Origin: Petroclostridium xylanilyticum
Lineage (GTDB): Bacteria > Bacillota > Clostridia > SK-Y3
Direction: 5' to 3'
DNA length: 64,000 nucleotides
Assembly (NCBI RefSeq): GCF_002252565.1
Contig: NZ_NPML01000007.1
Coordinates: 310,001-374,000, forward strand
In this document: piece by piece, positions 1 through 64,000 of the stretch
How the letters are laid out: every line of letters starts with the position of its first letter
How positions within the stretch are numbered: the first letter of the stretch is position 1
The notes under the pieces: model-generated
What the model was told of the DNA's origin: nothing
Databases searched by the model: none
Seen by the model: the letters and a program-made list of their open reading frames with translations, nothing else
Made by a program: the position numbers and the translations under genes

Positions 1-1370
1 AGAACCTCTGATGAAACATGCTCCGGAGCCACTTTTAACTGCCCGCTGATATGATGCTGGCATAATTCCCAAAAAAACTCTTCGTTCCGGTCGTTAATCA
101 AATAATCATATCTTATGCCTGAACGGATAAATACTTTCTTTACGCCTTCAATATCCCTCAGTTCTTTTAGTAAGTCCAGGTACTCTTTATGGGATATGTT
201 GAGATTTTTACACGGATGCGGATAGAGACACTGCCTGGTTTTGCATGCACCATGCTTTATTTGCTTCTCACAGGCCTCATTTCTAAAATTAGCAGTGGGA
301 CCCCCTACATCATGTATATATCCTTTGAAATCAGGATGCCATGTCATGTTTCTTGCTTCATTAATAATTGAAGCTTTGCTCCGGCTTTGTACCGTCCTAC
401 CCTGGTGGAATGTTAAAGCACAAAAGGTACAAGAACCATAACACCCTCTAGAACTGGTAATACTAAATTGAACCTCTTTTATTGCTGGAACCCCGCCTTG
501 TTCTTCATATATGGGATGGTAAGTCCTCTGATACGGAAGTGAATAAACTGTATCCAGTTCATTTCTGTTAAGAGGCATCATTGGTGGATTTTGTACAAGA
601 TATTTATCTCCATGCGGCTGGATGATAATTTTGCCTCTTATTGGATCCTGTTCTTCATATTGAATTTTACAAGCTTCAGCATATCTCTTTTTACTATCTC
701 TTACTTCTTCATAGGACGGAACAAGCATTGATTTTGATTTTAAATCTTCGATATTATCTGTCAGATATGCGGTTCCGGCAATCCAAGTTATTTCATTTAC
801 GCTTTTACCTTCGTTTAAAGCATTAGCTACCTCAACAATTTGTTTTTCTCCCATTCCGTATATCAGGAGATCAGCACGGGAATCTGCCAGTATGGACCTT
901 CTCACTTTATTATCCCAATAATCATAATGTGCAAACCTTCTTAAACTTGCTTCAATACCTCCAATAATAATGGGTACATCCTTGTAAGCCTCCCGAGCAC
1001 GGTTACAATATACAATTACCGCCCTATCAGGCCGGTATCCGGCTTTCCCTCCAGGAGAATAAGCGTCATCACTGCGAGGCTTTTTACTGGCCGTATAATG
1101 GTTTACCATTGAATCCAGGTTCCCGGAAGATATAAGAATTGCCAGCCTTGGCTTTCCAAGCTTCATAAAGTCATCCGTATTACGCCAGTTGGGCTGTGCA
1201 ACAATTCCTATTTTATATCCTTTACTCTCCAGGACACGGGTGATGATTGCATGTCCAAAACTGGGGTGATCCACATAAGCATCTCCGCTGATATATAAAA
1301 AATCAAGCTGTTCCCAGCCCCGTCTTTGCATATCTTCTTTTGTTGTCGGTAGAAAATCGTTTATCGCCAT
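1..1370 (-). CDS. ygiQ: YgiQ-family radical SAM protein, C-terminus cut by window edge
   Basis: About 456 N-terminal residues are present and the frame runs off position 1, so the protein is incomplete here. The radical SAM cluster motif CxxxCxxC is visible as C310, C314 and C317, within the segment [11 protein letters not shown]. The N-terminal half has the conserved YgiQ (UPF0313) features, including a [10 protein letters not shown] segment near residue 30 and a GGIEASLRR segment near 137. The family is widespread and carries a [4Fe-4S] cluster binding S-adenosylmethionine, but its substrate is not established. The ATG has an AAGGAG ribosome site 8 nt upstream. It lies 17 nt after ftsK and is probably co-transcribed with it. 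The family assignment is secure; the function is not known to me. Confidence 0.93.
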
Positions 1371-1387
1371 TTTTACATTCTCCTTCG

Positions 1388-3718
1388 TTAATCACCGCTA
1401 TTCATAAGCATCTCATGATATTGCTGCCGAGTAATGAGCACTTGCCGGGGTTTACTGCCTTCAAATCCTCCTACGATTCCCCGCGTCTCCATCTGGTCAA
1501 TTAATCTTGCTGCCCGGGCATAACCTACTTTTAACCGTCTTTGAAGCATGGAAACAGATGCCTGTCCGCTATCTACTACCAGTTCTATAGCCTGGGGGAG
1601 TAATTCATCATTGTCTCCAGGGTCCATTTCTTCTACTTCATTTTCTTTTTCTATCTGCTCAATAATATCTTCATGGTAATTTGCGCCCGAATGGCCTTTA
1701 ATATACTCAACAATGTTCTCAACTTCTTTATCGGATATAAACGCTCCCTGCAATCTTATTGGCTTTGCTGCTCCCACGGGATAAAACAACATATCTCCTT
1801 TGCCCAGTAACTTTTCTGCTCCTGCCATATCCAGGATCGTCCTTGAATCCACCTGTGAAGATACGGCAAAAGAAATTCTTGAAGGAATATTAGCCTTTAT
1901 AACCCCTGTAATAACATCAACCGAAGGCCGCTGTGTAGCAATTACAAGGTGCATTCCGGCAGCTCTGGCCATCTGAGCTAAACGGCAAATGGAATCTTCA
2001 ACATCATTAGGGGCTACCATCATTAAGTCTGCAAGCTCATCAATAATAATCACAATCTGGGGCAGGGCGTTATCTTCTCCCTTTTCTTTAAGCAATGCAT
2101 TATACCCTTTTAAATCTCTTACATTATTATCAGCAAAAAGTTTATACCGGTTTACCATTTCCTGCACTGCCCAATTTAATGCCCCTGCAGCTTTCTTAGG
2201 GTCGGTTACCACGGGAATGAGAAGATGAGGAATACCATTATATACACCTAATTCTACAACTTTTGGGTCTATCATTACCAGCTTTACCTCATTAGGGTTG
2301 GCTTTATATAAGATACTTGTAATGAGTGTATTGATACATACGCTTTTGCCCGAACCTGTCGCGCCCGCAATTAACAAGTGCGGCATCCTGGAGATATCTG
2401 CTACCACAGCTTTTCCTGCTATATCTTTTCCCAGGGCAAGTGCAAGTTTGGATGGGTATTGACTAAATTCCTCCGATTCAATCACTTCTCTCAGGTACAC
2501 AGGTGTCACTTCTTTGTTAGGCACTTCTATACCTATTGCAGCTTTTCCGGGAATAGGCGCTTCAATTCTGACCCCGGATGCGGCAAGATTTAGAGCTATA
2601 TCATCAGCTAGATTCACAATTTTGCTAACTTTTACTCCTACACTGGGTTGCAGTTCATACCGGGTAACGGAAGGTCCCCTGCTCACCTGCAATACTTTTG
2701 CCTCGACACCAAAACTTTTTAATGTATCTACCAATTTTTTGGCATTATTCCTCAAATCATTTGCAGAATCCTTCTGTCTGCTGACCTGGTTGTCTATATT
2801 TAACAGATCAATAGGAGGAAAAGAATAATGAATATGTTCATTGGAAGGATTGATACTCTCCATCTGTTTTACTTCATTTTTCTCTTCCCTATTTGGTATA
2901 GATATTGATTTGCTGTGCGTTTGTACAAATTTATTATCGGTATTTTGATTAGAGCCACTATTATTTCTTGCAGCTTGATGGTCATATATTTTGATCGGCA
3001 TTTCAACAGCCGCTGCTTGTTGTTCCTGTGCAGACTGCTGCTGTAATACAGGCTGCTGTTCCTGACCCTCTTCATCTTCCTTGTCCGGTTTGCAGGCCGT
3101 CACTCTTCTGACCGCAGTAATTATTTTCTTTAGTACAAAAAGCAATCCTTTTTTTATAAAAGGATACAGGAAATTAATAATTTTGAAAAAGGAAATTTCA
3201 GTAATAATCATAATGAAAATCAGGGAACAGGTAACTAAAATAATTCCCGCACCCCAGATCCCGAACATATTAATCATTGGTTCAGCAATTAAACCTCCAA
3301 CAACTCCTCCACCTTTTCCTTGCTGGCCTGAAATATAGAAGAATTCTATACTTTCTTTCACAGATAATTCCCGGCCGGAATCATAGAAAAATATATGTAC
3401 TATTGCACTAATTAAAACTAATAAGCCAAAAGACAGCCAGTACTTATAGCTGCACTGCAACTGTCCTTTTTGGATAACATAATGCACACCGTACGCTGTA
3501 ACAAGAAACGGAATCGCATATATCAAATATCCAAATAATCCCATACAAATGTTTCTAAAACTATTTCCAAAAATCCCCGCTCCCTCTGAAAAGAAGCTAA
3601 CCCCCATCAGCAAGCCCAAAGCTATGGTAAAGAGTGCCACAACTTCTCCATGCACATTAATTTGAGAAGTGTTATTTTGGGTTGTTTTTTTTCCAGCTTT
3701 TATCTTCCGTTTTCCCAT
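1388..3718 (-). CDS. ftsK: DNA translocase FtsK/SpoIIIE
   Basis: Membrane-anchored, ATP-driven DNA pump that clears chromosomal DNA from the division or sporulation septum. The 776-residue protein has a basic N-terminus, about four membrane helices between residues 25 and 180, and a Q/E-rich linker to about 300. A RecA-like motor follows, with Walker A GATGSGKS at 452-459 and Walker B IVIIIDE at 555-561. A C-terminal winged-helix gamma domain, which reads KOPS/SRS orientation sequences, occupies about 710-776. The chosen ATG follows an AGGGTGG site; a GTG three codons upstream is a weaker choice. In B. subtilis spoIIIE follows ylzJ and tepA; here uppP is inserted between ylzJ and this gene. 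Whether it acts in vegetative division, sporulation or both cannot be read from the sequence. Confidence 0.96.
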
Positions 3719-3728
3719 CTTGACCACC

Positions 3729-4565
3729 CTATTTTAACAAGCTGTAAATAATGATAAATATACCTACTGTCCAGCAGTAATATGAAAATAAATAGAACTT
3801 TCCCCTGTTCAGCAGGTTAATTAAAAACTTAATTGCTATAAATCCTGTAATTGCTGCTGCCAAAGTTCCTGCAGTATAAGAAAATACATCAGTGCTATTG
3901 AACCCTTGCTTCATTAAATCCGGTACCTGTAATACTGCTGCTCCCAGAATGGCAGGAATAGACATTAAAAAAGAAAACTTTACGGCAAATTCTTTTTTAA
4001 GACCATTCAATAATGCACCTACTATTGTTGAGCCGGAACGGGAAATTCCCGGTGTTATGGCAAGACTTTGAAACAAGCCTATCACAAAGGCATTGGAGTA
4101 TTTTACATTTTTTTCATCTTTAGATCCAGGAATTAATTTACTGGTAATCCACAATAAAAATCCGGTAAATAACAGCGTAAATCCTACTACCCGGATAGAC
4201 TTAAACATAGTCTCAAAGGCATCTTTAAAAAGAAAACCTATTATTACTGCTGGAATAGTTGCAGTAATAAGAAGCATGACCATTCTTCTGTAAGGTGATG
4301 AATTAATATTTATATTACCTTTAGGAATATCTGCCATCATCTCAAAAAACTCTTTTATCAAATGATATATGTCTTTGCTATATACCAAGCAAATAGATAG
4401 CAAAGTTCCAAAATGAAGCAAGGTATCAAACAGTAAATGACTTTGTTCAAGTTCATTCATACCGAATAATTCTTGAAAAATTACCAGATGCCCTGAACTG
4501 CTAACTGGTAAAAATTCAGTCAACCCCTGTACAATCCCCAGTATGATTGCAACAAATGTATTCAT
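3729..4565 (-). CDS. uppP: undecaprenyl-diphosphatase UppP (BacA)
   Basis: Integral membrane enzyme that dephosphorylates undecaprenyl diphosphate to recycle the lipid carrier of cell-wall synthesis; overproduction gives bacitracin resistance in other species. At 278 residues it is of normal family length. The two signature motifs are present: a Glu/Ser-rich [15 protein letters not shown] near residue 14 and [10 protein letters not shown] near residue 170. The rest is a series of hydrophobic helices. The ATG follows an AAGGGG site. It ends 10 nt before ftsK, so the two are probably one transcript. It fits functionally with uppS further along the window, which makes the same lipid carrier. Confidence 0.96.
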
Positions 4566-4639
4566 AACAACGCCCCTTACATTATATTATAAATCAAAAA
4601 ATACAAAAGATGCCAGCAAATATACCGCTAACATCTTAA

Positions 4640-4669
4640 ATAATACCACATCATTTGTTATAATCGCAA
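4640..4669 (-). promoter_or_regulatory. possible sigma-A promoter of uppP
   Basis: On the minus strand a TTGCGA box is followed after 18 nt by TATTAT, pointing at uppP and about 75 nt from its start codon. The boxes are imperfect and the region is AT-rich, so this is a tentative call. The gene-free stretch 4566-4871 otherwise holds only this candidate and the heptamer repeat element at 4731-4879. Confidence 0.35.
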
Positions 4670-4730
4670 CGGCAAACGAATATTTATTCTTTGTTTTTCG
4701 CTGTCCCCTCCCCAATATTTTCATACTTAT

Positions 4731-4879
4731 TATATATTTACTGATAATGATTTTACATGGCAGATAAAGTCAATAAGTTTACGGTTCACGGTTTATGGTT
4801 CACAGTTCACGGTTCACGGTAAAAGCTATTAAATCGTTTACTACTGTAAACTGAGAACTGTTAACTGTGAACTATATAT
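4731..4879 (+). repeat. dispersed heptamer element, copy A
   Basis: First of three related intergenic copies (the others are at 20317-20430 and 29621-29751). It has a unique left segment starting TATATA and containing ACATGGCAGATAAAG. Six in-phase heptamers of the type GTTCACG or GTTTACG follow at 4777-4818. A spacer with GCTATTAAATCGTTT comes next, and then inverted heptamers CTGTAAA, CTGAGAA, CTGTTAA, CTGTGAA, CTATATA at 4844-4878. The two arrays can pair as arms of a hairpin. The last heptamer supplies the TAG stop codon of ylzJ. This is the longest of the three copies because its left array is expanded. Both ends carry TATATA, which could reflect TA-rich target preference; I see no transposase. 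Confidence 0.85.
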
Positions 4880-5087
4880 TATATTCTATGATAGCTCCAG
4901 GCTGGAATTGAGGCTCTAAGTAGGGTTTTAGACAAGTGCTGATAATACGGTTTACTCTATATTGGTTTGAGGAAAGCGGGGTAACCTCCAGAAGTTCTCC
5001 CTTAACAATAATATACTGCGTTGTTACAGCCTCTTCCCTTTGTTGTGCAAATATAATTTCATGCGGGATAATTGAATGAATGATCAC
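4872..5087 (-). CDS. ylzJ: YlzJ-like protein
   Basis: A 71-residue protein matching the YlzJ family by size, sequence style (a start like VIIHSIIPHEIIF, then an ILEV/P-rich middle) and position directly downstream of tepA, as in B. subtilis. Function is unknown. I chose the GTG start because it has a strong GGGGAGG site 6 nt upstream; the longer frame reaching into tepA has no ribosome site. The stop codon lies inside the right-hand heptamer array of the repeat element next door, so the present C-terminus may have been set by that element. Confidence 0.8.
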   Translation of the reverse strand: MIIHSIIPHEIIFAQQREEAVTTQYIIVKGELLEVTPLSSNQYRVNRIISTCLKPYLEPQFQPGAIIEYNI

Positions 5088-5142
5088 TTTTTTCCTCCCC
5101 TTTTTAGTTTTTAGTGATTTTGAAGACTCGCAAACCCTTTTG

Positions 5143-5940
5143 TCACTCAGTTTTATCTTTTTGAACATTACTATCGTCTTTCTGCATATTAGTACTATTA
5201 GTTTTTTGGCTCTCTTTCTTTTTTTCAATCATCTCATATAATTTATTAAGCGCATCGGATACTCCTCCCAGTTGGTCTATCAAACCATTTTTCACCGCAT
5301 CTTCCCCAAATAGAACTGTCCCTACATCATTTGCCAGTTCTCCTGTTTTCAGCATAAGCTCTCTAAACTTTTCCCTGGATATTCCTGAATTTCTCGTAAC
5401 AAACTGCACTACTCTCTCTTGCATTCTATCAAAATATTCAAAGGTCTGTGAAACTCCAATTACCAACCCTGTCATTCTTATAGGATGGATTGTCATTGTA
5501 GCAGAAGGCGCAATAAAAGAGTGTTTTGCTGCAACTGCCAGTGGTACTCCGATGCTATGCCCTCCTCCCAGTACTAGTGAAACAGTAGGTTTCTTCATAC
5601 TTGCAATCATTTCTGCAATTGCAAGTCCTGCTTCAACATCTCCGCCTACTGTATTTAGAATTACCAGCAATCCGTCAATTTCTTCATTTTCTTCAATAGC
5701 TATCAGTTGAGGAATAACATGTTCATATTTTGTAGTCTTATTTTGTGGCGGAAGTGTAATATGACCTTCTATTTGCCCGATAATGGTTAAACAATGAATA
5801 TTGCCTCTGGAGCTTCTAACTTTGGATGCACCAAATTCTTTTATACTTTCGATATTTTCTTTGTCATCTTCAACTTTTTTTTCCTTATCATCGTTCATCT
5901 TAATAAAAGTTATTTTATTCTCATTTGCTCCATCAAACAT
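5143..5940 (-). CDS. tepA: ClpP-class serine protease TepA
   Basis: A 265-residue protein of the ClpP/crotonase fold, known in B. subtilis as TepA/YmfB (translocation-enhancing peptidase), a cytoplasmic peptidase linked to protein export and to spore SASP turnover. The likely nucleophile is S129 in GGGHSIGVP and the likely His is H152 in MTIHP. A charged N-terminus of about 45 residues and a K/Q-rich C-terminal tail flank the domain. The ATG used here has an AGGAG site 8 nt upstream; an in-frame ATG 14 codons earlier lacks one. The order tepA-ylzJ is the conserved Firmicutes arrangement upstream of spoIIIE. Confidence 0.9.
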
Positions 5941-5970
5941 TTTTTCACTCCTGTCAAGCTTTAATATAAA

Positions 5971-5999
5971 TCTATATAGCAACTACTATTAGTATACAA
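5971..5999 (-). promoter_or_regulatory. possible sigma-A promoter of tepA
   Basis: Minus-strand TTGTAT, a 17-nt spacer and TATAGA lie about 30 nt upstream of the tepA start codon. The spacing is ideal and the boxes are moderate matches. It is divergent from the metA promoter about 100 bp away. Confidence 0.42.
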
Positions 6000-6071
6000 A
6001 TCGGTACTTTAAAATATTCTTCCGCTCTGAATTTTTAAATTATATTAATCACACCCAATATATTTTGCCGA

Positions 6072-6100
6072 TTGTAAAAGAGGTTTATATCTGTTATACT
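6072..6100 (+). promoter_or_regulatory. sigma-A promoter of metA
   Basis: TTGTAA, an exact 17-nt spacer and TATACT give a near-consensus vegetative promoter on the plus strand. Transcription would begin near 6107, leaving a leader of only about 35 nt. That is too short for an S-box (SAM) riboswitch, which often controls methionine genes in Firmicutes. Confidence 0.75.
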
Positions 6101-6141
6101 GAATGCATATTATTCTTAAAAACCAAAAAGGAGTAATTCAT

Positions 6142-7059
6142 ATGCCAATAAAAATACCAGATAGCCTGCCGGCAGTAGAAACTCTTAACAATGAAAATAT
6201 TTTTGTAATGACTGAAAAACGTGCTGTTCATCAGGATATCCGGCCGCTCAGGATTGTTATCTTAAATTTGATGCCGACAAAAATTGCTACAGAAACACAA
6301 CTGCTTCGTCTACTTGGAAATTCTCCCCTCCAGGTGGAAATAGAGTTGCTACATACAAAAACATACAAAGCTAAAAACACTTCTGAAGAACATTTAATTA
6401 CTTTTTACAAAACTTTTGAGGATATCAAAAACCAGAAATTTGATGGAATGGTCATAACAGGTGCCCCTGTTGAGCACCTTGAATTTGAAGAAGTGGATTA
6501 CTGGGAAGAATTAAAACAAATTATGGAATGGTCAGTGCATAATGTTACTTCGACATTTCATATTTGTTGGGCAGCTCAGGCAGGACTTTATTATCACTTT
6601 AAAATACCTAAATACCCGCTGGATGAAAAGATGTTTGGCGTATTTCCTCATACTGTCAACAAAAAAAATGTAAAACTCCTCCGGGGTTTTGATGATGAGT
6701 TTTTTGCTCCACATTCAAGGCATACAGAAATCCGGCGGGAAGATATTGAGAAAATTCCTAAACTGGAGATTTTATCAGAGTCAGAAGCTGCAGGGATTTA
6801 TATCGTTGCAACAAACGACGGCCGCCAGATTTTTGTAACCGGACATTCAGAATATGATCCTTTAACTCTAAAAGGAGAGTATGAACGCGATATTAATAAA
6901 GGTCTTAATATTGCAATCCCAAAAAACTATTTTTTAAATGATGACCCTACAAAGCCTCCAATAGTAAAATGGAGAGGACATGCAAACCTGTTATTCTCAA
7001 ACTGGCTAAATTACTATGTATATCAGGAAACACCTTATGATTTAAATGAGATTGCATGA
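6142..7059 (+). CDS. metA: homoserine O-acetyltransferase, MetA family
   Basis: First committed step of methionine synthesis: acylation of homoserine. The 305-residue protein carries the full catalytic set at canonical positions: C142 in ICWAAQAG, and H235 and E237 in TGHSEYDP. Residue 111 is Glu in GAPVE. In this family Glu111 goes with acetyl-CoA use (as in Bacillus cereus) and Gly111 with succinyl-CoA use (as in E. coli), so acetyl-CoA is predicted. The ATG at 6142 follows an AAGGAG site; the upstream ATG at 6103 has none and would put the ribosome site inside the gene. It is the only plus-strand gene in the window, is monocistronic, and converges on dpaB. Confidence 0.94.
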
Positions 7060-7067
7060 TGACTGTT

Positions 7068-7232
7068 GTAAAAACGCAATTGTGGAGAGGTATTAGAACT
7101 TCCTGGCGCAGTGAGATATGCAGGCGCACTGTTTGAGCGAAGCGAGGTTGCGCCTGCCTGACACAAGCCTTAGAAGTTCTATACCTCGAAACTCTACGGG
7201 TAAAACAATGCACCTTTGTACGTAGTTTTTAC
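7068..7232. repeat. long imperfect palindrome between convergent genes
   Basis: Nested inverted arms surround a centre near 7138. The outer arms are GTAAAAAC at 7068-7075 against GTTTTTAC at 7225-7232. The middle arms are GAGGTATTAGAACTTC at 7087-7102 against GAAGTTCTATACCTC at 7173-7187. The inner arms are GCAGGCGCA at 7120-7128 against TGCGCCTGC at 7149-7157. The core is clearly richer in G+C than its surroundings and contains GAGCGAAGCGAG. It could act as a two-way terminator for metA and dpaB, or be a non-autonomous mobile element. The short open frames inside it follow from the palindrome and are not genes. Confidence 0.75.
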
Positions 7233-7248
7233 GCAAGCTATTTTCTTA

Positions 7249-7839
7249 TTACTCATCCGTACCTAATATAATCGGCTGAATCTGTTCTCCGTCCAGTGCT
7301 TTTTTCAAAGTAGGAATAATCAGGCTCATTTTTGCAATCAGTGAATTATACTTATGAACCGGGTCATCCTGCTGGAAAGGAACAAGATAGATATTCTTGG
7401 TATTTAACAGTAAACCAATATTCTTTGCATTTGCCCCCAGTCCATCATTCGTCGAAACTGCAATAATTACCGGCCTTAGATTCCTCAGATGAGCTTTTGC
7501 TGCCATCGTTACAGATGTATCGGTTACAGCATTAGCCAATTTGGAAAGTGTATTACCTGTACACGGTGCAATAATTAGAGCATCTAACAATGCTTTAGGA
7601 CCTATGGGTTCAGCAGCACTTATACTGCTAATAACCTGGTTTCCTGTGATTTCCTCTAATTGCTGTACAAAATCTTGGGCTTTTCCAAATCTTGTATCTA
7701 TGGAATATGCATTTTCTGACATGATTGGGATCACTTTTACACCTTCTTTTACAAGGTTCGCCACTTCGGGTATTACCTTTGTAAAAGTACAAAAGGACCC
7801 TGTTAAGGCAAAGCCTATTGTTAACCCTTTTATATCCAT
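7249..7839 (-). CDS. dpaB: dipicolinate synthase subunit B (SpoVFB)
   Basis: Flavoprotein-like partner subunit of dipicolinate synthase, which oxidises a dihydroxytetrahydrodipicolinate intermediate of the lysine pathway to dipicolinic acid in the mother cell. The 196-residue sequence begins with the nucleotide-binding segment GLTIGFALTGSFCTF and contains ALIIAPCTGNTLSKLANA, typical of the flavoprotein fold of this subunit. It starts 2 nt after dpaA ends, so the two are translationally linked. This gene is strong evidence for endospore formation, though some clostridia use an unrelated EtfA route instead. Confidence 0.95.
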   Translation of the reverse strand: MDIKGLTIGFALTGSFCTFTKVIPEVANLVKEGVKVIPIMSENAYSIDTRFGKAQDFVQQLEEITGNQVISSISAAEPIGPKALLDALIIAPCTGNTLSKLANAVTDTSVTMAAKAHLRNLRPVIIAVSTNDGLGANAKNIGLLLNTKNIYLVPFQQDDPVHKYNSLIAKMSLIIPTLKKALDGEQIQPIILGTDE

Positions 7840-7841
7840 TT

Positions 7842-8717
7842 CTACACCCCCAATTCATCAATAATATTAAATATTGTATCTTTAATAATATCCCCTGCAG
7901 TATCCGGAGCAACTTTGCCCGGCAAAGATAATGCCCATATGGTTTTGATCCCCATATCTCTAGCCATATCAAAATCAACTCCTCCTGGTTTTGATGCTAA
8001 ATCAATTACCAGACAATCCTTTTTTATTTTTGAAAGTATTTCAGTGTTTAAAATTACGCTTGGAATAGTGTTAAAAATAACATCATAGTTCCCTATGATT
8101 TCCCCTAGCTTATTTAAATGGACTCCAGTATAGCCATAGCTCTTTATCCAAGCTAAATCTTCATATTTTCTCGCTTCCACGGTAACATTGGCCCCAATGC
8201 CCACAAGCATTTTGGAAAGAATCTTTCCTATACGGCCAAAGCCTAAAACCAAACAGTTGCTATTATGTAATGTAATTGGCAGCTCTTCCATAGCAATTTG
8301 TATTGCTCCTTCAGCAGTAGGTATAGCATTTAATACAGTTAATTCCTCTCTTTCAAAATAATCTATGACATAGATATTATATACTTTCGCAAGATTATTA
8401 ATTTTTTCACTTATTTTTCCTCCGACAAAAAGTTGGTTTCTTAACATTTGTTTAAATAAGTCGTTAAAATATATCCTTTCATTATAAAAAGGAGCATTCA
8501 CTGTTTCGTTGTCAAGGGAACATGGTAGAGGAGCAACGATCACATCTACACCACTAACCGCTTCTTGAATATTATTAGCTTGTATAATATCTTTATGGAA
8601 TTCTATATCACTAAAGCCAAAAATCTTAACGCCGTATCCATCTTTTGCTAGTCCATTTGCCATCTTTATTTGACGTAGATCTCCACCTATAATTGCAAAG
8701 CTTTTTCCGTTTTTCAT
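7842..8717 (-). CDS. dpaA: dipicolinate synthase subunit A (SpoVFA)
   Basis: Dehydrogenase subunit of dipicolinate synthase. The 291-residue protein has an N-terminal domain (FAIIGGDLRQIKMANGLAK) and a second Rossmann domain starting LVLGFGRIGKILSKML near residue 155. This two-domain layout resembles D-2-hydroxyacid and AdoHcy-type dehydrogenases. The start codon follows a GGAGGTGA site. dpaA and dpaB form a two-gene operon with a candidate mother-cell promoter upstream. Confidence 0.95.
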   Translation of the reverse strand: MKNGKSFAIIGGDLRQIKMANGLAKDGYGVKIFGFSDIEFHKDIIQANNIQEAVSGVDVIVAPLPCSLDNETVNAPFYNERIYFNDLFKQMLRNQLFVGGKISEKINNLAKVYNIYVIDYFEREELTVLNAIPTAEGAIQIAMEELPITLHNSNCLVLGFGRIGKILSKMLVGIGANVTVEARKYEDLAWIKSYGYTGVHLNKLGEIIGNYDVIFNTIPSVILNTEILSKIKKDCLVIDLASKPGGVDFDMARDMGIKTIWALSLPGKVAPDTAGDIIKDTIFNIIDELGV

Positions 8718-8760
8718 AAGGTCACCTCCGTAATTTCTTATATAATTACTTAACCTAATA

Positions 8761-8790
8761 CATTGTATGTACTTAATAAATTAATAGTGC
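8761..8790 (-). promoter_or_regulatory. possible sigma-K promoter of dpaAB
   Basis: On the minus strand GCAC is followed after 17 nt by CATACAATG, resembling the sigma-K pattern AC-(16-17)-CATAnnnTA. In B. subtilis the dpa (spoVF) operon is transcribed by sigma-K in the mother cell, which makes the match credible. The motif is short and degenerate. Confidence 0.4.
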
Positions 8791-8810
8791 TTGTTTAACT
8801 TTTAAGATAA

Positions 8811-8844
8811 AAAAAGTGATAGTCCCATCAGACTATCACTTTTT
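8811..8844 (-). terminator. intrinsic terminator after the M16 peptidase gene
   Basis: A perfect 14-bp stem (8811-8824 with 8831-8844) closes a 6-nt loop, and the stem itself ends in an A/T run giving terminal U residues on the minus strand. It overlaps the stop codon of the peptidase gene and separates it from dpaAB. Confidence 0.85.
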
Positions 8845-10100
8845 TATATAATTAATTTTTTAAGGTCTAAATTTTCATCAATTGTACCAACTACTGAAAT
8901 ACTAATATTTTTATTGCTAAATATCCTATCTATCATATTGCTTACAGTTTCAACCGTTATTAAATTAATTCTATCCAGAATTTCATCAGGAGTCCTAATT
9001 TTCCTTAATAGCAACTCCGACTTCCCAATACTATTCATTCTACTGCTGGTACTTTCTAACCCTAATATATAGTTGCCCTTCAGCTGTTCCTTTGCTTTGA
9101 TTAACTCTTCTTCCGCTATTTTATTTTTATTTAGCAGATTAATTTCCTCAAAGATTAATTTTACTACTTCACTTATTTGTGACGGATTCATACCCGCATA
9201 TATAGTAAACAGGCCTGCTTTCTGATAAGATGAAGGGTAGGAATATACAGAATATGCCAGCCCCTTTTCTTCTCTTATCTTTTGAAATAATCTCGAGCTC
9301 ATACCACCACCAAATATATTGTTTATAACCAGCAGGTCATAAATACTGTCATCTCCCTGTTCTATTCCCTGAAAACCAATGCAGATATGAGCCTGTTCCG
9401 TATCCTTAAATCTAAAAATAATATCATTATTAAATTTAGTTTCTGAATAAACACTTTGTTTATTATTTTCTACTTTCCACTTCTCAAACTTATTGCTTAT
9501 TAAATCCATTGTTTTTTCATAGTCAAAATTTCCGGCAATTGCAATAACCGTATTGGCTGGCGTGTAGTTGTCACGCATATAACTCAGTATTTCTTCTCTA
9601 TTGATTTGATTTAAAGATTCTCCGGTTCCTAAAATAGGATAACCTAACGGGTTTCCTGCCCATATAACCTCAGATAAAATATCATGTACTAATTCTTCAG
9701 GAGAATCTTCATACATATTAATTTCTTCTAAAATAACTTTTCTTTCTATATCAATATCATTTTGATCTATCTTAGAATTAAATAACATATCTGATAATAC
9801 ATCGATAGCAATATCCAGGTGGGTGTCCAGCGTCTTGGTATAAAAACAGGTATACTCCTTCCCCGTAAAAGCATTAAGTTGTCCACCTATACAATCAATA
9901 CTTTCAGCAATATCTTTAGCAGTTCTATTAACAGTTCCTTTGAACAGCATGTGTTCTATAAAATGAGAAATACCATTGTTTTTTTTACTTTCACTTCTTG
10001 ATCCGGTGCCTATCCAAATACCCAGCGATACAGACCTCACGTAAGGAATATACTCCGATACTACTCTAACACCATTTTTTAACGTATGCAGTTTATACAT
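8844..10100 (-). CDS. M16-family zinc peptidase (MlpA/YmxG-like)
   Basis: A 418-residue processing-peptidase homologue of the M16B family. The inverted zinc motif HxxEH is present as H46, E49 and H50, and the distal ligand E126 lies 76 residues on, so the active site is complete. The C-terminal half (a FGGGMSSRLFQKIREEKGLAYS segment near residue 265) matches the non-catalytic second domain. Homologues sit beside pnp in many Firmicutes, as here; B. subtilis MlpA has been linked to control of extracellular protease output. The start has a GGGAGG site. It has its own promoter and terminator, so it is probably a single-gene transcript. Confidence 0.93.
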   Translation of the reverse strand: MYKLHTLKNGVRVVSEYIPYVRSVSLGIWIGTGSRSESKKNNGISHFIEHMLFKGTVNRTAKDIAESIDCIGGQLNAFTGKEYTCFYTKTLDTHLDIAIDVLSDMLFNSKIDQNDIDIERKVILEEINMYEDSPEELVHDILSEVIWAGNPLGYPILGTGESLNQINREEILSYMRDNYTPANTVIAIAGNFDYEKTMDLISNKFEKWKVENNKQSVYSETKFNNDIIFRFKDTEQAHICIGFQGIEQGDDSIYDLLVINNIFGGGMSSRLFQKIREEKGLAYSVYSYPSSYQKAGLFTIYAGMNPSQISEVVKLIFEEINLLNKNKIAEEELIKAKEQLKGNYILGLESTSSRMNSIGKSELLLRKIRTPDEILDRINLITVETVSNMIDRIFSNKNISISVVGTIDENLDLKKLII

Positions 10101-10201
10101 AAATCCTCCCAGTACCTATATTAAAATATACTTTATAAGTATTCCATATATTCAATTTACTACGCAGCACAATGATAACAATTTGATAAAAATCTAATGT
10201 A

Positions 10202-10230
10202 ATTATAAGGTATATAGCTATTATATGCAA
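10202..10230 (-). promoter_or_regulatory. sigma-A promoter of the M16 peptidase gene
   Basis: Minus-strand TTGCAT, a 17-nt spacer and a perfect TATAAT lie about 100 nt upstream of the start codon. It sits just downstream of the pnp terminator, so the gene is separately transcribed. Confidence 0.7.
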
Positions 10231-10259
10231 CTGCCATTTTGTGTAACTCCTAAAAATAA

Positions 10260-10298
10260 AAAAGGCTTCAGATAAGCCTTAAAATAATGAAGCCTTTT
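10260..10298 (-). terminator. terminator after pnp
   Basis: An 11-bp stem AAAAGGCTTCA (10260-10270) with TGAAGCCTTTT (10288-10298) directly overlaps the pnp stop codon. A competing inner hairpin, AAGGCTT with AAGCCTT, is also possible. The U-rich end on the minus strand supports termination. Confidence 0.75.
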
Positions 10299-12396
10299 AC
10301 TTATTTTCTTCATCTAACTCAGGTAGGGCATCTTTCCTGGAAAGATTAATTCTGCCTTGTTTATCAATCTCTACAACTTTTACCAGAATTTCATCTCCCA
10401 CATTTACTACGTCTTCAACTTTTTCAACACGCTTTCTATCTAATTTTGAAATATGTACCAAGCCTTCTTTTCCGGGAAGGAATTCGACAAAAGCACCAAA
10501 GTTCATTATTCTTGCCACTTTGCCCAGGTAAACCTGTCCTACTTCCACATCTTTCGCAATTCCTTCTATAATCCTTAAAGCTTTCTGCCCGGCTGCTGCA
10601 TCAGTAGTTGCTATAAATACCCGTCCGTCATCTTCAATATCAATTTTAACTCCCGTATCGGCAATGATCTTTTGTATAATCTTTCCGCCCGGACCAATAA
10701 CTTCTCTAATCTTTTCAGGGTCAATGGTTGTAGTCATTATTTTTGGGGCATAGGGTGACAACTCTGCCCTTGGTTTATCTATTGCTTTCAACATCACTTC
10801 ATCCAGAATATATATCCTGGCCTCTCTTGTTTGTTTTAAAGCCTGTTCAATTATCTCACGGGTAAGCCCGTCTATCTTAATGTCCATCTGTATGGCAGTG
10901 ATTCCTTTTTTGGTCCCGGCTACCTTGAAATCCATGTCTCCAAAAAAGTCTTCCAGCCCCTGTATATCGGTCATAGTAATAAACCTGTCTCCTTCAGTAA
11001 CCAATCCCACCGAAATACCTGCTACCGGAGCTTTAATAGGCACACCGGCATCCATCAGTGCCAATGTACTGCCACAAACACTGCCTTGTGAAGTTGAACC
11101 GTTGGAACTTAATACTTCTGAAACCAGCCTAATTGCATAAGGAAATTCTTCTTCACTTGGGATAACAGGTTCCAAAGCTCTTTCTGCCAAGGCACCATGT
11201 CCTATTTCTCTTCTGCCCGGACCTCTTGATGGTTTGGTTTCACCCACGCTAAAAGATGGGAAATTATAGTGATGCATGTACCTCTTGGTTTCTTCTTCTT
11301 CTAACCCATCGAGCAATTGCACATCTCCCATTGCACCTAAGGTTGCAACAGTAAGCACCTGCGTTTGTCCTCTTGTAAACAGTCCGGACCCATGGGTTCT
11401 GGGAAGCAGACCGACTTCAGCAGCCAGAGGCCTTATCTCTGTCATTCCTCTGCCATCCGGCCGCTTGCCCTCATCCAATATCCATCTTCTTACAGTATAT
11501 TTTTGAAGTTTGTACAGTGCTTCTCCCATTTGCATCTGCATATCCGGGTATTTCTCAGCAAAATGCTCGAATACGTCATCGTATACTACTTTAAGATTTT
11601 CTTCCCTGGTTTTTTTGTCATCGGTATCTAAAGCCGCTTGAATCTTTTCATAAGCATATTCCTTTATGTCATTATAAAGCGTCTCATCAACCTCAAATGA
11701 CTGATATTCAAATTTGGACTTACCTATTTCTTTGACAATCTCATCAATAAAATTGCATATTTTTTTGATTTCCTCATGGCCAAACATAATGGCTTCAAGC
11801 ATTACATCTTCTGGAACCTCTTTTGCACCAGCTTCTATCATTACTACCTTGTCCCGTGATCCTGCTACGGTGAGGTTGAGTATGCTCTTCTCCCTTTGTT
11901 GAACCGTAGGGTTGATAATAAATTGTCCATCTACTAACCCTACCAAAACACCTCCAATAGGCCCGTTAAAAGGTATATCAGAAATAGATAATGCTGCAGA
12001 TGCACCAATCATAGCTGCAATTTCCGGCGAGTTATCCTGCTCTACAGAAAGAACTGTAGCTACCACAGCTACATCATTTCTAAAATCTTTTGGGAATAGA
12101 GGACGAATAGGCCTGTCGATTACCCTTGAAGTCAATATCGCTTTTTCAGTGGGCTTTCCTTCTCTTTTCATAAAACTGCCCGGTATTTTTCCTACTGCAT
12201 AAAGCCTCTCTTCATAATCTACACTAAGAGGAAAAAAATCTATACCTTCTCTTGGTTTATCAGCCGCGGTAGCTGTTACTAAAACTACTGTATCACCATA
12301 ACGTACCAATACTGAACCATTTGCCAATTGAGCTAATTTACCTGTTTCTATAGTAAGCTGCCTTCCTGCCAAATTCATGCTGAAAGTTCTATGCAT
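10297..12396 (-). CDS. pnp: polyribonucleotide nucleotidyltransferase (PNPase)
   Basis: 3'-to-5' phosphorolytic exoribonuclease of mRNA decay and quality control. The 699-residue chain has the usual order: RNase PH-like domain 1, a helical linker, RNase PH-like domain 2 (with [16 protein letters not shown] near residue 490), then a KH domain ([15 protein letters not shown] near 560) and an S1 domain ([15 protein letters not shown] near 630). It follows rpsO, the conserved bacterial arrangement. The ATG has an AAGGAGG site 10 nt upstream. A long palindrome of heptamer repeats lies in the rpsO-pnp gap and could influence read-through or mRNA processing. Confidence 0.98.
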
Positions 12397-12456
12397 TATA
12401 GTATTACCTCCTTGTTTGTCTTACGTAAGAACTATTAAGAATATATTACATCGGAG

Positions 12457-12540
12457 TAGCTACTAGTTTTTAGCACTTAGATTTATACTTTAGCAGCAGC
12501 TGCTAAAGTATAAATCTAATGGCTAACTACTAATAGCTAC
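12457..12540. repeat. inverted heptamer arrays in the rpsO-pnp gap
   Basis: The left array is TAGCTAC, TAGTTTT, TAGCACT, TAGATTT (12457-12484). The right array is CTAATGG, CTAACTA, CTAATAG, CTAC (12516-12540) in inverted orientation. Between and overlapping them is a nearly perfect palindrome, AGATTTATACTTTAGCAGC at 12479-12497 with its complement ending at 12517. The whole 84 bp can fold as one hairpin. Sequence differs from the GTTCACG element, but the 7-nt phase and inverted layout are the same. Confidence 0.8.
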
Positions 12541-12609
12541 AAAAGTACAAGCAAAATACAATAGTATTATTTTCACACATTCGGCTTATTATACTGAATG
12601 AATATACAA

Positions 12610-12637
12610 TAAATGAGCGGTAAACGCCGCTCATTTA
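12610..12637 (-). terminator. hairpin after rpsO, possible terminator
   Basis: A perfect 11-bp stem TAAATGAGCGG (12610-12620) pairs with 12627-12637 around a 6-nt loop, 3 nt beyond the rpsO stop. The following minus-strand sequence is only weakly U-rich, so partial termination or an mRNA-processing stem is equally possible. Confidence 0.55.
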
Positions 12638-12640
12638 TCA

Positions 12641-12904
12641 TTACCTTCTTAAGTTCAATTTTTCAACAATATTACGGTATCTTTCGATATCCCTCTTTGC
12701 CAAATAGTTTAACAAGCCTCTACGCTGACCAACCATTTTTAAAAGACCTCTTCTTGAGTGGTGGTCTTTTCTGTGCACGTTAAGGTGCTCATTTAGATGG
12801 TTAATTCTTTCTGTAAGCAAAGCAATCTGAACCTCTGGAGAACCGGTATCATTCTCATGAAGTTTATAAGTATCAATAATGGATTGTTTTACCTCTTTTA
12901 ACAT
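12641..12904 (-). CDS. rpsO: 30S ribosomal protein S15
   Basis: Primary 16S rRNA-binding protein of the small-subunit platform. The 87-residue sequence includes the conserved [19 protein letters not shown] segment and the [15 protein letters not shown] helix. The ATG is preceded by a GAGGAGG site 11 nt upstream; the upstream GTG overlaps that site and is not a sensible start. The gene has its own candidate promoter and a structured leader, in line with the translational autoregulation by S15 known in several bacteria. Confidence 0.97.
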
Positions 12905-12998
12905 GATATCATTCACCTCCTCAATAAAAATCCCCCACAGCTAAGAAATGGGTAGGTGACTCCCACATCCTGGCTTCAGGTTAATCATACCTGTAACA
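12905..12998 (-). promoter_or_regulatory. structured leader of rpsO, candidate S15 autoregulatory RNA
   Basis: About 90 nt between the predicted transcript start and the rpsO ATG can form several short stems on the minus strand: CAGGT with ACCTG, CCTG-AAGC-CAGG, and two alternative pairings of TGGG with CCCA, the second ending just before the ribosome site. It is richer in G+C than the flanking DNA. S15 leaders in other Firmicutes also place a multi-stem structure over the ribosome site. The tail (TTTCTTAGCTGTGGGGG) also resembles the right end of IS200/IS605-type elements, so a relic of such an element is an alternative reading. Confidence 0.4.
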
Positions 12999-13004
12999 TC
13001 AAGT

Positions 13005-13033
13005 ATTCTAACACATATTAATTTTATTGTAAA
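13005..13033 (-). promoter_or_regulatory. sigma-A promoter of rpsO inside the ribF 3' end
   Basis: Minus-strand TTTACA, a 17-nt spacer and TAGAAT overlap the last codons and stop of ribF. Transcription would start near 12998 and give rpsO a leader of about 90 nt. Confidence 0.6.
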
Positions 13034-13967
13034 TACCTTTACTGCTAAAATATTTATTAGCGTATTCAACATCTCTTGCAATCTGGTTTGTTAACTCACT
13101 AATACTATTAAATTTCTTTTCATCTCTTATTTTTTTTATAAATCGAATTGATACATTACTACCATATAGGTTACCTTCAAAATTTAAAATATAGGTTTCA
13201 ATTTTTATTCCTTTTTCCTGAAATGTAGGATTTTCTCCAACGTTTGTTACACTATAAAATATATGGTTATCTATAACTGCATTGGTAATATATACGCCTT
13301 TTGATGGAAGAACCAAATTATCATCCGGAATTAAATTAATAGTAGGAAAACCTATCGTATTTCCAAGTTTCTTTCCCCTTACTACCTTTCCGGAAATAGT
13401 ATATAACCTGTTCATAAATTTGGAAGCCTGCTCTACATCGCCTTCCCTTATTAGCTTTCTGATGATGCTGCTGCTGACAATTACATCTCCCAACTTCACC
13501 GGCTGTACAATATCAAGATAAAAACCGTATTCTTGTGCCATTATTGTAAGTAATTGTATATCCCCAGCACCTTTATGTCCAAACCGGTAATCAAATCCAA
13601 CGATTACAGCTTTAACATTGAATTTTTCCACTAAAATTTTCTTGACGAAAGCCTCAGGATCCATTTTCATAAAAAATTCGTTAAACTCTTCAAAATATAA
13701 ATAATCTAAATCATAATGCCTTAATATATCTGCTTTCATTTCATTAGAGGTTATTAGAGGTGTAACTACTTTGCCTGCTATAATGTTTTCAGGATGATCA
13801 TTGAAGGTATAAACCATTGACCTTAGATTTCTATCCTTGCATATACGCATAGTCCTATTCACTAATTCCATATGGCCCAAGTGCAAGCCATCAAAGTTAC
13901 CCAAGGCTATACCTATTCCCTGAGATGTCTCTATACTATTTATATCCCTTGAAAATACAACCCTCAT
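13008..13967 (-). CDS. ribF: bifunctional riboflavin kinase / FAD synthetase
   Basis: Makes FMN from riboflavin and FAD from FMN. The N-terminal FAD synthetase domain has the nucleotidyltransferase motif GNFDGLHLGH at residues 23-32 and an SSSIIRKLIREG segment near 165. The C-terminal riboflavin kinase domain begins near 185, with GNTIGFPTINL near 202. At 319 residues it is of normal length. It sits between truB and rpsO, a common Firmicutes order, and starts 10 nt after truB ends. Confidence 0.97.
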   Translation of the reverse strand: MRVVFSRDINSIETSQGIGIALGNFDGLHLGHMELVNRTMRICKDRNLRSMVYTFNDHPENIIAGKVVTPLITSNEMKADILRHYDLDYLYFEEFNEFFMKMDPEAFVKKILVEKFNVKAVIVGFDYRFGHKGAGDIQLLTIMAQEYGFYLDIVQPVKLGDVIVSSSIIRKLIREGDVEQASKFMNRLYTISGKVVRGKKLGNTIGFPTINLIPDDNLVLPSKGVYITNAVIDNHIFYSVTNVGENPTFQEKGIKIETYILNFEGNLYGSNVSIRFIKKIRDEKKFNSISELTNQIARDVEYANKYFSSKGIYNKINMC

Positions 13968-13977
13968 CTATTCCACC

Positions 13978-14886
13978 TCAAAAGAAACTTTTTAACAGCT
14001 TAAGATAAAGCCCATTATCTAATTTTTGGACCACTTGTGACAGGCACAAAAAAACACCTCTCCCGTTATAAATCCTGCAAATCGTCCCTTTTCTTAAACC
14101 ACTTTTGTTTTCTATTAAATCAACTGATACTTGATTACCGTTAACAATCTTCTTTTCAACGTTAGAATTTACAGTAATAAAAGGAAAATCACAAAATAAT
14201 TTATCAACAGGCGTTAATAAATTATTTAATTTATTTTCTTTGGCACATCGTTCCAGCTCTTCTATCGTTATTGCCTGGTCAAGAGTGAAATTTCCACTTC
14301 TAGTTCTTAAAAGGAACGACATATGGGCTCCACAGCCTATCTTTTCCCCAATATCAAAACACAGAGTCCTGATATAGGTTCCTTTGGAGCATTGTACATC
14401 TAAAAGAACAGTATTGTTATCAAAATCAATATTGAGAACCTTTATGTCATATATTTTTATCTGCCGTGGTTCTCTTTTGACTTCCACACCTTTTCTAGCC
14501 AGTTCATACAGCTTCTGACCTTTTACCTTAATGGCAGAATACATAGGCGGCACTTGCTCAATTGTTCCTTTAAAACTGTAAACCGATTCCTCTATTATTT
14601 CCCTGGAAATAATAACCTTTTGCTCACTGATGATTTGCCCGAAACTATCCTGTGTATCGGTTGTAATTCCTAACTTTAATTCAGCCCGGTACTGCTTGTC
14701 CTGTCCGGATAACATATCAGCAACCTTGGTTGCTTTACCAATACATATAGGTAAAACACCTGCAGCACCTGGATCCAGGGTGCCGGTATGTCCTACTTTT
14801 TTTATATGAGTACATTTTCTGATGAAACTGACTACATCATGGGAGGTCATCCCACTGGGTTTAAGAATGTTTATAACTCCGTCCAC
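13978..14886 (-). CDS. truB: tRNA pseudouridine-55 synthase
   Basis: Converts U55 of the tRNA T-loop to pseudouridine. The catalytic Asp is D38 in GHTGTLDPGAAGVL. The 302-residue chain has the N-terminal INILKPSGMTSHDVV motif and a C-terminal extension. Its start overlaps the nrnA stop by one base, so the two are translationally coupled, and the gene belongs to the rbfA-nrnA-truB-ribF cluster. Confidence 0.97.
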   Translation of the reverse strand: MDGVINILKPSGMTSHDVVSFIRKCTHIKKVGHTGTLDPGAAGVLPICIGKATKVADMLSGQDKQYRAELKLGITTDTQDSFGQIISEQKVIISREIIEESVYSFKGTIEQVPPMYSAIKVKGQKLYELARKGVEVKREPRQIKIYDIKVLNIDFDNNTVLLDVQCSKGTYIRTLCFDIGEKIGCGAHMSFLLRTRSGNFTLDQAITIEELERCAKENKLNNLLTPVDKLFCDFPFITVNSNVEKKIVNGNQVSVDLIENKSGLRKGTICRIYNGRGVFLCLSQVVQKLDNGLYLKLLKSFF

Positions 14887-15860
14887 TACTCTTCAACCCC
14901 TTGTATAACAGCCAATTTTACAGCCTCTAAAATTTGTTTTTTTGCTGCCATCATATCCATATTCAATGTACAACCGCTTGCTCTTTTATGGCCTCCACCT
15001 CCAAAAGAAGCTGCTACCTTTGATACATCAACATACTGGTTGGAACGAAAACTGACCTTTACTTCTCCCGGCGCTTTTTCTTTGAGTAACAATCCTACTT
15101 CTACGCCCTCAATAGTCCGTGGAAGACTGGAAAGACCATCACCTTCTTCATCAGTGATCCCCATCTTTTGAATCAGTTCATAGGATAAAGCGATTAATGC
15201 TATTTTTCCATCCTCATAAAACTCGATATTATTAATTGCTTGTGCCACAAGCTTTAACCTTGCCATAGAAACCGTATCAAATACTCTTCTATTAATTTCA
15301 GCAATATCAATTCCCGTATCCAGAAATGCAGCAGCAATATGGTGCGTCCTGGAGGTGGTATTACCATATCTAAAGCCCCCGGTATCGGTGGAAATTGCTA
15401 CATAAAGATTGGCCGCAATATCCTTATCTATCGTCACACCTAATATACTCAATAAATCGTAAATAATCTCTCCTGTAGCAGATGAGTAAGTATCGACATA
15501 GTTGAATTGAGCAAATTTCGTATTACTAATATGATGGTCAACATTTACCGTTGTTTGCGCGCTTTCAAACAAATAAAGGCGGTCATTCAGACGACGCTCA
15601 TCACCGCAATCAAGGCATATAACGGTGTCAAACACTAGGCCAGAAGGTATTTCGTTTAACTTTGCATATTTACCTGCCAAAAACGAATAAACTTGAGGAA
15701 TGTCTTCTTCTACAATAACTATCGAATCTTTTTGTAACTTTTGCAATGCTAACTGCAGCGCAAAAGAAGACCCTATGCAATCCCCATCAGGATTAACATG
15801 AGGGAGGATTGCAATATTGGACCTTGATTTTATTATTTCAGCCAGTTGATTTAGTGTCAT
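14886..15860 (-). CDS. nrnA: bifunctional oligoribonuclease / PAP phosphatase NrnA
   Basis: DHH/DHHA1-family phosphoesterase that degrades nanoRNAs and 3'-phosphoadenosine 5'-phosphate. Metal-binding Asp residues are seen as D25 and D27 in HVNPDGDCIGSS and in the VNVDHHISN motif near 125. The C-terminal DHHA1 domain carries GGGHKRASG. I chose the internal ATG giving 324 residues; it follows an AAGGAG site and matches family length. A longer frame reaches back into rbfA without a ribosome site. The first codons overlap the end of rbfA by about 23 nt. Confidence 0.94.
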   Translation of the reverse strand: MTLNQLAEIIKSRSNIAILPHVNPDGDCIGSSFALQLALQKLQKDSIVIVEEDIPQVYSFLAGKYAKLNEIPSGLVFDTVICLDCGDERRLNDRLYLFESAQTTVNVDHHISNTKFAQFNYVDTYSSATGEIIYDLLSILGVTIDKDIAANLYVAISTDTGGFRYGNTTSRTHHIAAAFLDTGIDIAEINRRVFDTVSMARLKLVAQAINNIEFYEDGKIALIALSYELIQKMGITDEEGDGLSSLPRTIEGVEVGLLLKEKAPGEVKVSFRSNQYVDVSKVAASFGGGGHKRASGCTLNMDMMAAKKQILEAVKLAVIQGVEE

Positions 15861-16221
15861 GTTCAACTGATTCTCCTTCTGCTGTTGAAATATTATGGAG
15901 TAATTTAGCAATATGTGCTCCATGTTCAATAGACTCATCAAGTATAAATGTAAATTCAGGAATATATCTCAGCTGAACTCTTTTACCTACCTCTTTTCTA
16001 ATAAATCCAGCGGCACTTTTTAAACCGGCAATGGCATTATTCTGTTGTTCTTTATCACCCATTACGCTGATATAGGCCTTTGCATATCTTAAATCCCTGG
16101 TAACATCCACCAATACCACACTGGTCATTTCCGGAATTCGGGGATCCTTTAATTCTCGAATAATCTCACTGAGTTCTTTCTTGATTTCTTCACTAATTCT
16201 ATCAATCCTATTAAATGACAT
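15838..16221 (-). CDS. rbfA: 30S ribosome-binding factor RbfA
   Basis: Late 16S rRNA maturation factor that binds free 30S subunits. The 127-residue protein shows the KH-like family pattern RIDRISEEIKKELSEII at the N-terminus and LKDPRIPEMTSVV near residue 28. The start used has an AAGGTG site 6 nt upstream; the frame continues 22 codons further upstream into the intergenic repeat but without a site. It lies directly after infB, as in most bacteria. Confidence 0.95.
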   Translation of the reverse strand: MSFNRIDRISEEIKKELSEIIRELKDPRIPEMTSVVLVDVTRDLRYAKAYISVMGDKEQQNNAIAGLKSAAGFIRKEVGKRVQLRYIPEFTFILDESIEHGAHIAKLLHNISTAEGESVEHDTKSTG

Positions 16222-16270
16222 TTCTTTCACCTTCCCGCACCAAACAATCAACAATTTATAATTCGCATTA

Positions 16271-16305
16271 TAATTCGCAATTCTCAATTGTCAATTCTCA
16301 ATTCT
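16271..16305. repeat. heptamer array at the infB stop codon
   Basis: TAATTCG, CAATTCT, CAATTGT, CAATTCT, CAATTCT run in phase with a 7-nt period and overlap the TAG stop codon of infB. A partly repeated ATAATTCGCA segment lies just before it (16258-16280). No convincing inverted partner array is visible, unlike the other sites. Confidence 0.75.
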
Positions 16306-18568
16306 ACTTAACTTCTTCCATCACAAAACATTCTATTATATCGCCCTCTTTAATATCGTTGAACTTATCTATACCTATACCACACTCATAACCGGCAGCA
16401 ACTTCTCTGGCATCATCTTTAAATCTCTTCAAAGAAGCAAGTGTGCCTTCATGTACGACAATGCCGTCCCTTACAACTCTTACTTCTGAATGTCTGTTGA
16501 TTTTACCGTCGGTTACATAACATCCTGCTATCGTACCGACTCCAGACACTTTGAAAGTAGCTCTCACCTCGGCATGGCCAATAATAACTTCTTTATACTT
16601 AGGTTCCAGCATACCCTTCATCGCTGCTTCCATATCTTCTATAGCATTATAGATAATTCTATACAACCTGATTTCTACATCTTGCTGTTCGGCAGAAGCT
16701 CTTGCTCCCGAATCAGGGCGGACATTGAATCCAATAATAATCGCATTAGATGCAGAAGCCAACATGACATCTGACTCTGTAATAGCGCCAACACCGCCAT
16801 GGATTGTTCTAATTCTTACCTCATTATTGCTTAATTTTTCCAACGATTGTCTAACTGCTTCTACCGAGCCTTGAACATCTGCCTTGATAATAATATTAAG
16901 ATCTTTAACCTGTCCTTCCTTAATTTGGTTAAACAGATCATCCAGAGACACTTTCTGGTGTGCCTTGAATTGTTCTTCCTTAATTTTTTCTTTTCTTTTT
17001 TGAACTACTTCGCGAGCCTTTTTCTCATCCTCTACTGCATAGAAAATATCACCGCCATCAGGCACCTCGGACAGACCAAGTATCTCAACAGGCATTGATG
17101 GCCCGGCTTTTTTTACCCTTTGCCCTTTATCGTCCATCATTGCTCTAACTCTACCTACAGCCGTTCCTGCTACGATTATATCACCAACTTTTAACGTACC
17201 GTTTTGAACCAATACTGTTGCAACAGGTCCCCTTCCTTTATCCAACTGAGCTTCAATAACCGTACCTTTAGCCAGTCTATCCGGATTTGCCTTAAGCTCT
17301 TGCATTTCTGCCACAAGAAGTATCATCTCCAACAAATGATCAATTCCTTCTTTTTTCAATGCAGAAACAGGAACACAAATGGTGTCGCCTCCCCACTCTT
17401 CAGGTACCAAACCGTACTCTGTCAGCTCCTGCTTAACCCTGTCAGCATTTGCACCTTCTTTATCCATCTTGTTAATTGCAACAATGATGCTCACATTTGC
17501 TGCTTTTGCATGGTTAATTGCTTCAACTGTTTGGGGCATAATTCCATCATCGGCCGCAACCACAAGTATCGCAATGTCGGTAACCTGGGCACCCCTTGCC
17601 CTCATTGCAGTGAACGCTTCATGTCCCGGTGTATCCAGGAACGTTATTTCTTTATCATGAATTTTCACCCGGTAAGCGCCTATATGCTGTGTAATACCCC
17701 CAGCTTCGGTAGCAGTAACATTGGTTTGTCTTATGGCATCAAGCAAAGAGGTTTTACCATGGTCAACATGTCCCATTACAACAACTACGGGAGAACGCGG
17801 CTTCAGCTTTGCCGGATCGTCCTGCACATCGTTAAATAACCTATCTTCTTCAGTTACGATAACCTCTTTTTCAACTTTAGCGCCAAGATCCTCTGCAACT
17901 AGTGAAGCCGTATCAAAATCGATTGTCTGATTAACTGCTGCCATGATGCCAAGTGTCATCAACTTCTTTATTACTTCAGCCGCAGGTACTTTTAGTTTTT
18001 GCGCCAAATCTCCAACAGTTATTTCATCAGGAATAGCTATTTCAACAGCCTCTTTTTTGGATTTTTGAGGTTTCGTCTGAAGTTTAGTTAAATTTTCATC
18101 TGAAGGTTTGTCTTTCTTGACCTTTCCAAATCCTTTTTTAATTTTTTGTTTCTGCTTTCCCTGGTCTTTAACCCTATCAGGAACCAATTCTTCAATTCTT
18201 TCAGTGTCCAGCTTATCTAAATCTACAGTGGTTGGACGTGTATCAAAATACCTTCCTTTCACCTTGTTTTTAGGATTGCTTTCCCTCATTTGCTCTGCAT
18301 TTCTGTTATCTACAGCTTTATGATGATCTTTAGCGACGTTTTCATTGGTACGCGGTTCGCTCTTCTTTTCCTGCTTTTGATTTAAATCTTGCTTATTACT
18401 TTCATCATTTTGTTGTGTAAGGATTTCCAAAATAATATCAATGTCTAAATCGTCCAGCGTACTCATATGATTTTTAATCTCTACGTCAAAATTATGCAGT
18501 TCATCGATGATGTTCTTACTGGTAATATTCAAATCTTTTGCAACTTCATAAACTCTAGGTTTAGACAA
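16304..18568 (-). CDS. infB: translation initiation factor IF-2
   Basis: GTPase that brings initiator tRNA to the 30S subunit and promotes subunit joining. The N-terminal domain [17 protein letters not shown] is followed by a charged linker to about residue 155 and a second IF2-N module. The GTPase core carries [14 protein letters not shown] near 270 and NKMD near 375, and the C-terminal domains bind fMet-tRNA. I chose the TTG start giving 754 residues: it follows a GGGGGTG site with 5-nt spacing and yields the usual short lead before the RVYEVAK motif. A GTG three codons earlier overlaps that site. The stop codon lies in a heptamer array. Confidence 0.96.
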
Positions 18569-18569
18569 A

Positions 18570-18890
18570 TTATTCACCCCCGCTTAGCTTTCGATCATAT
18601 ACACTTTTAATTGATTTTGCAAAATTAATATCCCTGATTGACAAGACAGCACGATAGTCTTTACCTGTAAATTTTCCTAACAGTTCTTTTGTACCAAACT
18701 CGAAAAACGGTATATTTCTATACGTACACATATTTGAAAACTTCTTTTTGGTATTAGCAGAACTGTCTTCTGCGATGATAATTAACATGCTTTTGCCAGC
18801 CTTTATGTCCTTTTCACAACTCTCTTCCCCGGAAGCCACCTTCCCGGCTTTTTGCGCCAAACCAATCATCGAGTACAATTTATCATTCAT
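18570..18890 (-). CDS. ylxQ: L7Ae-family RNA-binding protein YlxQ
   Basis: A 106-residue member of the L7Ae/L30e family, found between rnpM and infB in Firmicutes. It has the expected [25 protein letters not shown]-terminal half (GxAxKAGK pattern) and a central hydrophobic [16 protein letters not shown] strand-helix. B. subtilis YlxQ is thought to bind K-turn-like RNA; its role is not settled. The ATG overlaps the end of rnpM by 8 nt (ATGAATGA), so the two are coupled. Confidence 0.92.
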
Positions 18891-19158
18891 CTTGTGTCTC
18901 CAATTCTTCTTCAATTTGCTGATAGATTTGATCGTCTATAGCTTGTGAAAAAGCTTTTTCAAACTTTTTACCTTTACGGGCTTTTCTAAAGCATTCGATA
19001 TTATTACATATATAAGCCCCCCGTCCGGGTTTTTTTCCTTTAAAATCTATGGAAATTTCACCTGCCTGATTCTTTACTACTCTTATAAGTTCTTTTTTGG
19101 GTTTCATCTCCTGACACCCTAAACACATTCGAAGAGGTATTTTTTTTTGTTTTTGCAT
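18883..19158 (-). CDS. rnpM: RNase P modulator RnpM (YlxR)
   Basis: A 91-residue YlxR/DUF448 protein. The family motif RMCLGCQEMKPKKELIRVV is near the N-terminus and GRGAYICNNIECFRKA near residue 50. In B. subtilis this protein was shown to bind RNase P RNA and reduce its activity. The chosen ATG has an AGGAGG site 7 nt upstream; an ORF start 11 codons earlier does not. Its position between nusA and ylxQ is the conserved one. Confidence 0.94.
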   Translation of the reverse strand: MQKQKKIPLRMCLGCQEMKPKKELIRVVKNQAGEISIDFKGKKPGRGAYICNNIECFRKARKGKKFEKAFSQAIDDQIYQQIEEELETQDE

Positions 19159-19211
19159 ACCGTCACCTCCTGAAATAGTACATAATTCCATATATGATGG
19201 TGCTCACCCGT

Positions 19212-20249
19212 CTAAACATTATCCTGTGACTCGCTTTTTATATCAATTTTCCAGCCTGTCAATTTTGCTGCTAACCTGGCATTTTGTCCTTCTTTACCAA
19301 TAGCCAGAGATAATTGATAGTCAGGCACCACAACTTTTGCCGATTTTTCAGCCTCATTTACTTCCACTTTTAATACCTTGGCAGGACTTAAACTGGCTGC
19401 AATATATTCTGCAGGATCAGAGCTCCACTTTATAATATCTATTTTTTCACCTCTTAATTCATCTACAATTACTTGAACCCTATTACCTTTCTGTCCCACG
19501 CAAGCTCCCACCGGGTCAACATTAGGGTCAACAGAGTGGACTGCAATTTTTGTCCTGGAACCGGGCTCTCTTGAAATACTTTTAATTACAACAATGCCAT
19601 CATATATTTCCGGAACTTCCTTTTCAAAAAGTCTTTTTACCAACCCCGGGTGGGTTCTGGAAATGAGAACTTGTGGCCCTTTAGTAGTCTTTTTCACTTC
19701 AATAACATAAACTTTAATCCTGTCATTGAAATTATATACCTCTCCAGGAACTTGTTCGTTCGGTGCAAGTATAGCCTCAATTTTTCCCATTTCGACTATC
19801 ACATTTTTCTTTTCAATCCGCTGCACAATTCCTGTTACAATATCATTTTGTTTGCTGAAAAATTCATCATAAATTATTCCTCTTTCAGCTTCCCTTATAC
19901 GTTGTACTACAACTTGCTTAGCAGTTTGTGCGGCTATTCTCCCAAATTTTTTGGGTGTAACTTCAATTTCAACAATATCGGATATATCATATTTTTTACT
20001 AATGCTACGCGCATCTTCAAGGCTTATTTCCACCAAATCATTTTGTACTTCTTCAACAACTTTTTTCTTGGCATATACCCTGACTTCACCTGAAATCCTA
20101 TCAATCACTACCGACACATTTTGAGATGAACCAAAATTCCTCTTGTAAGCAGAAATAAGTGCAGCCTCAATGGCATCAATCAATACTTCTGTACTTATAT
20201 GTTTTTCTTTGGCTATTTGTTCCAATGCCCCAATGAATTCAGCATTCAT
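19212..20249 (-). CDS. nusA: transcription termination/antitermination factor NusA
   Basis: RNA polymerase-associated pausing and termination factor. The 345-residue protein has an N-terminal polymerase-binding domain (to about 125), an S1 domain, and KH1 and KH2 domains with GACVGQKGNRVQVIVDELRG and LAIGKEGQNARLAAKLTGW as signatures. It lacks the C-terminal acidic repeats of proteobacterial NusA, as usual in Firmicutes. I chose the second nearby ATG, which has a GGGGAGG site 7 nt upstream; the frame could be read about 40 codons further back, but only into repeat DNA. Confidence 0.96.
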   Translation of the reverse strand: MNAEFIGALEQIAKEKHISTEVLIDAIEAALISAYKRNFGSSQNVSVVIDRISGEVRVYAKKKVVEEVQNDLVEISLEDARSISKKYDISDIVEIEVTPKKFGRIAAQTAKQVVVQRIREAERGIIYDEFFSKQNDIVTGIVQRIEKKNVIVEMGKIEAILAPNEQVPGEVYNFNDRIKVYVIEVKKTTKGPQVLISRTHPGLVKRLFEKEVPEIYDGIVVIKSISREPGSRTKIAVHSVDPNVDPVGACVGQKGNRVQVIVDELRGEKIDIIKWSSDPAEYIAASLSPAKVLKVEVNEAEKSAKVVVPDYQLSLAIGKEGQNARLAAKLTGWKIDIKSESQDNV

Positions 20250-20316
20250 TTTCATTCCTCCCCTATTAAGTTTTTTTATATCGATAACCAATATTAAAGT
20301 TAAACATAAATTAATG

Positions 20317-20430
20317 TATATACTTACTGATAATGATTTTACATGGCAGATAAAGCCAATAAGTTCACGGTTCACAGTAAAGGCTATTAAATCGTTTGCT
20401 GCTGTGAACTGTTAACAGTGAACTATATAG
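20317..20430 (+). repeat. dispersed heptamer element, copy B
   Basis: Shortest of the three copies. The left segment TATATACTTACTGATAATGA and the ACATGGCAGATAAAG block match copy A. The left array is only GTTCACG, GTTCACA. After the GCTATTAAATCGTTT spacer the inverted right array reads, on the minus strand, GTTCACT, GTTAACA, GTTCACA. It lies inside the rimP-nusA operon, in the opposite orientation to transcription, and so should be present in the mRNA as a hairpin. Confidence 0.85.
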
Positions 20431-20441
20431 TTATCGATGAA

Positions 20442-20488
20442 AGTAACCAACTTTAATATCTAAATATTTAGTTTTAAAGTTGGTTACT
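20442..20488 (-). other. hairpin between rimP and nusA
   Basis: Perfect 15-bp arms AGTAACCAACTTTAA (20442-20456) and its complement (20474-20488) begin exactly at the rimP stop codon and enclose an AT-rich palindromic loop. There is no U-run after it, so it is more likely an mRNA stability or processing element, or a weak attenuator, than a full terminator. Confidence 0.6.
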
Positions 20489-20949
20489 TATAAGACGGCT
20501 AATCTCACTAAAGCAATTTTTTCTTTATCTATTTCAATTATGTTTCCTTCATCAAGTCTAACAGTTATATTGCCATTGTTATAAGCTTCTAATGTGCCTG
20601 ACAACATTTTTGTCCCGTTTATGGCCTGATATAGTTTTATCTCAATTTTATGACCTATGAACTTTAGAAAATCTTTTTCTTTCTTTAGCGGTCTGTCAAG
20701 GCCGGGTGATGAAACTTCCAAATAATAGCTCTGCTCTATAGGGTCCACCCTGTCCAATTCATCACTTATTTCCTTACTTACAGCTTCACAATCGTCTAAC
20801 GTGACTCCATCTTCTTTATCAATAAACACCCTTAAAAACCAATTAGCACCTTCTTTTTTAAACTCCACATCTACAACTTCACAATTGTTCTTTTGGGCGA
20901 TAGGCTCCGCCAAGTTATAAACAATGTCCTCAACTCTTAATTTGGGCAA
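20488..20949 (-). CDS. rimP: ribosome maturation factor RimP
   Basis: A 153-residue factor for 30S subunit maturation. It carries the family segments GANWFLRVFIDKEDGVTLDDC and YYLEVSSPGLDRPLKKEKDF, with a C-terminal SH3-like barrel. The start codon is TTG, supported by an AAGGTGGGA site 6 nt upstream. It is the first gene of the operon rimP-nusA-rnpM-ylxQ-infB-rbfA-nrnA-truB-ribF. Confidence 0.95.
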   Translation of the reverse strand: MPKLRVEDIVYNLAEPIAQKNNCEVVDVEFKKEGANWFLRVFIDKEDGVTLDDCEAVSKEISDELDRVDPIEQSYYLEVSSPGLDRPLKKEKDFLKFIGHKIEIKLYQAINGTKMLSGTLEAYNNGNITVRLDEGNIIEIDKEKIALVRLAVL

Positions 20950-21262
20950 TTATGTTCCCACCTTTCTTACAATTTCTGGTCAAAATTAAGATTGAGATTA
21001 AGCAATAATTATAATGAATATGCTCATATCAATCTTAATCTTCAACTGTATTATTCTCTATAAATATATAATTTATTTTCCACACTTGCGATACAATTGA
21101 AGTATTTACAATCTATTATAGTCGTTAAGTTGTGCTATTATTTACTAAAACATTCCTTAACTTAACGCCTATATAACCTATTATATTATACAAATATACA
21201 TAATGCGAAAGAGTGGGATATCTACCCACTCTTCCGAGAACAATAAGTATTTGTTTGTACCG
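20950..21262 (-). promoter_or_regulatory. long untranslated leader of the rimP-nusA operon
   Basis: About 310 nt without a gene lie between the predicted start of transcription and rimP. On the minus strand it contains a GC-containing stem just after the start site (AAGAGTGGG with CCCACTCTT at 21209-21233). A second stem pairs GTTAAGTT with AACTTAAC near 21125-21170, and a third pairs ATTAAGATTGA with TCAATCTTAAT near 20983-21045. Long leaders upstream of rimP-nusA are common and can mediate feedback by NusA or termination control. No known riboswitch core was recognised. Confidence 0.4.
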
Positions 21263-21268
21263 TTAGAT

Positions 21269-21297
21269 ATTATACCACTCTTTCTCAAATTTAGCAA
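21269..21297 (-). promoter_or_regulatory. sigma-A promoter of the rimP-nusA-infB operon
   Basis: Minus-strand TTGCTA, a 17-nt spacer and a perfect TATAAT lie between the polC stop and rimP. It is one of the best promoter matches in the window and defines the start of the translation operon. Confidence 0.75.
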
Positions 21298-21346
21298 CAC
21301 TAATTAAAAAAATTGTAACTATTTTTGTTTTTCATTCAATTTATAT

Positions 21347-24300
21347 TCAAAACAAACTTAATTGACTGCTTTCAGGTAAATCCTTCAAACACCCATGCTG
21401 CTGTAATATTTCTATCACAGCCTTACTGATTTTTGCCCGTATCCGCAGGTCATCAATGGAAATAAACTCTCCCTCCTGCCTTGCTTCTACAATACTTTTT
21501 GCCGCTGACGTGCCAACACCTTGCAAAGCATTCAGCGGTGGAAGAATACCATTTCCTGTATTAATAAATTTGACCGCATCAGACTTATATAAATCAATAG
21601 GAAGAAATTTTATTCCCCGGCTGTACATCTCATTGCATACTTCCAGTATGGTTAAAACATTTTTTTCTTTTGTGCTGATTTCATTGCCTTTAGCTTCCAG
21701 TTCCTTAATCTTATTTCTTACCCGCTCAACACCATGGGTCATCAATTCGGCATCAAAATCATCGGCGCGTACGGTAAAATAAGCGATATAAAATGCTTCA
21801 GGATAATGGACTTTAAAGTAAGCAATTCTAAAGGCCATGGTAACATAAGCAACCGCATGGGCTTTAGGAAACATATATTTGATCTTTTTACATGATTCTA
21901 TGTACCATTCAGGAACATTATTTTCCCTCATGGCTTTTTCGTCTTCTTCCTTTAATCCTTTCCCTTTACGGACGCTTTCCATGATTTTAAAAGCATGCTT
22001 GGGTGCAAGTCCTTTATACATGAGATACACCATGATATCATCACGGGTACAAATTACCTCCGGGAGGGTAGCAATACCCGCCCTGACCAGGTCCTGGGCA
22101 TTGTTCAACCAAACATCGGTACCATGGGAAAGTCCGCTGATCCGCACAAGCTCTGCAAAAGTCTTGGGCCGGGTATCAACCAGCATTTGCCGGACAAACT
22201 TTGTCCCAAATTCCGGGATGGCAAAGGTTCCAACTTCACTATTGATATCCTGCGGTGTAATTCCTAATGCTTCGGTACTGGTAAATATGCTCATGGTTGC
22301 AGGATCGCCAATAGGAATCTTTCTTGCATTGACACCGGTCAGGTCTTCCAGCATCCTTATTACCGTTGGATCGTCATGTCCTAAAATATCCAGTTTTAAC
22401 AGCCTGCCACTAATGGAGTGATAATCAAAATGAGTAGTGATAATGTTGGAATCCGGATCATCAGCAGGACGTTGTATTGGACAAAATTCATATATTTCAT
22501 TTTTTCTCGGTACAATCATGACACCCCCGGGGTGCTGCCCTGTTGTCCTTTTTACCCCGGTACATCCTTTGACCAGACGGTTTATTTCTGCATTATGGAC
22601 TACTTTTCCCCTTTCATCAAGATATTTTTTTACAAATCCGTAAGCTGTTTTTTCAGCGATAGTACCAATGGTTCCTGCCCTGAATACGTGACCTTCCCCA
22701 AATAGCTCTTCAGTATATTTATGAGCAACAGGTTGGTATTCCCCTGAGAAGTTAAGGTCAATATCCGGCTCCTTGTCTCCATCAAACCCTAAGAAAGTTT
22801 CAAAAGGTATATCGTGACCGTCTTTGTTAAATTTACTGCCGCATTTTGGGCAATCTTTATCCGGCATGTCAACTCCTGAACCCACAGAACCATCGGTGAT
22901 GAATTCAGAATATTTGCACTGCGGGCAGACATAATGCGGGGGTAATGCGTTTACTTCAGTTATACCGCTTAAAAATGCAACAAAAGAAGAACCTACAGAA
23001 CCCCTGGACCCCACTAGGTACCCGTCACTTAGCGATTTCCATACCAACTTTTGCGCAATAATGTACATCACTGAAAAACCGTTTTTGATGATAGAATTAA
23101 GTTCCTTATTCATTCTTTCCTGTACAATGGTTGGCAGAGGATCTCCATAAATTTCTACAGCCTTATTGATGGAAAGCCTTTGAATTTCCTCCTCCGCCCC
23201 TTCTATTTCCGGTGGAAAGGTCTCATCCGGGATAGGCAGTATGTGTTCAATCATTTCAGCAATCTTATTGGTATTTTCTACAACTACCTCCCATGCCTTT
23301 TGAGCCCCCAGATAACTAAATTCCTCCAGCATTTCTTCGGTTGTCCTAAAATATAAAGGAGCTTGATTGTCAGCATCGCTGAACCCCTGGCCTGCCATCA
23401 GGATTCTCCTGAAAACTTCATCATGCGGGTCCAGAAAATGGACATCACAGGTGGCAACAACCGGTTTATTATACTTTTCACCAAGTTTTACTATTTCTTT
23501 ATTAATTTGTTTTAATTGCTCAATGCTTTGAACTTTTCCAGCATCAACCAAGAATTGGTTGTTTCCAAGAGGTTGGATTTCCAGATAATCATAAAATTTC
23601 ACAATCTTTGATACATCCTCAGCCGGCCTGCCGTCTAAAATTGCCCTATACAGTTCACCGGCTTCACAGCCCGAACCAATCATTAATCCTTCTTTATACT
23701 GCATATATAAACTTTTGGGCACTCTGGGCTTTTTATAATAATAATTTAAGTGGGATTCAGAAATAATCTTATACAGATTCTTTAAGCCGGCATAATCCTT
23801 TACTAAAATAACAGCATGATAAGAATCCATATTTTTAACATCTTTTATACCGGCAAGTGCATTGTTTATTTCCCGTAAACTGTTAATGCTTTTTTCTTTT
23901 AGCAGTATAATGCATTTTAGAAATATTTCCGCTGTTGCTGCTGCATCGTCAACTGCCCTATGGTGATTTTCCAATTTTATGCCAAGGTGTTGGGCAACAA
24001 TGTTCAATTTATGTCTTTTTAACTCGGGAAACAATGCACGGCACAACTCAAGGGTGTCCAAAAAACAGTAATCAAATTGGATATCCAGCCTCCTGGCATT
24101 TGCTTTCATAAAACTTACATCAAACTGGGCATTATGGGCAACCAAAACACAATCCTTACTGAACTCCAGGAAATCGACCAGCACCTCATTCATTACCGGT
24201 GCATCTTTTACCATATCATCGGTAATACCCGTTAATTCTATAATTTTGGGTGGTATAGGCATTTGAGGGTTAACAAAGGTTTGAAATCTATCTATAATTT

Positions 24301-25645
24301 CGCCATTACTTATTTTTACTGCACCTATTTCAGTAATTCTGTCTTTTTCTGCGCTTAGTCCGGTAGTCTCAATGTCAAAGACTACAAAATCTCCATCCAG
24401 GGAACCTCCGGTTGGATTATACACGATAGGTACGCTGTCGTTAACAAGATAACACTCTACGCCGTAGATGATTTTAATATTGTTCTTTTTCCCGGCCTCA
24501 TAAGCTTCAGGATAAGCCTGTACGACACCGTGGTCAGTAATGGCTATGGCTGGATGGCCCCACCGTGCTGCTCTTTGTACCAAGTCTTTGACGGAAGATA
24601 CGCCGTCCATTGCACTCATCTGCGTATGTAGATGAAGTTCAACCCTCTTTTTTTCTGCATTATCCATCTTTTCTTGTTTCGGGATTTGTACAATATCGTA
24701 AGCAAATATTACCAATTCACGGGCATATTTATCATATTGTGCTTCCCCTCTTATCCTTACACTAACACCGCATTTGAGTCTGCCTTCTATTTCACCAAAC
24801 TTCTCCTTATCACTAAAAAATTTTGCAGTGATAGAGCTTGAATAATCGGTAATATCAAAAGATACAATATATTTCTCACCCTTAATTTCTCTTACATCAA
24901 CAGAAAAAATTTCTCCTTCTACAATAACTCTTCCCGATTCTTGATTTACCGAAGAAATTTGTACACTTTCACCATTGATCGTTTTGCCAAGAATAACAGG
25001 TGAACCTAAATCAGTTTGAGCTTTTTCAGGTGAATTTTTTGTATCTTTTTTCTCACCATAAGAATTTACTAAAGCTTCAGAGATGATTTGAGCTTCCTGC
25101 TTTTCCTTAAAATCAAAATACTCGTATTTCTTTCCTGCAACTGCATGCATATCTATTAATTCAATACTTATTTTATTGCCAAATTCATTCTCAATCAGAC
25201 TTTCAATTAGTTTATCACACCTATTCTTTTTTAAAAGTTCACTTCCACCAAATTTTAATTGTATGACCAGCTTATCCTTTTGATATTCACATATACTCTC
25301 AGCTAGAAGACTGCGGCATATAGAAAACTTTTTTTGGAGATAATATTTTATATTCTCATAATACTCCCGTAAATATGAACCATCTTGCTGCACATTAAAA
25401 TATTTTGTATTGATAACTATATCCTCAAGCTTGTATGCAACTTTAATTTTATTTCTAATATCATCAATATCCCATTTATTGATTAATTCATTTAATCCGA
25501 TAGTAATATCAACTTTTCTTGTTTTTCTATATATTTTGAGTGATAGTATTTTTGAATTGTTGAGAATATTTCTTAATTTTTCATCTATTTCAATATGAGG
25601 AAATAGGTGAATCACACTATAGTTTTTAAAAGCATGTTGTGACAT
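21347..25645 (-). CDS. polC: DNA polymerase III subunit alpha, PolC type
   Basis: Gram-positive replicative polymerase. The 1432-residue chain has an N-terminal region and an OB fold at about 235-320. A PHP domain begins at 334 (VELHLHTQMSAMDGV) and is interrupted by the 3'-5' proofreading exonuclease (DIETTGL at 424-430), as in all PolC. A palm domain with a Cys4 zinc site (CPQC and CPKC, near 905-945) and a C-terminal helix-hairpin-helix region follow. Full length, no lesions. The ATG has an AAGGAG site 9 nt upstream. Confidence 0.98.
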   Translation of the reverse strand: MSQHAFKNYSVIHLFPHIEIDEKLRNILNNSKILSLKIYRKTRKVDITIGLNELINKWDIDDIRNKIKVAYKLEDIVINTKYFNVQQDGSYLREYYENIKYYLQKKFSICRSLLAESICEYQKDKLVIQLKFGGSELLKKNRCDKLIESLIENEFGNKISIELIDMHAVAGKKYEYFDFKEKQEAQIISEALVNSYGEKKDTKNSPEKAQTDLGSPVILGKTINGESVQISSVNQESGRVIVEGEIFSVDVREIKGEKYIVSFDITDYSSSITAKFFSDKEKFGEIEGRLKCGVSVRIRGEAQYDKYARELVIFAYDIVQIPKQEKMDNAEKKRVELHLHTQMSAMDGVSSVKDLVQRAARWGHPAIAITDHGVVQAYPEAYEAGKKNNIKIIYGVECYLVNDSVPIVYNPTGGSLDGDFVVFDIETTGLSAEKDRITEIGAVKISNGEIIDRFQTFVNPQMPIPPKIIELTGITDDMVKDAPVMNEVLVDFLEFSKDCVLVAHNAQFDVSFMKANARRLDIQFDYCFLDTLELCRALFPELKRHKLNIVAQHLGIKLENHHRAVDDAAATAEIFLKCIILLKEKSINSLREINNALAGIKDVKNMDSYHAVILVKDYAGLKNLYKIISESHLNYYYKKPRVPKSLYMQYKEGLMIGSGCEAGELYRAILDGRPAEDVSKIVKFYDYLEIQPLGNNQFLVDAGKVQSIEQLKQINKEIVKLGEKYNKPVVATCDVHFLDPHDEVFRRILMAGQGFSDADNQAPLYFRTTEEMLEEFSYLGAQKAWEVVVENTNKIAEMIEHILPIPDETFPPEIEGAEEEIQRLSINKAVEIYGDPLPTIVQERMNKELNSIIKNGFSVMYIIAQKLVWKSLSDGYLVGSRGSVGSSFVAFLSGITEVNALPPHYVCPQCKYSEFITDGSVGSGVDMPDKDCPKCGSKFNKDGHDIPFETFLGFDGDKEPDIDLNFSGEYQPVAHKYTEELFGEGHVFRAGTIGTIAEKTAYGFVKKYLDERGKVVHNAEINRLVKGCTGVKRTTGQHPGGVMIVPRKNEIYEFCPIQRPADDPDSNIITTHFDYHSISGRLLKLDILGHDDPTVIRMLEDLTGVNARKIPIGDPATMSIFTSTEALGITPQDINSEVGTFAIPEFGTKFVRQMLVDTRPKTFAELVRISGLSHGTDVWLNNAQDLVRAGIATLPEVICTRDDIMVYLMYKGLAPKHAFKIMESVRKGKGLKEEDEKAMRENNVPEWYIESCKKIKYMFPKAHAVAYVTMAFRIAYFKVHYPEAFYIAYFTVRADDFDAELMTHGVERVRNKIKELEAKGNEISTKEKNVLTILEVCNEMYSRGIKFLPIDLYKSDAVKFINTGNGILPPLNALQGVGTSAAKSIVEARQEGEFISIDDLRIRAKISKAVIEILQQHGCLKDLPESSQLSLF

Positions 25646-25690
25646 ATTTTAATGCTCCTTCTTCCATGCGCTGTCATGAGCTACAATCAA

Positions 25691-26329
25691 TCACCGTTGT
25701 CGTACTAAGCTTAGCCCTTTGATGATTTCCCAATACATCTTCATCCGGGCTTGTACACCTTTTTTCCAGCCTAATTTTTCTTCTTTCATTATGTGAGTCA
25801 TTTGCTCTAATACAACTTTTTTATAAGCGATATTCTTTTTTCTTACATAATTGGTAAGGGCAACTTCAACACCAAATTTAGTAATCTCCATATTGCATAT
25901 ATTATTTAGTATATGCTTTTTTATCGCCCTCTGCCCAGACAAAAAAGGAGACACTTTTTGAGCTAAATCGGTACTGAAACGTCCACCGTCAAATATACCT
26001 ATGGTCATTTCTACTTCACCTTTTATAACAGGATATAATAAGTTTTTTACATGTCTCTCGGTTAACCCTATAAGGTCAGCATCTAGAAATAATATGATAT
26101 CCCCACTGCAATTATCGACCCCTGCTTTCATTGCTCCGCCTTTACCTATATTAACGGCAAGTTCTATTACTTTAGCGCCAGATTGCCTGGCAACTTCCGC
26201 TGTATTATCTGTCGAACCATCGCTTACAACGATAATTTCCCCAATTTCTTGTACATGAGAAAGTACATCAACTATTTTCCCAATTGTGGGCGCTTCATTA
26301 TATGCAGGTATAATTGCACTAATTTGCAT
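25691..26329 (-). CDS. family 2 glycosyltransferase
   Basis: A 212-residue GT-A fold enzyme. The N-terminal [18 protein letters not shown] and [10 protein letters not shown] segments and the DAD metal motif at 83-85 are standard for GT2. A short basic C-terminal helix region ([17 protein letters not shown]) could touch the membrane, but there is no clear transmembrane segment. Sugar donor and acceptor cannot be inferred. Its start overlaps the ispG stop by 11 nt, so it is co-transcribed with the isoprenoid/lipid genes; a role on a polyprenyl-linked substrate is possible but is only inference. Confidence 0.85.
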
Positions 26330-27410
26330 TTATCAATCCTTCCTTTTCATATGTCTCAATTTCCTTCATCAATTCATCTACCAGTTTTTCTTCCGGTACC
26401 TTTTTTATAATTTTTCCTTTTTTAAATATTAAACCAACTCCATCCCCTCCGGCAATACCAATATCAGCTTCCCGGGCTTCACCGGGGCCGTTAACCACGC
26501 ATCCCATGACTGCAACCTTTATGTTTTTCCCACTATTTTGAAGCTTTTGTTCAACACTGTTAGCTATATTGATCAAATCAATCTGACACCGGCCGCAGGT
26601 TGGACAGGAGATGATTTCAACACCGCTCTTCCTCAGACCTAACGACTTCAATATTTGTGTGGCTACTTTTACTTCTTCAACAGGGTGGCCGGTAAGCGAT
26701 ACTCTTATCGTATCTCCAATTCCATCCGCTAATAATGTTCCAATTCCTATAGAAGATTTTATTGTTCCCGACCAAATTGTCCCGGCTTCTGTTACTCCTA
26801 AATGTAAAGGATAGTTTACCCTCTGCGCTATCAGGCGATAGGCAGCTATCATCATGGGCACACTGGAAGCCTTTAGTGATATAACAATATCATTAAAGTC
26901 ATGTTCTTCAAGTAAAGCAACATGATGTAAAGCACTTTCCACCATTGCTTCTGCTGTAGGTGAGCCGTACTTCTCCAGCAATTCTTTTTCAATAGAGCCG
27001 GAATTTACCCCTATTCTTATAGGGATACCCCTTTGCTTGGCTTCCCTCGTTACTTCCCTGACTCGCCGGTTTCCGCCAATATTTCCAGGATTAATCCGTA
27101 TTTTATCTATACCCCTATCTATGCACTCCAGAGCCAACCGGTAGTCAAAATGGATGTCTGCAACCAGAGGTATTTTTGTCCTTTTTTTAATTTCTGATAT
27201 TGCCCGGGCCGCTTCCATATCAGGGACAGCTAACCGGATAATATCACATCCTGCTTGTTGGAGCTCTATAATCTGATTTGTTGTGGCTTCTATATTTCTT
27301 GTATCTGTATTGGTCATGGATTGAATAGAGATGGGTGCACTGCCGCCAATGGTTACATATCCCACTTTTACAGCTTTGGTATCTCGACGATGTATCAATT
27401 CTTCACGCAT
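26319..27410 (-). CDS. ispG: 4-hydroxy-3-methylbut-2-en-1-yl diphosphate synthase (flavodoxin/ferredoxin)
   Basis: [4Fe-4S] enzyme of the MEP isoprenoid pathway that converts MEcPP to HMBPP. The cluster ligands C269 and C272 (SCPTCGRC) and C304 with E311 (GCVVNGPGE) are present, next to an N-terminal TIM barrel. The ATG giving 363 residues is preceded by GGAGGAG 10 nt upstream; an in-frame TTG two codons earlier is an alternative. It follows dxr and rseP, so two MEP enzymes share this operon. Confidence 0.95.
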
Positions 27411-27429
27411 CAGCAATCTACTCCTCCAT

Positions 27430-28443
27430 TTAGCGCCCAACTATCCTGGCAATGTCATTAAAGGTAGCAAATATAAGTAATATAATTAGCATAGCAAATC
27501 CTATCAGGTGTACCATTCCTTCTCTTTCAGGGCTAATTGGTTTTCTTCGAATCCCCTCAATGAGTAAAAACATAATTTTACTTCCATCCAGTGCCGGAAT
27601 TGGAAGTAGATTAAAAATACCTAGATTTATACTTATCAACGCTGCCAGGAAGGCTAAATTTCCAATTCCTGCCTTTGCTGCACTTCCAATTCCCTGCACA
27701 ATTCCTACCGGGCCCGAAATTTGATTAAGTCCGGCCTTTCCTGTAACCAGATCACCTAATGAAGTAACGATAACTTTTGTTAAAAAAGCTGTCTGGTAGT
27801 ATGCATTGCTAATTACATTGTAAAAGTTTGTTTTTACACTCTTGGCATTGTAGCCTATAATATAAGTTTGATATTTAGGGTCCAATTCCGGTTTAAGCTG
27901 AAAAGAAATTCTTTGCCCTTGTCTTAAAACAATTACCTTTATCATGTTATCCTTGTTTTTATCCAGAAAGTATCTTACATCATTTTGAATATTGACCTTG
28001 TAATCATTAAGCTGTATAATTCTATCCCCCGGTAAAATTCCAGCTTTCTCAGCAGGTTTTCCAGGAACCAGTTCCCCTACAACAGGCTGTGGTATTGCAG
28101 GCTCCATAGAAAGAATAATTATAAAAATCAAAAAGCCTAAAATAAAGTTCATAATTGCCCCCGCAGCAACCACAGCAATCCTGGCCCACAGAGGCTTATT
28201 ACTAAAAGCTCTTTCATCCTTCGAGCTTTCAACTTCTCCTTCCATCATAACAAACCCGCCAATCGGAAATGCTCTTAAAGAGTACACCGTCTCACCTTTA
28301 GTAAACTTAGCCAACCGCGGTCCCATACCAATAGCAAACTCATGAACTTTTATACCAACCAGTTTCGCAATAGTGAAGTGCCCTAATTCGTGAAAAAAGA
28401 TCAACAATGCAAATACAACAACAGCTGATATTAAGGTAGTCAA
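27430..28443 (-). CDS. rseP: site-2 intramembrane zinc metalloprotease RseP
   Basis: Membrane protease (RasP in B. subtilis) that cuts anti-sigma factors, signal peptide remnants and division proteins within the membrane. The HExxH motif is H18-H22 in FFHELGH in the first membrane helix. A PDZ domain spans roughly 115-190. The second active-site motif LLPIPALDG lies near residue 290 before the last helix. At 337 residues it is slightly short but complete. It overlaps dxr by 4 nt. Confidence 0.95.
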
Positions 28444-29603
28444 ATTGAATCACCAAGCCTTTCTGCTCTTACTACTTCTCTTGCCCAACTATCACTGTTT
28501 AAAATATCTCTTAATGACGGATTTATAATATTATTATGCTTCTTCATTGCACTTTCAATTAGTTGAGGAATTTCTATAAAGCCAATTCTTTTTTCCAAAA
28601 ACAATTGTACAGCCATTTCGTTTGCGGCATTTAACACAGCAGGCATTGTACCGCCTTCCCGGGCTGCAGTATAAGCGAGCCTTAAGCATTTAAAAGTCTC
28701 AAAGTCCGGTTGACTAAATGTCAATGTATTGTTCTGTATAAAATCAAGGCTTCTAGTATCTGAATAATACCGTTCAGGATATGTAATGGCATACTGAATA
28801 GGTATCTTCATATCCGGCACACCTAACTGTGCAATAATTGAATGGTCTATGTATTCAACCATAGAGTGGATGATACTTTGTGGGTGGATCAACACCTGTA
28901 TCCTATCTAAATCTATATTAAACAGCCATTTAGCTTCAATTACTTCCAATCCCTTATTCATCAATGTTGCCGAATCAATGCTGATTTTATTTCCCATGTT
29001 CCATTTTGGATGCTTTAAAGCCTGCTCTGGAGTTACATTTTCCAATTCCTCAAGTTTCTTACCTAAAAAAGGACCTCCTGAAGCAGTAATGATAAGTTTT
29101 TTTACAAATTTATCTTCTACATTTTGCTTAAGACATTGAAAAATTGCCGAATGCTCACTATCAACAGGTATAATGGCTACCTTGTTCATCCGGGCTTCAT
29201 TCATTACGATTTCCCCAGCTGTAACAAGAGTTTCTTTATTTGCTAACGCAATATGCTTACCCGATTTTATTGCCTCCAGAGTAGGGATAAGTCCTACAAC
29301 TCCAACTACAGAAGTTACTACCATCTCAACCTGTGCAATGGTTGAAACTTCTATGAGTCCATCTAATCCTGCAACAACCCGCGTATTTGTGTCTTTTACC
29401 CTATCTTTCAATTCGCCGGCATAATCCTCATCCATGACCGCAGCTACAACGGGCCTATATTTTCGTATCTGCTCCTCCAACAAATCTATTCTTGTATTTG
29501 TAGACACCCCCCAAACCCTAATGCTCTGTAGATTATCAATTACCTCCAATGTCTGAGTTCCAATAGACCCCGTTGACCCCAGTATAGATATATTTTCCAC
29601 CAT
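28440..29603 (-). CDS. dxr: 1-deoxy-D-xylulose-5-phosphate reductoisomerase
   Basis: Converts DXP to MEP with NADPH; target of fosmidomycin. The NADPH-binding motif GSTGSIGTQT begins at about residue 9, and the substrate/metal site is seen in VDSEHSAIFQCL near 147 and NKGLEVIEAKWLF near 222. The 387 residues match family length. It is first in the dxr-rseP-ispG-GT2 run, downstream of cdsA and separated from it by two repeat elements. Confidence 0.97.
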   Translation of the reverse strand: MVENISILGSTGSIGTQTLEVIDNLQSIRVWGVSTNTRIDLLEEQIRKYRPVVAAVMDEDYAGELKDRVKDTNTRVVAGLDGLIEVSTIAQVEMVVTSVVGVVGLIPTLEAIKSGKHIALANKETLVTAGEIVMNEARMNKVAIIPVDSEHSAIFQCLKQNVEDKFVKKLIITASGGPFLGKKLEELENVTPEQALKHPKWNMGNKISIDSATLMNKGLEVIEAKWLFNIDLDRIQVLIHPQSIIHSMVEYIDHSIIAQLGVPDMKIPIQYAITYPERYYSDTRSLDFIQNNTLTFSQPDFETFKCLRLAYTAAREGGTMPAVLNAANEMAVQLFLEKRIGFIEIPQLIESAMKKHNNIINPSLRDILNSDSWAREVVRAERLGDSI

Positions 29604-29620
29604 AATATGATATTCTCCTT

Positions 29621-29751
29621 CTATATATAGTTCACAGTTAACAGCTCTCAGTTCACAGTAGTAAACGATTTAATAGCCTTTACTGTGAACCGTGAACTGT
29701 GAACTTATTGACTTTATCTGCCATGTAAGATCATTATCAGTAAGTATATAG
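29621..29751 (-). repeat. dispersed heptamer element, copy C
   Basis: Reverse-oriented relative to copies A and B. On the plus strand it begins with the array GTTCACA, GTTAACA, GCTCTCA, GTTCACA and passes through the AAACGATTTAATAGC spacer. The array CTGTGAA, CCGTGAA, CTGTGAA comes next, and it ends with the ACATGGCAGATAAAG-type block and TATATA. It sits in the dxr-cdsA gap, 18 bp upstream of the dxr start codon, and is presumably transcribed. Confidence 0.85.
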
Positions 29752-29763
29752 AATAGTCAGGAT

Positions 29764-29834
29764 TTCGGGGTTCGGAGTTTAAAAAACGGTTGTAACAATA
29801 CCTCTTCAAACTCCTAACTCCGAACTCCTAACTT
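29764..29834. repeat. inverted heptamer arrays at the cdsA stop codon
   Basis: The left array is TTCGGGG, TTCGGAG, TTTAAAA. The right array is CAAACTC, CTAACTC, CGAACTC, CTAACTT in inverted orientation (29807-29834). The last right-hand heptamer contains the TAG stop codon of cdsA. It lies only 12 bp from copy C but uses a different heptamer, so two repeat types stand side by side in one gap. Confidence 0.8.
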
Positions 29835-30634
29835 ATTATATTAAAATTAGCTGTAAAATAGTATACCAACGGTGCTACAAAGATAATACTGTCAAACCGG
29901 TCTAATACGCCTCCATGTCCAGGCATTATCTTGCCAAAATCCTTTATATGATATTGCCTTTTAATAGCAGACGCTGATAAATCACCAATTTGGGAAACAA
30001 TTGAACAAGCTAGCCCTAATATAAATAAATTTATATAGTCAACATTATACTTTCCCAAAATATCCAGCAGGTATCCATATAACAAAAAGGATGCTCCACA
30101 GCCAACAATTCCCCCGATAGCACCTTCCAGTGTTTTTTTGGGACTTATTTCAGGCCATAATTTAGTTTTACCTAAAAAAGTACCTGTAAAGAACGCAAAA
30201 GTGTCAGTAGTCCATGCACCTAAAAATATCAACCAAATTAAAGTATTGCCATGAGATAGATTTCTTGTAAAAACAATGTGGGAAAAGAAAAAGCTTATGT
30301 ATACTGTTGCAAAAAGAGTTACAGCAATGTCAGTAAATCGCACCATTTTATGATATATCAAAACAAACAAAAATAATAGCACTACATACCCATATATTAA
30401 AGGCATCACCCAGTTTTGACCGATAAAATTACTGAAGGCGACAATTACTGCACTCAAATATCCGGCTAACGTCAATAATACATTTTTTGTATTTCCTACA
30501 GCAGTAAACAGTTCATACAACGCAATGATTGAAATTACGGCAACACCAATATTAATAAATATTTTATCTACTATTAATACTACTATTAATAATATAATTC
30601 CAACTACTGCACTTATTATTCTTTTGCTAAACAC
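29828..30634 (-). CDS. cdsA: phosphatidate cytidylyltransferase
   Basis: Membrane enzyme making CDP-diacylglycerol from phosphatidate and CTP, the branch point of phospholipid synthesis. The 268-residue protein has about seven hydrophobic helices. The CDS signature is near the C-terminus: SAIKRQYHIKDFGKIMPGHG followed by GVLDRFDS. It starts directly after uppS (no gap). Its stop codon lies in a heptamer array. Confidence 0.96.
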   Translation of the reverse strand: MFSKRIISAVVGIILLIVVLIVDKIFINIGVAVISIIALYELFTAVGNTKNVLLTLAGYLSAVIVAFSNFIGQNWVMPLIYGYVVLLFLFVLIYHKMVRFTDIAVTLFATVYISFFFSHIVFTRNLSHGNTLIWLIFLGAWTTDTFAFFTGTFLGKTKLWPEISPKKTLEGAIGGIVGCGASFLLYGYLLDILGKYNVDYINLFILGLACSIVSQIGDLSASAIKRQYHIKDFGKIMPGHGGVLDRFDSIIFVAPLVYYFTANFNIIS

Positions 30635-31402
30635 TTATATTCCTCCAAATCTTCTATTCCTTTGCTGATAGTCACTTATGGCTTTTAACAGGTGTTTTGG
30701 CGTAAAACTAGGCCAATAAATGTTTGAAAACCACAACTCTGAATAGGCCGATTGCCATAATAAAAAATTACTCAATCTTAATTCACCGCTAGGCCTTATG
30801 ATTAAATCCGGATCTTTTAAGCCTTTTGTATACATGTAATTTGATATTAATTGCTCATTAATATCTGTGATTTGAATTTTGCCATTTTGGACATCTGTTG
30901 CAATCTGTTTTACCGCATTAACTACTTCTGCTCTTCCACCGTAATTGATTGCAATATTTAATAACAGGCCTGAATTAGATTTTGTCAGATTTTCAGTTTT
31001 TATAATTTGTTCCTGTATTTCTTGTGAAAGCACACTGATATCCCCAATAACCTTTATAGCTATGTTTTTCCCTGCCAATTGCCTTTCTGCATCCTTAAGA
31101 TATTCTAACAATAACCTCATCAGCGCATCAACCTCTTCTTGAGGCCTTCGCCAATTTTCAGTTGAAAACGCATATACGGTTAATATCTTTACTCCAATTT
31201 CATTGCAAAACTCGGTTATTCTTTTTAATGTATTTGCTCCAGCTTTATGTCCTGCAGTGCGTGGCAATCCCTGCTTCTCAGCCCACCTCCCGTTACCATC
31301 CATGATGATTGCAATGTGTTCTGGCAGTTTAGTATAATCGATTTGGATATTACTGCTCTTTGTTGTTATTTTTTTTATGAAATGATATAAATTAAATGCC
31401 AA
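30635..31402 (-). CDS. uppS: undecaprenyl diphosphate synthase (isoprenyl transferase)
   Basis: Cis-prenyltransferase that makes the C55 lipid carrier for peptidoglycan. Catalytic D35 lies in IIMDGNGRWA, and the substrate-binding RTAGHKAGA, FSTENWRRP and PSGELRLSNFLLWQSAY segments follow. The 255 residues match the family. The start codon is TTG, supported by an AGGAGG site 10 nt upstream. Grouping with cdsA, dxr and ispG links precursor supply to lipid-carrier synthesis. Confidence 0.96.
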   Translation of the reverse strand: MAFNLYHFIKKITTKSSNIQIDYTKLPEHIAIIMDGNGRWAEKQGLPRTAGHKAGANTLKRITEFCNEIGVKILTVYAFSTENWRRPQEEVDALMRLLLEYLKDAERQLAGKNIAIKVIGDISVLSQEIQEQIIKTENLTKSNSGLLLNIAINYGGRAEVVNAVKQIATDVQNGKIQITDINEQLISNYMYTKGLKDPDLIIRPSGELRLSNFLLWQSAYSELWFSNIYWPSFTPKHLLKAISDYQQRNRRFGGI

Positions 31403-31428
31403 AATGTTACAGCCTCCTATTCTAAAGA

Positions 31429-31453
31429 AATACCCCTCTCATCGAGGGGTATT
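31429..31453 (-). terminator. hairpin between the PASTA-like gene and uppS
   Basis: A perfect 10-bp stem AATACCCCTC (31429-31438) pairs with GAGGGGTATT (31444-31453) around a 5-nt loop, followed on the minus strand by TTTCTTT. It may be a partial terminator that tunes read-through from frr into uppS. Confidence 0.55.
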
Positions 31454-31482
31454 AAGCATTTTGAATAAACGTCTTAACTGCG

Positions 31483-31683
31483 CTACACATAACAGACCAG
31501 TAACTCTACTGTGCAATCATTAATTTGCCTGATTCTCAAAATTCTTGCGCCACTATCAAAGGGAAGACTCTCCTGATGGTTATAAGGAGACTTAGTGAAA
31601 GTTATTTGTATATTAGTATATCCATTATTCATTAATATACTTTTACCTTTCTCCAATTTGTATCCCAGTACATCTGGAAGCAT
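31483..31683 (-). CDS. small PASTA-like protein of unknown function
   Basis: A 66-residue cytoplasmic-looking protein with no signal or membrane segment. The N-terminal LPDVLGYKLEKGKSILMNNG follows the PASTA-repeat pattern (VPDVxGxxxxxAxxxLxxxG), suggesting one degenerate PASTA-like fold. The ATG has a GGAGG site 6 nt upstream, and the gene starts 1 nt after frr ends, so expression is well supported. I do not recognise a named family. PASTA modules usually sit outside the cell on Ser/Thr kinases and PBPs; here there is no visible export signal. Confidence 0.7.
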   Translation of the reverse strand: MLPDVLGYKLEKGKSILMNNGYTNIQITFTKSPYNHQESLPFDSGARILRIRQINDCTVELLVCYV

Positions 31684-31684
31684 T

Positions 31685-32238
31685 TTATACCTCCATGATT
31701 TCCTTTTCCTTTGCACTTACAATTTCATCTATTTCTTTTACATAATTATCAGTCAGTTGTTGAATGTCTTTTTCTATATCTTTTAAATCGTCTTCCGTAA
31801 TTTCACCGTTTTTCTTCTGCAGTTTATAATGATCTAATGCGTCACGTCTAATAGACCTGATTGCAACTTTTGCCTCTTCCCCTTTTTTATGTACAGTCTT
31901 TACCAGTTCTTTTCTCCTTTCTTCTGTTAACGGCGGAAAAACCAATCTTATAACTTTTCCATCACTGTTAGGAGTAATCCCTATATCAGATTTTAATATA
32001 GCTTTTTCTACTTCTTTTACGATACCGGCGTCCCAGGGTTGAATAACCAGCATTCTTGCTTCGGGTATTGAAATATTTCCAATCTGAGTAACAGGAGTAG
32101 CTACACCATAATAATCAACATGAACCTTGTCTAAAATTGCAGGAGTTGCTCTGCCCGCCCTGATACCTGCAAGTTCTTCCGTAAAAACGCTGATGGTTTT
32201 TTTCATTTTTCCTTCAATTTCTTTGTAAGCAGTTTTCA

Positions 32239-32239
<1 letters not shown>
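31685..32239 (-). CDS. frr: ribosome recycling factor
   Basis: Splits post-termination ribosomes together with EF-G. The 184 residues carry the conserved [17 protein letters not shown] and [17 protein letters not shown] segments of the three-helix body. It overlaps the pyrH stop by 1 nt. The order rpsB-tsf-pyrH-frr is the nearly universal bacterial arrangement. Confidence 0.98.
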
Positions 32240-32994
<755 letters not shown>

Positions 32995-33009
32995 TTAGAA
33001 ATTCCTGCT

Positions 33010-33058
33010 AATATTCTTAAAAAAGGAACACATAATGTGTTCCTTTTTTAAGAATATT
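33010..33058 (-). terminator. strong terminator after tsf
   Basis: Perfect 23-bp inverted arms (33010-33032 with 33036-33058) around a 3-nt loop, with A and T runs in the stem that yield a U-tract. This is the most perfect hairpin in the window. It should stop most transcription between tsf and pyrH. Confidence 0.9.
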
Positions 33059-33070
33059 CATTGCTCAAGT

Positions 33071-33715
33071 CTATTTAATCATATTCGCTACTTCTTCTGC
33101 AAAATTATCTTCACGTTTCTGCAAACCTTCACCTTTCTCAAAACGTGCGAATCTCCTGATATTTATATTTTCACCAATTACAGCAATTTTTTCCGTTAAA
33201 AGATCTTTTACGGTCTTATCGGGATCTTTAATATATGGCTGCTCGAGCAGACAAACTTCCTTATAGAATTTTTCAAGTCTGCCTTCTACCATTTTTTCAA
33301 CAATCTTTTCAGGCTTGCCTTCATTGAGTGCTTGTGCCCTTAATATTTCCTTTTCCTTTTCAACTACTTCAACAGGTACTTCTTCTCTTCGCACATACTG
33401 AGGATTTGCAGCAGCAATCTGCATGGCAATTTCCCTGACGAACGCCCTAAAATCTTCATTCTTGGCAACAAAGTCTGTTTCAGAGTTTACTTCAACCAGT
33501 ACACCAATTCTACCATTCCCATGTATGTATGCATCTACTATGCCTTCTGCAGCAATTCTTCCAGCTTTTTTAGCAGCTGCAGCCAATCCTTTTTCTCTTA
33601 AAAGCTCTATTGCTCTTTCCATATCGCCATTAGCCTCTGAAAGAGCCTTCTTACAATCCATCATTCCAGCACCGGTTCTTTCTCTTAGTTCCTTAACCTT
33701 TTCAGCAGTTATCAT
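33071..33715 (-). CDS. tsf: elongation factor Ts
   Basis: Guanine nucleotide exchange factor for EF-Tu. The N-terminal UBA-like domain ([19 protein letters not shown]) is followed by [16 protein letters not shown] near residue 75. The 214-residue length corresponds to the short EF-Ts form with a reduced core, as in some clostridia and thermophiles, rather than the ~290-residue form of E. coli and B. subtilis. The ATG has a GGGAGG site 7 nt upstream. Confidence 0.97.
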
Positions 33716-33747
33716 CTCTATGCCTCCCATTATTATCTGATTATATT

Positions 33748-33775
33748 ATAATACAGTTTGATATTTTTATACTAA
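33748..33775 (-). promoter_or_regulatory. possible sigma-A promoter of tsf
   Basis: Minus-strand TTAGTA, a 16-nt spacer and TATTAT lie about 35 nt upstream of the tsf start. Just upstream is a small GC-rich stem, GCCGGG with CCCGGC near 33783-33798. With the rpsB terminator, this suggests tsf can be transcribed apart from rpsB. Confidence 0.42.
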
Positions 33776-33851
33776 CCTCCACGCCGGGCGCACCCGGCAC
33801 AAATAATGATGAAAATATGCTAAACCGGACTTTTTCTGTGGTTTCGGTTTT

Positions 33852-33879
33852 ACTCCCCACTGTCCACTCCACACTTTTT
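33852..33879. repeat. heptamer array in the rpsB-tsf gap
   Basis: ACTCCCC, ACTGTCC, ACTCCAC, ACTTTTT are in phase with a 7-nt period. No clear inverted partner is visible nearby. It lies just downstream of the rpsB terminator hairpin on the minus strand. Confidence 0.65.
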
Positions 33880-33889
33880 TCAAAATAAA

Positions 33890-33936
33890 ATAACCCGGTC
33901 TTCAGTCTTCATAATTCAGACCGAAGACTGGGTTAT
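33890..33936 (-). terminator. terminator after rpsB
   Basis: A 19-nt stem (33890-33908 with 33918-33936, two mismatched or wobble positions) around a 9-nt loop begins 8 nt past the rpsB stop. On the minus strand it is followed by TTTTATTTTG and a further T-run. Confidence 0.82.
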
Positions 33937-33943
33937 ATTTGTT

Positions 33944-34648
33944 TTATTCTTCAGCTACAATCTGTTCTCCCTGTCTTCCTTCAAGAACAGCATCTGCAAT
34001 TTTAGATGCTATTAATTTCACAGCTCTGATAGCATCATCATTACCGGGAATGACATAATCAACTTCTTCAGGGTCACAATTGGTATCAACAATTGCAACA
34101 ACCGGGATGCCCAACTTTCTAGCTTCTGCAATAGCGATTCTTTCTTTTCTTGGATCAACTACAAAAAGAGCACCTGGAAGTTTTTTCATTTCTTTAATGC
34201 CACCGAGGAATTTTTCTAACTTTTCTCTTTCCCCTCTAAGTTTTATAACTTCTTTCTTAGGCAACAGATCAAACGTTCCATCCTCTTCCATTTGTCTGAG
34301 TTGATTTAATCTTTCGATACGCTTTCTAATGGTTTTGAAGTTAGTAAGCATACCGCCTAACCATCTTGCATTTACAAAGTACATGTTACATCTTTCAGCT
34401 TCTTCTTTGATAGAATCCTGCGCTTGCTTTTTAGTTCCAACGAAGAGGATATCTTCATTGTTCATAGCCAGCTCTCTTATAAAATAATAAGCTTCTTCTA
34501 TTTTCTTTACTGTTTTCTGGAGGTCGATAATATATATACCGTTCCTTTCAGTAAAGATATATTCAGCCATTTTAGGATTCCATCTTCTTGTCTGATGACC
34601 AAAATGTACTCCTGCTTCTAAAAGTTGTTTCATTGAAATAACTGACAT
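33944..34648 (-). CDS. rpsB: 30S ribosomal protein S2
   Basis: Small-subunit protein joining late in assembly. The 234-residue sequence has the hallmark [21 protein letters not shown]-terminus and [20 protein letters not shown] near residue 190. The start has a GGAGGTGA site. It is the first of rpsB-tsf-pyrH-frr and directly follows the fla/che operon, the same junction as in B. subtilis. Confidence 0.98.
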
Positions 34649-34748
34649 AACTTCACCTCCTGGTTTTTTTATACCGCCACCCTAATCAACTTTCCAAAAG
34701 ACCTAACAGGCACCCTTTTGAAAATCATAGAGTGTGTGTATTTTCCCA
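34649..34748 (-). promoter_or_regulatory. leader of rpsB with two stem-loops
   Basis: About 100 nt of untranslated leader. On the minus strand, TGTGTG pairs with CACACA near the 5' end, and CAAAAG pairs with CTTTTG around an inner CCT/AGG stem. A G-rich single-stranded stretch (TTAGGGTGGCGG) lies before the ribosome site. S2 autoregulates through its leader in several bacteria, so a similar function is plausible, but I do not recognise a named motif. Confidence 0.35.
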
Positions 34749-34754
34749 CACAGT

Positions 34755-34783
34755 AGTTTACCACAGTTAAATGTAATTAGCAA
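34755..34783 (-). promoter_or_regulatory. sigma-A promoter of rpsB
   Basis: Minus-strand TTGCTA, a 17-nt spacer and TAAACT. It begins only 9 bp after the last gene of the motility operon, with no terminator hairpin in between. Confidence 0.6.
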
Positions 34784-34791
34784 CTATTTTT

Positions 34792-35313
34792 TTATTTTTT
34801 TATACCCAACAGCAGCTGGACTTCTCCTTGTCCTACATTCAACTTTTTTGCAATTTCCCTAACACTAATGCCATTTTCAGCCATCCTCAAAATCTCGATA
34901 TATTTTGGGTTGGAAATATATGTGGTGGAACCATTTTCAGTACTATTGCAAGAAATATTTCCTAATTTCTCTTGTAATTGATTTAAATGCTCTATTAAAC
35001 TATTTGCTTCACCGATCTTATTACTCAAACTACCATCAACTTCAAAAACACTTTTAACCTTTTCATCTAAATCAGTTATGGTTCTTAAGAGTTTTGTATT
35101 TTCTTCTTCAATTCTAACAGCAACATAATCGGCAAGTCTATTTAATTCATCAATCATTTGATCAGCATTGTCAAGCATTTTCTCCAGTTGTTTTGTTTTA
35201 GATTGCACAATAATCATTTCAGCTCGGACTGACCTTTTATATAGATAGATAAAAATAAAAAAGCAAACAATATTTATTATGATTAACGTTATTACCCAAG
35301 CGAAGTATTCCAC
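34792..35313 (-). CDS. SwrB-like membrane protein with C-terminal helix-turn-helix
   Basis: A 173-residue protein. An N-terminal membrane helix spans about residues 3-26, a coiled coil covers about 35-125, and a C-terminal helix-turn-helix-like segment (EILRMAENGISVREIAKKLNVGQGEVQLLL) runs from about 140 to 170. It occupies the position of B. subtilis swrB (ylxL), the last fla/che gene before rpsB. SwrB there is a membrane-anchored activator of the flagellar export apparatus. The similarity is in layout and position; I could not confirm sequence homology. The DNA-binding-like tail on a membrane anchor is notable. Confidence 0.75.
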   Translation of the reverse strand: MEYFAWVITLIIINIVCFFIFIYLYKRSVRAEMIIVQSKTKQLEKMLDNADQMIDELNRLADYVAVRIEEENTKLLRTITDLDEKVKSVFEVDGSLSNKIGEANSLIEHLNQLQEKLGNISCNSTENGSTTYISNPKYIEILRMAENGISVREIAKKLNVGQGEVQLLLGIKK

Positions 35314-35328
35314 CTTGTTCTCTCCTAA

Positions 35329-35661
35329 CTATATCAATATATCAATTACATGCCCTTTAGAAGGTTGACTCTTATCACAATCCTCTTCTTTGTTTCCTTT
35401 GTTTTCTTTTCCTGTCCTATTTCTTTTTTGCTTTAACTGGTTATTGCCTTCCTCCTTTTGCTTTTGCCTTATCTTCCCTCCAAAAGCTTTATCAGAAGAG
35501 TTAACCTTTTTTGTTTCATGGTCTGCCTGTTGCTGTAAAGATAAAGAAGCATGGTATTGATTGGTGTAATCCTTTTGATTATATTCATTTTGAACCTTGG
35601 ATATTTCAGTAGTTTTAGGTATCATCACTTGAAAATCTATGGGCTTAACTGCCAAAGTCAT
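35329..35661 (-). CDS. small charged protein of unknown function in the motility operon
   Basis: A 110-residue protein without signal or membrane segments. The N-terminus (VKPIDFQVMIPKTTEISKV) looks ordered; from about residue 55 the sequence is rich in K, Q, N and E and is probably disordered. It lies between the FapA-family gene and the SwrB-like gene with 15-24 nt gaps, clearly in the same transcript. I do not recognise a family. Small proteins at this position may act with the neighbouring motility regulators, but nothing in the sequence shows it. Confidence 0.65.
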   Translation of the reverse strand: MTLAVKPIDFQVMIPKTTEISKVQNEYNQKDYTNQYHASLSLQQQADHETKKVNSSDKAFGGKIRQKQKEEGNNQLKQKRNRTGKENKGNKEEDCDKSQPSKGHVIDILI

Positions 35662-35685
35662 CGCCTCCCGGCTTAAATCTAGCGC

Positions 35686-37302
35686 TTATTTCTCATACTG
35701 TCCTATTCTTATCTCTGCGCCATCGCGATATAAAGTAGCATACTTAATATTCTCTTTAACATACATCATGCTTGAACCAATCGTTATTTTTACTCCCGGA
35801 TATATTATATTCTGTACTTTTATCTTGCCGTTACCCTCTTCATCCAGCTTCCGCTCAATTTCGACAAATTCATTTTTTAGTTTATTAAGCTTATTACTGA
35901 GATAGAGTTTCGTCTTTATAGATTTCATCAATATGACCCTTTTGGCATCATCTAATTTATTTAATGCCTCAAGCTTTTTAAGAAGTTCTATCGCCTGATC
36001 TGCTTTTTTAATCTCACCTTCTGTAGTTGCAATTTCTTCCTTTAATGCTTTATACCGCTCCCGCTGCGCAGGGTCTGCCCCTACCTCAAGTTCGGTAACA
36101 GTTGCCATCGGAGAACCAACAACTTTAGCAATTATTTCTTTTCTTGCCTTTGCAGTTCCTCCAACGATTAAACCTTTTTTGCCTCCTAATTCTAAGGTAC
36201 CGCCACATTGTACATTACTGTGCATAATCGCTTCACATTTAATATCGCCTGCTGCAGTTAAGTTGCTATGTTCAATATATTTGGAAACAATACTTCCTCC
36301 TGCTACAAGAACACCTTTATTTAACCCCTGCATTCCCCTGCGTAAAATGATATCTCCTTTAGCCTTGATTACAGCACCTTCAACTACACCCTGAACTTCA
36401 ACCGTCCCGCCAGCTTCAATAGAAAAGCCTGTCAAAACATTTCCTTTAACAACAACATTCCCTACAAAATCAATATTTCCTACCGAGTTATCAACATTTC
36501 CACTAACTTCATATATGGCGTAAACATTTACTTTTTTATCAGCTACTACTACCTGTCCATCTATTGATGCCAGCAACTTCTGCCCATCTTCAGATATTTC
36601 AACATTCTTCCCTTTAGGTAATACTACAGGTTTACCAGGTATAGCAGGTACTTCTTCTCCAAATACATTTTTACCGGGAGTTCCTGGAGTAGGAGGTATA
36701 GCTGTAATAAGCACATCACCGGCATGAACATTTTCTATCAAATCTAACTGCCGGAAATCCACCCTGCCATCTTCCAGCAGCTTGGGAGTCCTATCTTTTG
36801 AAAGTTCAAAATGATATTCCATCCTACCATTTTCTCCATTAACAGGTTCAATGCCCTGGGCAATTAAAATTTCCTGGTTGTAAACCGGAAATTTACTTAT
36901 TGTATCAATAGTGTTATAGTCCAAGCCAAATACTATCTTTTCATTATTAAGAATGCTTATGATCTCTTTCGATGACAGCATTGCTCCTCCCTCAGGAGGA
37001 ATGACTACTATAGTAGCTTTCATCTTATTATCTGAAACTTTAACTTTAATAGTTGCATTAATGATAAATTCCCCTTGTGCTTCGGCTATTTTATACTCCA
37101 AGCCGTCACTTTTTTCAAAAGCTTCTAAAATTACATCTTTATTATAATTTTTTATTTGCTTTTTTTCTATAAAGTTCAAAATATCTGTAACGTCAAGAAT
37201 CGTTCCAGATTGAGTAAATGGTAGAATAGTTAGAAAAACTCCATCCTTTCGGCAGTCTATCTTATATCCCCTTTTTTCGATTGTATCTTTTTCTCCATTC
37301 AT
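35686..37302 (-). CDS. FapA-family (DUF342) protein
   Basis: A 538-residue DUF342 protein. The middle (about 200-400) has repeated VxVxGNV and VxAxGDI strands (GNVVVKGNVLTGFSIEAGG, AKGDIILRRGMQG), predicting a right-handed beta-helix. A coiled coil (about 430-490) and a small C-terminal strand domain follow. FapA proteins are thought to form polymers or scaffolds and are often found with motility, polar or cell-envelope genes. The ATG used has an AGGTGG site; an upstream ATG overlapping sigD has none. Placement immediately after sigD suggests a role linked to flagellar expression. Confidence 0.88.
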   Translation of the reverse strand: MNGEKDTIEKRGYKIDCRKDGVFLTILPFTQSGTILDVTDILNFIEKKQIKNYNKDVILEAFEKSDGLEYKIAEAQGEFIINATIKVKVSDNKMKATIVVIPPEGGAMLSSKEIISILNNEKIVFGLDYNTIDTISKFPVYNQEILIAQGIEPVNGENGRMEYHFELSKDRTPKLLEDGRVDFRQLDLIENVHAGDVLITAIPPTPGTPGKNVFGEEVPAIPGKPVVLPKGKNVEISEDGQKLLASIDGQVVVADKKVNVYAIYEVSGNVDNSVGNIDFVGNVVVKGNVLTGFSIEAGGTVEVQGVVEGAVIKAKGDIILRRGMQGLNKGVLVAGGSIVSKYIEHSNLTAAGDIKCEAIMHSNVQCGGTLELGGKKGLIVGGTAKARKEIIAKVVGSPMATVTELEVGADPAQRERYKALKEEIATTEGEIKKADQAIELLKKLEALNKLDDAKRVILMKSIKTKLYLSNKLNKLKNEFVEIERKLDEEGNGKIKVQNIIYPGVKITIGSSMMYVKENIKYATLYRDGAEIRIGQYEK

Positions 37303-37312
37303 ACTATCCCAC

Positions 37313-38089
37313 CTACTCTTCATATAGTATTGATTTGTGTTTACCTAGCTTGCTCCTTAATCTTGTAACTGCTTTTGAATGTAACTGTGAAATTCTGGAT
37401 TCAGAAACTTTCATTATTGCACTTATTTCTTTGAGAGTCAGCTCTTCGAAATAGTAAAGAGTAATTACAGTCTTTTCTTTATCTGAGAGTTTATCAATTG
37501 CACTAGCTAAAATACTTTTAATTTCATTAGACTCTATATAAGTTGTCGGATTTCCCAATTGATTATCATTAAAAAATTCTACATTCATTTCGTAATTTTG
37601 TTCTAAAAATTCATCTAAAGAAATAAGATGAGACACGTTTAAATCATTAATAATTTTATGGAAATCATCAATACTTATTCCCAGTTGGCCTGCAATTTCA
37701 CTATCAAGGGGCGGACGTCCCAGTTTGGCTTCCAATTCCGTAAAAGCCTTTTCTATTTCTTTGTTTTTTTGCCTTAATGTTCTGGGCACCCAGTCTAACT
37801 TGCGAATATTATCAATAATTGCCCCCCTTATCCGTAGTGACGCATAAGTCTCAAACTTTACTCCTTTTGATAGATCAAATTTATCAATCGCATCAATTAA
37901 GCCAAATATCCCATAACTTAAAAGGTCTTCATAATCAACGTTATTGCCAAAATAGATGCTTAACCTTCCAGCTACATATTTTACTAAAGGAGAATACTCC
38001 AATATTAATTTTTCTCTAATGACACTGCTCCTTGTTTCAATATATTGCTTCCATAAAACAGTTTGTTTGGAGGTAATATCAGACATCAT
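37313..38089 (-). CDS. sigD: flagellar/motility sigma factor, sigma-28 family (SigD/FliA/WhiG)
   Basis: Alternative sigma factor directing late flagellar, chemotaxis and autolysin genes. The 258-residue protein has region 2 (YGIFGLIDAIDKFDLSKGVKF, then FETYASLRIRGAIIDNIRK), region 3 (EIAGQLGISIDDF) and region 4 with a helix-turn-helix (LTLKEISAIMKVSESRISQL). It shows the FliA-type signature IRGAIIDNIRKLDWVPR. It lies near the end of the long operon, as in B. subtilis, so its level depends on read-through of the whole transcript. The anti-sigma factor FlgM is not in the window. Confidence 0.96.
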   Translation of the reverse strand: MMSDITSKQTVLWKQYIETRSSVIREKLILEYSPLVKYVAGRLSIYFGNNVDYEDLLSYGIFGLIDAIDKFDLSKGVKFETYASLRIRGAIIDNIRKLDWVPRTLRQKNKEIEKAFTELEAKLGRPPLDSEIAGQLGISIDDFHKIINDLNVSHLISLDEFLEQNYEMNVEFFNDNQLGNPTTYIESNEIKSILASAIDKLSDKEKTVITLYYFEELTLKEISAIMKVSESRISQLHSKAVTRLRSKLGKHKSILYEE

Positions 38090-38174
38090 CCTTCTCTCCC
38101 GTAAATACCATAAGCTATTAAAACATATTAACGTCTATACTGCAAATGCAGTACAAAAAATGATAAAAAAGTGC

Positions 38175-38501
38175 TTAATCCTTCATCATATTTCCTATAA
38201 TTTTAGCTTCCTTTTCCCCCAATTCTTTTACCTGAAGCGGTGAAAAATCATCTTCATGTTGATTTTGTTCTGACTCTCCTTTTTGCAAATGAGTTTTTTG
38301 CTCTGTCTTAATTTTTATATCGTTTATTACATCTGTTAGCATTTTTCGTACGAATATTCCGAGAAAATAAAATAGTATAAGGGTAATAGAAACTCTTAAG
38401 CACAAAATGTTAAATTTCAAAGGTTGCAGCAAGCTAACTACAGATATAATTAAAGCACTAACAAGGGATAATATATACGGAATACTGTCTACTAGATTCA
38501 T
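38175..38501 (-). CDS. small membrane protein of unknown function in the chemotaxis region
   Basis: A 108-residue protein with two membrane helices (about residues 8-28 and 33-54) and a charged, probably cytoplasmic tail ending in a short predicted helix (LQVKELGEKEAKIIGNMM). It lies between cheD and sigD, 14 nt after cheD, and is an addition relative to B. subtilis. I recognise no family. Position suggests a motility-related membrane protein. Confidence 0.7.
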   Translation of the reverse strand: MNLVDSIPYILSLVSALIISVVSLLQPLKFNILCLRVSITLILFYFLGIFVRKMLTDVINDIKIKTEQKTHLQKGESEQNQHEDDFSPLQVKELGEKEAKIIGNMMKD

Positions 38502-38515
38502 AACCTGCGCCCCTT

Positions 38516-39004
38516 TTAAAGCTGTTTAATCCCATAACCTATAGTCTTTACCAGAAGAATACCATTTTCGGTATAAAGCTCTATTGTCCTCCCGTAGTTT
38601 CCTCCGGTATCTTCTGCAACAACAGGAATAGATAAACTCTCCAGTGCCTCTTTACTGGCAGCCGCATTTCTTTGACCTATTCTCATAATATCGTTTGCCT
38701 GGGAAAAAGAAAACATTTGCGCTCCCCCGGCTAATTTAGCAACAATGCTGCTTTTTCTGGCACCGGCACTGATCATCATATTTAACAATTCAACAATTGC
38801 TGTATCTGCAAACTTTGCCTTATTTGAATTATTTTTTACCTGGGTGCTGCTCGGAAGCATAATATGGGCCAGCCCTCCAATTTTAGATACCGGATCAAAT
38901 AATGCGATACCTACACATGATCCTAAACCTAGAGTAGTCAAGACTCCCGGGTATTTAGCAATATTCAAATCAGCCATTCCCACTTTTACTAAATTATCCA
39001 TCAA
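38516..39004 (-). CDS. cheD: chemoreceptor glutamine deamidase CheD
   Basis: Deamidates receptor glutamines and stimulates CheC phosphatase. The catalytic Cys is C30 in GLGSCVGIAL and the His is H47 in GLAHIMLPS; the C-terminal GGNYGRTIEL motif is also present. At 162 residues it has normal length. It overlaps cheC by 4 nt (ATGA), matching the functional CheC-CheD partnership. Confidence 0.96.
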   Translation of the reverse strand: MMDNLVKVGMADLNIAKYPGVLTTLGLGSCVGIALFDPVSKIGGLAHIMLPSSTQVKNNSNKAKFADTAIVELLNMMISAGARKSSIVAKLAGGAQMFSFSQANDIMRIGQRNAAASKEALESLSIPVVAEDTGGNYGRTIELYTENGILLVKTIGYGIKQL

Positions 39005-39621
39005 CTTATTACCCCTAAAGCTCTTAATAATATATCATAGGATTCTACATCAGGTATTAAAAAGAAATTTCCCACTACAGTATAGTCATGCTCAATAAAC
39101 TGCGTTTCAATAAACAGTACAGTATCCCCAACCTTCCCAAATTCTATTGCAGGAACACTTAGTATGGCTCCTGCCATATCAATTGTCAAATCTGGTATGG
39201 AGGGTAAAATATTCAAATTTGTTAAGGTAGAAAGTGAAGATAAATATGACCCTGCCAAAATATTTCCAATTTCCTTAAGGGCAGATATATCCATTTCACT
39301 GAATTCATGAGTATCTCCTACAGCCTTACCCATAAGCATATTTACTAGAATATGGGCATAGTGTTGTTCCAGAGTAAACATAATATAACCATTCAAATCT
39401 CCTGTTACATTCAACAATATCCCTACCACCAGGTTATCAGCTCCGCCTAACAAATCTGCTACTCTCTTAAATTCAAGAATTTGAACTTTAGGAACAGCCA
39501 TATCTACTTTTTTGTTTAACAACTTTGCCAGAGCCGTAGCGGCATTTCCTGCTCCAATATTGCCAATTTCTTTTAGGACGTCGAGCTGAAGGGCATTTAA
39601 TTCTTCAATTGACATTGTCAT
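39001..39621 (-). CDS. cheC: CheY-P phosphatase CheC
   Basis: Dephosphorylates CheY-P and binds CheD, part of Bacillus-type adaptation. Two copies of the E-x2-N phosphatase motif are visible: LKEIGNIGAGNAATALAKLL near residue 15 and LKEIGNILAGSYLSSLS near 110. The 206-residue form starts at an ATG with a GAGGTGG site 6 nt upstream; an ATG five codons earlier overlaps that site. Confidence 0.95.
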   Translation of the reverse strand: MTMSIEELNALQLDVLKEIGNIGAGNAATALAKLLNKKVDMAVPKVQILEFKRVADLLGGADNLVVGILLNVTGDLNGYIMFTLEQHYAHILVNMLMGKAVGDTHEFSEMDISALKEIGNILAGSYLSSLSTLTNLNILPSIPDLTIDMAGAILSVPAIEFGKVGDTVLFIETQFIEHDYTVVGNFFLIPDVESYDILLRALGVIS

Positions 39622-39667
39622 GTTATTCCACCTCATACGTGCTTTCTAATAAAACTTAATTAAATAT

Positions 39668-40138
39668 TTACCGCTCCATTTTCGCATTATGGACCAATTT
39701 ATCAATGTTTAATAGTGTTATAATCCTCTGGTTAACTTTTCCTACACCATATACAAAATCCAGCGAATAATCGTAGTTAAAATTCGATAAACTTTCAATC
39801 TGATCATTGGACAAATAAATAACCTCAGCAACAGAATCAACAAAACCCCCAATTGAAGCATCATCAACCTTAAAAATAATGATACGGGTATCCTCAGTTT
39901 CCTCAATTGGCGGTAAATTAAACCGCTCTCTCAATCCCATCACCGGAATAATCTCGCCTCTAAGATTAATTACTCCTTTTATATAGTTGGGTGCTTTAGG
40001 CACTCTGGTAATAGCCGTTGGCGTTACGATTTCAACCACCCTTTGAATATCTAATGCATATTCTTCTTTATCTAACTTAAATACTACATACTGTTTTAAG
40101 TCAGACGTATCCACTTTATTATTTTCCTTTATATCCAT
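39668..40138 (-). CDS. cheW: chemotaxis coupling protein CheW
   Basis: Adaptor joining chemoreceptors to the CheA kinase. The 156 residues form a CheW SH3-like double barrel with VVFKLDKEEYALDIQRVVEI at the start, the VINLRGEIIPVMGLRERF core near 67, and a C-terminal LLNIDKL strand. It is positioned 14 nt after cheA. Confidence 0.96.
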   Translation of the reverse strand: MDIKENNKVDTSDLKQYVVFKLDKEEYALDIQRVVEIVTPTAITRVPKAPNYIKGVINLRGEIIPVMGLRERFNLPPIEETEDTRIIIFKVDDASIGGFVDSVAEVIYLSNDQIESLSNFNYDYSLDFVYGVGKVNQRIITLLNIDKLVHNAKMER

Positions 40139-40152
40139 TGTCTTCCCTCCTC

Positions 40153-42192
40153 TTAGAGCGCTAAGGAATTTACATCCAGAATCAATGCTACCTGACCATC
40201 TCCGAGAATTGTAGCCCCTGCTATATTTTTAACTCCCGAAAGATGTTTACCAAGGGATTTTATTACGATCTCCTGTTGACCAATAAGGTTATCTACGACA
40301 AATCCTGAAAGCTTATCACCTTTTTTTACAATTACTACAGTTATTTGTTTTACTTCCTTTTCTTCATTTTTTGGAACCTCCAGGACTTTATCAAGTCTAA
40401 TGAGCGGTATAACATTATTCCTGAGTAAAATGACTTCTTGTTTTTGAACAAGTTTTATTTCTTCAAGTTTAATATTTATAATTTCTTTTATAGAACTCAA
40501 TGGTATAGCATATTTTTCTTGCCCTAGTACAACCATGAGGGCTTGAATAATTGCCAGAGTCAAAGGTAACCGGATAGCAAATTTGCTTCCTTTTCCCCGC
40601 TCTGTTTCTACTTCTATAACGCCACCAAGAGCTTCAATTTTGGTCTTTACAACATCCAGTCCAACACCCCGTCCTGAAACATCTGTCACCTTATCTGCCG
40701 TACTAAAGCTTGGCCTGAAAAGGAAATCAATAATCTCTTTCTGCGAAAGAGAGTTAGCAATCTCTTTATTTACAAGTCCTCTTTCTATCGCTTTTGCCTT
40801 TACCTTATCAAGATCAATCCCGCTACCGTCATCCTGAACTTCAATCACAACATTATTTCCGTCATGGTATGCTTTTAAGTTGATAGTACCATTCCTTGGC
40901 TTATTTCTGGATACCCGTATATCCGGCATCTCAATTCCATGGTCGGCAGAATTCCTCAATAGATGAATTAACGGGTCACCTATCTCATCTATGACAGTTC
41001 TGTCAACCTCTGTCTCTGAACCATACATATTGAGGGTAATTTGTTTGCCCAACTCTTTTGCCAAATCCCTGATCATTCTTGGGAATCTATTAAATACCAT
41101 TTCTACAGGTACCATTCGTACCTTCATGACAGCATCATGCAGGCTGGTAGTAATTCTTTCCAGGTACTCAACAGCTTCACCATAGTTTTGGTTAATATTA
41201 GTAACTTCGATATCTTCTAAACGTGTCTTAATAATGATAAGTTCGCTTACAAGATTCATCAAGTTATCCAACCTATCAATATCTACCCTGACAGTTTTGC
41301 CAGTTCTGGGCTTAGCTGCCTGTCCTGATAATTTCTCAGTATTTTGTGCGTCCTCACTTTCTAATTCCATATCTTCACTACTATGTACTTCTTCTTTAAT
41401 AATTTGCTGAGGGGAAGGTATTTGTTTTGATGTTAATGTGCGTATAATTACTTCATCAACTTCAGCAATACCATTCAGCTCTTGTATCAAACTTTGCTGC
41501 GATTCTTTAGAAACTACAGCTACAGTAAATTCAAAATCAAATTTTTCATCCTCAATATCCTCAACCTTAGGTTCCGATTTAATAACTTCACAACTTTTTT
41601 CAAGAGTCCTAAATATGATAAAAGCCCTGGCAGACTTTAAAACACAGCCTTTGTTTAATTTCACAGTTATCTTATAGGCATTCATACCCATATCAAGAGC
41701 TTTATTAATAATATTTTGTGCATATTGATCCAGTACAAAGCTTTCATCACCTGCTTCTGACACTTCAGTATCTGCTTGTGTAAAATGAGCATCGGAAATT
41801 TCAGAAGTTTTCGTTTCAAGGATGGAATTTAATGATTTGATAACATTACTATAAGCATTTTCTCCTTCAGTTCCGGTATTAATAATGTTATCTACATAGT
41901 TTTCCAAAGCATCCAGACATCGAAACAATACATCAACAATTTTGGAATCCACCTTGATTTTACCATTTCTTATTTCTTGAAGAACGTTTTCCATATCATG
42001 AGTTAGAGTAGCCATTTTGGAAAATCCCATTGTTCCTGCCATACCTTTCAGAGTATGCGCAACCCTGAAAATTTCATTAAGAATTGGCATATTGTCCGGG
42101 TCTTTTTCGAGTTCTAATAAATTTTGATTTAGATTTTGTAAATGCTCTTTTGACTCCTCAATAAAAAGTTCTAAATATTGGCTCATATCCAT
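40153..42192 (-). CDS. cheA: chemotaxis histidine kinase CheA
   Basis: Receptor-coupled kinase that phosphorylates CheY and CheB. The 679-residue chain has an HPt P1 domain with the phospho-accepting H46 in FRVAHTLKGMAGTMG, and a middle P2 region that begins near 170. P3 dimerisation helices begin near 295 (VRVDIDRLDNLMNLVSELII). The P4 ATP-binding domain shows LLRNSADHGIE, DDGSGID and GRGVGLDVV, and a P5 CheW-like domain closes the protein. All key motifs are intact. Confidence 0.97.
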   Translation of the reverse strand: MDMSQYLELFIEESKEHLQNLNQNLLELEKDPDNMPILNEIFRVAHTLKGMAGTMGFSKMATLTHDMENVLQEIRNGKIKVDSKIVDVLFRCLDALENYVDNIINTGTEGENAYSNVIKSLNSILETKTSEISDAHFTQADTEVSEAGDESFVLDQYAQNIINKALDMGMNAYKITVKLNKGCVLKSARAFIIFRTLEKSCEVIKSEPKVEDIEDEKFDFEFTVAVVSKESQQSLIQELNGIAEVDEVIIRTLTSKQIPSPQQIIKEEVHSSEDMELESEDAQNTEKLSGQAAKPRTGKTVRVDIDRLDNLMNLVSELIIIKTRLEDIEVTNINQNYGEAVEYLERITTSLHDAVMKVRMVPVEMVFNRFPRMIRDLAKELGKQITLNMYGSETEVDRTVIDEIGDPLIHLLRNSADHGIEMPDIRVSRNKPRNGTINLKAYHDGNNVVIEVQDDGSGIDLDKVKAKAIERGLVNKEIANSLSQKEIIDFLFRPSFSTADKVTDVSGRGVGLDVVKTKIEALGGVIEVETERGKGSKFAIRLPLTLAIIQALMVVLGQEKYAIPLSSIKEIINIKLEEIKLVQKQEVILLRNNVIPLIRLDKVLEVPKNEEKEVKQITVVIVKKGDKLSGFVVDNLIGQQEIVIKSLGKHLSGVKNIAGATILGDGQVALILDVNSLAL

Positions 42193-42196
42193 ATTA

Positions 42197-43240
42197 CTAC
42201 ACCCCCACCAGTTTTATTATTTCATTACTTATTTCATTCAATGAAACAATTTTATCTACAATACCTGCTTGTACAGCTGCCTTTGGCATACCGTAAACTA
42301 CACATGATTTCTCATCCTGGGCAATGACAAAAGCTTTATTTATTTCTTTTAAGCTTTTTAGTCCTTCACAACCATCAGAACCCATTCCCGTCATAATAAC
42401 GCCAATAATGTTTCTTAACCCCGTGTCGGATAGGGAATTCATCATAACATTTACCGAAGGCCGGTGTCCGCCTACCGGATCACTTTTATTAAGCCGTATG
42501 ATTAAATCATTACTTCTTGTTTCTTTATCAAAAACGATATGATAATCACCGGGCGCAATATATACACAGCCTGCTTTAATCTTATCACCGTCTTCAGCCT
42601 CTTTAACAGTTAGTTCACTCATACCATCCAAGCGCATTGCAAATGATTTTGTAAATCCTGGCGGCATGTGCTGGACAACAATAAATGCTGCCGGGATATT
42701 TCCCGGAATAAATGGAATTATTTGCTGCAGTGCCCTCGGTCCCCCCGTTGACGTTCCTATAGCAACAATTTTTTTTAAATTACTACTATGAACGATATCC
42801 GTCCTCTTATTATAAACTGCTGGATAAGTATGAGGATGAACCCTGGTATTTTTAGCTACTTTAACTTTTTCTGTAATTTCTTTTTTAAACTTATCACTGC
42901 CTATCTCAAATATGTTTGAAGGCTTGGTAATAAAGTCAACTGCCCCTAACTCCAACGCTTTAATTGTCGCATCAGCACCCTCGCTGGTTAAACCGCTTAC
43001 CATTATTACAGGAATCGGCTTATAGTTCATAATATGCTGCAAGCAATCTAACCCATTCATTACAGGCATTTCCACATCAAGCGTTATGACATCCGGGGAC
43101 AACTGCTTTATTTTTTCCAGAGCATCCTTACCATCTTTTGCAGTATATATAACTTCAATTTCATTGTCAGTTCTTAAAACATCAGTAATTACTTTTCTCA
43201 TGAAAGCAGAATCATCTACTATCATTACTCTTATCGGCAT
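42197..43240 (-). CDS. cheB: chemotaxis response regulator methylesterase CheB
   Basis: Removes methyl groups from, and deamidates, chemoreceptors when phosphorylated. The receiver domain has D55 as phospho-acceptor (VITLDVEMP) with the acidic pair D9-D10. The esterase domain has the S164-H191-Asp triad (GTSTGGP, VVQHMPPGF, and the Asp in TGMGSDGCEG). At 347 residues it is complete. The partner methyltransferase cheR is not in this window. Confidence 0.96.
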   Translation of the reverse strand: MPIRVMIVDDSAFMRKVITDVLRTDNEIEVIYTAKDGKDALEKIKQLSPDVITLDVEMPVMNGLDCLQHIMNYKPIPVIMVSGLTSEGADATIKALELGAVDFITKPSNIFEIGSDKFKKEITEKVKVAKNTRVHPHTYPAVYNKRTDIVHSSNLKKIVAIGTSTGGPRALQQIIPFIPGNIPAAFIVVQHMPPGFTKSFAMRLDGMSELTVKEAEDGDKIKAGCVYIAPGDYHIVFDKETRSNDLIIRLNKSDPVGGHRPSVNVMMNSLSDTGLRNIIGVIMTGMGSDGCEGLKSLKEINKAFVIAQDEKSCVVYGMPKAAVQAGIVDKIVSLNEISNEIIKLVGV

Positions 43241-43241
43241 A

Positions 43242-43919
43242 TTATAACATTCCTTTTTGCATTAATTTAATTTGTTTATCAAAAATAAATTTTATAATTG
43301 CATCCCTATCCCTCATTTTAATTTCTTTAAAAATAATCCCGGTATCATACTTTTTATTATCATGCTCATATATGACGGACCTGACAACCTTTCCATACGT
43401 ACATATCTTTTTACCTTCCAGGTCCAACTCTAATTCAACAATGTCATTTATCTGATAGTGCTCATTTGTAAGAAGCCCCAGTCCACCGCCGCTTATATCT
43501 TTGGTAAGTGCGTCAACAAATGGATTAGCTGTAATTTTATTCTCAGCACCTGCGGGTCCAAGCACCCTCAGTTTAACAGGAAGAGCCCATTCAAACCTAA
43601 AATATTCCCGCCTTTGTATCCTGGTTAATTTACTTCTTACTGCAATCTTCAGCATTACAATATTTTCCCGCTTTGCCCTTGCTGTCACTTCTCCCATAAA
43701 GGAAAACAACCTTTTTGAATCAAAAAAGTTAATTTTTATCTTACTGCCTACAGAAAGATATATAATTTTCCCTTCATGTATTGGAGCAGCTATTACAATG
43801 TCACCCGAGTCCAATACTTCTTCAAGCTGACTGACGTAGGTAGGTTTTATCTCCATGCCGTTATAATCATATACAACCAGTTCAAGTTTAGTTCCCAACT
43901 TTATATCTTTTACATCCAT
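43242..43919 (-). CDS. PilZ-domain c-di-GMP-binding flagellar brake protein (YcgR/YpfA-like)
   Basis: A 225-residue protein with an N-terminal YcgR-N-like domain (about 1-95) and a C-terminal PilZ domain. Both c-di-GMP motifs are present: RRxxxR at R103-R108 in QRREYFRF, and D/NxSxxG in DISGGGLG at 141-148. In YcgR/DgrA (YpfA) proteins such binding slows or stops the motor. I chose the internal ATG because a GGG-containing site lies 8 nt before it; the longer form lacks one. It sits between flhG and cheB in this operon, an addition relative to B. subtilis, so second-messenger control is built into the motility transcript. Confidence 0.9.
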   Translation of the reverse strand: MDVKDIKLGTKLELVVYDYNGMEIKPTYVSQLEEVLDSGDIVIAAPIHEGKIIYLSVGSKIKINFFDSKRLFSFMGEVTARAKRENIVMLKIAVRSKLTRIQRREYFRFEWALPVKLRVLGPAGAENKITANPFVDALTKDISGGGLGLLTNEHYQINDIVELELDLEGKKICTYGKVVRSVIYEHDNKKYDTGIIFKEIKMRDRDAIIKFIFDKQIKLMQKGML

Positions 43920-43938
43920 TATATCATCCCTATTCACA

Positions 43939-44847
43939 TTATGCATTATTTAGATTCGCTAACTTCCGGAAAAATCCCTTTATTCCTGATGACCTCTTCA
44001 TAGAATTTTGGTCAACCTGCATTAGTTTGTGAGCAATTTCATTGAGTTGTCTGGATACTAAAGATTTTGGGTAACTCAGTATAAAGGGTTCTTGCCTTTT
44101 GACAGCCTTAACTACATTAGTATCATATAATACATACCCCAGTTGTTTTAGCTTTACACCTAAAAATGCTTCAGCGGCAAGCGTTAATTTGTTCATTACA
44201 CTTATCGCTTCTTTCTCATTATCGGCCCGGTTAACGACGAGCTGAATAATTTTATCTCTATCTTTGAGAGATACAGTCTTCACCAGGGCATATGCGTCCA
44301 TAATTGAAGTAGGTTCAGGAGTAGTCACAAGAATAATTTCATCCGCAGCAAGCACAAAACTGATAACATTTTCAGATATCCCTGCACCTGTATCTACGAT
44401 AATAATATCTGCAACTTTATCTAAAGATGCGACCTTTTCTATAAGTGCTTCCAACTGCCACTTTTCCAAATGCACCATTTCTTCAATTCCCGAACCGCCG
44501 GAAATGAATTTTACATTCATAGGCCCGTCGGAAAGAATATCAAATATTGTTTTATTATTATTTATCACATCTAATAATGTATAGTGGGGTGAGATGCCAA
44601 AAAGTATATCTATATTCGCCAGCCCCAAATCTGCATCGAGAATTACTACTCTATACCCCATTTTGCTTAAGTTCAGAGCAAGGTTAACAGAAATATTCGT
44701 TTTCCCGACTCCTCCCTTTCCGCTTGTTACAGTAATGACCCTACATTTTCGCTTCTCTAAAACATTTTCTGTTGATAACTGTTTGGTCAACTGTTGCTTT
44801 TTTAAATCATTAATGATTTCCCGTAATTTATCCGCCTGATCACTCAT
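43939..44847 (-). CDS. flhG: MinD-like ATPase FlhG (YlxH/FleN)
   Basis: ParA/MinD-type ATPase that sets flagellar number and placement with FlhF. The deviant Walker A GKGGVGKT spans residues 43-50, with DADLGLANIDILFG next and a C-terminal amphipathic region that could bind membrane. An N-terminal DQADKLREI motif matches the element that stimulates the FlhF GTPase. It overlaps flhF by 4 nt. Confidence 0.95.
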   Translation of the reverse strand: MSDQADKLREIINDLKKQQLTKQLSTENVLEKRKCRVITVTSGKGGVGKTNISVNLALNLSKMGYRVVILDADLGLANIDILFGISPHYTLLDVINNNKTIFDILSDGPMNVKFISGGSGIEEMVHLEKWQLEALIEKVASLDKVADIIIVDTGAGISENVISFVLAADEIILVTTPEPTSIMDAYALVKTVSLKDRDKIIQLVVNRADNEKEAISVMNKLTLAAEAFLGVKLKQLGYVLYDTNVVKAVKRQEPFILSYPKSLVSRQLNEIAHKLMQVDQNSMKRSSGIKGFFRKLANLNNA

Positions 44848-46058
44848 ATTTGAATGCTCCCTAATAGTTTTTTTGCAATTTTATCTATGTTTACAACTTC
44901 TATATCATCTGGAACACTTTGTCCGGTGGTCACATAGGATAATTTTTTGTTAGCAATCCTGGCTAAATTTAATATCATTCCATAAGAAACTGCTTCATCT
45001 AACTTGGTAAATAAAATTTTATATTCTTTTAAGAAGCTATAGCTATTTATTATTTCTTTACAAACATTATAATCTGTCGTTAAACTCAAGAGTAAAAATA
45101 CCTCTTCGGGATTGCTTAATTCTATTATTCTTTTAAGTTCTTCAAACTGCTGCATATCTTTATGACTTCTGCCTGCTGTATCAATAAGTATCAAATCTTT
45201 ATCACTAAAATTACTAATTGCATCGCTTATCTCTTCAGGAGAGTAGATTACATGAATAGGCAGACCCAATATATCAGTATATGTTTTTAATTGCTCTACA
45301 GCGGCTATCCTATAAGTGTCAGAAGAAATAATTCCAATATTTTTCTTATAATTAATTGAAAATATTGCAGCAATTTTAGCTAAAGTCGTTGTCTTACCAA
45401 CTCCGGTAGGTCCGACGAAAACAATTATTTTTGCTTTAGCATCATTGTTCAATTGTATCGGCTGTGGTTTGTCTAATAGCGTAATGATTCTATTATACAT
45501 TTTTGCTGCTATATCGTTTACACTAGCGCTTTGAGAAACAGAACTTTTTACTTCACTAGCGATTTCATTTACAATAGATATATCGACATTATTATGAATT
45601 AAATTATTTGAAAAAACCTGGATAATCTTTGACGTTTTATCCATGGGATTCTCTAACTGCATAGAAGACTGTATAGAAGAGTTATTAGCAGGCTGCATTT
45701 GCTTGTATATCCTGTCCAGCAACTGTTCCATATTTTTAACTTTCTGTTCCAGCTCTCCAATGTCACTATCGTATCTTTCTTCTACAGGCTCTTTCAATAT
45801 ACCCTTTTTGTCAGTTATTGAGTTTTTAACACCGGCAGCAGATTTGTTGCGCCCGTTGCCAGGTTCACTTAAATTTGATTGTGTTGCTCCTTCATCGACA
45901 GCTGCTAATACTTCTACAAGAGGTTTTGAAAAAAATTTCAAAAAACCTTTCTGCCTGATTTTTCTAGTATTCAGTATAATTGCATCGCTGCCCAGATCCA
46001 GTCTTACTTTCAGCATCGCATCTTGTGTATCTTTCCCAATATATCTTCTAATTTTCAT
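44844..46058 (-). CDS. flhF: SRP-type GTPase FlhF
   Basis: Signal-recognition-particle-like GTPase that marks the site of flagellar assembly. The N-terminal basic segment MKIRRYIGKDTQDAML is followed by a variable linker to about 140, an N domain, and a G domain. The G domain has GPTGVGKT at 216-223, DTAGRSHKD, and TKLDEA. The 404-residue length is normal. It lies between flhA and flhG as in most Firmicutes. Confidence 0.95.
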   Translation of the reverse strand: MKIRRYIGKDTQDAMLKVRLDLGSDAIILNTRKIRQKGFLKFFSKPLVEVLAAVDEGATQSNLSEPGNGRNKSAAGVKNSITDKKGILKEPVEERYDSDIGELEQKVKNMEQLLDRIYKQMQPANNSSIQSSMQLENPMDKTSKIIQVFSNNLIHNNVDISIVNEIASEVKSSVSQSASVNDIAAKMYNRIITLLDKPQPIQLNNDAKAKIIVFVGPTGVGKTTTLAKIAAIFSINYKKNIGIISSDTYRIAAVEQLKTYTDILGLPIHVIYSPEEISDAISNFSDKDLILIDTAGRSHKDMQQFEELKRIIELSNPEEVFLLLSLTTDYNVCKEIINSYSFLKEYKILFTKLDEAVSYGMILNLARIANKKLSYVTTGQSVPDDIEVVNIDKIAKKLLGSIQI

Positions 46059-46060
46059 CT

Positions 46061-48091
46061 TTATACACTCACCATTCCAACAGATTGAACTTCAACTGAA
46101 GAATCCAATTCATTATATGATAACACTATCAATCCAGGGATTGATTGCTCCGTCAGCCTTTTAAAATATAACCTGACAATAGGTGATGTTAATATGATTG
46201 GCTGTTGACCCATCGATAATACTTTTTGAATTTGCTTGTATACTGCGCTAATAATCTCCTGGGTAACAACCGGATCAAGTCCCAGATAAGAGCCGTGTTC
46301 CGTATTTTGGACTGAATCCATAATTTTTTGTTCCAATTTTGGGTCAAGGGTTATTACATTCGCTTTACTTTTCCCGATAAATTTATTTGAAATAGCCCTT
46401 CCGATACTTTGGCGGACGTACTCTGTCAGCATATCAGTATCCCGCGTAACCGCAATATAATCTGCCAGTGTTTCCAGGATACTTACTAAATCCCTTATTG
46501 ATACTCCTTCCCTTAGTAGGTTTGCAAGAACTTTTTGAACTTCACCAATCGATATTTGCTTTGGTATCAATTCCTCAACCAAGGCTGGATGATTCTGTTT
46601 AATATGATCTATCAGGGTCTGTACATCCTGCCGGCTTAATAACTCATGAGCAAATTTTTTGATAATTTCTGTTAGATGAGTAGCAATAATCGATGGTGGA
46701 TCCACTACTGTATAACCCAGTATTTCTGCACGTTCCCTCTGGCTTTCATTAATCCAGATTGCAGGAAGGCCAAATGCCGGTTCTACGGTCTTAATGCCAT
46801 CAATCTCTTCTTCAACAGTTCCAGGATTCATCGCCAGATAATGGTCAAACATTAGTTCTCCTTGCGCTACCTCTACGCCTTTTATCTTAATAATATATTC
46901 ATTTGGACTTAACTGAATGTTATCTCTCAAGCGGATAATAGGAACAACGATACCTAGCTCAAGAGCAAGCTGTCTTCTAATCATTACTACTCTATCTAAA
47001 AGGTCTCCTCCCTGATTCACATCCGCTAAAGGAATAATACCATATCCAAATTCTAATTCTATTGGGTCCACTTGTAATAATGAAACAACATTTTCAGGCT
47101 TTCTAATTTCCTCAACTTCACTTTCTTCAACTTGAATCTCTTCTTGTATTTCGTTTTGCTGCAAGATTTTACGGATATTATACCCTGAAATTGCCAAAGT
47201 AACAGAAAGAACAGCAAAAGGCCAAAACGGCAATCCAGGAACAATAGCTAACATGCCTGAAACACCGCTAGCTAAAAACATTACACGGGGATTCTGGAAA
47301 ATTTGCTTTAATAAATCGGTACTAAGATTTGAATCAGAAGCTGCCCTGGTAACGATGATACCGGTAGCAGTGGAAATTAACAATGCAGGTATCTGGCTGA
47401 CCAGCCCATCACCAACAGTAAGGTTGGTATACTTATTCAAAACATCCTGCAGTGTCCCTTCTTGCCTCATCGCCCCCAGAATAAAACCTCCAATGATGTT
47501 AATAACTGTAATGATAATACCTGCAATAGCATCACCTTTTACGAACTTACTTGCCCCATCCATTGCTCCGTAAAAGTCCGCTTCCCTCTGTATGTTTTTT
47601 CTTCTTTCTTTAGCTTCTGCCTCATTAATAAGTCCTGAATTCAAATCAGCATCAATTGCCATCTGTTTCCCAGGCATAGCATCAAGCGTAAATCTGGCAG
47701 CTACTTCTGAAACTCTTTCAGATCCCTTTGTGATAACGAGAAATTGTACAATTGTAATAATAAAAAAAACAATAAGTCCTACTACAACATTTCCCTGGAT
47801 AACGAATTCTCCAAATGCCCTTACCACCGAACCCGGGTCTCCTTTTGCAAGTATCAATCGGGTAGAAGAAATATTCAGTGCCAACCTAAATAATGTTGTT
47901 ATTAATAATAAAGAGGGAAAAATTGAAAATTGCAGTGCATCTTTAGCATATACTGTATTTAACAATATTACTACTGCTAAAGATATATTAATTGCAAGCA
48001 ATATATCCAGTAGTAACGGTGAAACAGGTATAATGATGATAATAACAATTGCTATGATAATTACCGCAACAGATATATCTGCAAATTTCAC
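46061..48091 (-). CDS. flhA: flagellar export gate protein FlhA
   Basis: Core of the flagellar type III secretion gate; couples ion flow to export and docks chaperone-substrate complexes. About eight membrane helices lie in the N-terminal 320 residues, including the FHIPEP-family stretch GDPGSVVRAFGEFVIQGN and the loop AMPGKQMAIDADLNSGLI. The C-terminal half forms the cytoplasmic ring. At 676 residues it is typical. Confidence 0.97.
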   Translation of the reverse strand: MKFADISVAVIIIAIVIIIIIPVSPLLLDILLAINISLAVVILLNTVYAKDALQFSIFPSLLLITTLFRLALNISSTRLILAKGDPGSVVRAFGEFVIQGNVVVGLIVFFIITIVQFLVITKGSERVSEVAARFTLDAMPGKQMAIDADLNSGLINEAEAKERRKNIQREADFYGAMDGASKFVKGDAIAGIIITVINIIGGFILGAMRQEGTLQDVLNKYTNLTVGDGLVSQIPALLISTATGIIVTRAASDSNLSTDLLKQIFQNPRVMFLASGVSGMLAIVPGLPFWPFAVLSVTLAISGYNIRKILQQNEIQEEIQVEESEVEEIRKPENVVSLLQVDPIELEFGYGIIPLADVNQGGDLLDRVVMIRRQLALELGIVVPIIRLRDNIQLSPNEYIIKIKGVEVAQGELMFDHYLAMNPGTVEEEIDGIKTVEPAFGLPAIWINESQRERAEILGYTVVDPPSIIATHLTEIIKKFAHELLSRQDVQTLIDHIKQNHPALVEELIPKQISIGEVQKVLANLLREGVSIRDLVSILETLADYIAVTRDTDMLTEYVRQSIGRAISNKFIGKSKANVITLDPKLEQKIMDSVQNTEHGSYLGLDPVVTQEIISAVYKQIQKVLSMGQQPIILTSPIVRLYFKRLTEQSIPGLIVLSYNELDSSVEVQSVGMVSV

Positions 48092-48109
48092 TGTTGTCCT
48101 CCTTTCGTA

Positions 48110-49213
48110 TTATACTACTTTATTCTTCAAATTATATACAAAGGCCAAGACTTCAGCCACTGCCTGGAAGAGTTCAGCCGGAATTTTCTCACCTATATCA
48201 GCAGAATGGTACAATTCCCTGGCAAGGGGCTTGTTTTCTACAATTTCAACATGATTTTCCTTAGCTACTTCTCTAATTCTAAGTGCAATATAATCCTGCC
48301 CTTTTGCAACTACAACCGGCGCATCAGCAATTTTTGTATCATACTTTAATGCTACTGCAAAATGGGTTGGATTGGTTATGACTACATCGGCTTTGGGAAT
48401 CTCCGACATCATTCGCCTCATGGATATTTGCCTCTGCTTTTCTTTTATTTTTGATTTTATTTGCGGATTTCCTTCAGTTTGCTTATACTCTTCTTTCACT
48501 TCCTGCTTAGACATCATTAAGCTCTTTTCATACTGTCTCCATTCAAAAATATAGTCAATTATACCTAAAATGACTAAAGCTATTCCCATTCTTAGTGCTA
48601 CATTAACAGCTGTATTCCCGATATAGACCCCTATCTGCATAACTTCCATATCCATAAGTGCAATAACACTTTTAGCTTCATTTTTTAGGTAAGAGTAGGC
48701 AATATATCCCACAACAATAATTTTAACTAAAGACTTTACCAATTCCATTAGTGCATGCGCAGAAAACATTCTCTTGAATCCTTGTAATGGATTTAATTTA
48801 TCAAATTTAGGCTCCAGTGTTTTGGTTGTAAATAAAAAACCAACCTGCGCATAGCTCGATACCAGACCTGCTATTAATATTACACCTAAAATGGGCGCGA
48901 CAACCTTAAAAATAAGTACAAAAGCTTCTGTTACTAAAGGCCAAAAGTTACCCGGTGACAATATATCCTTTTTTATTGTATAGTGAATAAAAACTTTTTT
49001 TGTAAATTGCAATATATTTTCATACATGTAGCTCCCGGCTAATTTAAGGGTAAAAAACGCTAAAATAAGCAGTACGGCTGATTTAATTTCTCTACTTTGC
49101 AAGACTTGACCTTTTGCCCGGGCATCGGATCTTCTTTTCGATGTCGGTTTTTCAGTTTTATCATCACCATCAGCAAACAGTTGAATATTCATTTTCATTA
49201 GCTCAGTATTCAT
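48110..49213 (-). CDS. flhB: flagellar export switch protein FlhB
   Basis: Substrate-specificity switch of the flagellar export apparatus. Four membrane helices lie between residues 45 and 220. The autocleavage motif NPTH is at 281-284, so self-cleavage between N281 and P282 is expected, allowing the hook-to-filament switch with FliK. The 367-residue length is typical. It overlaps fliR by 4 nt. Confidence 0.96.
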   Translation of the reverse strand: MNTELMKMNIQLFADGDDKTEKPTSKRRSDARAKGQVLQSREIKSAVLLILAFFTLKLAGSYMYENILQFTKKVFIHYTIKKDILSPGNFWPLVTEAFVLIFKVVAPILGVILIAGLVSSYAQVGFLFTTKTLEPKFDKLNPLQGFKRMFSAHALMELVKSLVKIIVVGYIAYSYLKNEAKSVIALMDMEVMQIGVYIGNTAVNVALRMGIALVILGIIDYIFEWRQYEKSLMMSKQEVKEEYKQTEGNPQIKSKIKEKQRQISMRRMMSEIPKADVVITNPTHFAVALKYDTKIADAPVVVAKGQDYIALRIREVAKENHVEIVENKPLARELYHSADIGEKIPAELFQAVAEVLAFVYNLKNKVV

Positions 49214-49998
49214 TTTATAACCATATCCTTTAATACTGTCTCTAAATCCCTGTATATTCCGTTAACCATTACATCCATAATAATTGGAAATACAGCTATA
49301 ACTAATGCCAATGTTACCATACCAATCACTATCTTAAGAGGCATGCCGACAATGAATACATTCATTTGAGGGACTGTCCTTGCCAAAATTCCAAGAGCTA
49401 CATCTGTAATAAATATGGCCGCAATAACAGGACCTGCAATTTTAAATCCTATAATGAACATGTCTCCGAATATTCTAACAACATCGCTAACTAAAATGCT
49501 GCTTATTGCCGCAGTACCTATAGGTAAAACCTTATAACTATAAAATATGGAAGAAATAATCATATGATGGCCATCTATTGATAAAAACATCAACATGGCA
49601 ATGATAAAATAAAAGTTAGCAATTACAGGAATCTGGATATTGCTTTGAGGATCAAAAACGTTAACCATTCCAAATCCAATTTGCATATCAATGATTTGAC
49701 CTGCAATATAAAGTGCCGAAAACGCCATGTATGATATAAAACCCAAAATTAATCCTACAATGAATTCGTTAAATACCAGCAATAAATATTGTAAAATATG
49801 CTTATTTTCACTTGTTACCGTTAAATCCAAAGTGGGCGTTATAATGAGCGCAATCATGAGCCCAAAACCTATTTTCATCAGATTTGGCATATTCTTTCTG
49901 CCAAAAATCGGTGAAATAATAAAAAGTGAAGTAACACGAACCATAACAAGTAAAAATATTTCAATATACCTAAGAATAATATCAAAACCAATATTCAT
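49210..49998 (-). CDS. fliR: flagellar export protein FliR
   Basis: Membrane component of the FliPQR export gate. The 262-residue hydrophobic sequence has about six membrane helices and family segments such as IISPIFGRKNMPNLMKIGFG near the N-terminus and FNEFIVGLILGFISY near residue 75. It is flanked by fliQ (12 nt away) and flhB (overlapping), the conserved order. Confidence 0.95.
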   Translation of the reverse strand: MNIGFDIILRYIEIFLLVMVRVTSLFIISPIFGRKNMPNLMKIGFGLMIALIITPTLDLTVTSENKHILQYLLLVFNEFIVGLILGFISYMAFSALYIAGQIIDMQIGFGMVNVFDPQSNIQIPVIANFYFIIAMLMFLSIDGHHMIISSIFYSYKVLPIGTAAISSILVSDVVRIFGDMFIIGFKIAGPVIAAIFITDVALGILARTVPQMNVFIVGMPLKIVIGMVTLALVIAVFPIIMDVMVNGIYRDLETVLKDMVIK

Positions 49999-50009
49999 TT
50001 GCTTCGTCC

Positions 50010-50279
50010 TTATTTTAAGTAATTATTCATATTTAAGAAAAGATTTTGGGTAAATTCAACTGCTACCGACAGCATCCAGGGACCAAAAATAATGATACAA
50101 CCTAATACAACGATGATCTTGGGAATAAATGCTAATGTTTGTTCCTGTATTTGCGTAACAGCTTGAAAAATACTCACCGCAAGACCTACAAGCAAGCCCA
50201 ATCCCAGCATGGGACCGGCGATAAGCAAAACTGTAAAAAGTGCATTTTGTGCCAAATCAATGACTAGGCCCTGATCCAT
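50010..50279 (-). CDS. fliQ: flagellar export protein FliQ
   Basis: Small membrane component of the export gate. It has 89 residues and two membrane helices, with the family stretch GLLVGLAVSIFQAVTQIQEQ between them and LAFIPKIIVV at the start of helix two. Confidence 0.96.
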   Translation of the reverse strand: MDQGLVIDLAQNALFTVLLIAGPMLGLGLLVGLAVSIFQAVTQIQEQTLAFIPKIIVVLGCIIIFGPWMLSVAVEFTQNLFLNMNNYLK

Positions 50280-50304
50280 ATATCATAACACTCCCCACCA
50301 TTTA

Positions 50305-51087
50305 TTATTTAAAACTGGTGATGATGGACTGAACCATTAAATTCCACCCATCCACCATTATAAACAACAATATTTTAAAAGGCAAAGAAATCATGATAGG
50401 CGGAAGCATCATCATTCCCATGGACATTAAAGTACTTGCCACCACCATATCTATAACTAGAAAAGGAATGTATAGGATAAAACCAAATTGGAATGCTGTT
50501 TTAAGCTCACTAATGATAAAAGCAGGAATAACTGCTTTAGTAGGAATATCATCTTTATTTTCAATTTTTTCAACCCCTGATAGAGAAATAAACAATGCAA
50601 GATCTTTTTCTCTGGTATTACGGAGCATAAATTCCCGTAATGGCTGCATTGCCCGCTTAAACGCAACATCCTGCCCTATCTCTTCCCTTAAATATGGCTG
50701 TATGGCATCATTATTAATTTTAGTTCCTATTGGGGCCATAATAAAAAATGTTAAAAATAGTGCCAATCCAATAAGCACCTGATTAGGCGGCATTTGCTGA
50801 GTGCCTAACGCATTTCTTAAAAATGATAAAATAATGATAATACGCGTAAAGGAGGTCATCATAATTAGTATTGCAGGCGCTAAAGACAAAATGGTCAATA
50901 TAAATAGAATTTGCAAACTGGTTGCTACATCCTGCCGGTTTTGAGCAGGCTCAAGGTTAACACCCAATTTTGGAATAGGGAACTGCGGCTCTGCATATGC
51001 TACTGAAGCAGTTGTGATAATTACCAGAATAATAATGAAGACAATCCCCGCTTTACTGAATAATTTTTTATACATTGATATTTTCAT
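50305..51087 (-). CDS. fliP: flagellar export protein FliP
   Basis: Central membrane component of the export gate. The 260-residue precursor has an N-terminal signal-like helix ending near SVAYA-EP at residue 33, then four membrane helices. The family signature IIIILSFLRNALGTQQMPPNQ is near residue 88, with FIISELKTAFQFGF and DMVVASTLMSMGMMMLPPI towards the C-terminus. The start lies within the last codons of fliO (20-nt overlap). Confidence 0.96.
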   Translation of the reverse strand: MKISMYKKLFSKAGIVFIIILVIITTASVAYAEPQFPIPKLGVNLEPAQNRQDVATSLQILFILTILSLAPAILIMMTSFTRIIIILSFLRNALGTQQMPPNQVLIGLALFLTFFIMAPIGTKINNDAIQPYLREEIGQDVAFKRAMQPLREFMLRNTREKDLALFISLSGVEKIENKDDIPTKAVIPAFIISELKTAFQFGFILYIPFLVIDMVVASTLMSMGMMMLPPIMISLPFKILLFIMVDGWNLMVQSIITSFK

Positions 51088-51574
51088 CTCCGCCTTTACG
51101 ATTGACCTTTAACTTTTCAAAAGAATTCTTAATTTTTATAATATTTTGGGGGATGCTATCATTCTTTTCATCCCTTGGTTGATTACTTAAATGGAAAGTT
51201 TGCCCCTTTTTGAATACAACCTTATTTAAATACTTTTCAAATATATCAGAAAATTTAAACTGCTGATTTATTTCTTCCGTTGTATCCTCAAAATCATTCA
51301 ATTCAACATCAGTTAGGTATTGAAGCGTTTTTCCCGATGCTGCCACAAGAATAAATTTTTTGCCTACCTGTATCAGATAAATATTTTTATCAATTCCCAG
51401 GGTAATTGAATCAATAACTTTCATATGCTTGCTTTTCATCGCTGCAGCAGCCTTCTGCCCTATCAACCGGGTAGACACATAAGCCAGAAAAAGAAGACTG
51501 GCGAAAACCACTAAACCAAATAAAATATTCATAAAAACCTCAAATCCAGACGGCATAGAAAATTCCTTTCCCAT
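51068..51574 (-). CDS. fliO: flagellar protein FliO/FliZ
   Basis: Assembly factor for the FliP ring. A single membrane helix (about 15-35) is followed by a cytoplasmic domain with the family core VIDSITLGIDKNIYLIQVGKKFILV. The extended charged C-terminus is variable in this family. It lies between cheY and fliP, the conserved position. Sequence conservation is low in FliO, so the call rests on both context and this core. Confidence 0.9.
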   Translation of the reverse strand: MGKEFSMPSGFEVFMNILFGLVVFASLLFLAYVSTRLIGQKAAAAMKSKHMKVIDSITLGIDKNIYLIQVGKKFILVAASGKTLQYLTDVELNDFEDTTEEINQQFKFSDIFEKYLNKVVFKKGQTFHLSNQPRDEKNDSIPQNIIKIKNSFEKLKVNRKGGDENINV

Positions 51575-51579
51575 CTATC

Positions 51580-51942
51580 CTATCCAATTACCTTTTTTAC
51601 TGCTTCAATCACACGCTCTGCCTGAAAAGGCTTGACAACAAAATCTCTTGCTCCTGCTTGAATTGATTCAATGACCATCGCCTGCTGCCCCATAGCAGAA
51701 CACATGATTATTTTTGAATCACCATCAAGCTTTTTGATTTCCCTGACAGCCTGTATCCCATCTACTTCCGGCATGGTTATATCCATTATAACCAGGTCAG
51801 GATTTAATTCCTTGTATTTTTCAATAGCTTTAGCACCATTTTCAGCTTCTCCAACTACTTCAAACCCATTTTTAGTTAAAATATCTTTAATCATCATTCT
51901 CATAAATGCAGCATCATCCACAATAAGAATCTTTTTGCCCAT
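51580..51942 (-). CDS. cheY: chemotaxis response regulator CheY
   Basis: Single receiver domain that, when phosphorylated, binds the FliM/FliY switch. Of its 120 residues, D54 is the phospho-acceptor (LVIMDITMP), D9-D10 the acidic pair, and K in VVKPF the conserved lysine; a Ser occupies the usual Thr position (MCSAMG). Location between fliY and fliO is the Firmicutes pattern. Confidence 0.95.
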   Translation of the reverse strand: MGKKILIVDDAAFMRMMIKDILTKNGFEVVGEAENGAKAIEKYKELNPDLVIMDITMPEVDGIQAVREIKKLDGDSKIIMCSAMGQQAMVIESIQAGARDFVVKPFQAERVIEAVKKVIG

Positions 51943-51992
51943 TATAATTCCTCTCCTTATCCTTTAATGTTATATTTAAAATTTTATAAGTA

Positions 51993-53123
51993 CTATAGTC
52001 TTTTTGATGGGTTGACAATATCTGTGATTCTCACACCAAAACTTTCATCTATTACAACTACTTCACCTTTTGCAATAATTTTACCGTTGACCAGTATATC
52101 TATTGGTTCCCCGGCCAGTTTATCCAGCTCTATAATTGAACCGGGGACAAACTCTAATATATCTTTGATCAATCTTTGTGTCCTTCCCAATTCAACAGTA
52201 ACTTCCAGTGGAACATCCATAATAAGGCTGATATTCTCTCTTTCACCGGCCATGCGATTTTCTTCAAAAGATTGAAACTGCACTGGTTGAACATTCACCG
52301 GCGTTCTTGGAGGCTGCACATTGTATTCCCTGGCAGACATTTCCATACCTCCAGAACTTTGCTTTCCTAAATTCGATGATGGTCTCTGTTCCTGTTGTTT
52401 TTGCATCCCCGACGGTTTGGCTGCCGCAGGTGGCTGCTGCGCCGGAGGCTCTTCTTGTGTTTGCAATAAATTATGGACTAAATTTTTTGCAAAATCAAGA
52501 GGAATAAGCTGCATAATCTCACTATCAATTAAATTGCCTATTACCATTCTAAAAGCAACTTTTACAATCTTTTGGCTATGGCCAAGAGTTTCGAAAGGAA
52601 AATCACTGGCAAAATCTATTACAAAAGCATTTGGTGGTGAGATATCAATCTTTTTATTAAGCATTGATGACAGGGAAGTAGCTGAAGACCCAATCATCTG
52701 GTTCATAGCCTCACCTATTGCACTTAAATGCAATTCTGTCAACTCACCAGAAGTATTACTCCCATCCCCCCCCATCATCAGATCTGTTATAATTTTTACA
52801 TCTTGCTCCTTTAAAATTAACAGGTTAGTTCCTTTTAACCCTTCAGTATACTCAACCTTTACTGCTACGTATGGAATAGTATGTTCCGCAGCCAGACTGT
52901 CCCAGTCGGTAACAGTAACTTTTGGCGTTGTAATTAATACTTTCTGGCCCAGTAAGGTAAAAAGCGTAGTGGCAGAGGTTCCCATGCTGATATTTCCAAC
53001 TTCGCCCAATGCATCTGCTTCTTCGGCAGTGAAAGTCTCCTCATCCTCATTGTTAGATATATCAAAATCCATAGTGCCATTTAGCAATGCATCAATTTCA
53101 GCTTGTGAAAGCATTTCGCTCAT
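51993..53123 (-). CDS. fliY: flagellar switch protein FliY (FliN fused to CheC-type phosphatase)
   Basis: Motor switch and CheY-P phosphatase. The N-terminus MLSQAEIDALLNG resembles the CheY-P-binding peptide of FliM. Two CheC-type phosphatase motifs follow: GEVGNISMGTSATTLFTLL near 40 and IGEAMNQMIGSSATSLSSML near 135. A Q/P-rich linker (about 225-290) leads to a C-terminal FliN domain (DVPLEVTVELGRTQRLIKDI). The 376-residue layout is the Firmicutes form. It overlaps fliM by 4 nt. Confidence 0.96.
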   Translation of the reverse strand: MSEMLSQAEIDALLNGTMDFDISNNEDEETFTAEEADALGEVGNISMGTSATTLFTLLGQKVLITTPKVTVTDWDSLAAEHTIPYVAVKVEYTEGLKGTNLLILKEQDVKIITDLMMGGDGSNTSGELTELHLSAIGEAMNQMIGSSATSLSSMLNKKIDISPPNAFVIDFASDFPFETLGHSQKIVKVAFRMVIGNLIDSEIMQLIPLDFAKNLVHNLLQTQEEPPAQQPPAAAKPSGMQKQQEQRPSSNLGKQSSGGMEMSAREYNVQPPRTPVNVQPVQFQSFEENRMAGERENISLIMDVPLEVTVELGRTQRLIKDILEFVPGSIIELDKLAGEPIDILVNGKIIAKGEVVVIDESFGVRITDIVNPSKRL

Positions 53124-54112
53124 ATTTCTTCCTCCTCCTTTCGTATTATCTCTGTTATCTTAACAGATATCCTATTCTTTTTTACTCCCGGCTTTCCATT
53201 AAATTTGTGAATATTCCCAACCAAAACCTTCAAGTCAGAGTTTACCGTAGTATCCAGCTGGATAACATCACCTTTTTGAAGTTCAATAAAATCTCCAACT
53301 GAAAGAGTCGCTTTGCCTAATATAACTTTTATTGGAATATTCGTATCTTCGATTTTATTTTCTATACTTTTTTTGGTTTGAGGAGATATTTCTTTTTCGA
53401 TGGATGCAAACCAGTATCTTGTGCTTAACCTGGGCAAAACAGGTTCAACAACAAGATGAGGTATGCATATATTGATCATCCCTTTAACATCTCCAATTTT
53501 TGTGTCAAGCGTGATCAAAGCTACCATTTCATTAGGAGAGATGATTTGCGCAAACTGTGAATTCGTTTCTATCCTATCCAGCCTTGGTTTCAAATCTGCA
53601 ACGTTTTCCCATGGCTCTCTTAATAAACCTAATATTTGATTAACAATTCGTTCAATAATTGACAGTTCAATCTCCGTGAATCCTCTTATCTTATCGACAG
53701 TAATACCTCTCCCACCTAAAATTCTATCAATAAGTGCAAAGACAATATTAGGATTAATTTCTAAAATGATGTACCCGCTTAATGGAAGAAAGTCCACTAT
53801 CGCTAAAACTGCAGGATTTGAGATGGAATTATTAAATTCATGATAACTGATTTCTTCAACTGAAATAACTTCAACATGAACCAAGGTTCTCAAATAGGCT
53901 GACAAAAAATTTGTAATATACCTGGAATAATCCTCATGAATAATATTTAACGTCCGCAAATGGTCCTTTGCAAACTTATTGGGCCTTCTGAAATCATAGT
54001 TCCTGATCTTTTTTTCATGGGTGGTGGTCTTCATCTGGTTTACATCAATTTCACCGGCATTTAATGCTTTAAGCAACTCGTCAATTTCGCTCTGTGATAA
54101 AATATCACCCAT
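53120..54112 (-). CDS. fliM: flagellar switch protein FliM
   Basis: C-ring protein that binds CheY-P and sets rotation direction. The N-terminal LSQSEIDELLKALNAGE is the CheY-P-binding motif. The middle CheC-like domain carries RILGGRGITVDK near 133, and the C-terminal SpoA/FliN-like domain binds FliN/FliY. At 330 residues it is typical. Confidence 0.97.
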   Translation of the reverse strand: MGDILSQSEIDELLKALNAGEIDVNQMKTTTHEKKIRNYDFRRPNKFAKDHLRTLNIIHEDYSRYITNFLSAYLRTLVHVEVISVEEISYHEFNNSISNPAVLAIVDFLPLSGYIILEINPNIVFALIDRILGGRGITVDKIRGFTEIELSIIERIVNQILGLLREPWENVADLKPRLDRIETNSQFAQIISPNEMVALITLDTKIGDVKGMINICIPHLVVEPVLPRLSTRYWFASIEKEISPQTKKSIENKIEDTNIPIKVILGKATLSVGDFIELQKGDVIQLDTTVNSDLKVLVGNIHKFNGKPGVKKNRISVKITEIIRKEEEEI

Positions 54113-54125
54113 TATTAACCACCTC

Positions 54126-54578
54126 CTACTGTACTATAAATTCTTCAAAAAATGCATCCAAAACCTTATCGGTGTTAAAAGCCTTATTAATCTTATTGAT
54201 TAACTCATTTTTTACGATTTCCTTGGCATCAGGCTTTATCATTTCTTCCGGCGTTTTAGCTCTTAAAATAGAAATCATGATATCAACGATCTCTACATTT
54301 CTTTCTGTTAGTACTTTTATTATTTTATCATCAGCAACTCTTAATTGCGCCTTTACCCGTATTACTTTTTTATCTTTTACGTCACCTGTATTCAGATTAG
54401 AAACAATCGGTTCCCCGGCAATAGCATATAATTTTGATTTTTTTAAATCATATTTAGGCTTAGCCTCTGCTTCCTTATTATCCTGTCCTCCGGAAACAAC
54501 CAACCAGCCTATTCCAAAGGCTATTGCAAGGACAAGAATTAATATAATTCCCAACAATATTAAATTACCTTTGCTCAT
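54126..54578 (-). CDS. fliL: flagellar basal body protein FliL
   Basis: Single-pass protein that surrounds the stator and supports motor torque. A 150-residue protein with a short N-terminus, one membrane helix (about 5-27) and a periplasm-side domain with VNLNTGDVKDKKVIRVKAQL-like strands and a C-terminal amphipathic helix. I chose the internal ATG giving the usual MSKGNLILLG start; it has a G-rich site 11 nt upstream and overlaps motB by 14 nt. Confidence 0.92.
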   Translation of the reverse strand: MSKGNLILLGIILILVLAIAFGIGWLVVSGGQDNKEAEAKPKYDLKKSKLYAIAGEPIVSNLNTGDVKDKKVIRVKAQLRVADDKIIKVLTERNVEIVDIMISILRAKTPEEMIKPDAKEIVKNELINKINKAFNTDKVLDAFFEEFIVQ

Positions 54579-55377
54579 TCGCTTTATTGTCCCCCTTTTC
54601 AGAAGAAATCTCATCTGCAACATAGGTTTTTAAGATAACGATATCTACACGCCTGTTCTGCCTTCTCCCTGCTTCTGTGGAATTGTCTGCAACCGGGTGA
54701 TATTCACCATACCCAACAGCAGATAATCTTACAGGGTTGAACCCATTTTCTTCGATAAAATATTTAAGGACATTTACGGCCCGTTGTGTAGACAATTCCC
54801 AGTTGCTTGGGAATTGTGGGGTGTGTATGGGAACATTATCAGTATGCCCTTCTACCCTGATATCCTGGGTAAACTCATTCAACATCCCGGCAATATATTT
54901 TAATATTTTTTTTGAATCCTCTTTTAAATCTGCTTTTCCCGAATCAAATAAAACATTGTCTTTAAATCTTATCAGCAGGCCGGGTTTATCTCTCGTTATT
55001 TCCACTGAATCCCCCAGATTATTTTTATCAATATATGCTTTTACTTGAAAATAGATCTTTTCCATATCCTGGGCTTCTTTTAGGACTTCGCTCATCCCAC
55101 CGGGGGAATTTATATTTTTTACAAAGTCTTGCAAATCAGGGTAATCTTCTTGTCCTTCGGTAGCCAATTTATCTTTGCTAACCGAGGTCCCTCCATAGTT
55201 AACCCCCAATGACCCTTGAATTGAATGGATAATTTGTTCAAATTTCTGCACATCGATAGTAGACATGGCAAAAAGCATTATAAAAAACGTAAGAAGCAGT
55301 GTAACCATATCTCCATAGGTATTCATCCATTCAGGAGCACCTTTTTTTACTTCCTCGGAATTTCTTCTTCTGCTCAT
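54565..55377 (-). CDS. motB: flagellar motor stator protein MotB
   Basis: Peptidoglycan-anchored stator subunit. The ion-binding Asp is D23 in TYGDMVTLLLTFFIMLFAMS within the single membrane helix. A plug/linker region follows, then an OmpA-type peptidoglycan-binding domain (RVEGHTDNVPI and LSTQRAVNVLKYF and GYGEYHPVADN). At 270 residues it is typical. Whether it conducts protons or sodium cannot be decided from the sequence by eye. Confidence 0.95.
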   Translation of the reverse strand: MSRRRNSEEVKKGAPEWMNTYGDMVTLLLTFFIMLFAMSTIDVQKFEQIIHSIQGSLGVNYGGTSVSKDKLATEGQEDYPDLQDFVKNINSPGGMSEVLKEAQDMEKIYFQVKAYIDKNNLGDSVEITRDKPGLLIRFKDNVLFDSGKADLKEDSKKILKYIAGMLNEFTQDIRVEGHTDNVPIHTPQFPSNWELSTQRAVNVLKYFIEENGFNPVRLSAVGYGEYHPVADNSTEAGRRQNRRVDIVILKTYVADEISSEKGDNKANEQR

Positions 55378-56171
55378 GTCTCTGCACCTACACCCTCTAC
55401 CTCTTCTTTTTTACCAATCGATTCACGCAATTTCGGTGCAAGGAATGCTTTTAACTTTTCTTCAATAATTCTTGGATTTTCCCCTGCCTGAATAGATAAA
55501 AGACCTTCTATCATAACCTCTTTTAAGAGAATTTCTTCCGCACTTCGCACTTTCAATTTTCCTGCAATGGGAGTAAATATAAAATTTGCCAGAATGGAAC
55601 CATAAAACGTAGTAATAAGGGCAACTGCCATTGCCGGACCAATGGTTGACGGGTCGCTTAATTTATTTAACATTTGAATAAGGCCTATTAATGTACCTAT
55701 CATCCCATAAGCCGGACCATAACTTGCCATTGCCTCAAATATTCCCTGGCTTTCCTTATGTCTTCCCTCGATAAAAGCAAGCTCGGTTTCCAGAATATTT
55801 CTTACCAGTTCCGGATCAGTACCATCTACTATTAAAAGAACACCTTTTTGAAGAAATTTATCATCAATTTGAGCTGCTGCTTCCTCTAATGCCAAAAGCC
55901 CTTCTTTTCTGGCGATATTCGCCAGCTCTATAATCCCTCTGATTATTTCTGCCGGTGCCAATGCTCTTACCTTAACAGCATGTTTTATAGTTTTAAAAGC
56001 ATTGATAAACTTATCGAGAGGATATTGGATTAGCGTAGCACAAAAAGTTCCACCCAGAGTTATCATGATAGACGGGACATTGTAAAAAAGCATTAACGGG
56101 CCACCCATCGCTATAGAAAGTAATATAAAAAATAAACCTAGTACAAAGCCTATTATAGTTGCAATATCCAT
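55374..56171 (-). CDS. motA: flagellar motor stator protein MotA
   Basis: Ion-conducting stator subunit with four membrane helices. The first helix IATIIGFVLGLFFILLSIAMG and the late pair of helices (PAYGMIGTLIGLIQML and GPAMAVALITTFYGSILANF) are characteristic; the latter hold the conserved prolines and the ASYGPAYGM loop. The cytoplasmic loop carries the charged residues that touch FliG. I chose the ATG starting MDIATIIG (265 residues); a GGGG site lies 7 nt before it. In many Bacillus genomes motAB are elsewhere; here they sit in the operon. Confidence 0.95.
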   Translation of the reverse strand: MDIATIIGFVLGLFFILLSIAMGGPLMLFYNVPSIMITLGGTFCATLIQYPLDKFINAFKTIKHAVKVRALAPAEIIRGIIELANIARKEGLLALEEAAAQIDDKFLQKGVLLIVDGTDPELVRNILETELAFIEGRHKESQGIFEAMASYGPAYGMIGTLIGLIQMLNKLSDPSTIGPAMAVALITTFYGSILANFIFTPIAGKLKVRSAEEILLKEVMIEGLLSIQAGENPRIIEEKLKAFLAPKLRESIGKKEEVEGVGAET

Positions 56172-56228
56172 TGAGACACCCCACTTAGCAATAGCAATTG
56201 CTTGATTTATCATTATAAAAACTGCTGG

Positions 56229-56294
56229 TAGTTCGTGGTTTATAGTTTATAGAATTAATATTTTGACTGCCAACTACGAACCATGCACTATTTT
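56229..56294. repeat. inverted heptamer arrays in the flbD-motA gap
   Basis: The left array is TAGTTCG, TGGTTTA, TAGTTTA, TAGAATT (56229-56256). The right array is CTGCCAA, CTACGAA, CCATGCA, CTATTTT (56267-56294), the inverse type. They can pair as arms of an imperfect hairpin. It lies inside the motility operon, 17 bp beyond the flbD stop codon. Confidence 0.7.
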
Positions 56295-56311
56295 CATACC
56301 ATTCTTCTAAG

Positions 56312-56521
56312 TTATTCTACTTTCCTGAATTCTCTGTCTCTATAATAAATTTTATTTTTATATTCAATAATCCTATCTATTACCTCTTCTACAGATTCCA
56401 AAACCACTATTTTCTTCCCGGTAGTAGTAGTAATCACCGTATCCGGGGTAGATTCCAAAAATTCAATCATATCGCTATTGACATAAAATTCCTTACCGTT
56501 AAAGCGAGTCACCTTTATCAT
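56312..56521 (-). CDS. flbD: FlbD/SwrD family flagellar protein
   Basis: A 69-residue FlbD-family protein, called SwrD in B. subtilis, where it raises motor power for swarming, probably through the stators. The family pattern IKVTRFNGKEFYVNSDMIEF and TTTGKKIVVLESVEEVIDRI is clear. It lies directly between flgE and motAB, which fits a stator-related role. The ribosome site AGGAG is 12 nt upstream. Confidence 0.93.
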   Translation of the reverse strand: MIKVTRFNGKEFYVNSDMIEFLESTPDTVITTTTGKKIVVLESVEEVIDRIIEYKNKIYYRDREFRKVE

Positions 56522-56603
56522 AATAACATAACTCTCCTATATATAACAACAAGAAGTTGGAAAATTAGAGTGATTTCCCTAATTTCCCACCTTCCATTGG
56601 CTA

Positions 56604-58103
56604 TTACCTCTTAAGATTTACCAGTTCCTGTAACATTTCGTCGGAAGTTGTAATGATTCGTGAATTCGCCTGGAAACCTCTTTGGGTTGTAATCATTTCT
56701 GTAAACTCCCTTGATAAATCCACATTGGACATTTCAAGAGTTCCGGGACTAAGCGTACCTACACCTTCCGAACCGGGTTTCAAGCCTTTTTTGAAATCAC
56801 CGGAGTTGGTTGTCGGGATATACAAATTGGACCCTACCTTCTGCAAACCTGCAGGGTTTTCAAAGAAAGCAAGAGCTATCATACCCAACGCCTGCTGCTG
56901 TCCGTTGCTATAGATTCCTGTGATAATACCATCAGTCCCGATGTTAAATGTAACCAATTTACCCGGGCCATAACCGTTAACGTCAGTTGCTTTAACCGAA
57001 CCGTCTGCTTTAAATTGGGTTAAATTTGAAAAATCCAAAGTAATATCAAAGGCGTCCGTACCTGCATTTGGAGTAACTGTTATATCAGTCGACAGCTTGT
57101 TGTCTGGAAGCAATACAGAATCCAGCTCTACATCAATGGGCTTTCCTGCTTCATCAAATGTTATAATTCCTTGGGCGGGAGTAATAGTAGCCGGGTCTAT
57201 ATCAGGTACTTTTGCCCCAGGGTCAGTGGGATTTAAACCTTTCTCTTGGTTATATTCATGATTCAAAATCCCTTGCCGTGTGTCATCAGGCAAAGCGTAC
57301 CAAAACCATTGAGTTATTGGTTTACCGGTTACGCTGTCTGTACCTATTTCATTTTTTACAAAAGTTAATGTTATTGTGTAATCATTCCCAAGTTTATCAT
57401 AAACTGTATAAGGTACATTAAAAACTTCTGCCTCGCTTTTTTCAACTTTTCTGAGAAAATCCATGTTATTTCCGGAAACACTGATTGGGCTAGCAAAATT
57501 TGTTGCCGGCGAAGTACCCGGTTCAACAATCTCCGTGATAACCTTTTCAGAAGCATCCAGATTTCCTTCAAATACTGCTTTCGAAGTTTCCTTGGCAGAA
57601 ATTATTCTTTTACCTGTATAGATGTTGATAGGCTTTATAGATTTTTCAGTATCAAAACCTCCTGTCTCCAGGTCTCTGTCCCAGCCATATACATTCATTC
57701 CGTCTGCTGTTACCAAATTTCCCAGCTTATCTATGCCAAAGTTCCCTGCCCGTGTAAACCTGTATGTATCAGAATCTCCGCCTTTTACAATGAAGAATCC
57801 TTCTCCGTCTATTGCAAGGTCAGTGGGATTGTCGGTTCTCTGCAGGCTGCCTCTTGTATGAATAGTGTCAATAGAAGCAACAGAAATCCCAAGACCTACC
57901 TGCATGGGATTGGTACCGCCACGTCCGGTAGCAGTATCCGGGGCAGCTGCCCCTCTGATGGTCTGGCTGAATATTTCCTGGAAGGTTACCCTGCCGGATT
58001 TGAAACCTACTGTATTTACATTTGCAATATTGTTGCCTATAACGTCCATTCTGGTCTGGTGAGCTCTTAAACCGGATACACCAGAAAACATTGATCTCAT
58101 CAT
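56604..58103 (-). CDS. flgE: flagellar hook protein FlgE
   Basis: Structural subunit of the flexible hook. The 499-residue protein has the rod/hook N-terminal motif MFSGVSGLRAHQTRMDVIGN, with NIANVNTVGFKSGRVTF following, and the C-terminal LSREFTEMITTQRGFQANSR helix used for polymerisation. The middle D1/D2 part is long and variable. The ATG has an AAAGGAGG site. It has a 76-nt leader that can form two adjacent stem-loops. Confidence 0.96.
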   Translation of the reverse strand: MMRSMFSGVSGLRAHQTRMDVIGNNIANVNTVGFKSGRVTFQEIFSQTIRGAAAPDTATGRGGTNPMQVGLGISVASIDTIHTRGSLQRTDNPTDLAIDGEGFFIVKGGDSDTYRFTRAGNFGIDKLGNLVTADGMNVYGWDRDLETGGFDTEKSIKPINIYTGKRIISAKETSKAVFEGNLDASEKVITEIVEPGTSPATNFASPISVSGNNMDFLRKVEKSEAEVFNVPYTVYDKLGNDYTITLTFVKNEIGTDSVTGKPITQWFWYALPDDTRQGILNHEYNQEKGLNPTDPGAKVPDIDPATITPAQGIITFDEAGKPIDVELDSVLLPDNKLSTDITVTPNAGTDAFDITLDFSNLTQFKADGSVKATDVNGYGPGKLVTFNIGTDGIITGIYSNGQQQALGMIALAFFENPAGLQKVGSNLYIPTTNSGDFKKGLKPGSEGVGTLSPGTLEMSNVDLSREFTEMITTQRGFQANSRIITTSDEMLQELVNLKR

Positions 58104-58127
58104 GGTTAATCGACCTCCTTTGATATG

Positions 58128-58179
58128 CTATTCCGTCCATCGTTCGGGAATAGATAGCCTCCTATCAAGGTCCGGCTAT
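58128..58179 (-). other. two adjacent stem-loops upstream of flgE
   Basis: Two contiguous hairpins fill most of the gap before flgE: ATAGCC with GGCTAT (58154-58179) and CTATTCC with GGAATAG (58128-58153). The second ends about 9 nt before the AAAGGAGG site. They are better formed than expected for chance in a short gap and could control flgE translation or be an mRNA-processing site. No named RNA motif was recognised. Confidence 0.45.
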
Positions 58180-58578
58180 TTATATGATCACTGCTCCATC
58201 AATGTTTGTAAAAACATTTTCTTTTAGTTCTTCATTGCTTACAGCCGTGATAACTGTCTTGTTTTTTACGCTTACCACTAATGCAAGCTTGCCCATTAAT
58301 ATTAGAGATTCTTTAACTCCCTTTTTTTCGGCTTTGGCAACAGCGTCACGGATTTTTTGCCATTGTTCCGGATTAATACTGATATTCCGGGATTTCAAAC
58401 GGGCTTCTGCATGCTTTGAAAATTTCAGCTCCTGTGTATTTGATAGCTTCTCTCTTAAAATATCATCAAAAACGCCGGCTCTTTCGGCCTCTGAAGTATT
58501 ACTTCTTGAAGGCACCGAAAAAACAGGTTTTCCCGTTGTAACGACTCTGCTTGTCAGAATTTTATTTATTTCATTCAT
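58180..58578 (-). CDS. TIGR02530-type flagellar operon protein
   Basis: A 132-residue protein found between flgD and flgE in many Firmicutes. The LKFSKHAEARLKSRNI segment near residue 55 and the C-terminal LVVSVKNKTVITAVSNEELKE strand pair are characteristic. Function is not established; the position suggests a role in hook assembly. The start chosen (ATG with GGTGAT upstream) gives the standard N-terminus; a longer frame overlaps flgD. Confidence 0.87.
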   Translation of the reverse strand: MNEINKILTSRVVTTGKPVFSVPSRSNTSEAERAGVFDDILREKLSNTQELKFSKHAEARLKSRNISINPEQWQKIRDAVAKAEKKGVKESLILMGKLALVVSVKNKTVITAVSNEELKENVFTNIDGAVII

Positions 58579-58597
58579 CGCATCACCAGCCTGTTGC

Positions 58598-59437
58598 CTA
58601 ATTGCCAATCGTGTGAATATTATTGGCAGGAATCCTTATTCCATCCATTACGGCAGAAACAATTTCACCCTCTTCATTAGCTTCAAAAGATTTGAGGAAT
58701 CCCTTTACTGTTACCTTGGTTTCTATATCGCTGCCTGCATCTTTTCTAACCAATATGGCTGTTATTTCTTCACCTTTTTCCATCTTTTCAGTTAAATATG
58801 TTTCTAAATCCGTAAATGAAGCCTGTTCATCTTCATTGAGCATTACATCATCTATCACAACATTTGCATTGTTTATTACCGAGTATACGGTTCCGTTGAT
58901 CAGTTTAAGCGAAGCCACATCACCGGTTATATCCATAGCCTTAAGCGTTTCAGCATCAACAAAAACGCCTGTAGCTTTTTGACCTATCATTCCGGTGAAG
59001 TTTGTGAGTCTATCCGGTTGTACGGATGGTGCATCAAATACATCAGTAATGTCATCTACTAAAATATCTTTCCCATCTACAACTACATAAGTCTTCCCTT
59101 TTACCAGTCTTACGCTTTCTGCCACCCCGGTAATAACCTTTAATTCCCCGGACTCTTCGTCTTTAACTGTTGCTGAAATTTCTTTTCCAATCATACTGAA
59201 TGCTTTTACGCTGCTAAATGTGGTATTCATATTCTGCATCTGTTCCAGTGATGAAAATTGGGCCATTTGTGCAATAAATTCCTTATCTTCCATCGGTTTT
59301 AAAGGGTCCTGGTACTTCAACTGTGTTACCAACAAGTTCAAAAAGTCATCTTTGCCAAGATTACCGGTATTTCGTTTTGACGGCATGGTAAAATAATTTT
59401 CCATTATTTGATTATTTTGCACTGGAGTTAACGACAT
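58598..59437 (-). CDS. flgD: flagellar hook-capping protein FlgD
   Basis: Scaffold cap for hook polymerisation. The N-terminal signature GKDDFLNLLVTQLKYQDPLKP followed by EFIAQMAQFSSLEQMQN is unmistakable. The 279-residue length includes an extended C-terminal beta region with a second repeated GxVxAVxxDG-type strand set. The ATG has an AAAGGAGG site overlapping the end of fliK. Confidence 0.96.
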   Translation of the reverse strand: MSLTPVQNNQIMENYFTMPSKRNTGNLGKDDFLNLLVTQLKYQDPLKPMEDKEFIAQMAQFSSLEQMQNMNTTFSSVKAFSMIGKEISATVKDEESGELKVITGVAESVRLVKGKTYVVVDGKDILVDDITDVFDAPSVQPDRLTNFTGMIGQKATGVFVDAETLKAMDITGDVASLKLINGTVYSVINNANVVIDDVMLNEDEQASFTDLETYLTEKMEKGEEITAILVRKDAGSDIETKVTVKGFLKSFEANEEGEIVSAVMDGIRIPANNIHTIGN

Positions 59438-59452
59438 CTTTTGCCTCCTTTC

Positions 59453-60922
59453 TCATGCAGTAAAATCAATACTGCTGTCAGATACTTGATAAGGATTGTT
59501 TAAAACATAATCTTCATTATAACCTGAAACTGCAACCAGGTGATCCTTATCTTCAATACTTAGGATTTTCTTTAATCTTCCCTTACTTGCCCTTTCAAAT
59601 GCCTGGTTTTGTGCACTATGGTCTCCTACAGATACACTGAAGCCTTTTACATTTAATCCCTGGCTTTCCAACGCATCTTTCAGTTGCGGCAGGCTGGCTT
59701 CAATAATTTCCTTCACCTGCTGGCTTTCTGCAGTGAACTTAGCAACCATCATTCCTCTTTCGGTAACTATCTTTAAAGCCAATTTGCCCAGGTTATCAGG
59801 CTTGAGCTGCATTACCATTTCTGACCTGTCATCGGAAAGAGTAAATTTTGCATTTTCAACCACTTGTTTTACTATATTTTCCTTATTGATATTTTGTAAG
59901 TTAAAATGCTTCTTTATCATTCCTGTATTCAGGTTATTATATTTTATTTCCATAACTTCATTAAACGGCATCTGGTAAGGTTGATTTACAGTTTCTTTGC
60001 TTCGAAGGTCAACTATTTTAACTTTGCCCAAGAACGCAAAATCCTTTTGATCGGATTGGCCACTTTGGGAATGGTTGCCCTCGTTATTTTTTTGAATTTC
60101 TTTTGCTTCCATCGCTGTATTCAATTCACTATCCTGTTTTTCTAAATATTTGCTATCATCCTGGGTGACAGTACTTTGCTGAGTTTTTAATTTGTTCAAA
60201 TCTTCCGCAGTTTTATTGATCCCCTCTTCTATTGCCTTATGTAAAAGTATGGATTTGGCAATATCCTTCTTAGATTGGGATATTTCCTGCTTCAAATTAT
60301 CTACAATACCTATAACTTGTTGTTGAAACTGTGAATCTTGTTCGCTAATGATATTTTCCACCTGATTCACAAGGCCTTGAAGTTTGTCAATAATTGCTAT
60401 CTTACTGTCTGCTGCCATGTGTCCGGCATCTTTTAAGCTGTTTAACAGTTGAGCTATTTTAGCGAGTTCGTTGTCTACCATTGAAGGTAATATACCCGCA
60501 TCGCTTATCAACTGTTCCATTTCACTCACACTGCCCGGACCTTCGGTACTAAGCAGTTGTTCAATCCACTGAACACTTAAACCGGAAGCCTGTGACAAAA
60601 ATTCAATGTCTTCCCTGCTAACTTTACCTTTTTGGCTGGACTCTTCATTATCTTTTTCTCTCACTTTTTTGGATTGTATAGCATCATTTCCAGAACCAGT
60701 ATTTGCTAAGCGCCCTTTTGAGTCAAAGTTTTTTGAATTAAGCCTTTCAGACACACCATCAATTTTTTTACTTGCTTTTTGTGTAACCTGGCTGAATTCA
60801 TTTTTTCTCATTGAATCATTAAAAATTGACCTGAAATCATCGGAAAAGCTTCTTCTAAAGCTGCTATGGAGATCTGTCGAAACAGATTTTCCCAAAAACG
60901 CAACCATTGGACTATTATACAT
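59453..60922 (-). CDS. fliK: flagellar hook-length control protein FliK
   Basis: Secreted molecular ruler that stops hook growth and switches FlhB specificity. The 489-residue protein has a long, weakly conserved, Q/S-rich N-terminal part and a C-terminal Flg_hook domain (about 345-455). The domain has MQLKPDNLGKLALKIVTERG and LPQLKDALESQGLNVKGFSV. The ATG (MYNSPM) follows AAAGGAGG; an in-frame GTG four codons earlier overlaps that site. Position between flgD and the motE-like gene is conserved. Confidence 0.92.
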   Translation of the reverse strand: MYNSPMVAFLGKSVSTDLHSSFRRSFSDDFRSIFNDSMRKNEFSQVTQKASKKIDGVSERLNSKNFDSKGRLANTGSGNDAIQSKKVREKDNEESSQKGKVSREDIEFLSQASGLSVQWIEQLLSTEGPGSVSEMEQLISDAGILPSMVDNELAKIAQLLNSLKDAGHMAADSKIAIIDKLQGLVNQVENIISEQDSQFQQQVIGIVDNLKQEISQSKKDIAKSILLHKAIEEGINKTAEDLNKLKTQQSTVTQDDSKYLEKQDSELNTAMEAKEIQKNNEGNHSQSGQSDQKDFAFLGKVKIVDLRSKETVNQPYQMPFNEVMEIKYNNLNTGMIKKHFNLQNINKENIVKQVVENAKFTLSDDRSEMVMQLKPDNLGKLALKIVTERGMMVAKFTAESQQVKEIIEASLPQLKDALESQGLNVKGFSVSVGDHSAQNQAFERASKGRLKKILSIEDKDHLVAVSGYNEDYVLNNPYQVSDSSIDFTA

Positions 60923-60959
60923 TATTTTCCTCACCTCCTTTCAAAAAAGTGCTTATCTC

Positions 60960-61784
60960 CTATCTTTGCCCATTCTCCAGGTATTCCTTAGACAACCCAT
61001 CACTTATTTTTGCTGCTATGTCCGGTTTCATCGCAGAGAGTATTGCTGCTGCCTGTTCCTTATTCATATATTTTAAAATATTAACCACCAAATCCGATTG
61101 GGAAGTACTCATCGCATCAAATATTTTTGCAGCATTTTCTGGATCCATGTTTTCATAATAGGAGACATATTCCTTTATTTTTTTATCTGCTTTTTCTTCT
61201 TGTAAAATCTCCTGATATAATTGCTGTGCTTTTTCTTTATCTATTTTTTCAAAATAGGCTTTAAAGTCAGTCTTCTTTGCATCTTTAATATCTTTAAAAA
61301 ACTGTTCTCTTTCCTGTTCAAGCTGCTGCTTTTCCTGCTGCAGGCGCAGTTCTTCTTCTTTCACCTTTCTTTGGTCTGCAGAAAATTGCTCAAGGTTTTC
61401 TTTTACATTGGTCAGCTTCTCTAATTCCTGCCTTAGAGCATTGGCTTCAAGGCTCAATTGTTCATATTTTGCCTTGTATTCCAGAAAATTTTTTGTTAAT
61501 TCTTTCTTATTCATATATTTAGGGTCGGCTGGGTCGGGTTTTGCCGGCAAAATCTTTTGAATATAGGGAATATCTTCAAGCAAGGGTCTGGCTTTTTGTC
61601 CCAGTCCTCTTATATCAAATTTAATAACTAATATTGGTAAACTTAGAAGCAATAATATGATAATAATTAAAAGGAACTTTGTTAATAAACCTTCTTCATT
61701 GAAGGGCTTTTTTTCTTTATTTTGCACATTTGCAGTTGTATTCGTCGTACTGCTGTTTCCAACAGTTGTTTTTGGACCTGGCAT
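60960..61784 (-). CDS. MotE/YlxF-like flagellar protein
   Basis: A 274-residue protein with one membrane helix (about 34-55), a long coiled coil (about 95-185), and a C-terminal MgtE-N-like helical domain (YYENMDPENAAKIFDAM and LKYMNKEQAAAILSAM). This matches the YlxF/MotE/FlbB type found between fliJ and fliK, thought to act near the basal body as a scaffold or chaperone for motor parts. The ATG has a GGAGG site 6 nt upstream. Confidence 0.86.
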   Translation of the reverse strand: MPGPKTTVGNSSTTNTTANVQNKEKKPFNEEGLLTKFLLIIIILLLLSLPILVIKFDIRGLGQKARPLLEDIPYIQKILPAKPDPADPKYMNKKELTKNFLEYKAKYEQLSLEANALRQELEKLTNVKENLEQFSADQRKVKEEELRLQQEKQQLEQEREQFFKDIKDAKKTDFKAYFEKIDKEKAQQLYQEILQEEKADKKIKEYVSYYENMDPENAAKIFDAMSTSQSDLVVNILKYMNKEQAAAILSAMKPDIAAKISDGLSKEYLENGQR

Positions 61785-61874
61785 CCAAATCCTCCATTCT
61801 ATTACCATCAATCGTAATCCATTTTTGGCCTTGTCCGGGGGCAGCCCGAAACCAATGAAAAAGTGCTTAATTGT

Positions 61875-62321
61875 TCAGGACTTCGCAGTAATATATCTAT
61901 AATTCACGACTTCCTCTGTTTTCTTTTCTTCTTTCTGCAGCTCATTATATAGATGCTGCTGCAGTTTTTTATCTTTTAGCATTTCCAGCATCTTTTTTTC
62001 TTTTGAAATTTCAATTAGCTTTTCTCTATGTATATCGACATCCCGGACTGCGCTATTAACACTTTCCCTTTGGCGGCTTAACCTGCTATTAATGAGAGAA
62101 AGATAGCTGCCGTACTGTTTTAGCGTATGAATATTCGTCCCTTTAATGCTTTCTTCAGTAATTCGCAAAAAACAATCATCTTTTTGGTTATATATGCTTT
62201 CAAGTTTTTCTTTTTCTTCGTTAAGCTTTGCAATTTGCTTAGCAAGCTCATTTTTTGTTTTATCCTCTAATTGGTTTTTTACATTCAACAAAGATTGGAG
62301 GCGATAATTGAATTTTGCCAT
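61875..62321 (-). CDS. fliJ: flagellar export chaperone-escort protein FliJ
   Basis: Coiled-coil stalk of the export ATPase complex. Of 148 residues, almost all form heptad-rich helix; the N-terminal FNYRLQSLLNVKNQLEDKTKN is the family hallmark. It starts 15 nt after fliI. The 90-nt gap to the next gene contains a small GC-rich stem (CGGG with CCCG) of unknown role. Confidence 0.92.
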   Translation of the reverse strand: MAKFNYRLQSLLNVKNQLEDKTKNELAKQIAKLNEEKEKLESIYNQKDDCFLRITEESIKGTNIHTLKQYGSYLSLINSRLSRQRESVNSAVRDVDIHREKLIEISKEKKMLEMLKDKKLQQHLYNELQKEEKKTEEVVNYRYITAKS

Positions 62322-62336
62322 TCACAAATCCTCCTA

Positions 62337-63653
62337 TCAAACAAGAATTCTTTCCATTTCATTCATAACCTCTTCAAAATGATAATGTTCATGAACATCC
62401 TGCACTAAAAACGCATTAATACGGTCTATACATTCAATTGCATAATCAATGTTTGAGTTGCTTCCTTTTACATAAGCACCTATATTGATTAAGTCCTCTG
62501 CTTCCTTATATATAGCCATCACTCTTTTAATCTCACCGGCCAGTCTCCTATGTTCCCTGGTTACAATATCTCCCATTACCCTGCTTACACTTGCCAGTAC
62601 ATCTATTGCAGGATAGTGATTTCTATTTGCAAGACTTCTCGACAATACAATATGTCCATCTAATATTCCCCTCGCGGTATCGGTAACCGGCTCATTCAAA
62701 TCATCTCCATCCACCAAAACAGTATACAACCCCGTAATAGAGCCTGTTTCAGAACAGCCGGCGCGTTCCAGCAATTTAGGCATTAAAGCAAAGACCGAAG
62801 GTGTGTACCCTCTTGATACCGGTGGTTCTCCTATCGCCAAACCTACTTCTCTCTGCGCCATTGCAAAACGTGTAAGAGAATCCATTAATAACAGTACATC
62901 CATACCTTTATCTCTAAAGTATTCAGAAATTGCCGTTGCAAGTAATGCTCCCTTTAGTCTTACAAGAGCAGGCTGGTCTGAGGTTGCCACTATAATAATG
63001 GAACGCTTAAGCCCTTCTTCTTGCAAATCCTTTTCGATAAATTCCCTTACCTCTCTTCCACGTTCTCCAATAAGAGCAATTACATTGATATCAGACTGGG
63101 AATTGCGGGCAATCATACCCATAAGTGTGCTTTTCCCAACACCGCTTCCTGCAAATATTCCAACTCTCTGCCCTTTCCCAATTGTCAGCAGGCCATCTAT
63201 GGCTTTTACTCCCATAGATAAATTTTCCGATATTCTTTTTCTCGTTAAAGGTGCCGGAGGTGTATTATTAACCGGATAGAAATTTGTAAATTTTAAGGGT
63301 CCTTTCCCATCTATAGGATTTCCAAGTCCATCCAGAACCCTGCCTATCAATCCTTCCCCGACAGCAACGCGTAATGTATGTCCGGTAGCAATTACCATAT
63401 TACCGGGCCCTATTCCACTCATATCTCCCAGCGGCATTAGGAGTACCCTATCCTGTTTAAACCCTACAACCTCTGCCATAATGCTATCCTTACCTTTGTT
63501 GTTTTGTATATGACAGAGTTCACCTATATTTACTGCCGGTCCGCAGGATTCAATTGTAAGGCCTACAACCTGCGAAACCCTTCCCTGGTATCTCATAAAG
63601 GAGCTATTGTTAATAACTTTTCGATATTTTTCCAAATTAATATTTAGTGCCAA
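62337..63653 (-). CDS. fliI: flagellar export ATPase FliI
   Basis: Hexameric ATPase of flagellar type III export, related to F1 beta. The Walker A GSGVGKS is at 169-175, with LLLMDSLTRFAMAQREVGLA as the Walker B region and GEPPVSRGYTPSVFA next. The 438-residue length is normal. The start codon is TTG, 4 nt after the fliH stop, with only a weak ribosome site, so translation is probably coupled to fliH. Confidence 0.96.
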   Translation of the reverse strand: MALNINLEKYRKVINNSSFMRYQGRVSQVVGLTIESCGPAVNIGELCHIQNNKGKDSIMAEVVGFKQDRVLLMPLGDMSGIGPGNMVIATGHTLRVAVGEGLIGRVLDGLGNPIDGKGPLKFTNFYPVNNTPPAPLTRKRISENLSMGVKAIDGLLTIGKGQRVGIFAGSGVGKSTLMGMIARNSQSDINVIALIGERGREVREFIEKDLQEEGLKRSIIIVATSDQPALVRLKGALLATAISEYFRDKGMDVLLLMDSLTRFAMAQREVGLAIGEPPVSRGYTPSVFALMPKLLERAGCSETGSITGLYTVLVDGDDLNEPVTDTARGILDGHIVLSRSLANRNHYPAIDVLASVSRVMGDIVTREHRRLAGEIKRVMAIYKEAEDLINIGAYVKGSNSNIDYAIECIDRINAFLVQDVHEHYHFEEVMNEMERILV

Positions 63654-63657
63654 AATA

Positions 63658-64000
63658 TCACTCTTTTCCCTGATTCAACAAATCATAAAAAGCTTCCTCT
63701 ATAGCTTTTAATTGGACTTCAACGCTAGAGTCAATAATACCCGCCGGACTTTCTATTATACAGTCACCTTTGTTAAGAGACAAATCTTTTTTAATTTCAA
63801 CTTCTCCGGAATATCCGCTTTGTCTTAATATTACATCTGCATTGGAACGAATGATGTCATAATCTTCCGCTGATACTCTAATTAATACCCTTTCAACACC
63901 TTTACAGTTAAGCAGTGTTTCTCTAACGATGTTGCCAACTGTTTCCGGCCTGGAGTTTAATTCATCTCCAATTATTTTCCTGGCTATATCTAAAACAATA
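63658..64000 (-). CDS. fliH: flagellar export regulator FliH, N-terminus off the window
   Basis: The last 113 residues are present. They match the C-terminal FliH/YscL domain (RVSAEDYDIIRSNADVILRQ, then DCIIESPAGIIDSSVEVQLK and a final acidic helix). FliH binds and regulates FliI and docks it to the C-ring. The frame is open to the window edge. It overlaps no other gene and directly precedes fliI. Confidence 0.93.
   Translation of the reverse strand, partial: IVLDIARKIIGDELNSRPETVGNIVRETLLNCKGVERVLIRVSAEDYDIIRSNADVILRQSGYSGEVEIKKDLSLNKGDCIIESPAGIIDSSVEVQLKAIEEAFYDLLNQGKE

Follow-up and report, generated by a model that had tools for sequence, protein, structure and literature searches.

The window, a 64,000-nucleotide stretch of the Petroclostridium xylanilyticum genome, holds three copies of one short element, which we call family A, at 4731-4878 (+), 20317-20429 (+) and 29624-29750 (-), each lying between two genes. 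A preliminary description of this DNA had reported three copies of one element; they are real, although their spans lie a few bases off those it gave, and the fixed block, the loop spacer and the TATATA ends are present in all three as it had stated. Its heptamer counts held for the left arms (6, 2 and 3), whereas the right arms contain 4, 3 and 4 units and not 5, 3 and 4. The copies, their parts and their settings are as follows:

4731-4878 (+), family A copy 1, 148 bp (covariance model match, 135.4 bits), between an uppP-like gene (3729-4565) and a ClpP-like protease gene (5143-5982)
4731-4776 (+), copy 1, TATATA end and fixed left block (from the consensus of 45 copies)
4777-4819 (+), copy 1, arm 1, six GTTCACR-type heptamers
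4820-4845 (+), copy 1, loop TAAAAGCTATTAAATCGTTTACTACT
4846-4878 (+), copy 1, arm 2, four heptamers (GTAAACT GAGAACT GTTAACT GTGAACT) and ATATA end
20279-20316 (+), left half of the R2 palindromic repeat split by copy 2
20317-20429 (+), family A copy 2 (locus L001), 113 bp, within the R2 repeat (from empty-site comparisons), between rimP (20488-20949) and nusA (start near 20249)
20363-20377 (+), copy 2, arm 1, two heptamers
20378-20403 (+), copy 2, loop
20404-20424 (+), copy 2, arm 2, three heptamers
20430-20495 (+), right half of the R2 palindromic repeat split by copy 2
29624-29750 (-), family A copy 3, 127 bp (covariance model match, 160.3 bits), between a cdsA-like gene (29828-30634) and dxr (28440-29603)
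29683-29704 (-), copy 3, arm 1, three heptamers
29657-29682 (-), copy 3, loop
29629-29656 (-), copy 3, arm 2, four heptamers

Two further structures were seen in the window. A second hairpin, at 29763-29846, adjoins copy 3 and uses a different dialect of heptamers in its arms (AGTTAGG/AGTTCGG, with the complement), and a near-perfect 85-bp palindrome with 42-nt arms, 88% complementary around a 1-nt spacer, lies between two genes at 12456-12540.

Family A is abundant in the genome. The pattern TGATTTTACATGGCAGATAAAG, with up to three mismatches allowed, matched 54 times against 0 for the reversed control, and a single one of these matches, at locus L093, is a chance match within a gene. With a 113-base query and a 22-base core pattern (control 0) we recognise approximately 54 copies in 3.86 Mb, and a covariance model made from 20 copies raises this to approximately 60 once truncated copies are included. 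The prediction of many genomic copies with common boundaries, as opposed to just three copies with no common boundaries, is therefore borne out by some 54-60 copies and by the TATATA found at either end.

Each element reads, in order, TATATA, a 40-bp fixed block, arm 1, a conserved 26-nt loop, a complementary arm 2 and TATATA. Total length ranges from 106 to 157 bp, there is no reading frame of its own, and each arm consists of one to six heptamers, those of arm 1 being of the GTTCACR type. Divergence is low, with a median of 5 differences across the 85 positions outside the arrays, and two 127-bp copies are identical to each other. Every copy is intergenic according to a simple reading-frame caller, in DNA of which 87% of the sampled part is coding; the sole long frame overlapping an element, at the window copy starting at 20317, is an upstream extension of nusA. 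Family A is thus short, non-coding, multi-copy and intergenic, as bacterial MITEs are. Past TATATA, an inverted repeat at its ends does not exceed that of shuffled sequences (p 0.82).

Copies that split R2, a second palindromic repeat, reveal how the element inserts. In these copies, the left flank, one TA and the right flank together rebuild an uninterrupted R2 without a gap. The empty sites used here are paralogous R2 repeats and not the same locus in another strain; against them, the joined flanks are 97% identical over 106 bp for window copy 2 (C13:105797-105902), 99% over 102 bp for L026 (C13:105801-105902) and 95% over 111 bp for L027 (C7:389190-389080). A further candidate, L034, gave a gapped alignment with a mis-parsed right end and was left uncounted. 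Consequently, a target TA becomes TATATA...TATATA: family A goes in at TA, which is duplicated, the outcome of a check for which the preliminary description had called. This is the target duplication expected of a bacterial MITE and of an IS630/Tc1-mariner derivative. Relative to intergenic TA sites, C is favoured at -1 (20 of 47 insertions, p 1e-6) and G at +1 (26 of 47, p 1e-13), so that the insertion preference is C-TA-G. Six of the 54 copies lie in R2, which makes up about 1.4% of intergenic DNA (p 1e-4), a coverage that comes from one short query and is possibly underestimated. R2 itself is AT-rich and palindromic, has many copies both here and in the relative G001, and is a nesting site of family A and of the second family, B, described below.

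The arms, by contrast with the rest of the element, differ greatly from copy to copy. In nearly all copies, the length of either arm and of the whole element changes in 7-bp steps, giving a ladder of 113, 120, 127, 134, 141 and 148 bp. Outside the arrays, four copies (L013, L014, L026 and L036) agree at all 85 positions while their arms hold 3/4, 3/4, 5/3 and 6/4 units, from which it follows that the arrays change faster than point mutations accumulate. The lengths of arm 1 and arm 2 are uncorrelated (rho 0.055, p 0.71, 48 copies), and their unit types differ, arm 1 being almost solely TTCACRG and arm 2 a mixture of GTGAACT, GTTAACT and GAGAACT; the arms are therefore not copied from one another, and coordinated arm copying was rejected. 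Duplicated units are visible directly, as four TTAACTG in L022 and a doubled 14-mer in L090, and near strain-level alleles of one locus, with flanks 97.6% identical, carry 2 versus 3 heptamers in arm 1 together with a small neighbouring change. In sum, either arm gains and loses whole heptamers regardless of the other and outpaces mutation elsewhere in the element, in line with the expansion and contraction of arms anticipated earlier. The period is specific, since the count of tandem arrays in 795 kb is 42 for period 7 but 0-2 when the period is 8, 9 or 10, and the arms carry the variable number of tandem 7-nt units that characterises intergenic heptanucleotide repeats.

Similar arms recur in a second family. 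Family B, with lengths of 141, 148 and 155 bp, numbers 17 copies when counted by one terminal repeat (16 exact matches); it has heptamer arms as in A, a TA target and imperfect terminal inverted repeats ending in TATATA, which exceed shuffles (p 0.0005), while its loop and ends differ from those of A. Family B is younger than family A. It inserts in R2 at the dinucleotide that A copy L026 also occupies, C is its usual base at -1, and it has contributed the right part of the chimera L078, whose left part is A. The left end of A looks like kin of the B terminal repeat by eye, but the likeness does not exceed shuffles and was rejected.

Many more hairpins with unrelated loops are found within 795 kb, hairpins in the relatives G001 and G003 combine the same arms with unrelated loops, and the units come in several dialects (AGTTCAC, AGTTCGG, AATTCTC and AGTGGGG). 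One of these dialects forms tandem AATTCTC/AATTGTC heptamers in the window at 16272-16305; its pattern has 22 matches in this genome; one relative has a single match, located on a contig almost the same as our genome, and four others have none. At L068 of G003, near 1500-1615, the second array is not inverted: AGTTCAC units give way to ATTCACT units that run in the same direction. Among 196 genomes of the class, two-heptamer arrays give 301 matches here (control 2), 188 in G003 and 71 in G001; among the remaining genomes, one has 8 and a few have 1-4. At one G001 locus, the heptamer hairpin sits in a stretch that is missing from the orthologous spacer of this genome.

Family A itself is absent from nearly all relatives. 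A 93% match in G001, which is filed in another genus, was not accepted as spread between genera, its contig being 97.6% identical to this genome. In fact, identity to this genome is 97.6-99.8% for G001 contigs C11 and C93 but about 75-80% for other G001 loci, and to judge from these identities the two are probably contamination of that assembly or a stray close-strain contig. The exact core had no match in viral contigs and a plasmid BLAST gave none, and we rejected carriage by plasmids or viruses on these grounds. An exact 19-nt core gave 13 scattered single matches in 84,980 species genomes, which we take as chance rather than as a wider distribution.

Duplication of TA together with TATA ends is the hallmark of IS630/Tc1-mariner transposases (for bacterial MITEs, see PMC2229807). 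In the assembly, we found no intact IS630-type gene, only broken IS630 pieces without matching ends, and IS630 matches in three relatives are mostly broken as well. Nor does the assembly yield a longer or autonomous element sharing the ends of A or B (the scan for solitary ends covered 795 kb), such as a MITE would share with its autonomous partner; among the expectations of the preliminary description, the proposed transposase with matching ends found no counterpart. Since no such transposase was found, we describe the element as MITE-like but stop short of classing it with the IS630 derivatives. We note that the assembly consists of 41 contigs and may be missing multi-copy elements.

We consider it likely (probability roughly 0.78) that family A is a non-autonomous, MITE-like DNA element moved by a TA-specific mover of the IS630/Tc1-mariner type, with foldback-like minisatellite arms that evolve by slippage. 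The multiple copies, common ends, TA duplication and heptamer-wise arm change support the earlier reading of a non-autonomous element. A TA-specific DDE transposase would have moved both families, and would now be decayed in, or missing from, the assembly. The simplest mechanism for gain and loss of heptamers would be slipped-strand replication or recombination within each arm, helped by the hairpin. Within operons (rimP-nusA and cdsA-dxr), the element would be transcribed as a stable hairpin and could affect mRNA processing, but we see no sign of selection for that role.

That hairpin invites a different reading, in which the element is a conserved cis-regulatory RNA (a terminator, attenuator or processing hairpin) under selection at many operons. 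Every copy is indeed intergenic and folds as a long hairpin (z about -4 on one strand), and two window copies lie within conserved operons. However, orientation relative to neighbouring genes is even in tandem gaps (19 same, 20 opposite), 25 pairs show no compensatory change, the element contains no T-tract terminator with a T run behind a G+C-rich stem, the window has no Rfam match, the arms vary independently, and nearly all relatives lack the element. An RNA family was rejected on the Rfam and covariation results, and we hold selection as a regulatory RNA to be very unlikely; a regulatory role as the cause of spread is unsupported, while a local role is possible. That the copies are REP/REPIN-type palindromes mobilised by Y1 (RAYT) transposases encoded here is extremely unlikely. 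Twelve Y1_Tnp matches occur, several of RAYT-like length, but 5 of the 10 Y1 loci examined are flanked by another repeat, GGGGACGGTTC; heptamer arrays and A or B ends flank none of the ten. In addition, family A insertions duplicate TA, unlike the products of Y1 enzymes, which to our knowledge make no target duplication. The palindromic GGGGACGGTTC beside several Y1 genes (L152, L142, L269, L271, L272, L274 and L275) suggests a REP/RAYT system in this genome.

Two further readings place the hairpin itself at the centre. It could be an independent module that arises repeatedly at different sites and was captured by the TA-inserting A and B, which have arms in common but not loops or outer ends; the many hairpins with unrelated loops, the same arms round such loops in G001 and G003, and the several unit dialects all point that way. 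Yet the single hairpins could have diverged from copies of great age, L078 demonstrates A-B recombination via the arms, and no formation event was observed; we regard this capture as unlikely. More broadly, heptamer-armed hairpins might form a sequence class of their own in this bacterial family, one that renews itself and of which A and B are merely two amplified by-products; copying or slippage would then build inverted 7-bp A-R-T-K-N-N-N arrays round unrelated loops, a possibility that we rate as rather unlikely.

The MITE-like reading, which we prefer, has close parallels. Bacterial MITEs with TA duplication and TA ends have been reviewed (PMC2229807), and Correia/NEMIS, ERIC and RUP are likewise about 100-200 bp long, non-coding and intergenic, with 5'TA3' ends, target duplication, a long stem-loop and many copies. 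Family A differs from them in its arms of variable-number 7-bp arrays and in having no significant terminal inverted repeat past TATATA; the same review places CIR among MITEs without such repeats. The closest published mixture of MITE and tandem repeat is BrickBuilt of Porphyromonas gingivalis (PMC4596501), which is MITE-like with an internal tandem repeat, intergenic and species-restricted, but its single array repeats a 23-nt unit and its target duplications are inconsistent, where family A has a TA target and a pair of inverted arrays of 7-nt units. Eukaryotic foldback transposons, for example Tetris (PMC4079207), also have inverted arms of short tandem repeats whose number varies by copy, but are far longer and have other target duplications.

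Seven-base tandem units, intergenic and variable in number, are known as TAACTGA in Beggiatoaceae (PMC4679880), as GGGNATC in Xanthomonas and Nostoc, with a few inverted pairs reported in Xanthomonas (PMC4692102), and in Geobacter metallireducens (PMC2700814). In contrast to family A, most of these are simple direct arrays that belong to no mobile element and lack both fixed ends and a target duplication. The general type of family A is an already known mobile parasite, while its arm build was not found described for bacteria: the open-access literature, with subscription papers outside our reach, yielded no bacterial element in which both hairpin arms consist of variable tandem units.

Since A and B have their arms and target site in common, and not their ends, the role of the arms in transposition is directly testable. 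The approximately 54 near-identical copies are a countable case of minisatellite birth and decay in a mobile bacterial hairpin, and may help to account for the commonness of 7-bp tandem repeats between bacterial genes.
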